IMG/VR virus record: IMGVR_UViG_3300030101_001943 | Span: 572-26,411 of that record | DNA: 25,840 nt | Strand: one strand, 5' to 3' | Origin: a virus | Shown here: positions 1-25,840 of the stretch, in pieces | How the letters are laid out: each line of letters opens with the position of its first letter | How positions within the stretch are numbered: the first letter of the stretch is position 1 | The notes under the pieces: generated by a model | What the model saw: only the letters and a program-made list of their open reading frames with translations | Databases searched by the model: none | Told to the model about the DNA's origin: nothing | Translations under genes and position numbers: made by a program

Positions 1-1
1 A

Positions 2-208
2 TCTAGCTGGAAAGATGAGTGGATTACCATATTGTTATCCATACCATTCCTTCTTTGTTTTATTAATGATGACACAAGACAAATGGCATTCGCTGGATTT
101 CAAGCATTGGAACAAGCTCCAGCATGGTATACATATAGTTTTGGTGTGGTGATTGCTGCATCATTTGGTATAAGATCAGCAACTAAATTTTTTGGAGGTA
201 AGAAATAA
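2..208 (+). CDS. Holin-like membrane protein, C-terminal part (partial)
   Basis: An open frame enters from the left edge and stops with TAA at 206-208; the visible part is 68 residues. It holds two hydrophobic stretches: one around ITILLSIPFLLCFIN, and one running from the AWYTYS segment through FGVVIAASFG. A short basic tail (KFFGGKK) follows. The Trp/Asp/Glu-rich start followed by a Pro-containing membrane segment resembles the C-terminal half of three-TM holins of the gene-transfer-agent type. The role inferred is forming the inner-membrane lesion that releases the endolysin encoded just downstream. The stop overlaps the next start codon (TAATG), so translation is probably coupled. The N-terminus lies outside the window, so the holin call rests on hydrophobicity, resemblance and neighbourhood; another small membrane protein is possible. 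Confidence 0.5.
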   Translation, partial: SSWKDEWITILLSIPFLLCFINDDTRQMAFAGFQALEQAPAWYTYSFGVVIAASFGIRSATKFFGGKK

Positions 209-1179
209 TGGCTTATACAGATGGATATTCAATAAAAGGTAAGTTTACTTCTGATACTGGTGTTAGTGGTGCTAAGAAAAAAGGTAACTACAAAGGTTTA
301 GGTTACAAAGGTGAAACAAAGACATCACCTAAAGAAACTAAGAACTATGGTATGAATACAAATGTAAAAGTTAGACCAGATGGTACAGTTAAAGATGATA
401 AACCAACAGTTAAAGATAAAGCTAAGTCAGTAAGTAATATAACTAAAGTTGTAGAAGATGCAAAAAAATATGAAGATGCAACAAATCAATTTGATTCAAA
501 TCCACTTACTGAACAGAAATGGAATCTTAATAATGCTGGTAGTTTAGATGTAGCTTATTCAATAGCCTATGAAACAAAAGGACCAGGTGCTGGATTTTAT
601 TTTCAAGGATCATATTATACTGCACCACCTAGTGAAGAATCTTATCAACAAATAAAAGATAATTTAATAAGTATGCAAGAACAGAATGAATCTGCACAAG
701 CAAAAGCTAACTCTGTGTATGATCTTCAAAAAGAAGTAACAGATAATCAAACTTATATGGAATCAAAAAGCAATCAATGGAAGGATGTTACTTATGGAGA
801 TGAGTTTGATACAAATATAAGCTCAACAACACCTTCTGTTACAACAACAACTGATTCAAATATTGATGCTATTTATTTAAATGATACAATTACTACTTCT
901 AATTTTGGAAGTTCAAATGATAGTTCATTTTCAATAGATAAAATTAATCCATTATCTGATGGAACAATACCACCAGCTGATTTAGTTACATTTAATTCTA
1001 TGAGAACTAGTTATGGACAACGAATAAGAAGAGATCAATATATTTTATTAGGTGATGTATTTAATACAGTAGAGTTTGCTCCCATCTTTGATGGATTAAA
1101 AATTACTGGTGCTAAGTTTAATGTTAACATACCTTTATTTACAAATAAAAAAGGTACAAGATTTAGAGTAGGAGGATAA
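208..1179 (+). CDS. Unrecognised 323-residue phage protein between holin and endolysin
   Basis: I do not recognise a family. The first 80 residues are rich in Lys, Gly and Thr and look disordered, with repeated KGNYKG / LGYKG-type turns. A middle section of about residues 85-195 is polar and partly helical. A Ser/Thr/Asn-rich linker follows at about 200-245, and the C-terminal 75 residues look folded, with RRDQYILLGDVF and a beta-like end rich in Phe and Gly. There is no signal peptide or membrane segment. It starts at the ATG overlapping the holin stop and ends directly before the endolysin ATG, with the endolysin ribosome site (GGAGG) inside its last codons. The modular disordered-then-folded layout would fit a minor virion or fibre-associated protein, but this is only inference. 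Confidence 0.7.
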   Translation: MAYTDGYSIKGKFTSDTGVSGAKKKGNYKGLGYKGETKTSPKETKNYGMNTNVKVRPDGTVKDDKPTVKDKAKSVSNITKVVEDAKKYEDATNQFDSNPLTEQKWNLNNAGSLDVAYSIAYETKGPGAGFYFQGSYYTAPPSEESYQQIKDNLISMQEQNESAQAKANSVYDLQKEVTDNQTYMESKSNQWKDVTYGDEFDTNISSTTPSVTTTTDSNIDAIYLNDTITTSNFGSSNDSSFSIDKINPLSDGTIPPADLVTFNSMRTSYGQRIRRDQYILLGDVFNTVEFAPIFDGLKITGAKFNVNIPLFTNKKGTRFRVGG

Positions 1180-1653
1180 ATGTTTAGCTTATCAAAAAGA
1201 AGTTTAAGTAAATTAGAAGGTGTACATCCAGAACTAGTTGATGTTGTAAAGCTTGCTATAACATTAACTAAAGTAGACTTTGGTGTTACTTATGGAGTTC
1301 GCACAAGAGCTGAGCAAGAAGAACTTGTTAAAGCTGGTCGATCACAAACTAATAAAAGTTATCATCTATTACAAACAGACGGCACTGCTCATGCTGTTGA
1401 TCTTATGGCTTACTGTTCGGGCAAGGCTTGCTGGGAACTGAATGTTTATGATGATCTTTGTGATGCTATGAAAGATGCATCAAAACAATTAGGTAACATC
1501 CCAATTAAATGGGGTGCAGCTTGGAGTGAAGGAAGTATTACTAGTTATAAAGGTACTGCTGAAGATGCTATGAATGCGTACATTGATCTTCGTCGTTCTC
1601 AAGGTCGTCGTCCATTTCTTGATGGTCCCCATTTCGAACTAATGTACTTATAA
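1180..1653 (+). CDS. Endolysin, M15-type L-alanyl-D-glutamate / D-Ala peptidase
   Basis: This is a 157-residue zinc peptidase of the M15 family (VanY / T5 Lys-like), which cuts the peptide stems of peptidoglycan at the end of infection. Visible hallmarks are the GVRTRAEQEEL segment at about residues 39-49 and the zinc-site region SYHLLQTDGTAHAVDL at 60-75, with His62 and Asp74 as likely ligands. The terminal GPHFEL segment has His151 as the third ligand. The loop between the first His and the Asp is longer than in the usual HxxGxAxD form; His71 could be an alternative ligand. Length is typical for single-domain phage M15 endolysins. There is no signal peptide, so it needs a holin, consistent with the upstream membrane protein. 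The start is the ATG 6 nt after a GGAGG. Its last 86 nt overlap the convergent gene on the other strand. Confidence 0.9.
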   Translation: MFSLSKRSLSKLEGVHPELVDVVKLAITLTKVDFGVTYGVRTRAEQEELVKAGRSQTNKSYHLLQTDGTAHAVDLMAYCSGKACWELNVYDDLCDAMKDASKQLGNIPIKWGAAWSEGSITSYKGTAEDAMNAYIDLRRSQGRRPFLDGPHFELMYL

Positions 1654-1900
1654 GTTCTGCAGCCAAAGCAGAATAACCAGCTATATCTTTATAAGAATCC
1701 ATATGCAAAGGATCTTCTTTTAATCTAATAGCTTTTGTCAGTATCATCATAATACAAACATCAAGATAATTAAATTTTTGATCTTTAAACTCTGACCAAC
1801 ATTTAGCTATTGATCTTAGATTTTCACTGGGATGTCCGTAGGTATGCTGTCTTGTTGTTAAAGTATCCCCAACTTCTCTGAGGAATTGTGATCTATTCAT
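1568..1900 (-). CDS. DUF6378-like phage protein
   Basis: A 110-residue protein with the signature of the small phage family DUF6378: an N-terminal RQHTYGHPSENLRSIAKCW segment at about residues 17-35, then LDVCIMMILTKAIRLKEDPLHMDSYKDIAGYSALAAE at about 46-82. No biochemical role is established for this family. It is common near phage nucleotide or recombination genes. The last 25 residues are acidic and polar (ENDEDQ), probably a non-conserved tail, and are encoded opposite the endolysin C-terminus. The ATG is preceded by AGGAG with an A-rich spacer. It is the last gene of the leftward block, separated from the SSB-like gene by a hairpin-rich 96-nt gap that could regulate it independently. Confidence 0.8.
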   Translation of the reverse strand: MNRSQFLREVGDTLTTRQHTYGHPSENLRSIAKCWSEFKDQKFNYLDVCIMMILTKAIRLKEDPLHMDSYKDIAGYSALAAELISTLVRNGDHQEMDDDLENDEDQCTHS

Positions 1901-1916
1901 TTTTTTCTCCTATTGT

Positions 1917-1995
1917 GGGAGTAGGTAAACTGGAGAATACGTATTCACCTACCCCCTATGTCCATGACAAAAGAGAGAGATTGTGTAACATGGAC
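1917..1995 (-). promoter_or_regulatory. Two inverted repeats in the leader of the DUF6378-like gene
   Basis: Reading leftward after the SSB stop codon there is a 7-bp inverted repeat, GTCCATG / CATGGAC (1960-1966 with 1989-1995). A second, 10-bp one with one G-U pair follows: GGGGGTAGGT / ACCTACTCCC (1947-1956 with 1917-1926). Between the arms of the second lies a perfect 12-bp palindrome GAATACGTATTC (1935-1946). No T-run follows either stem, so they are not classic terminators. They sit just ahead of the ribosome site at 1905-1910. Possible roles are RNA processing, partial attenuation or protection of the upstream mRNA 3' end. No promoter is obvious. Confidence 0.4.
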
Positions 1996-1996
1996 A

Positions 1997-2395
1997 CTAA
2001 AACGGTATCTCGTCATCTATTGAATCATTACTTGTTTTCTCAGTATTATCAAGAGTTTCTTTTGTTTGAGGTTCAGAGAACTGAAGGCTCATATATTTTT
2101 TATCTTGATATTCTTTTACCCAGGCAGCAATACGATTATGTTTTACATTCCATGAATCATTTAACTTTCCGGTATAGTCTGGTGCATTTTGATTTGTGCT
2201 TTCGTTAGGAAAAACTGCACACAATTCAGTATAGAACTTTATAATATCTACACCTTGTTTTGTTTTACCTTTGACAACAACGACTTTGTGTTTTGATTTT
2301 TCAATGTCGATCTCACCTTGTAGTATGTATTTTTGATCTGCGAATGGTGGGAAAACGGCTCCACTATTCTCACTATCATATTCTTTGTCTGACAT
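1997..2395 (-). CDS. Single-stranded DNA-binding-like protein
   Basis: A 132-residue protein that looks like a phage SSB. An N-terminal beta-rich domain of about 95 residues includes YILQGEIDIEKSKHKVVVVKG and IAAWVKEYQDKKYMSLQF. An acidic, disordered tail follows and ends in DDEIPF, the tip found on bacterial and phage SSBs that docks partner repair proteins. It would coat single strands exposed by the exonuclease two genes upstream and work with the ERF annealing protein. The N-terminal domain also resembles the DUF736-like group, so the exact fold is uncertain. The ATG lies 5 nt after a clear AGGAGG. It follows the ERF gene by 9 nt in the same operon. Confidence 0.7.
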   Translation of the reverse strand: MSDKEYDSENSGAVFPPFADQKYILQGEIDIEKSKHKVVVVKGKTKQGVDIIKFYTELCAVFPNESTNQNAPDYTGKLNDSWNVKHNRIAAWVKEYQDKKYMSLQFSEPQTKETLDNTEKTSNDSIDDEIPF

Positions 2396-2404
2396 ATTGA
2401 CCTC

Positions 2405-2821
2405 CTATATTGTCTTTCTTTTTCCAGTTGATGCAAAATCACCATCATCTTCCGTGCTTTTATCTGGTGTTAAGTTCAGCATAGTTTGCAATGAATACCT
2501 ACGCATATACGTAATAGCACTACCAGTTCCTTGTGGTCCTCGATTCATACCATTAAGTACAATCTCAGATTTCATTTCTGTTTTGGTAGTAATGTGAATT
2601 AATCTTGTAACCAGTATATCCACTGGTACACCAGTAGTAAAATCAACACGTATTTCATGGTTGATAAATACACCTTCTGTAAATAAAGCCATCTCTACTG
2701 AATCCATAATATCTTTGATAGTAGAGTGCGCACCGTATTGTGCTTTACCAGATTGTTTGATTGGTTTGAATTTTGTTCTTGCAGCTTCTACTGCAATATA
2801 AATACTTGTATGGTCACCCAT
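2405..2821 (-). CDS. erf: ERF-family single-strand annealing recombinase
   Basis: A 138-residue protein matching the ERF superfamily (P22 Erf type), which anneals complementary single strands during phage recombination and genome circularisation. The diagnostic segment is PQGTGSAITYMRRYSLQTML at residues 96-115, followed by the acidic EDDGD at 124-128. The N-terminal part (YIAVEAARTKFKPIKQSGKAQYG) is the usual start of the domain. It is shorter than P22 Erf because the C-terminal domain is missing or reduced to a short basic tail. It overlaps the exonuclease gene by 8 nt and precedes the SSB-like gene, giving the classic exonuclease-annealer-SSB set. The start is an ATG preceded by GGAG. Confidence 0.9.
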   Translation of the reverse strand: MGDHTSIYIAVEAARTKFKPIKQSGKAQYGAHSTIKDIMDSVEMALFTEGVFINHEIRVDFTTGVPVDILVTRLIHITTKTEMKSEIVLNGMNRGPQGTGSAITYMRRYSLQTMLNLTPDKSTEDDGDFASTGKRKTI

Positions 2822-3602
2822 TTCTCTCTCCTTTGTTTGATGAGATTCTAATAGAACCTCGTTTGTCTTTTTTTAGTGATAGTTGCTCACAGTATACCTC
2901 TCTTTCATTTGTAAGCATTAGTGATTTTAATTCTTTCTTTGCTACTTCATGTTTGCTAGCTTGTTCTTGTGTATCTAAATATGTATGTGCAAGACTAACA
3001 AAGTGATTATCTTTTGAAGCATCACGTCTAACCATATCATCTACAAGAATATCATTTGTATCTATTGGCTCTATAGCAAAGCAATCTGGTGGTGTATCAT
3101 TCTTTACATAATCCCAAAACAATCTTATTTTCACCATCATATTAGTATAATAACCTTGATGAAATGAGATTTTTTTGTAATCAAATCTTACATTCCCAAA
3201 TTTATTAGCAAAGTAACAATCATTATATCCAGATATACCAAGATAGAACTGTATTTGTGGCATATAGTTTTGTAATTGTTTGTCAAAGTTATTAAACTGA
3301 TTTGTTTCTTTAGCTTCCACAATCGCCGACTGACTCTTGATGGTCGCGTCGATTGTTCCTTTGAGTGGAACTCCATGATGATCTTTGTATACAGATACTT
3401 GTTGTTTATCAATACTTAACTGACTCTGCTTTTCGAACCAGTTAAGTATGAACTGCTCATTCCAAACTCCAGATTGTACTGTAAAATTGTTTGACAAATC
3501 ATCTGGCTGCACTCTACCAGTTTTGATTTCCCATAGTTTCTGCCAGTTACCATGCATAATCTGCACAGCATCTGATCCACCGATAAAACCGATTCTCTCC
3601 AT
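2814..3602 (-). CDS. YqaJ-type phage recombination exonuclease
   Basis: A 262-residue PD-(D/E)XK nuclease of the YqaJ / lambda-exonuclease group, which degrades 5' ends of double-stranded DNA to expose 3' tails for annealing. Visible elements are IGGSDAVQI at the N-terminus (7-15), Glu49 in SGVWNEQF, catalytic Asp85 in KGTIDATI, Glu97 and Lys99 in IVEAKE, and the helix QIQFYL with Gln118. All active-site residues are present. The C-terminal 60 residues look helical and may be involved in oligomerisation. The gene is the first of the recombination operon: a candidate promoter lies just upstream, and the ATG is preceded by a strong AAGGAG. It overlaps erf by 8 nt. Confidence 0.9.
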   Translation of the reverse strand: MERIGFIGGSDAVQIMHGNWQKLWEIKTGRVQPDDLSNNFTVQSGVWNEQFILNWFEKQSQLSIDKQQVSVYKDHHGVPLKGTIDATIKSQSAIVEAKETNQFNNFDKQLQNYMPQIQFYLGISGYNDCYFANKFGNVRFDYKKISFHQGYYTNMMVKIRLFWDYVKNDTPPDCFAIEPIDTNDILVDDMVRRDASKDNHFVSLAHTYLDTQEQASKHEVAKKELKSLMLTNEREVYCEQLSLKKDKRGSIRISSNKGERNG

Positions 3603-3620
3603 CTCTCTCTCCTTTTTTTT

Positions 3621-3648
3621 ATGATATACTATTTACAATTATTTGCAA
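3621..3648 (-). promoter_or_regulatory. Candidate leftward sigma70-type promoter of the recombination operon
   Basis: On the minus strand there is TTGCAA (3648-3643), a 16-nt spacer, then TATCAT (3626-3621). The -10 matches the consensus at 5 of 6 positions and the -35 at 4 of 6. The predicted transcript would begin within about 15 nt of the exonuclease ribosome site. The stretch upstream (3650-3690) is very AT-rich with other TATA-like words, so the exact promoter is uncertain. The words TAGTAT just upstream of the -10 also occur in the operator-like palindrome at 6228-6240. Confidence 0.4.
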
Positions 3649-3701
3649 CTAATATATTATTCTAATGTTTATATCGTCATAATATAGCGTGCCTACTCAA
3701 A

Positions 3702-3887
3702 CTAGGGTAACTTTTTGTTACCCTTTTTTTTCTCTTCTTCCCAATCAATATGAAATGACTCGACTACTTCATCTGGTCTGATAAATTCTTGTGGCACATA
3801 TGGTAATGATATCTCAATTTCTTTTGGTTTCTTTAACCATCTATCATGAAATACTTTTATTTTATGGCTGTACTTTTTTATATCCAT
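3702..3887 (-). CDS. Small hypothetical protein
   Basis: A 61-residue charged protein starting MDIKKYSHKI and ending in a Lys-rich tail (EEEKKKGNKKLP). It has no membrane segment and no family I recognise. Its middle has a YVPQEFIRPDEVVESFHIDW segment. An earlier GTG at 3896 would add three residues. I prefer the ATG at 3887 because it is the conventional start and shortens the overlap with the upstream gene from 35 to 26 nt. Neither has a strong ribosome site. The C-terminal codons double as the hairpin of the terminator at 3705-3731, so the tail sequence may be shaped by RNA structure. Confidence 0.55.
   Translation of the reverse strand: MDIKKYSHKIKVFHDRWLKKPKEIEISLPYVPQEFIRPDEVVESFHIDWEEEKKKGNKKLP
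3705..3731 (+). terminator. Rho-independent terminator facing rightward
   Basis: The perfect 7-bp stem GGGTAAC / GTTACCC (3705-3711 and 3717-3723) has a TTTTT loop and is followed by eight T residues on the plus strand (3724-3731). This is a textbook intrinsic terminator for rightward transcription. On the minus strand the stem is preceded by A's and followed only by TAGTTTGAG, so leftward termination would be weak. It overlaps the last codons of the leftward gene 3702-3887. It could stop late rightward transcripts that read past the endolysin before they run antisense through the whole early block. Confidence 0.7.
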
Positions 3888-4062
3888 AATACTCACTTTC
3901 TGGTCTTTTAAATGGGGGTTTCTCTAAATAAAACTCTTCATATTTGTATGTCTTATGACACTTATATCCCTCACCATAGATTTTATCTGACCACATTTGG
4001 CAAGCTTCTTCAGTATCAAAATGCATGACAGTAAGTAAACTGTATAATATAATTTTATTCAT
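3862..4062 (-). CDS. Small hypothetical protein
   Basis: A 66-residue protein beginning MNKIILYSLLTVMHF, followed by EEACQMWSDKIYGEGYKCHKTYKYEEFYL and a Tyr/Pro/Lys-rich end. The N-terminus is mildly hydrophobic but lacks a clear signal peptide or membrane helix. The spacing of acidic, Trp, Tyr and Cys residues recalls tiny phage proteins that handle a single ligand, but I recognise no family. The ATG overlaps the upstream stop by 4 nt (ATGA) and has GGAG about 10 nt upstream, so it is translated as part of the leftward operon. Confidence 0.65.
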   Translation of the reverse strand: MNKIILYSLLTVMHFDTEEACQMWSDKIYGEGYKCHKTYKYEEFYLEKPPFKRPESEYYGYKKVQP

Positions 4063-4613
4063 GTAAATAAATCTCCTTGTGCTGGTGGTTCTCCAAGTTC
4101 ACTAAGTATATAATCTCTTAGCTCATTGGCTTTGATATATTCACTAGCATCTCTTCTAATCACATGACCAGAACGAAAGCCTGTGCTAGTAGTTGGCAAT
4201 GATATGGTATCGATTGCATTGTAAATACCATTCTTTTGTTTTACAAACTCTACTTTATTACCTCTGGCTTCATAAGAATATTCATGGTGATGTGATCCAC
4301 CATTCTTCTCTAAGCAATAACCAAAGTGATTAATCTTTACATCAATCGTTATTCTATTCCATTCTATTTCAAATGTTTCTACGTTTGTATTCTCAACAAA
4401 TCCCCAGTAAGTTGAGTGTTTATTATGCCACCAATTATATTTACTAAATTTTTCATGAACAAATTTGTTGGCATCTTCTTCATAAGTTTCTTCACCTTTT
4501 CGGTACTTACAATTACCTCCATTTTTTCCCCATATATATTCTGATATGTAGAATCTTTTGCCAGATTCATTGAGTACCTCAGCTATATAATCAAGTGGTA
4601 TTATTGGTTTCAT
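4059..4613 (-). CDS. Hypothetical protein, 184 residues, aromatic-rich
   Basis: I do not recognise this protein. It is unusually rich in Trp, Tyr and His, for example YNWWHNKHSTYWGF at about residues 59-72 and GGSHHHEYSYEAR at about 105-117. It carries an RRDASEYIKANELRDYIL helix near the C-terminus and ends EPPAQGDLFT. There is no membrane segment. The His/Tyr clusters could bind a metal, but no standard zinc motif is complete. It overlaps the Hjc-like nuclease gene by 23 nt and couples by ATGA to the next gene. The position suggests an early function linked to DNA metabolism or host takeover, which is inference. Confidence 0.75.
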   Translation of the reverse strand: MKPIIPLDYIAEVLNESGKRFYISEYIWGKNGGNCKYRKGEETYEEDANKFVHEKFSKYNWWHNKHSTYWGFVENTNVETFEIEWNRITIDVKINHFGYCLEKNGGSHHHEYSYEARGNKVEFVKQKNGIYNAIDTISLPTTSTGFRSGHVIRRDASEYIKANELRDYILSELGEPPAQGDLFT

Positions 4614-4932
4614 TTTGTGTATCCCTTATTATTTCTTCAAAAGTTTTTGCTGACATAATTACTACTACTTGTGGTTCTCCAGTCTTTCTTTTGTAAAAGG
4701 CTATATCACGTTTATCTAGTACCTTGAACGGACTTGGAAATTTATCGGTGGTTCGATACTTTACCTCGGCAATATAATTTTTGTTCTTTGGGGACAAAAT
4801 TATATCACCTCGGTACTCACCACCTAAACTGCCAGATAGGGGTTGACGTTTAGCTTTTATGCCAAGCTTTATCAACCAGTCTACAAACCATTTCTCATGG
4901 TATGTTCCTTTTCTTTTATTTTTATGAGTCAT
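4591..4932 (-). CDS. Hjc-like Holliday-junction resolvase / small PD-(D/E)XK nuclease
   Basis: A 113-residue nuclease with the compact archaeal-Hjc-type arrangement: Glu13 in the first helix (KGTYHEKWFVDWL), then KRQPLSGS, Asp43 in GEYRGDIIL, and Glu56-Val-Lys58 in IAEVKYR. These are the residues expected for metal-dependent cleavage. The inferred role is resolving branched DNA made by the exonuclease/ERF pathway before packaging. Tail residues after about 85 (VVIMSAKTFEEII) form the closing strand and helix. It overlaps the XRE gene by 11 nt. It could instead be another VRR-NUC-like nuclease with a different substrate; the nuclease fold is more certain than the substrate. Confidence 0.75.
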   Translation of the reverse strand: MTHKNKRKGTYHEKWFVDWLIKLGIKAKRQPLSGSLGGEYRGDIILSPKNKNYIAEVKYRTTDKFPSPFKVLDKRDIAFYKRKTGEPQVVVIMSAKTFEEIIRDTQNETNNTT

Positions 4933-5152
4933 CTGGTTTTGGATATGGTTCTGTTATCAATCTAATATCAAGTGAATCACACCAAGCTAGTAGATTATAT
5001 ATACTTGGAGTTCTATATCCATGCTCCCATTTACTGAGTGTTGACTCTGATATTCCTATTTTGTGTGCAAGATCAGCTTGAGTTACACCATGATATATTC
5101 TCTCATGGTGTAACAGTTTTACGATAGCTCTGTAATCGTTCCAAGGCTTCAT
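4922..5152 (-). CDS. XRE-family helix-turn-helix regulator
   Basis: A 76-residue protein consisting mostly of one HTH_3 (Cro/CI-type) domain. The HTH is at about residues 23-50, with GVTQADLAHKIGISESTLSKWEHG and then TPSIYNLLAWCDSLDIRL. It lacks a dimerisation or cleavage domain, so it resembles small Cro-like repressors. The start is taken as the ATG at 5152, which overlaps the upstream stop (TGATG); a TTG one codon earlier is possible but unnecessary. It lies inside the leftward operon whose promoter carries a 13-bp palindrome at 6228-6240, so autoregulation is a natural hypothesis. Confidence 0.85.
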   Translation of the reverse strand: MKPWNDYRAIVKLLHHERIYHGVTQADLAHKIGISESTLSKWEHGYRTPSIYNLLAWCDSLDIRLITEPYPKPDDS

Positions 5153-5373
5153 CAATACAAACCTAGTTTTTGTTTGATGTGTGATTCATTGAATGATTCA
5201 TGATGATCTTCTGTACCTGGTATAAATTCAATCTCCTCACCATCTTTATTTTTAGCCCACCATACATCAGGATCATATTCATCTTGGTCCAATACCCAAG
5301 CTTGACCTCTTGTATGTATCATATCACCAGTTGAATAGTGACGTAGTTCTCCACAAATATTATAACTTCTCAT
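5152..5373 (-). CDS. Small hypothetical acidic protein
   Basis: A 73-residue protein starting MRSYNICGELRHY and containing GQAWVLDQDEYDPDVWWAKNKDGEEIEFIPG, an acidic beta-rich stretch like a small SH3-type barrel. It ends in HIKQKLGLY. I recognise no family. A start six codons upstream (5391) exists, but the ATG at 5373 overlaps the DUF2958-like stop as ATGA and has GGAG at an ideal 7-nt spacing, so it is preferred. The stop overlaps the XRE start (TGATG), so this gene and the regulator are translationally linked. Confidence 0.7.
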   Translation of the reverse strand: MRSYNICGELRHYSTGDMIHTRGQAWVLDQDEYDPDVWWAKNKDGEEIEFIPGTEDHHESFNESHIKQKLGLY

Positions 5374-5657
5374 TGTATATCTCCACTCCAATATAAATCT
5401 CGTTCAATCTTACCACCAAAAGGTAACACCGTAGATTTTAACTCGTTCAAATCTACATAGCCTAGCTCAGTTTCATAACCTAAATTGCAATAACCAAATG
5501 CAATGTCATTGTCATCTAGTTCTGATAGATACCAAGTACCTACACCATACGGATTGAATAGTTTTACAATCGGTGCAAATGTTTTCTCGCCATCTGCGTT
5601 AGCTTTATGGTTAGCACGCAGTTGGCTTTCTATTTTTTTTGTTAATAGTTGCATCAT
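5370..5657 (-). CDS. DUF2958-like protein
   Basis: A 95-residue protein that matches the DUF2958 pattern: LTKKIESQLRANH at the start, then APIVKLFNPYGVGTWYLSELDDNDIAFGYCNLGYETELGYVDLNEL, and a closing LPFGGKIERDLYW. The family is widespread on plasmids, integrative elements and phages, where it often accompanies replication or anti-restriction-type genes. No activity is established. Length is normal. There are two adjacent ATGs at 5657 and 5654; the AGGAG is better spaced for the second, a difference of one residue. The gene follows the 26-residue membrane ORF by 6 nt. Confidence 0.85.
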   Translation of the reverse strand: MMQLLTKKIESQLRANHKANADGEKTFAPIVKLFNPYGVGTWYLSELDDNDIAFGYCNLGYETELGYVDLNELKSTVLPFGGKIERDLYWSGDIQ

Positions 5658-5663
5658 ATTCTC

Positions 5664-5744
5664 CTATGAAATAAAAATTATAAACGAAACGAATGCAATG
5701 ACAGCGACAGCTGCCATTGCTTCAGTGATGTAATACCTAATCAT
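5664..5744 (-). CDS. 26-residue single-pass membrane microprotein
   Basis: A short ORF starting MIRYYITEAM and continuing as one hydrophobic helix (AAVAVIAFVSFIIFI) to a TAG stop at 5664-5666. The ATG at 5744 overlaps the upstream gene stop as ATGA, and the next gene's AGGAG begins within its last codons. It therefore fills an otherwise unexplained gap exactly as a translated operon member would. The predicted topology is one inner-membrane helix with a short positively charged N-terminus. Function is unknown; small phage membrane peptides can alter host membranes or receptors. It is too short for statistical gene calling, so the support is the coupling, the filled gap and the hydrophobic pattern. 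Confidence 0.5.
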   Translation of the reverse strand: MIRYYITEAMAAVAVIAFVSFIIFIS

Positions 5745-5956
5745 GGATAGTCAGCCCAGTATTCATTCCAGTGTTCTTCAACAACTTCTTGAATGATACC
5801 TTTTTCAAACTCAGTATTACGATTGAGTTTCTTTGCTACCCAGTTGGTAGCTTCACTTACATTTTGAAATGATCCAAACTCTTGATGATACTCAACACAT
5901 AGTCCATTGAGATCAGATTCAATTTCTGGTATTAAATTATTATTTACATAGCTCAT
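5741..5956 (-). CDS. Small hypothetical helical protein
   Basis: A 71-residue acidic protein that is probably all helical. Segments include IPEIESDLNGLCVEYHQEFG, then NVSEATNWVAKKLN, then a Glu/Trp-rich end (EKGIIQEVVEEHWNEYWADYP). There is no membrane segment or recognised family. The ATG overlaps the upstream stop (TAATG) and its own stop overlaps the microprotein start (ATGA), so it is part of a tightly coupled leftward operon. The regular heptad-like Glu/Leu/Trp pattern would suit a small protein-binding module, which is inference only. Confidence 0.65.
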   Translation of the reverse strand: MSYVNNNLIPEIESDLNGLCVEYHQEFGSFQNVSEATNWVAKKLNRNTEFEKGIIQEVVEEHWNEYWADYP

Positions 5957-6192
5957 TACACATTCTCCATCTTTGTCATGTAATTTGCATACTCTTCTAT
6001 AAGCTGATTGTGTTCTTCATTTACAGACCACATTTCAGAAAGGAACCATTCTTTATTGAAATCCCTATCCATACTTTCGAATTTATCTGCCATCAATCCA
6101 ACCATCTTCAATGGTACAGATGGACCAAAGTGTTTTATGATCCAGTTATAATGTGCTGGTTCAAACAATTTTTTTTGTTGTGGTATAGCCAT
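5956..6192 (-). CDS. Small hypothetical protein, first gene of the leftward operon
   Basis: A 78-residue protein, MAIPQQKKLFEPAHYNWIIK at the start, then a helix around VPLKMVGLMADKFESM and an acidic C-terminal helix (NEEHNQLIEEYANYM). I recognise no family. It has its own ribosome site (AAAGGGGATACAC before the ATG) and is the first gene after the leftward promoter at 6227-6254. It is likely transcribed early and possibly in large amounts. It couples by TAATG to the next gene. Confidence 0.7.
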   Translation of the reverse strand: MAIPQQKKLFEPAHYNWIIKHFGPSVPLKMVGLMADKFESMDRDFNKEWFLSEMWSVNEEHNQLIEEYANYMTKMENV

Positions 6193-6226
6193 AATGTGTA
6201 TCCCCTTTCATTTGCTATAATTACCA

Positions 6227-6254
6227 ATAGTATCATACTAGGACATAGTGTCAA
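6227..6254 (-). promoter_or_regulatory. Leftward sigma70-type early promoter
   Basis: On the minus strand a perfect -35 TTGACA (6254-6249), a 16-nt spacer and a -10 TACTAT (6232-6227, 4 of 6 matches) lie 35 nt upstream of the first gene of the leftward operon. The position directly after the hairpin that ends the preceding gene (6266-6293) is the usual terminator-promoter arrangement. A palindrome overlapping the -10 and spacer suggests repression. Confidence 0.6.
6228..6240. promoter_or_regulatory. Operator-like palindrome over the leftward promoter
   Basis: TAGTATCATACTA is a perfect 6-1-6 palindrome covering the -10 and part of the spacer of the leftward promoter. A dimeric HTH protein bound here would block RNA polymerase. 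The XRE protein encoded about 1.1 kb downstream in the same operon is the obvious candidate ligand. The half-site TAGTAT recurs at the other candidate leftward promoter (3626-3631), without a full partner. Confidence 0.5.
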
Positions 6255-6259
6255 GTTAT

Positions 6260-6293
6260 AAAGAAACCTACAGGACAATTAAGCCCTGTAGGT
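6260..6293 (-). terminator. Leftward intrinsic terminator after the 118-residue gene
   Basis: A 9-bp perfect stem ACCTACAGG / CCTGTAGGT (6266-6274 and 6285-6293) with a 10-nt loop is followed on the minus strand by TTCTTTATAA. It separates the gene 6304-6660 from the promoter at 6227-6254. A second small inverted repeat GGCTAG / CTAGCC (6297-6302 and 6308-6313) spans the stop codon. The T-tract is interrupted, so termination may be incomplete. Confidence 0.6.
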
Positions 6294-6303
6294 ATAGGCT
6301 AGA

Positions 6304-6660
6304 TTAACTAGCCTTTGCCATTGGTACGAATGGTTGGTATTTGAAAGGTCTACCATCACCAATCATACTATTCATTTCATTGTACTTTGCTTCAAACGGT
6401 GCAACGTATGAACGAAGTGTAGCAATATCAGCTTCAATCTCATTGTAGATATCTTCCATCTTTTTGTAGTAAGGACTATCATCACCATTGATACCTGATT
6501 CAGTATCCATACTTGCTCTCAAGTCTGGCAACTTCTTACTCTCTGCGGTAGCAATTCTACCGTATACGGTATTACAAATACCTTTCAAGGTACTCAAACC
6601 TAATATACTGAAAGGTATACCAACTGTTGCGATTGTTGAATTGTTCTTTGTCTTTGTCAT
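6304..6660 (-). CDS. Hypothetical 118-residue protein, separate leftward unit
   Basis: Starts MTKTKNNSTIATVGIPFSIL, continues with a mildly hydrophobic segment (GLSTLKGICNTVYGRIATAESKK), an acidic coiled-coil-like stretch (YYKKMEDIYNEIEADIATLRSYVAPFEAKYNEM) and a Pro-rich tail. I do not recognise the family. A GTG at 6669 would add three residues but sits directly on the AGGAG sequence with no spacing. The ATG at 6660 has AGGAG at 8 nt and is the real start. It has its own terminator and is the first gene leftward of the control region, so it may be the earliest or most highly expressed leftward product. Confidence 0.75.
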   Translation of the reverse strand: MTKTKNNSTIATVGIPFSILGLSTLKGICNTVYGRIATAESKKLPDLRASMDTESGINGDDSPYYKKMEDIYNEIEADIATLRSYVAPFEAKYNEMNSMIGDGRPFKYQPFVPMAKAS

Positions 6661-6696
6661 TGTATTCACTCCTTTGTTAATTGAATGAGATCACCT

Positions 6697-6794
6697 CGCT
6701 AAATCTGGAAGCTATGTCAAACCTACGCGATTTGACATAGCTTGGGCGTTCGGCTTGCCCGAATCCCCCGAAGCCAGATTTTGCTAGGTTAGCG
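6697..6794. other. Complex inverted-repeat element (13-9-13 repeat inside a possible three-way junction)
   Basis: AAGCTATGTCAAA (6709-6721) and its exact complement TTTGACATAGCTT (6731-6743) flank a 9-nt centre CCTACGCGA. This is enclosed by AAATCTGG (6701-6708) pairing with CCAGATTT (6774-6781), extendable by GC/GC across one mismatch. Between them lies a second small stem, either GGGC/GCCC (6744-6747, 6757-6760) or TTCGG/CCGAA (6749-6753, 6759-6763). CGCTAA (6697-6702) can alternatively pair with TTAGCG (6789-6794). As RNA this would be a three-helix fold. As DNA, 13-bp arms around a 9-bp spacer look like a recombinase core site. No known RNA family is recognised. Confidence 0.5.
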
Positions 6795-6901
6795 CAGTCC
6801 ATTCACAAGGAGGGGATACATACAGACAAAGCGAAGAACAACCGAGACAATCTCAACAGTTGGAATGCCTTTTGGGTGGGATGGTGGGGTCAATAATAAG
6901 T

Positions 6902-6925
6902 GTGTGTGATGCGCGCATCACGCAC
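6902..6925. promoter_or_regulatory. GC-rich palindrome upstream of the small terminase gene
   Basis: GTGATGCGCGCATCAC (6906-6921) is a perfect 16-bp palindrome. It extends to 24 nt (6902-6925) with one mismatched pair. It is conspicuous in a window this AT-rich and lies about 70 nt upstream of the terS start. Possible roles are a dimeric regulator or integration-host-type binding site, a terminase recognition site or part of an origin. No T-run follows, so it is not a terminator. Confidence 0.4.
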
Positions 6926-6993
6926 TCAGTTTTGGTGAAGCTATCCCCATTTCGCTATTGACATGGTCGATTAGATAGAGTTTCCTACAACTC

Positions 6994-7383
6994 ATGAACA
7001 CACTCAAGAACCTCGCAGATCAGTCTACGATCACCGCAAAACAACGAAAGCTGGTGGATACACTCGTAGCAACTGGATGCAGCATCAAGAAAGCTAGTGA
7101 AGTAGCTGGATATGCAAAGGGAGAAAGTGGTAGAGTCAGTGCTAGCAAGGCTCTCAAGAATCCAAACGTGCAAGCTTACTTGATGTTGCAAGTATCGGAA
7201 AGTATAGGACTCAACGCTACGAAAGCTAGTCATAGGTTACTCCAGCTTTCACAAGATGCTAAGAGTGAGTACGTTCAGCTAGAAGCAAGCAAGGATATAC
7301 TGGATCGAGCAGGGTTCAAAGCTCCTGATAAACACCAGCATCTTGTTGCAGGGGATATCAAAGTAAACATATCCCTTGACTAA
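6994..7383 (+). CDS. terS: Terminase small subunit
   Basis: A 129-residue DNA-recognition subunit of the packaging motor. The N-terminal helix-turn-helix resembles the terminase_2 type: STITAKQRKLVDTLVATGCSIKKASEVAGYA at residues 11-41, then SASKALKNPNVQAYLMLQVSESIGL at about 49-73. The C-terminal part (LEASKDILDRAGFKAPDKHQH) is the usual oligomerisation and LTE-type tail of such proteins. The ATG has no strong ribosome site (TTTCCTACAACTC upstream), which is unusual here. Its base and codon use differs from the rest: many CTC, AAG and ACC codons where neighbours use TTA, AAA and ACA. It is separated from the large subunit by 1.6 kb of small genes. Confidence 0.8.
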   Translation: MNTLKNLADQSTITAKQRKLVDTLVATGCSIKKASEVAGYAKGESGRVSASKALKNPNVQAYLMLQVSESIGLNATKASHRLLQLSQDAKSEYVQLEASKDILDRAGFKAPDKHQHLVAGDIKVNISLD

Positions 7384-7568
7384 AAGGAACTCGCAAGCTC
7401 GTACTATATTTATTGGGTTATCTGTCTACATATTAATTTAATCTTACTGTACCCCCTCTGGGGGGCTAGGGGGGAAAATCGCGACTCTGTTACGGTAAGT
7501 AGTCCTACTCAAACATTTTTAGCTTGAAAAGCTCTAAAAAATATTTAATGGTTAGTTAGGAGGTCGCT
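7384..7568. other. Intergenic region with G tracts and hairpins
   Basis: No gene is visible. At 7452-7474 there is CCCCC-TCT-GGGGGG-CTA-GGGGGG: the first C run can pair with either G run, and the G-rich strand has two six-G tracts. At 7516-7540 an AT-rich hairpin combines AGCTT/AAGCT (7521-7525, 7529-7533) with flanking T5/A5 and a two-base bulge. A ribosome site AGGAGG at 7558-7563 serves the next gene. The position next to terS makes this a candidate packaging (cos/pac) or genome-end region, or a weak terminator of terS; none is proven. Confidence 0.4.
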
Positions 7569-7787
7569 ATGGCAGAACGAAATAAGATGGAATCTATAAA
7601 AACATTAGTTGATTATTTAGAGGGTTCTCCAATGGTATGTGAGGTAATGTCTATTGCGAATGGTATAGCTGTAATTAAATTTAATTTAGAGCAAGAATAT
7701 ACCTATCATATTACTCAAAAATATGTTGATGAATTAGGAAAAAAAATACATGGCAAAGACACCAGCTTGGCAAAGAAAAGAGGGTAA
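7569..7787 (+). CDS. Small hypothetical protein
   Basis: A 72-residue protein starting MAERNKMESIKTLVDYLEGSP. The following stretch (VCEVMSIANGIAVIKFNLEQEYTYHI) looks like a small beta-barrel or sheet, ending with basic residues (LAKKRG). I recognise no family. The ATG follows a strong AGGAGG by 5 nt. The last 38 nt overlap the next gene in another frame and include an A8 run, so the tail is probably not conserved. Confidence 0.65.
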   Translation: MAERNKMESIKTLVDYLEGSPMVCEVMSIANGIAVIKFNLEQEYTYHITQKYVDELGKKIHGKDTSLAKKRG

Positions 7788-8040
7788 GAACCCCAAAGGT
7801 GGTTTGAATGCTAAAGGCAGAGCAAGCTACAAGAAAGGTACTCTCAAGCCACCAGTAAAGAGTGGTGATAATCCTAGACGTGCTTCTTTCTTGGCAAGGA
7901 TGGGTAATATGCGTGGTCCAGAAAGAGATTCTAAGGGAAAGCCTACCAGACTTCTTCTTAGTTTAAGAGCTTGGGGTGCAAGTTCGAAGGCAGATGCTAG
8001 AGCCAAAGCAAAAGCAATAAGTAAAAGGAATAAGGCATGA
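7750..8040 (+). CDS. Small basic protein, DUF6321-like
   Basis: A 96-residue, strongly basic protein. Its start, TPAWQRKEGKNPKGGLNAKGRASYKK, and the later RRASFLARMGNMRGPERDSKGKPTRL are a signature I associate with DUF6321-type proteins found in phages, giant viruses and marine metagenomes. The C-terminal LRAWGASSKADARAKAKAISKRN looks helical. The charge suggests nucleic-acid contact, possibly inside the head, but no activity is known. It overlaps the upstream gene by 38 nt and couples by ATGA to the next. Confidence 0.7.
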   Translation: MAKTPAWQRKEGKNPKGGLNAKGRASYKKGTLKPPVKSGDNPRRASFLARMGNMRGPERDSKGKPTRLLLSLRAWGASSKADARAKAKAISKRNKA

Positions 8041-8285
8041 GCAAGAAAGTAAGATGGTGGGAAGAAGATGCAGATAATCTTCAAGAGAATGTAAAAAAAA
8101 TGAAAGAAAAGATTGATAACAACGAAGTTGATTTAGATATGTGTGCTGATTTTCTAGAGTATCACTATGATAAATATATAGCTCAACAACCTAGTTCATA
8201 TAAGACATGGCTTGAGAAGAAGTTTAGAGTTGCTGAAATGTTATCAAGGTCACCAGCAGATATAGATATAGGGAAGTTAAAATAA
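8037..8285 (+). CDS. Small hypothetical helical protein
   Basis: An 82-residue protein, the only acidic-to-neutral member of this small-gene cluster. It has DADNLQENVKKMKEKIDNNEVDLDMCADFLEYHYDKYI followed by YKTWLEKKFRVAEMLSRSPADIDIGKLK, all predicted helical. No family is recognised. The start overlaps the previous stop (ATGA), and the stop overlaps the next start (TAATG), so it is translated with its basic neighbours and could partner with one of them. Confidence 0.7.
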   Translation: MSKKVRWWEEDADNLQENVKKMKEKIDNNEVDLDMCADFLEYHYDKYIAQQPSSYKTWLEKKFRVAEMLSRSPADIDIGKLK

Positions 8286-8449
8286 TGGCAGTAAATGCAG
8301 CTGGTAATTATACCAAACCTTCAATGAGAAAGAGTTTATTCAATAGAATTAAAGCTGGTAGTAAAGGTGGCAGACCTGGTCAATGGTCAGCAAGAAAAGC
8401 ACAGATGCTGGCTAGAATGTATAAAGCAAAAGGTGGAGGTTACAAATGA
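8285..8449 (+). CDS. 54-residue basic protein with GGRPGQWSARKAQ motif
   Basis: Starts MAVNAAGNYTKPSMRKSLF and contains the signature IKAGSKGGRPGQWSARKAQMLARMYKAKGGGYK. This signature recurs in small proteins of marine phages and large DNA viruses, sometimes as part of longer multi-domain proteins. Function is unknown. The pattern suggests a small nucleic-acid-binding or packaging-associated peptide. The ATG overlaps the previous stop (TAATG), and the TGA overlaps the next ATG (ATGA), which strongly supports expression despite the short length. Confidence 0.7.
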   Translation: MAVNAAGNYTKPSMRKSLFNRIKAGSKGGRPGQWSARKAQMLARMYKAKGGGYK

Positions 8450-8598
8450 TAAAACTAACTAAAAGGCAAGAAGATACTTTAAAAAAACATTCAAAGCATC
8501 ATACATCAAAACATATGAAGATGATGCGTATTGCTATGAGAAAAGGTTTGTCATTTACAAAAGCACATAAGAAAGCACAGAAGGAAGTTGGAACTTAA
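8446..8598 (+). CDS. 50-residue Lys/His/Met-rich basic protein
   Basis: MIKLTKRQEDTLKKHSKHHT then SKHMKMMRIAMRKGLSFTKA and a basic end (HKKAQKEVGT). The LTKRQ..TLKKHS.HHT..HM..M...M..G.SF..AH pattern is one I have seen in similar small viral proteins, but I know no function. Its five His and many Lys residues in a helix suggest nucleic-acid or metal contact. It starts at an ATGA overlap and ends at a TAATG overlap, so it belongs to the coupled cluster. Confidence 0.7.
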   Translation: MIKLTKRQEDTLKKHSKHHTSKHMKMMRIAMRKGLSFTKAHKKAQKEVGT

Positions 8599-8831
8599 TG
8601 AAAGCTCCTCAACGATCTTTACTTAACTGGGGTAAACAGAAGTGGAGAACTTCTGATGGTTCTCCATCAAAAGGTAAGAAAAGATATTTACCAGATGCAG
8701 CTTGGAAAGCATTAAGTGCAAGTGAGAAAGCAGCAACCAATCGTGCAAAAGCAAAAGGTAATCGTTCCGGCAAGCAGTTTGTAAGGCAACCAAAGAAGAT
8801 TGCACAGAAAGTTAAGAAGTATCGAACATGA
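8598..8831 (+). CDS. Small basic protein (KGKKRYLPDAAWKAL / KAKGNRSGKQF type)
   Basis: A 77-residue basic protein with a characteristic order: LLNWGKQKWRTSDGSPSKGK, RYLPDAAWKALSASEKAATNRAK, then KGNRSGKQFVRQPKKIAQKVKKYR. This resembles the DUF5872-like proteins of marine viruses and phages (family number from memory, moderately sure). No activity is known. It has no acidic patch, so it probably binds nucleic acid or an acidic capsid surface. It is coupled upstream by TAATG and downstream by ATGA. Confidence 0.7.
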   Translation: MKAPQRSLLNWGKQKWRTSDGSPSKGKKRYLPDAAWKALSASEKAATNRAKAKGNRSGKQFVRQPKKIAQKVKKYRT

Positions 8832-9022
8832 GTTTTTTACATACTTTGAGTGATAAAGAACGCAGAATGTTAAGGAACGTAGTAAAGACAGTGCATCTTA
8901 AACACTTTCCCAAGCAATTTGCGACTGATTACGAAGCTGATAAATTGATTGCAGTCATTGGTCCAGAAACTGTAGAAAAACTACTTAAAGTGGCTATTGA
9001 CTATAAGATTGATGATAGATAG
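8828..9022 (+). CDS. Small hypothetical protein preceding the large terminase
   Basis: A 64-residue protein starting MSFLHTLSDKERRMLRNVVK, with THLKHFPKQFA-like basic residues in the middle (VHLKHFPKQFATDYEADKL) and a helical end (IGPETVEKLLKVAIDYKID). No family is recognised. The ATG overlaps the previous stop (ATGA) and the stop TAG overlaps the GTG start of the large terminase (TAGTG). Its translation therefore probably delivers ribosomes to that weak start codon. Confidence 0.7.
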   Translation: MSFLHTLSDKERRMLRNVVKTVHLKHFPKQFATDYEADKLIAVIGPETVEKLLKVAIDYKIDDR

Positions 9023-10542
9023 TGCCTAGCTTTAACTACAAACCAGATGGTGAAATATTAAAATCTTTTATGAAAGACTCTAATTTTTTTAGAGGTTTAA
9101 GAGGTCCAGTTGGTTCTGGTAAGTCTGTTGCTTGTTGTGTTGAAGTATTTCGTAGAAGTCTTGAACAAAAGAAAAATAAAGAAGGTGTTCGTAAATCTCG
9201 TTGGGCTGTAATTAGAAATACAAACCCACAGTTAAGAACAACTACTATAAAGACTTGGTTAGACTGGTTTCCAGAAGATACTTGGGGAAAGTTTCATTGG
9301 TCAGTACCATATACACATCATGTTCAAAAGAATGATTTGGATATGGAAATTATATTTCTAGCATTAGATAGACCAGAAGATGTAAAGAAACTTCTTTCTT
9401 TGGAACTTACTGGTGTTTGGATTAACGAAGCAAGAGAAATACCTAAGAGTATTATTGATGCGTGTACTATGCGTGTTGGTCGTTATCCATCTATGCGTGA
9501 GGGTGGTGCAAGTTGGTCTGGTGTGATTGCAGATACCAATGCTCCAGAAGAAGATCATTGGTGGGCGATTATGGCTGGTGAGGTTCCAATACCAGACCAT
9601 ATTCCAAAAGAGCAAGCAAAGATGCTAATTAAACCTGATAACTGGGGATTTTTTACACAACCACCAGCAATGAAAGAAACACTTGATGATCGTGGTGAAG
9701 TAAAAGATTACAGTATGAATAAAAAAGCAGAGAACTGTACTAACATTTTAGATACTTATTATTCTAATCTTATTCGTGGTAAGACTAAAAGTTGGATAGA
9801 TGTTTATGTAATGAACAGATTGGGTGCAATACAGGAAGGAAAACCTGTATATCCACAGTTTGTTAGTGAAACGCATATTGCAACTGAAGAAATACCTATT
9901 GCAATGGGTGTGCCTTTGTACATTGGTATTGATTTTGGTCTTACTCCAGCTGCTGTTTTTGGTCAAAAAGTTAGAGGTCGTTGGTTAATACAATCAGAGA
10001 TTGTTGCTATTGATATGGGTATAGTTCGATTTGCAGAATTGTTACGACAAGAGATAGCAACACGTTTTGCTGGTCTTGATGTAAACATTATTGGTGATCC
10101 AGCTGGTGATTTTAGAGCGCAAACAGATGAATCGACTCCATTTCAGATATTAAGAGGTGCTGGATTAAGAGCAATACCAGCTCCATCTAATAGTGTAGAC
10201 CTTAGATTAGAGTCAGTTTCGTCACAGTTAACAAAAATGTCAGATGGCAAACCATCTTTTTTGATAGACAGAAGGTGTCCAATGCTGATAAAAGGATTTC
10301 AAGGAGGATATTCCTATAGAAGAATGCAAGTGTCAGGAGAAAGATATGATGACAAACCAGAAAAAAATATGTATTCTCATATTCATGATGCTTTACAGTA
10401 CCTAATGTTGGGTGCTGGAGAAGGAAGGCAACTTATGGCTGGACAAAAACCCCTTTCTTCGTTTAATGCGAGAACGGACTATGATATATTTAAACGAAAA
10501 CCATTTAAGAAGAGAAGTATATGGCAAAGATTAGGAGGTTAA
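9022..10542 (+). CDS. terL: Terminase large subunit
   Basis: A 506-residue packaging ATPase/nuclease that pumps DNA into the prohead and cuts it. The ATPase domain has the Walker A GPVGSGKS at residues 28-35 and a Walker B-like LTGVWINEARE, with the catalytic Glu at 136. The RNase-H-like nuclease domain has IGIDFG with Asp304, IIGDPAGD with Asp359 and HIHDALQYL with Asp456. Length is normal. The start is GTG overlapping the previous stop (TAGTG), so expression depends on coupling. The gene begins the head-assembly part of the operon and is followed after 1 nt by a small virion-type protein. Confidence 0.95.
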   Translation: MPSFNYKPDGEILKSFMKDSNFFRGLRGPVGSGKSVACCVEVFRRSLEQKKNKEGVRKSRWAVIRNTNPQLRTTTIKTWLDWFPEDTWGKFHWSVPYTHHVQKNDLDMEIIFLALDRPEDVKKLLSLELTGVWINEAREIPKSIIDACTMRVGRYPSMREGGASWSGVIADTNAPEEDHWWAIMAGEVPIPDHIPKEQAKMLIKPDNWGFFTQPPAMKETLDDRGEVKDYSMNKKAENCTNILDTYYSNLIRGKTKSWIDVYVMNRLGAIQEGKPVYPQFVSETHIATEEIPIAMGVPLYIGIDFGLTPAAVFGQKVRGRWLIQSEIVAIDMGIVRFAELLRQEIATRFAGLDVNIIGDPAGDFRAQTDESTPFQILRGAGLRAIPAPSNSVDLRLESVSSQLTKMSDGKPSFLIDRRCPMLIKGFQGGYSYRRMQVSGERYDDKPEKNMYSHIHDALQYLMLGAGEGRQLMAGQKPLSSFNARTDYDIFKRKPFKKRSIWQRLGG

Positions 10543-10543
10543 T

Positions 10544-10882
10544 ATGTGTTTATTTGGAGGTGGTAGCTCTGCTCCTACGAGGGATTTGGAAGCGGAAGCA
10601 GCCCAAAAAGCCGAACGTGAACGTCAGGAAGCAGAAAAAGCCAGAGCCAAAGAAAAGGCAACGGAAAGCCAAGTAAGACGTGGTACTCCTCTTGTTCAGT
10701 ATGTTCAAGCACCACAAGAGCCAAAAGCACCAGACCTTACAACAGAAAGACTTGGTAAAGGCGAATCTTTAGCACAAACACAAAGAAAAAAACGTACACG
10801 TTTAATGGGTCGTGGTCGTGCTAGAGGTAGAAGATCACTTCTTACAAGTACAGGTATGGGTTATTATGGGGGTAGAGTATAA
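10544..10882 (+). CDS. Small basic structural-region protein
   Basis: A 112-residue protein with three parts: a Gly/Ser-rich start (MCLFGGGSSAP), an Ala/Glu/Lys/Arg-rich coiled-coil stretch at about 15-45 (EAEAAQKAERERQEAEKARA), and a basic tail with GRGRARGRRSLLTSTGMGYYGG. A small gene with such a RGRRSLL / GMGYY end often stands before the portal of T7-like marine podoviruses. Its role is not established; a minor head or core component is likely. It has a good GGAGG site and overlaps the portal start by 1 nt (TAATG). Confidence 0.7.
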   Translation: MCLFGGGSSAPTRDLEAEAAQKAERERQEAEKARAKEKATESQVRRGTPLVQYVQAPQEPKAPDLTTERLGKGESLAQTQRKKRTRLMGRGRARGRRSLLTSTGMGYYGGRV

Positions 10883-12465
10883 TGATATTTAACTTTCATA
10901 ACCTTTCTGATGAACAAATTGCTAAAGAATTGATGGATAAATACCAAAGAGCAAAGACAGTAAGGGATCAATTTGTACCTTTGTTTGAAGAATGTTATGA
11001 ATTTTCTATGCCACAGAGAGAATCTTTTTATACAGAATCAATAGGACAAAGAAGAGATGAAAAGATATTTGATGAAACAGCTGTTGTTGGTGTTCAAGAG
11101 TTTGCATCAAGATTACAACAAGGTCTAGTTCCAAACTTTGCAAGATGGGCTGATTTCATTGCTGGCTCTGAAGTACCTAAAGATCAACGTGAAGCAGTCA
11201 ATAATGATTTAGATGAGGTAACAGAATATGTTTTTGAAATATTACAAAACTCAAACTTCGGTCAGGAAGTTCATGAGTCATTTATGGATTTGGCAGTAGG
11301 CACTGGTGTTCTTCATGTAACTGAAGGTGATGCAGTACAACCGATTGTGTTTTCAGCAATACCTTTACCTCATGTAGTATTAGATACTGGTCCTGATGAT
11401 AAAATAGATCATGTTTACCGAGAGAGAAATGTTCGTTATTCTCATATTCCTTTACTGTATCCTAATGGTAATTTCTCTAAACAGTTAATTGATAAGATGC
11501 AACAGACTCCAGATGCAAAAACAAAGATATTAGAAGTTGTTTGCAAGGATTATTCTAAATTAAATCAAGATGCACACTTTGATTATGTTGTAGATTGTGA
11601 AAGTAAAACACTTATTAGAAACAATTCCTTTGATGGTGTTGGTTCAAATCCTTATATTTGCTTTCGTTGGTCTAAATGTAGTGGTGAAATTTATGGTCGA
11701 GGACCACTAATGAATGCACTTTCAGCTGTAAAAACTACAAACTTAACAATGCAACTTGTGTTAGAAAATGCACAAATGGCTATATCTGGTATCTATCAAC
11801 TAGATGATGATGGTATAGTTAATCCAGATACAATTAGTTTAGTACCTGGGACAGTTATACCAAAAGCACCAAACTCAGCTGGTTTGCAACCAATAAGGGC
11901 TGCTGGCAACTTTGATGTAAGTCAATTTATATTTTCAGAAATGAGAATGAATATTAAGAAAGCTTTGTATAATGAAATGCTAGGTGATCCAAATAAAACA
12001 CCAGCTACTGCAACAGAGATAGCAGAACGTATGGCTGATTTATCAAGGCAAATTGGTTCTGCATTTGGTAGATTGCAATCAGAAATGGTACAACCAGTTT
12101 TACAAAGAGTAGTTCATATTCTTAGAAAGCAAGGAAGAATAGAAATACCAACAGTTAATGGCAGACAAGTAAAAGTAAGGTCATCATCTCCATTAAGTCA
12201 GGCACAATCAAGACAAGATATAAGTTCTACAACACAATGGTTACAAGTTGTTCAACAAGGTTTTGGTCCAGAAATAATGAATTTACTTGTTAGTGGTGAA
12301 GAAGTTGCAACCTATCTTGCTAAAAAATATGGTGTACCAGATAGCTTGATAAGAGATGCTAATGAAAGACAACAGATAACACAGATTATGCAACAAGCAC
12401 AAATGATGCAACAAGCACAGATGCAACAAGCACAACAGCAAGGAGAAGAAGTTGCAACGCAATAG
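10882..12465 (+). CDS. Head-to-tail connector / portal protein (T7 gp8-like)
   Basis: A 527-residue portal of the T7-type head-tail connector family (Head-tail_con). It forms the dodecameric ring at one capsid vertex through which DNA passes. The start IAKELMDKYQRAKTVRDQFVPLFEECYEFSMP and the segment FDETAVVGVQEFASRLQQGLVPNFARWADF are typical. So is the later LGDPNKTPATATEIAERMADL, which aligns with the conserved TATE(v/i) helix. The last 30 residues are a Gln/Met-rich repeat. Length is as expected. It interacts with the scaffold, capsid and tail tube A encoded downstream. Confidence 0.95.
   Translation: MIFNFHNLSDEQIAKELMDKYQRAKTVRDQFVPLFEECYEFSMPQRESFYTESIGQRRDEKIFDETAVVGVQEFASRLQQGLVPNFARWADFIAGSEVPKDQREAVNNDLDEVTEYVFEILQNSNFGQEVHESFMDLAVGTGVLHVTEGDAVQPIVFSAIPLPHVVLDTGPDDKIDHVYRERNVRYSHIPLLYPNGNFSKQLIDKMQQTPDAKTKILEVVCKDYSKLNQDAHFDYVVDCESKTLIRNNSFDGVGSNPYICFRWSKCSGEIYGRGPLMNALSAVKTTNLTMQLVLENAQMAISGIYQLDDDGIVNPDTISLVPGTVIPKAPNSAGLQPIRAAGNFDVSQFIFSEMRMNIKKALYNEMLGDPNKTPATATEIAERMADLSRQIGSAFGRLQSEMVQPVLQRVVHILRKQGRIEIPTVNGRQVKVRSSSPLSQAQSRQDISSTTQWLQVVQQGFGPEIMNLLVSGEEVATYLAKKYGVPDSLIRDANERQQITQIMQQAQMMQQAQMQQAQQQGEEVATQ
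12388..12435 (+). repeat. Tandem 15-nt repeat in the portal C-terminus
   Basis: Three copies of ATGCAACAAGCACA(A/G) lie at 12388-12402, 12406-12420 and 12421-12435, with one extra ATG between the first two. They encode MQQAQ repeats in a Gln-rich tail. The near-identity at nucleotide level suggests recent slippage expansion; repeat number may vary among relatives. Confidence 0.8.
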
Positions 12466-12715
12466 TTATGTTGGTATTGATGGGATACAAAGAACAAAAG
12501 AATCAGATGAAATAATAAGTAAAAATGTAAGTGCAGTATTTGATACCCCTGCTGGAAAAGAGGTATTGAATTATTTAAGGTCAATAACTATTGAAAGTGT
12601 TAATGGACCAATTATTGAACCTAACCAACTTTTGCATCATGAAGGTCAAAGATATATTGTTGCAATTGTTGAAAACAGAATCAAACACTCAAAGAGGATA
12701 AAAACAAATGGCTGA
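12452..12715 (+). CDS. Bbp19-like phage protein
   Basis: An 87-residue protein resembling the Bbp19-like domain of podoviruses. It has VFDTPAGKEVLNYLRSITIE in the middle and a LLHHEGQRYIVAIVENRIK helix toward the end, the usual 'GxxVLxxL ... EGxRxxV..I...I' layout. The family sits between portal and scaffold in many such phages and is thought to be a minor virion or assembly factor. The start is TTG at 12452: it has AGGAG at a 6-nt spacing, no in-frame ATG lies nearby, and the domain begins soon after. The start lies inside the portal gene (14-nt overlap), and the stop overlaps the scaffold start by 8 nt. Confidence 0.75.
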   Translation: MQRNSYVGIDGIQRTKESDEIISKNVSAVFDTPAGKEVLNYLRSITIESVNGPIIEPNQLLHHEGQRYIVAIVENRIKHSKRIKTNG

Positions 12716-13469
12716 AGAAAATCAAACAACTGAAGATGTTTCACGTGAAACAACCTTAGAATCTTATACTCAAGCACAAGAAAGTGCTGACACAACTGAC
12801 ACAACTGACATAACTGACAGACCAGAATGGTTGCCAGAAAAATTTAAATCAGAAAAAGATTTAGCTGAAGCATATAGTAATCTTGAAAAAAAGATTGGTC
12901 AAAAAGAAGAAGATTTAAAAAAACAATGGGAAGAAGAACTACAAGTAGAAGCCTATAAAGATAGACCAGAAAAGGTTGGTGATTACATTTTACCAGAAAA
13001 TATAGATCAATCTATGTCTGCAGACGATCCATTGTTAAAGTGGTGGGCTGATTATTCTTTTGAAAATGGTTCATCACAAGAAGAATTTAGCACTGGTATA
13101 GAAAAATATATTGAACGTATTAATGCTAATATACCTGATCCAGAAACTGAAATGAAAAGACTTGGAGATAATGGAGAAGAAAGAGTACAAGCAGTTGAGC
13201 TTTGGTCTAACAAATTCTTTCCAGATACATTAAGACAATCAATAGAATCTATAACAGAAACTGCTGATGGTATAATGGTTCTTGAACATTTTATGGAACA
13301 AATGAAAGATAGACCAAATGTTCAATCTGAATCACCAAATAAAATTACAATGGATTCTTTAAGAGAGTTACAAAAAGACCCAAGATACCATGATCCAGTT
13401 GCAAGGGATGCAGATTTTGTCAAAATGGTAGATGAAGGATACAAAAGATTGTATCCCAATGGAACTTAG
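12708..13469 (+). CDS. Scaffolding / capsid assembly protein (T7 gp9-like)
   Basis: A 253-residue acidic protein with the hallmark RPEWLPEKFKSEKDLAEAYSNLEKKIG at about residues 38-64, preceded by a disordered acidic Thr-rich leader and followed by a coiled-coil (KEEDLKKQWEEEL). The C-terminal part is helical, with RELQKDPRYHDP. It guides capsid assembly around the portal and leaves before DNA packaging. The N-terminal leader contains two oddities: a perfect parS-like site (12737-12752, read as VSRET) and a 9-nt tandem repeat (TDTTDITD). The position between portal and capsid is as in T7. Confidence 0.9.
   Translation: MAEENQTTEDVSRETTLESYTQAQESADTTDTTDITDRPEWLPEKFKSEKDLAEAYSNLEKKIGQKEEDLKKQWEEELQVEAYKDRPEKVGDYILPENIDQSMSADDPLLKWWADYSFENGSSQEEFSTGIEKYIERINANIPDPETEMKRLGDNGEERVQAVELWSNKFFPDTLRQSIESITETADGIMVLEHFMEQMKDRPNVQSESPNKITMDSLRELQKDPRYHDPVARDADFVKMVDEGYKRLYPNGT
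12737..12752. promoter_or_regulatory. parS: Perfect parS-type ParB-binding palindrome
   Basis: TGTTTCACGTGAAACA matches the bacterial chromosomal parS consensus at all 16 positions. It lies within codons for Asp-Val-Ser-Arg-Glu-Thr in the disordered leader of the scaffold. Established knowledge: chromosomal ParB (a CTP-dependent clamp) loads at this sequence and spreads. No parA or parB is visible in the window, so host ParB, or a phage homologue encoded elsewhere, would be the reader. Confidence 0.75.
12789..12818 (+). repeat. Tandem 9-nt repeat in the scaffold leader
   Basis: Three units GACACAACT, GACACAACT and GACATAACT plus a trailing GAC encode an acidic DTTDTTDITD stretch. It is an in-frame microsatellite in a disordered region; copy number likely varies without harming function. 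Confidence 0.8.
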
Positions 13470-13944
13470 TTCTTCTGGAAAACTTAGATTAAGATTTGCT
13501 TGTTCTAATGATATAGACTTAATCTATCCATACTTGAGAGAAAATGATATTGAAGAATGTAGGCTTCATAAAATTGATCCAAGAGAAGTGTTTCAATCTG
13601 CAATATATGATAAAGAAGCTATAACCTATACAATAACAGTTGAACGTATACCTATCGCTATGTTGGGTGTTTGTGATTCAAGATTTGAAAAAAATTGTGG
13701 TGTTGTTTGGATGCTTGGTACACATGGTATTGATAAATATAGAATATCATTCCTAAAAGGTTGTCACGGTGTGATAAAATTATTACAAGGTGACTATAAA
13801 AAGATATATAATTATGTTCCAAAACATCATTCAGACACAATAAATTGGTTAAAATGGTGTGGTTTTGAACTAGAAGATAAAAAGTATGCTATTGAAAATA
13901 GTTTATTTTATAAATTTTTTCGTTGCAATCATTTAAAAATTTAG
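13459..13944 (+). CDS. gp13-like internal/accessory virion protein with GNAT-like fold (DUF2833-like)
   Basis: A 161-residue protein from MELSSSGKLRLRFACSNDID. Residues such as LIYPYLRENDIEECRLHKIDPREVF, then IPIAMLGVCDSRFEKNCGVVWMLGTHGIDKYRISFLKG, and a closing INWLKWCGFELE match the acetyltransferase-like family that includes T7 gp13 (DUF2833). Known members are acyltransferase-like proteins needed for correct particle assembly; the substrate is not settled. An ATG at 13432 would give nine more residues, but they overlap the scaffold gene by 38 nt and lack a ribosome site. 13459 leaves an 11-nt overlap and begins near the conserved part, although its ribosome site is also poor. Confidence 0.75.
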   Translation: MELSSSGKLRLRFACSNDIDLIYPYLRENDIEECRLHKIDPREVFQSAIYDKEAITYTITVERIPIAMLGVCDSRFEKNCGVVWMLGTHGIDKYRISFLKGCHGVIKLLQGDYKKIYNYVPKHHSDTINWLKWCGFELEDKKYAIENSLFYKFFRCNHLKI

Positions 13945-14062
13945 TTTATATAGAAATTGTCAAGACCTGCAATGCACTAGCAACCCTGTATGGATAATTG
14001 CATTGACGTAGTTAAAGCAGATAATCAATGACGTTGGTGAAACTTTAACAAACGAGGTCGTA
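13945..14062 (+). promoter_or_regulatory. Capsid-gene leader with candidate promoter and repeats
   Basis: This 118-nt gap is by far the largest in the rightward structural operon. It contains TTGCAT (13998-14003), 16 nt, then GATAAT (14020-14025), a plausible promoter with a good -10. CAATGCA (13970-13976) forms an inverted repeat with TGCATTG (13999-14005). The word TGACGT occurs twice (14004-14009 and 14029-14034). Extra transcription of the capsid gene is expected because it needs hundreds of copies. GAGGTCGTA precedes the ATG. Confidence 0.4.
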
Positions 14063-14875
14063 ATGGCTAATACAATAGATCAAGCCTTTATCAAACAGTT
14101 TGAATCTGACGTTCACTTGGCATATCAAAGAATGGGATCAAAGCTAAGAAACACAGTTAGAACTGTAGGCAATGTTGCTGGAAGTGTTGTTCGCTTTCAG
14201 AAAATAGGAACTGGAAGTGCTAATACCAAATCAAGAAATGGTTTAGTAACTCCAATGGAACTAGCTCATACAAATGTTGAAGCTACTATGCAAGATTTTT
14301 ATGCTCCAGAGTTTATCGATAAGCTTGACGAGTTAAAAATAAACATAGACGAAAGACAAGCTGTTGCAAAAAGTGCAGCTGCTGCTCTTGGTCGTAAAAC
14401 AGATGAAATACTTTATACTGCTATGGATGCTGGTGCTAATAGTACACAGATTCATGACACAAGTAGTGCTGTTGAAAAAGCTGATTTACTATCATTATTT
14501 GAAACTATGGGTACTGCTAATATTCCAGAAGATGGTGGAAGATATTTAGCTATGCATCCAAAAGGTTTTGCAGATTTATTTAACATAAATGAGTTTGCAA
14601 GTTCAGATTTTGTTGGTGAACAAAATTTACCTTTTGCTGGTGGAATGACAATGAAAAACTTTTTAGGTTTTCAAATCTTTTCAACATCAGCAATTACTGC
14701 TGGTAAAAATATGGCTTATCATACTTCTGCAGTAGGACTTGGTATAGGTGCAGATGTTTCAACTGAAGTAAATTATGTTGCTGAAAGGGCTGCACATTTA
14801 ACTAACTCTATGATGTCAATGGGTGCTGTTGTTATTGATGACAATGGTGTTTATGAAGTCTTAGATAATAATTAA
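14063..14875 (+). CDS. Major capsid protein
   Basis: A 270-residue protein placed between the gp13-like/scaffold genes and the tail tube genes. The sequence has the look of a small HK97-fold capsid protein: an N-terminal helix (IDQAFIKQFESDVHLAYQRMG), an E-loop-like basic stretch (RTVGNVAGSVVRFQKIGTG), DELKINIDERQAVAKSAAAALGRKTDEILYTAMD, and a P-domain with FLGFQIFSTSAI and VGLGIGADVSTEV. It is short compared with T7 gp10 (about 345 residues). It has its own leader with candidate promoter upstream, and it is followed by a decoration-like protein. Confidence 0.9.
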   Translation: MANTIDQAFIKQFESDVHLAYQRMGSKLRNTVRTVGNVAGSVVRFQKIGTGSANTKSRNGLVTPMELAHTNVEATMQDFYAPEFIDKLDELKINIDERQAVAKSAAAALGRKTDEILYTAMDAGANSTQIHDTSSAVEKADLLSLFETMGTANIPEDGGRYLAMHPKGFADLFNINEFASSDFVGEQNLPFAGGMTMKNFLGFQIFSTSAITAGKNMAYHTSAVGLGIGADVSTEVNYVAERAAHLTNSMMSMGAVVIDDNGVYEVLDNN

Positions 14876-14889
14876 TAGGAGGTTAATTA

Positions 14890-15153
14890 ATGGCTTATTC
14901 AGCAAGTGGACTTTGTAGAATGGGTGGAGATTCAAATGGAAACACTTGGGTTTACACAACTACAGATGCGATAGGTGCAGTTAATACTGCTGGTTATTTT
15001 AATAGTGCAGCTAATATGCTTAAAGTGCGTGATGTTATTATTGTAAAAGATACTAACACACCAACAACTAATCATGTTACCGTTCTATCAAATACTGGTT
15101 CAGTTGTAGATGTATCAGATGGTACAGCTATAGCAGAAACAGATGGTGACTAA
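14890..15153 (+). CDS. Probable head decoration / head fibre-base protein
   Basis: An 87-residue Gly/Ala/Thr-rich beta protein: MAYSASGLCRMGGDSNGNTW, then VYTTTDAIGAVNTAGYFNSAANMLKVRDVIIV and a final VTVLSNTGSVVDVSDGTAI. The 'G..W.Y.T.D....V...GYF..A...L..GD.I' pattern is common in small proteins beside capsid genes and in head-fibre domains, so a capsid-surface role is likely. The evidence is position and pattern only. It has a strong AGGAGG 5 nt from the ATG, in line with high expression. A hairpin terminator lies directly downstream. Confidence 0.65.
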   Translation: MAYSASGLCRMGGDSNGNTWVYTTTDAIGAVNTAGYFNSAANMLKVRDVIIVKDTNTPTTNHVTVLSNTGSVVDVSDGTAIAETDGD

Positions 15154-15161
15154 AAAAGGAG

Positions 15162-15192
15162 ATGGGGGAGTAAACCTCCCCCATAATATTAT
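15162..15192 (+). terminator. Hairpin after the capsid/decoration genes (partial terminator)
   Basis: ATGGGGGAG (15162-15170) pairs perfectly with CTCCCCCAT (15176-15184) around a TAAAC loop, a 9-bp G/C-rich stem, followed by AATATTATA. The T-run is weak on the plus strand, so it probably attenuates rather than stops transcription. The placement matches T7's late terminator after gene 10 and would lower expression of tail genes relative to capsid. It may also block the ribosome site of the next gene; on the minus strand it is followed by TCTCCTTTTTTA. Confidence 0.6.
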
Positions 15193-15786
15193 ATGGCATT
15201 AACACCTTCATCAGCAGATACTGCTTTAGATATTTCTAGTCGAGCATTAATATTAATTGGAGCAGAACCTATAAGTTCTTTTGATGATGGTACTACAGAA
15301 GCACTGGTATGTGTTAATCTGTATGAAGATGTTGTTCAATCTGCATTAGTGAATACAAGATGGAGATTTGCAACCAATCAAAAAGTTTTAAATCAATTAT
15401 CGGATGCACCAACAGGAAGATATGATTTGGCATATCAGTTGCCAAGTGATCTTATAATGTTGCACGCAATAACGGTTAATGATAACTTAGTAGATTATCA
15501 GCTTTATGGTGACAAAGTTTTTGCTGATACTGCAACCAGTGATACTGTTATTGCTGATTATACATTTCGTGCGAATGAAGAGGATTTCCCCTCCTACTTT
15601 ACAATAGCAGTTGAATTTTCATTAGCCGTTATACTTGCTACTTCGATAGCACGTGATCCATCTTTAGCATCTTTGATGACACAAAGAGCTGATGCTGCAA
15701 TGGCAAAAGCTAGAAGTATAGATTCACAACAACAAACTACTAGAAAGTTAGAAACAACAAGATTCTTATCTTTTAGGAGAAGTTAA
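15193..15786 (+). CDS. Tail tube protein A / head-tail adaptor (T7 gp11-like)
   Basis: A 197-residue adaptor that joins the portal ring to the tail nozzle. Features of the family are the N-terminal SADTALDISSRALILIGAEPISSFDDGTTEA, the WRFATNQ segment after VVQSALVNTR, GRYDLAYQLPSDLIMLHAI, and a C-terminal helix rich in Ala and Arg. Length is typical. There is no ribosome site immediately upstream (CCCATAATATTAT), so translation may depend on the hairpin structure. The stop overlaps the next start (TAATG). Confidence 0.9.
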   Translation: MALTPSSADTALDISSRALILIGAEPISSFDDGTTEALVCVNLYEDVVQSALVNTRWRFATNQKVLNQLSDAPTGRYDLAYQLPSDLIMLHAITVNDNLVDYQLYGDKVFADTATSDTVIADYTFRANEEDFPSYFTIAVEFSLAVILATSIARDPSLASLMTQRADAAMAKARSIDSQQQTTRKLETTRFLSFRRS

Positions 15787-18266
15787 TGCAGACAATAAGA
15801 ATACCTTTTACTAATTTCCAATATGGGGAAATTAGTCCTTCTTTGATTGGTAGAACAGATATTGCTGTTTATACAAACTCTGCACAAAAAGCTACAAACT
15901 TTTTATTAAGAGCTGAAGGTGGTGTTATTAAAAGATCAGGTATGAAACATATTTATGAGTTTACTCAAACTGTTTCTGGCACAGATCAAAAGATAAGGAT
16001 TATACCATTTATATTTAGTGATGATGAAAGATATATTGTTGCTTTATCAGAGGGTTTAGTTGAAGTATTTATTTTAGATTTTGATAGTGGTGGTAATGTA
16101 TCAAGTGGTGCAGTAACACGTATTCAAGCTTTAACATCTGATGTTGATGGTAATTCTTTATCATCTATATTTACAACAAGTATTATTAAAAATATTACTT
16201 ATGCACAATCTGGTGATGTTTTGTTTATGGCACATAATACTTTTAATCCATACAAACTTGTAAGAACAGCATTATTAACTTTTGAATTATCTAAGTTTTC
16301 TTTTGATCAAAGATCAGATAACAAACAAATCTTTCAACCTTATTTTAGTTTTCAATCACCCGGTGTTACAATGACACCAAGTGCAACTACTGGTACAGTT
16401 ACTTTAACTATAAAGCCAAGTGGTACGGCTAATAATTGGGCTGCATCTACTTCATATAATGTAGGTGATTTAGTTAAAGATACTGGTTTAAATCAGATAT
16501 TTAGAGTTAATACGGCTCATAGTTCAAGTGGATCACAGCCATTAACAACTAATGCTAATGCTTCTAAATATACAGCATTTAATTATTTTGATACTACTGG
16601 TTCTTTATCTGGTTCTAATTATCCTAATTCAAAACACGTAGATACAACTTTTAGATATAGAGGACAAGAAATACAAATAACTTCTGTTCAATCTGGATCA
16701 CAAGCCACTGGTGTGGTAATGGACACATTGTTTACAAAACTTGGTATTAATGCATTTCGAACAATAAGTGGTTCTGGTACTGTTGAAGTTACTATGATAC
16801 TTCATAATCTTTCTGATGGTGGTAGTGGAACTGGTGATAGTATTACTATTTCTGAAGCTGATGCTGTAAATGGACTAACAACTTCTAATTTAAATGGTAC
16901 TTTTGAAGTTCAATCTATTATTGATGAAAATACTTTTACAATTACTGCTGGAGGTGGTGCTACTGCTAATGCTTCTGGTGATGGTGGTGGTGCTCCAAAG
17001 GTAACAACTAATGCAGAAACAGCTGACTTTGAGGAACAATCATATTCTGATGTAAGAGGTTTTCCAGCAGCAGTTGTTTTTCATGAAGGTAGACTTTGGT
17101 TTGGTGGTACACTTGCACAACCAGATGGTTTATGGGGTTCTCAATCTGGTGAGTTTTTTAATTTTAATACTGGTACTGCATTAGATAATCAATCAATACA
17201 ATTATCATCTAGTGTTGGTCAACTTGATAGTATAAAGCATTTAGTATCAAATAGAGATTTACAGGTATTTACTGAAAGCTCTGAGTTTATTGTACCAGCT
17301 TTTGAGAATACACCAGTAACACCAACAAATGCAATGATACGTAGACAAACACCATATGGTGCAAGTACGGTTAAACCATTTGTTTTTGATGGTGCTACTC
17401 TTTATGTACAAAGATCAGGTACTGTTGTTAGAGAATTTATATTTTCTGATACTGAAGCTGCATATATTGCAAATGGTGTCTCGACACTATCTGCACACCT
17501 TATTACAAATCCAGTTCAAATGACAACATTACAAGCTGCAATACAAAGACCAGAATCATATATATTTTTAGTTAATCAAGATGGTACAATAGCAGTATTT
17601 AATTCTAATCGTGCAGAAAAAAGAGCTGGTTGGACACAGTTTGTTACTGGAAACTCTGGTAAGTTTAAATCTATATGTACTGTTGATGAAAGAGTTTTTG
17701 TTGTTGGTCAGTACAATAAAGGTGGTGATGGTGGTACAGAAAAATATGTACTGATGGAAATAGATGATAGTCTGAATCTTGATATGTCCAGAGTTTATTC
17801 TGGATCAAATAGTGTTTTTGATGTATCTGGTCAGTTTGATAATGGTGCAGTATTAGATGTAATTAATGGTAATGATTATCTTGGACAGTTTACTGTAGCT
17901 AGTGGAAACATAAATGTATCTGCTGTTCAATCTGGATTATCTTCTGTTGAGATTGGTTTTAAGTTTGATATTAATTTAAAAACAAATCCATTAGATATTA
18001 TTACATCAAGTGGTCCAACTACTGGTATGCTTAGAGGTTTAGGTAGAGTTATATTAGATTTAAATAATACAATATCTATATCTGTAAACTCTAAGAAATT
18101 AGAAATAAGAAATGTTACAGATGATTTTAGCCAGGCAAGAACAGCCATTACTGGTAAAAAAGAATTTAGATTACTGGGTTATAGTCGTGATCCACAGATT
18201 ACAGTTACGCAATCTGCACCACTACCAGTACAAATTAATAGTATAATAGCAGAGGTACAAATATAA
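15786..18266 (+). CDS. Tail tube protein B / nozzle (T7 gp12-like)
   Basis: An 826-residue beta-rich protein with the diagnostic N-terminus FTNFQYGEISPSLIGRTDI, NSAQKATNFLLRAEGGVIKRSGMKHIYE. The later RGFPAAVVFHEGRLWFGGTLAQPDGLWGS segment and the SSVGQLDSIKHLVSNRDLQVFTESSEF segment are conserved in nozzle proteins. Six copies form the tail channel that touches the host surface and opens for DNA exit. A Gly/Ser/Thr-rich insertion at about residues 330-410 (GGSGTGDS, AGGGATANASGDGGG) looks like an added loop or carbohydrate-type domain. It is coupled by TAATG on both sides. Confidence 0.93.
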   Translation: MQTIRIPFTNFQYGEISPSLIGRTDIAVYTNSAQKATNFLLRAEGGVIKRSGMKHIYEFTQTVSGTDQKIRIIPFIFSDDERYIVALSEGLVEVFILDFDSGGNVSSGAVTRIQALTSDVDGNSLSSIFTTSIIKNITYAQSGDVLFMAHNTFNPYKLVRTALLTFELSKFSFDQRSDNKQIFQPYFSFQSPGVTMTPSATTGTVTLTIKPSGTANNWAASTSYNVGDLVKDTGLNQIFRVNTAHSSSGSQPLTTNANASKYTAFNYFDTTGSLSGSNYPNSKHVDTTFRYRGQEIQITSVQSGSQATGVVMDTLFTKLGINAFRTISGSGTVEVTMILHNLSDGGSGTGDSITISEADAVNGLTTSNLNGTFEVQSIIDENTFTITAGGGATANASGDGGGAPKVTTNAETADFEEQSYSDVRGFPAAVVFHEGRLWFGGTLAQPDGLWGSQSGEFFNFNTGTALDNQSIQLSSSVGQLDSIKHLVSNRDLQVFTESSEFIVPAFENTPVTPTNAMIRRQTPYGASTVKPFVFDGATLYVQRSGTVVREFIFSDTEAAYIANGVSTLSAHLITNPVQMTTLQAAIQRPESYIFLVNQDGTIAVFNSNRAEKRAGWTQFVTGNSGKFKSICTVDERVFVVGQYNKGGDGGTEKYVLMEIDDSLNLDMSRVYSGSNSVFDVSGQFDNGAVLDVINGNDYLGQFTVASGNINVSAVQSGLSSVEIGFKFDINLKTNPLDIITSSGPTTGMLRGLGRVILDLNNTISISVNSKKLEIRNVTDDFSQARTAITGKKEFRLLGYSRDPQITVTQSAPLPVQINSIIAEVQI

Positions 18267-18715
18267 TGAATCCATTATTTATAGCATTAGGTATATTTGC
18301 AGGTTTTCAAAGTGCAAGTGCAGATTATCAAGCTGGTCAAGAACAGAGAAGATTAAAATATGAAGAAGCACAAAATGCTGAAATAGAAAAAAGACAATCT
18401 GAAATACAAGCACAACAACAACAAAACAATAGACTTCGTGATTTTGCAGAAGCAAAAGCAATTAATGAAGCTTTCTTTGCATATGCTGGTAGAGGAGCCA
18501 GTGACCAATCTGCTAAAGCTTTCTTTGATTATAATGAAGATATTGCATATGAAGATATTACACGTATTGCAAATACATCATTAATAAGAAGTTTACAGTA
18601 TGACACTCATGCTAGTAATTTAAGAAGAGCTGGTGATTATGCTGAAAGAGCTGGAAGCATTACTGCTTTCTCAACAATAATAAGTACTGGATTAAATACT
18701 GTTAGGACTGCTTAA
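18266..18715 (+). CDS. Internal virion protein (T7 gp14-like)
   Basis: A 149-residue protein beginning MNPLFIALGIFAGFQSASAD, a hydrophobic Gly-rich helix, followed by a long Gln/Glu/Lys/Arg coiled coil (about residues 25-60). After that come FAYAGRGASDQSAKAFFDYNEDIAYEDI and AGDYAERAGSITAFSTIISTG. This is the usual make-up of the small core protein that is ejected first and forms an outer-membrane pore. The identification rests on size, composition, the 'YAGRG' type segment and position directly after tail tube B. TAATG overlaps couple it to both neighbours. Confidence 0.8.
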   Translation: MNPLFIALGIFAGFQSASADYQAGQEQRRLKYEEAQNAEIEKRQSEIQAQQQQNNRLRDFAEAKAINEAFFAYAGRGASDQSAKAFFDYNEDIAYEDITRIANTSLIRSLQYDTHASNLRRAGDYAERAGSITAFSTIISTGLNTVRTA

Positions 18716-21700
18716 TGGCTAGAGTTGTAAGAGAAAAAACAAAAGTATTTACTGGTAATATTGGGATTAATACTACCAGTGGTACTGATATATCTAATTC
18801 ACTTAATCAAATATCGAGTGCTGCATCTAATGCTTCATCTGCATTTTTTAAACGAGCAGATGAAATAGCACAACAAGAAGGACTTGATGCTGCTAAAGAT
18901 TTAAAAATAGATCAAATTACAACATTAGATATTAACACTGGTAAGCCAGTTGCATTAAGTATTCCTAAGACATGGGGTATTACACGAACAAATGCTTTTC
19001 GTGATATGGTTGATAAAAGATTTTATGCAAGTATTGAAAATGAAATACGTGTAAAATCAAAAGAGTTTTCTCAAAAATATAAAACAAGTGGTAATTACTT
19101 AGCTAATTATAGATCAAGTATGCAAACATACTTGGCTTCAATGCATAAAGAATCAAGTGGTCAATATGCAGAATTTATTAAAGAAGTAGGTGGTAACACT
19201 ATTGCAGCTACTGAACCAAACATATTAGCTCATATAGAAAGTAAACAATTATCACAAACAAAAAACTTTATTGGATTAGAAAGATCAAAATTATTACAAC
19301 TTTATAATACAGCTTTTGATCCTGCTAAAAAAGCAGCTGCAAAAAAACAACTAGAAGAATTAACAGAAAAAGGTATAGCCTTACAATTACTTCCTAAAAA
19401 TGCAAAAGATGCATTAAGCTTTGAGCTTTCATCTATTGATGGTTTTAATACATTTAGAAATATTATTGGTAATTCTGATAATGTAAAAGAATTAAATAGT
19501 TTACAAACTTATCTTCTTACTAACAATCCAAGTTTATTAAATGGTTTTGGTAAGGAAAAGAAAAAACAAATTATTCAAGCAAGACAGTCATTAGATAATC
19601 AACAAGTTAATGCTATTAATTCAACAGCTAACCAAGCTAAAACAAGAATTAACAATGTTCAAAATGAATTTGAAAGAGAACAATCTAATCTTGCTGTTGA
19701 AAATGCTAGTTCTATTGTTACTCAAGCAACTCAATTTGTATTTGATCAACCTATAAATACTGAAGGTGCTTTTTTAGAAGAGTTTGAATCTTCATTAGCT
19801 AAAGCTTATGAACACATTATAAAAGAACATCCAGAGTTAGCTTTTAATCCTTCAGTTGCTAATCGTGTAAAAACTAATATTAGAAATGCACAAACAGATA
19901 GATATTTATCTAGTGCATTTGCATTACTTTCAGATGAAGAAGAACGATTATTTACTACATATGGTGGAAATAATTTAATAAATAATGCATATTATTCATT
20001 GCCAAATCAAAGACCAATATCATCTGAAGATCAAAACATTTATAATCAGTTAGTAGCACTTAGTCCTAATTTTGAAAATCTATTTAATACAGTAGAAGAA
20101 CTTTCTGCAGCTGGTGTTCCTACATCAAGTATTACACAAGTATTTAATTCTAGAACTAAAAATTGGACACAACCTTATACAACAAGTGAACAAAAAAAAT
20201 TAGAAATAATACAAAATCTTACTGAAAACACTGGTAAAGTATTTGATGGTACAACAAAAGATTATCAATCAGCAGCTGGTGATTTAATGCAAACAGCATA
20301 TCAAAACTCATCATTAGTTACTGATGCAGAAACTGGTCAGTTTCTTGGTGATTTTATTAATGATCCTAGAATTTTTGATAATCAAGAAATAATGGATACT
20401 TATGGTCAAATGTTAGATCAAGGTGCTTTACCAATTCAAATAATAAATGCAATTAAAAGTAATAATATTTCTGAAACAGTTTATAAATTAGCTACTATAG
20501 CACAACAACATATTACTTATAGAGGTAACAATCAATTACCAGTTGTAAGAAATGTTTTAAATAACATTTCCGGTATTCAATTATTTAATGAAAAATTATA
20601 TGCTGTAAATAGTTTACTTAAATTAGGAATTACTTCAGGTATACCTGACTATGATTCAAATGGTAAACTTGTAGAAGGAACTGGTAAAGCTATAGAAAGT
20701 TATACAGAAGCTTTTGAACTAATGAATAGTTTTGATATTAAAGATAATTCACCTTTTATTGACAAACTAAATAGAGCTGCAAAGTTTGCTGGATTTAAAG
20801 ATCAAGGCAATAAAAGTCCAATGCAACAAATTTACGATAGTATTGATAAAATTCTTATAGATGAATATCCAGAATTAGTTAATGATTTTAGAAATGTTGC
20901 AGAATATATGCTTATGGTAGGTACAAAGTTTGATGAAAATACTTTGAAAACTATGATAAAAGATTACGTTGAAATTAATACTGGCTCTGATGGTATTGTT
21001 TATGATAGTGCAAATGTAACTAATCCACATAGAAGTATATTTGCATTAAATCAGATTTTTAAACAACCAGAAATAGCAGTTGCTTTTACAAAATCTATTG
21101 AGTCATTAGTTAATCAACAGTATTTAAATGCTTATTCTAATACGTTTTTTGATTACGAAAAACAACAACTTAAATCTAATTATAAAAAATATAATTCACT
21201 TGAAGATGCATTTTTAAATGAAAAAATGACTTTCTTTACATTTAATAATTCAGAAATGACCGATCAGGAAGCTGAAGATATTTTCTTTAAAAAAAGAATT
21301 GATTTTAATTTTGGTGATTTTGATGATTTATCTGATGATAGATTTATTATGCGTTCTTTTACTGGTGGTGCAAAAGCAAATTTAGAAAAAAAAGGTGGAA
21401 AATATATTTTTACCTATGATCGAGAAGGTAGTGGATTTTTACCAATGGAAAAAACACTTGTTGATTATTATTATCAATATGAAGGTGATCCAGCTTTATT
21501 TAGTACAAAAGGTTCATTTGAAAAAAGTGTAGGTACAAGTTTTACTAAAAGAGTAATGAGTCAAGAAGTAGGAAGTTCAACTATTCAAAATATGTTTTTA
21601 ATACCACTTCCAAATAAGATTGGCACAAATGTATTTGCTGAAGAAAGTATATTTGATGTTCAATATATTGTTGCTATTAAATCCCCAGGTGGTGGGTTAA

Positions 21701-22029
21701 GACCATTAAATAATCCAAATACTCAAGGTAGCTTTATTATTGATCCAAAAGATTTTAAAAATGCAGTTGAATCATTTGATGAAAGCTATAAGAAAGCTAT
21801 TCTTACTCCAGGAGAAATAGAAGCTTTCAAATTAAATAATTTAAATCAAGACAATCCTGACTTTCAAAAACCAGTTACATTACGTGAAGATATAGTTGAT
21901 AAAACTATTAAATTTAATTTAAAAGCTTTTGAATTTTTAAATAATAATATTCATAAACTTCCAAATATTTATAGTCCATCATTTAATGTTAGAGTACCAA
22001 CCCAGTTTTTAGGTGAAGAATCTAGGTAA
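18715..22029 (+). CDS. Large internal virion protein (T7 gp15-position)
   Basis: A 1104-residue, mostly helical, Asn/Lys/Glu-rich protein in the position of T7 gp15. The N-terminal 100 residues (KVFTGNIGINTTSGTDISNSL, then SSAASNASSAFFKRADEIAQQEGLDAAKDL) are characteristic of this core-protein class. The middle is a long set of helices with no signal, membrane segment or lytic motif that I can see. In T7 such proteins form the inner core and, after ejection, the periplasmic conduit for DNA. It is longer than T7 gp15 (about 750 residues), so it may contain extra domains. It is followed by 5 nt and the next core gene. Confidence 0.75.
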   Translation: MARVVREKTKVFTGNIGINTTSGTDISNSLNQISSAASNASSAFFKRADEIAQQEGLDAAKDLKIDQITTLDINTGKPVALSIPKTWGITRTNAFRDMVDKRFYASIENEIRVKSKEFSQKYKTSGNYLANYRSSMQTYLASMHKESSGQYAEFIKEVGGNTIAATEPNILAHIESKQLSQTKNFIGLERSKLLQLYNTAFDPAKKAAAKKQLEELTEKGIALQLLPKNAKDALSFELSSIDGFNTFRNIIGNSDNVKELNSLQTYLLTNNPSLLNGFGKEKKKQIIQARQSLDNQQVNAINSTANQAKTRINNVQNEFEREQSNLAVENASSIVTQATQFVFDQPINTEGAFLEEFESSLAKAYEHIIKEHPELAFNPSVANRVKTNIRNAQTDRYLSSAFALLSDEEERLFTTYGGNNLINNAYYSLPNQRPISSEDQNIYNQLVALSPNFENLFNTVEELSAAGVPTSSITQVFNSRTKNWTQPYTTSEQKKLEIIQNLTENTGKVFDGTTKDYQSAAGDLMQTAYQNSSLVTDAETGQFLGDFINDPRIFDNQEIMDTYGQMLDQGALPIQIINAIKSNNISETVYKLATIAQQHITYRGNNQLPVVRNVLNNISGIQLFNEKLYAVNSLLKLGITSGIPDYDSNGKLVEGTGKAIESYTEAFELMNSFDIKDNSPFIDKLNRAAKFAGFKDQGNKSPMQQIYDSIDKILIDEYPELVNDFRNVAEYMLMVGTKFDENTLKTMIKDYVEINTGSDGIVYDSANVTNPHRSIFALNQIFKQPEIAVAFTKSIESLVNQQYLNAYSNTFFDYEKQQLKSNYKKYNSLEDAFLNEKMTFFTFNNSEMTDQEAEDIFFKKRIDFNFGDFDDLSDDRFIMRSFTGGAKANLEKKGGKYIFTYDREGSGFLPMEKTLVDYYYQYEGDPALFSTKGSFEKSVGTSFTKRVMSQEVGSSTIQNMFLIPLPNKIGTNVFAEESIFDVQYIVAIKSPGGGLRPLNNPNTQGSFIIDPKDFKNAVESFDESYKKAILTPGEIEAFKLNNLNQDNPDFQKPVTLREDIVDKTIKFNLKAFEFLNNNIHKLPNIYSPSFNVRVPTQFLGEESR

Positions 22030-22034
22030 AGAAT

Positions 22035-25000
22035 ATGAATAAAGGATATTTACCATTAAGAAGTGTAGGTATTAAACCTAGATCACCATCATTCGGTCAA
22101 GTTATATCTGCACAATTTGGTTATAACTATGATCCTATTCATGAATATTTATATAATGAATATGTTGTTGGTACAGAACATGATCCTAACTATAACGCAC
22201 TTGAAGATTTAGAAGGTTATGAATTATACTCTCAACATTTATTGTCTGCACAAAATGCAGATCATATGGCTAGTTTAAAACGTGGTATTGATGATAACAT
22301 TCGCAGAAGAGAAATAATTGGAGAAGCTGGATTAGGCTATAATCTAATGGCTGGTTTTTTTGATCCAGTTAATTTATTAGCTTTGCCACTTGGTGGACCA
22401 ACTGTTGGAATTGGTCGTTCTATGGTAAGAGTGGGTGCTGGTGTTGGATTAACACAAGTTGGTCAAGAAGCATTACGTGCGCCATTTGATCCTCTTAATA
22501 CAAAAGAAGAAGTATTTAATAATATCGCAATGGCTACTGCTGGTGGTGCTGTTTTTGGTGGTTTGTTTTCTATACCTATTACTAGAAAAGGTAAAATGAT
22601 GGCAAAGCTTATGAAAGATATGGATGAAGCTAAATCAGCATCAAAAGGAATATCAGTAGAAAGTATTACTCCAGATGGTAAAGTTACAGTTTCAAAAAAA
22701 GTAGATAAAAATAAACAAATTGTTTCACGTGAAACCAATGAACCAGTTGCTCATGTAGGTAGTGATTCACAATTAAGAAATAATCAAACTGGTGAAATAA
22801 TAGAAGATACTTCTAAAAATAAAAAAATAACATTTGATATAACAAATCCATTTGGAATGGCACGTTCTTGGTATACTGATTCTTGGATGTATAAAGGTAT
22901 TACTACACCTATGAAAAGAGTTTTGCAAAATGAAAATTTGCCAGATTTTGTTAAGTTTTCTTTTGTTAAATTAGCTGGTGACTCTGGAGTAAAACTTAAT
23001 TTACATAAGTATGGTATTGCCATTGATCCAAGTGTTTATCAAAAATCAAAGATAAGAGAAGGTGAATGGGTATCTGTTTACGATCAATTAGTAAAATTAT
23101 ACACAAAAGAAACAGATCAAAAAATATTAAATCCTGGAGGGTTTGATTATAACTTAACTAATAATAGACACTTTATTCAATGGTTAGAAGATTTAGAATT
23201 AAAAAGAATACAAAATATTAAAAGTGAAAGTACAGTAGCAAGAGAAGCACAAAGTTTATTAACTCAATTTTGGGAAACATGGAGAGTAAGGTTAGATTCT
23301 GAAGGATTGTTAGGTGGTAAAAACTATCTACAAATTGCAATACAGCGTACTAAAACAAGAATAGAAACTAAACAAAAAATAGCAGATGCATATATAAGAC
23401 AAAATAAATCAGTAGATAAAGTAAATGCACAAATTAAAAAATTAAAAGACGAATTACAAAATTATGAAAATAGATTAGCTAAAGGTGAAAGTGAATCAGG
23501 TATGTACTTACCTAGATATTGGAGCCTTAGTAAAATAAGCAGAAATAGAAATGTTTTAGTTGATATTATTGCTAAGTATTATTTAGATAATCCATTAGCT
23601 GAAGGTTTTATTAATAAAAAAACTGGAAAAGAACTAACAGAAAAAGAACTTAAATTATTAAATAGTGAAGAATCTGTAAGACAAAGAGCAGAAGCTACTG
23701 TAAAAGCAATAGAGAATAAAGGTGATTTATTTGATATTGAAGCACAAGATTTAGTTGCTAACAATATGTTTGATGGTTTTATTGAAGTTTCATCAAAGCA
23801 TATTAAGCAAAGAAACTTAGATATACCTACTTATTTGGTTGCTGATTTTATTGAAATGAATCCTATTTCTGTAATGAAAGCATACACTGGTAAGATTGCA
23901 CCTCATTATGAATGGTCAAAACAATTTGGAAGAGGTGGTTTAGAAAAAACATTATCTGATATTGAAGATGCTATTATTAATGCTGGTCTTAGTCAAAAGA
24001 CAGTACAAAGAGTGCATAAGGATTTTGTTTCTTTATATGATCGTGTAATGAAAACAGTTGTTAAAGAACCACACGCACTTAATCAAAAGATAAGAAGAGT
24101 GTTAAATGACTATGCTACTTTAAATTTTTTAGGTTCTGCTGGTTTTTCTACATTGCCAGATTATGCTAAAATAATTATGGAACATGAATTGGGTACAGTT
24201 TTTAAAACACTATCTGGTTTGTTTAAAGATCAAAGAATAAGTCTTTCGAAGAGTGAAGCACGTATTGCTGGTGAAGCTTTAGAAATATTGATGGGTGATA
24301 CTCATTTAAGATTTAGTGATGATATGATTAATAATCCTTTTGGTGATGGTTTTTATGCAAAAGGAATGGATAAAGTAAAACAAGGTTTCTTTTTTCTTAA
24401 TGGTTTAGCTCCTCTTACTAATATAGCAAAAAGACTTGATGGTATTATGCGTGGACATACTATTATTGACTATGCATTAAAAGCTAAAAAAAATTCAGCT
24501 ACACAGTTTCAAAAAGAATGGTTAGCTAGAAACAATATTACACAAAAAATGATTGATGAAATAGCTGATAAAGCTGGCTGGCAAAACACAAAAAAAGATA
24601 ATACTGGTTTATATTTACCTAATTCTGAAACTTGGTTAGCTAAAGGTGTATCTCAAGAAACGCTTGATGGTTTTAGATCATCTATGAATACTGGTATAGG
24701 AAATACTATTTTGATGGGAACACCAGCAGATAAACCTATTGCAGTTGATGGTGTGTTTTATGTTCCATACAACATTGGTCGTTTGTTTGGAATGAAACAA
24801 GACAATAGAGTACAAGGTTATTCAAGAATAGAAAATGGTTTGCTTGCATTACCATTTCAATTTTTATCATATTCTTTTGCAGCATCAAATAAAATTACAG
24901 CATCTTTTGCACAAGGTACGTTAACAAACCCAATTATAGGAATGTTTGCTGCAATGGGACTTGGTTATATGTCATTAGAAATAAAGTATGCAATGTATCC

Positions 25001-25385
25001 ATATATACTAGATGAAATGAGTTGGAGAGATAAATTTGCTAGAGCATTTGATGCATCAGGTTTAATGGCTTTACATTCTGATTTAGCCTACAGTGTATTA
25101 AATAATGCTACTGCATTAGGATATGTAAATGATGAAAATTTTGGAATTAGTCCAAAATATAAAGTTCCAACTGAAGGTGTTGAAAGAACGCTTGATGTTG
25201 CTGGTCAATGGATTGGTCCAGCTGGTGGGTTAGTTGGTGATATTGGTCTTGGTCTACATCAATTACATCATGGAAATTACGCAGAAGGTACAGAAACCTT
25301 AATAAATACAGCACCTGGGAGATCATTATGGTTTATAAAAGGTTTAGTTGGAGAAGCTAAAAGACACGTAAGAAATAATTTTTAA
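22035..25385 (+). CDS. Large internal virion protein (T7 gp16-position)
   Basis: A 1116-residue protein. Near the N-terminus (about residues 95-185) hydrophobic Gly-rich helices appear: AGLGYNLMAGFFDPVNLLALPLGG, then MVRVGAGVGLTQVGQEALRAP and AMATAGGAVFGGLFSIP. This is typical of membrane-inserting core proteins that build the inner-membrane part of the ejection channel. Further on there is a coiled coil at about 435-490, and near the C-terminus more hydrophobic segments (GMFAAMGLGYMSLEI). I see no transglycosylase (SLT) motif, unlike T7 gp16. A parS-like site lies in codons for IVSRETNEP at about residues 229-237, in a Lys/Asp/Ser-rich linker. The ribosome site is weak (AGGTAAAGA). Confidence 0.75.
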   Translation: MNKGYLPLRSVGIKPRSPSFGQVISAQFGYNYDPIHEYLYNEYVVGTEHDPNYNALEDLEGYELYSQHLLSAQNADHMASLKRGIDDNIRRREIIGEAGLGYNLMAGFFDPVNLLALPLGGPTVGIGRSMVRVGAGVGLTQVGQEALRAPFDPLNTKEEVFNNIAMATAGGAVFGGLFSIPITRKGKMMAKLMKDMDEAKSASKGISVESITPDGKVTVSKKVDKNKQIVSRETNEPVAHVGSDSQLRNNQTGEIIEDTSKNKKITFDITNPFGMARSWYTDSWMYKGITTPMKRVLQNENLPDFVKFSFVKLAGDSGVKLNLHKYGIAIDPSVYQKSKIREGEWVSVYDQLVKLYTKETDQKILNPGGFDYNLTNNRHFIQWLEDLELKRIQNIKSESTVAREAQSLLTQFWETWRVRLDSEGLLGGKNYLQIAIQRTKTRIETKQKIADAYIRQNKSVDKVNAQIKKLKDELQNYENRLAKGESESGMYLPRYWSLSKISRNRNVLVDIIAKYYLDNPLAEGFINKKTGKELTEKELKLLNSEESVRQRAEATVKAIENKGDLFDIEAQDLVANNMFDGFIEVSSKHIKQRNLDIPTYLVADFIEMNPISVMKAYTGKIAPHYEWSKQFGRGGLEKTLSDIEDAIINAGLSQKTVQRVHKDFVSLYDRVMKTVVKEPHALNQKIRRVLNDYATLNFLGSAGFSTLPDYAKIIMEHELGTVFKTLSGLFKDQRISLSKSEARIAGEALEILMGDTHLRFSDDMINNPFGDGFYAKGMDKVKQGFFFLNGLAPLTNIAKRLDGIMRGHTIIDYALKAKKNSATQFQKEWLARNNITQKMIDEIADKAGWQNTKKDNTGLYLPNSETWLAKGVSQETLDGFRSSMNTGIGNTILMGTPADKPIAVDGVFYVPYNIGRLFGMKQDNRVQGYSRIENGLLALPFQFLSYSFAASNKITASFAQGTLTNPIIGMFAAMGLGYMSLEIKYAMYPYILDEMSWRDKFARAFDASGLMALHSDLAYSVLNNATALGYVNDENFGISPKYKVPTEGVERTLDVAGQWIGPAGGLVGDIGLGLHQLHHGNYAEGTETLINTAPGRSLWFIKGLVGEAKRHVRNNF
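22721..22736. promoter_or_regulatory. parS: Second parS-like site (15/16)
   Basis: TGTTTCACGTGAAACC differs from the 16-bp parS consensus only in the last base; the 14-bp core GTTTCACGTGAAAC (22722-22735) is a perfect palindrome. It encodes Val-Ser-Arg-Glu-Thr in the same frame as the site at 12737-12752. The two sites are about 10 kb apart. Confidence 0.65.
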
Positions 25386-25419
25386 TTGATTTAATGATAA
25401 GAAGAGGTATATTTTAGAC

Positions 25420-25840
25420 ATGACTATTGATCTTACAGATAATGCACCTAGAGTTTCGTACTCAGTGTCACAAGGAGCTACACAAACTAGCTTTGCTGTA
25501 CCTTTTGAGTTTTTTGATACAACAGATTTAAAAGTAGTTGTTGATGGAACAACTAAAACTATCACTACACATTATACAGTAAACCAAAATAATGATAAAA
25601 CTGGCTCAATTATTATGTCAGTTACTGGTGCTACAGGTGGAAGTACAGTAATTATATACAGAGAAATACCATTAAGCAGAACAACTGATTTTCCAGCTTC
25701 TGGTGCTTTTCCTATATCTACACTTAATACAGAATTAGATAGAACTGTTGCTTTGTTTGATGATCGTAAAGATCGTATTGATAGATCAGTTAGGTTAAAT
25801 GACAATGATGATGCTGCTTCAATGGTATTGCCATTAAAAG
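25420..25840 (+). CDS. Tail fibre protein, N-terminal part (partial)
   Basis: The first 140 residues of a gene that runs off the right edge. The N-terminus, DNAPRVSYSVSQGATQTSFAV then PFEFFDTTDLKVVVDG, followed by TGSIIMSVTGATGGSTVIIYREIPLSRTTDF and the helix FPISTLNTELDRTVALFDD, matches the T7-type tail-fibre N-terminal domain. That domain anchors the fibre to the tail nozzle; the receptor-binding end is outside the window. The ATG lies 12 nt after GAGG, a long spacing. The 34-nt gap before it has no terminator. Confidence 0.9.
   Translation, partial: MTIDLTDNAPRVSYSVSQGATQTSFAVPFEFFDTTDLKVVVDGTTKTITTHYTVNQNNDKTGSIIMSVTGATGGSTVIIYREIPLSRTTDFPASGAFPISTLNTELDRTVALFDDRKDRIDRSVRLNDNDDAASMVLPLK

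Follow-up and report, generated by a model that had tools for sequence, protein, structure and literature searches.

The source record is a linear virus fragment of 26,411 bases, and the window (the whole stretch of DNA that was analysed here) comprises 25,840 nucleotides of it. The features relevant to this study are as follows.

10882 to 12465, + strand: portal (head-tail connector) gene, which served to find and place relatives
12708 to 13469, + strand: gene for a scaffold-type protein of 253 aa, with site 1 inside its low-complexity leader
12737 to 12752, no strand assigned: parS site 1, TGTTTCACGTGAAACA, coding for VSRET in the early part of the scaffold gene
14063 to 14875, + strand: major capsid protein (Pfam Phage_capsid_2), the right edge of the block that holds most of the relatives' sites
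22035 to 25385, + strand: gene for an internal virion protein of 1116 aa (PHROG 342, internal virion protein with endolysin domain), which contains site 2
22721 to 22736, no strand assigned: parS site 2, TGTTTCACGTGAAACC, coding for VSRET in the internal virion protein; a homologous perfect site is present in the relative L274/G034 (L364)

The scaffold label is supported by the position between portal and capsid, by a weak PHROG head-assembly match (E 5e-4) and by tblastn, which matched genes with a scaffolding-protein annotation. A 1104-aa gene at 18715-22029 had no PHROG or Pfam match and was mostly unlike the genes found at the same place in close relatives, with a weak match in L126 only.

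Site 1 starts 29 nt downstream of the start codon (ATG) of the scaffold gene and is identical at all 16 positions to the chromosomal-type parS consensus that PMC10197239 cites from Livny et al. 2007. Site 2 agrees with this 16-bp consensus at 15 of 16 positions and its 14-bp core is perfect, so that both sites match well enough to be called chromosomal-type parS. With the base composition of the window (33.3% G+C), 9e-6 occurrences of the 16-mer were expected and one was seen, and the 14-bp core was seen twice against 8e-5 expected. Dinucleotide shuffles contained on average 0.23 places with no more than three mismatches to parS. Both sites yield VSRET in the reading frame of their genes. A previous sequence-only reading had reported the perfect 16-bp site as well as two copies of the core against an expectation of about 0.0001, and had found no ParA or ParB gene in the window. 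All three statements are confirmed here, the second one by the composition-based estimate and the third one over the whole record, in which neither the ParB_N nor the AAA_31 (ParA-type) profile gave any match.

To place these sites among related phages, relatives were picked regardless of parS by a portal search, which yielded 80 loci. Seven relatives have a scaffold protein 85-99% identical to that of the window, and the exact site 1 is kept in all six of those that cover the start of the gene. It is also present at the same position of the leader in L055 (56% scaffold identity) and in the leader of L113 (42% identity). As the parS scan was what first revealed these two loci, they show recurrence rather than an unbiased sample; L055 was also recovered by the portal search. 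The 905 kb of related phage DNA, which include loci found through parS, contain 24 sites that deviate from parS at one position or none, 14 of them exact; as a control, each of 20 half-site-shuffled palindromes gave no site in the same DNA. Among the window and its relatives, the sites occupy six different positions, one of which is non-coding.

Class A: scaffold leader; window clade, L055, L113, L276, L277 and L314
Class B: close to the end of the scaffold gene; eight loci
Class C: internal virion protein, at the position corresponding to site 2 of the window; L274
Class D: farther along the internal virion protein; L272
Class E: gene preceding the capsid gene; L336 and L347, with one central mismatch
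Class F: gap free of long open frames, upstream of the small gene that precedes the scaffold gene; L042

By eye, the L042 site (8564-8579) lies downstream of a promoter-like TTGACT...TATACT, and a tiny leader, MFHVKHL, is a possible reading of this non-coding parS. When the site states are placed on an 89-row portal tree, nine changes are required in total; class A alone requires five, at least four of which are forced by the starred branches. This tree came from a quick search and could not distinguish gain from loss, and the state "none" refers solely to the stretch covered for each relative.

On the other hand, 57 relatives with a scaffold match had no site within the stretch examined, and G044 and G049 (33.7 and 33.5 kb, near-complete length) had none even when two mismatches were allowed. 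Hodr, the nearest isolate, carries only the two-mismatch variant TGTTTCAAATGAAACA (L130, 5018-5033), and in six other pelagiphage isolates even the best match had at least two mismatches. In the Hodr variant both 7-bp arms of the palindrome are kept and AA/TT replaces the CG centre. Because of these relatives without a close site, parS is a common but not a required element in this phage group. Absence from relatives had been named as an outcome that would leave the parS function unsupported, and it applies only in part: the six close relatives, L055 and L113 have the site, and some other relatives do not.

The nearest annotated genome is that of Pelagibacter phage EXVC031P Hodr (portal 61% identical), from which SAR11 was inferred as the host. 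This marine phage thus probably infects a SAR11 bacterium of the ocean, an assignment that rests on Hodr only. A portal link of the phage to a cell was sought in 297 SAR11 genomes, which gave identities of 22-27% only and no close portal. A site with no more than two mismatches is present in 20 of 26 SAR11 genomes, and 19 of these 20 have it in the first part of rsmG, next to parA and with the reading VSRET. The very 16-mer of the phage site occurs in SAR11 rsmG; there, parS falls within the rsmG codons that read VSRET (L253, L251-L270, position 1501), directly upstream of parA, and about one perfect parS is found per SAR11 genome. Each of the 16 SAR11 genomes tested gave exactly one ParB match, with a parS, identical or nearly so, about 1.5-2 kb away. 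The likely, still inferred, host group therefore has ParB together with an identical parS, which had been proposed as a check of the predicted host. Host sites in rsmG with a single mismatch differ at the outermost base, and the same is true of most single-mismatch phage sites.

Partition and integration genes were also searched for in the phages. With control genomes positive as expected in each case, no match was found to ParB_N in 21 phage records, to AAA_31 in 14 or to tyrosine integrase in 21. A self-contained phage ParABS, as in a plasmid prophage, was rejected in the absence of any ParA or ParB profile match in these records. It might also be proposed that the 16-mer serves phage attachment or recombination at the parS in host rsmG, as it is common to host and phage. 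We give this idea almost no credence: the identity between host and phage barely exceeds 16 bp, the phage positions are several and different, and attachment was rejected for want of an integrase in the 21 records.

Another possibility is that VSRET is a protein motif, for example for cleavage or binding, and that the palindrome is a by-product. Every coding site does lie in the VSRET frame, and Hodr retains VSNET with an imperfect palindrome. However, all 21 VSRETs in phage genes of our set are spelled GTT TCA CGT GAA AC(A/C), and a parS-type spelling would be expected for only about 1.6% of VSRETs according to the codon use of the window. These 21 cases are related, and the 1.6% gives no probability for 21 independent draws. 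VSRET kept with other codons, which would have left a parS function unsupported, was not seen, as every VSRET in a phage gene is the palindrome. At site 2, a single one of the 16 bases differs between the window and L274, while identity in the 90-bp flanks on either side is only 78% and 68%. In the sister loci L055 and L271, the VSRE block is present in the former and absent from the latter within an otherwise alignable leader, and the class B sites are located in a linker whose residues in sister loci are unrelated. The L042 site falls in a non-coding gap, which separates the palindrome from any peptide role. Moreover, the bias towards the VSRET frame needs no peptide function, because one of the other two forward frames gives a stop and the other FHVK, and VSRET is encoded by the host parS in rsmG as well. 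A peptide motif was rejected since it is never spelled otherwise and one site is non-coding; we regard it as very improbable. The DNA is thus conserved beyond the need of the peptide, as judged from the sites of the relatives, their codons, the portal tree and the flanks of site 2.

The same 16-mer was then found in 286 of 50,697 GenBank phage records (824 strand-counted places, or about 412 sites), whereas two control palindromes gave none in the same records. Many of the 286 records are near-copies of one another. Among 12 representatives of different lineages, 11 had no ParB_N match. Annotated genes surround the site in 11 representatives, and in nine of these parS was not wholly contained in a gene. 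The 286 records come from many lineages, often with the site between genes; examples with exact parS in INPHARED are B103 (L368), SpV4 (L369), bajarodino virus 6 (L370), P100 (L371), DSS3P8 (L375), Bacchae (L376), Vibrio phage phi 3 (L377) and Athos (L378), and a 5.9-kb inovirus has six copies. Our searches of an open-access library gave no description of chromosomal parS in phages without ParB, which does not prove that none exists. We lean towards the view that orphan chromosomal parS is a repeated, convergent phage strategy by which unrelated lineages lacking ParB recruit the centromere protein of the host. The lineages to which we would extend this view, with the same reserve, are marine podoviruses, Listeria and Lactobacillus myoviruses, phi29-like and T5-like phages, actinophages, microviruses and inoviruses.

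The absence of the site from many relatives might suggest chance, or inheritance without selection. This explanation is extremely unlikely in view of the recurrence at different loci and of the contrast with control palindromes, both in related phage DNA (24 sites against none for 20 controls) and in GenBank phages (286 records against none for two). Chance was rejected because the control palindromes yield no sites.

It is very likely that the phage sequence is a real docking site for the ParB of the host, for which no binding data are available. The observations behind this statement are the sequence itself, its recurrence at different loci, the exact codons, the occurrence of a matching parS and of ParB in the inferred host group, and the lack of detected ParA and ParB in the phages. 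We are confident that the palindrome is a selected ParB site, and it is quite probable that ParB loads on phage DNA in the cell, binding in the infected cell being inferred. The earlier interpretation as a functional parS is hence supported by the conservation, the codons and the ParB and parS of the likely host, and remains an inference as far as the action of ParB on phage DNA is concerned.

We propose that the palindrome may act as a functional chromosomal-type parS, which selection on DNA would keep, lose and regain. The host ParB, probably that of SAR11, would bind the site on the injected phage genome, close as a CTP clamp and slide along the DNA; ParB has been described to close on DNA with CTP and to spread from parS (PMC12704722). 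A phage genome coated in this way might resemble the origin region of the chromosome to the cell. As the phage multiplies, its copies would outnumber the single parS of the host and could capture ParB, with it ParA and possibly SMC, so that phage DNA would be positioned or compacted and the host chromosome would lose segregation capacity. When parS was engineered onto phage lambda in the presence of CFP-ParB, ParB gathered on the infecting DNA, and replication and lysis continued (PMC13190303). A decoy or borrowed-centromere effect, rather than another effect of ParB, is the outcome that we moderately favour, its benefit being inferred. Reading the effect broadly, the explanation as a whole appears somewhat more probable than its negation, with three of its elements inferred, namely who the host is, that ParB binds during infection and that the phage benefits.

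Two other roles of a loaded ParB remain as open rivals. Since the sites are mostly within the block of portal, scaffold, capsid and internal virion protein genes, a spreading clamp could lower or time the transcription of late morphogenesis genes; ParB is reported to repress promoters beside parS3 and parS4 in Pseudomonas aeruginosa (PMC5521831). However, the position in the block varies and distant genes are included, which implies that no fixed promoter is served, and the parS of other phage lineages lie in quite different gene settings. Gene control as the main role is therefore possible but rather unlikely. Alternatively, ParB at the phage parS might mainly recruit the host SMC, which would compact or disentangle replicating DNA for packaging or mark the DNA as self. 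An SMC_N match above the cut-off was present in all 10 SAR11 genomes tested, and SMC loading at ParB-parS has been described in bacteria (PMC10197239), but the phage sequence offers no pointer specific to SMC, and we retain this role only as a minor possibility.

If ParB does load on phage genomes, a core chromosome-segregation protein would be a host factor or a target in infection. Capture of ParB by the phage would, if true, also allow clamp loading and titration of ParB to be tested with a phage, and would mean that a replicating virus can capture chromosome segregation in SAR11, whose genomes have about one parS each as seen here.

In comparison with known systems, the phage 16-mer is identical to the parS of chromosomal ParABS (Spo0J/ParB family). 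In both, the outermost base is the usual variable position, and the phage site codes for VSRET as does the SAR11 parS in rsmG. The phage differs in that it has no detectable ParA or ParB and in that the site lies in late structural genes, not beside parAB. Plasmid prophages and phage-plasmids such as P1, N15 and cyanophage Mic1 (PMC7156551) likewise have a parS-type site in a phage genome; however, they encode their own ParA and ParB, neither of which was detected in the phages studied here. Among analogues that have been worked out, SGI1 comes closest (PMC10954446): it carries mimics of parS to which the ParB of an IncC plasmid binds, and these mimics make SGI1 more stable and the plasmid less so. 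In both cases a mobile element has the parS of another replicon without the ParAB of that system, on which it depends or, for the phage, would depend. SGI1 is an integrative element that exploits a plasmid, whereas the phage, without a detected integrase, would exploit the system of the host chromosome. By analogy, phage copies would capture the host ParB together with the machinery that it brings along.
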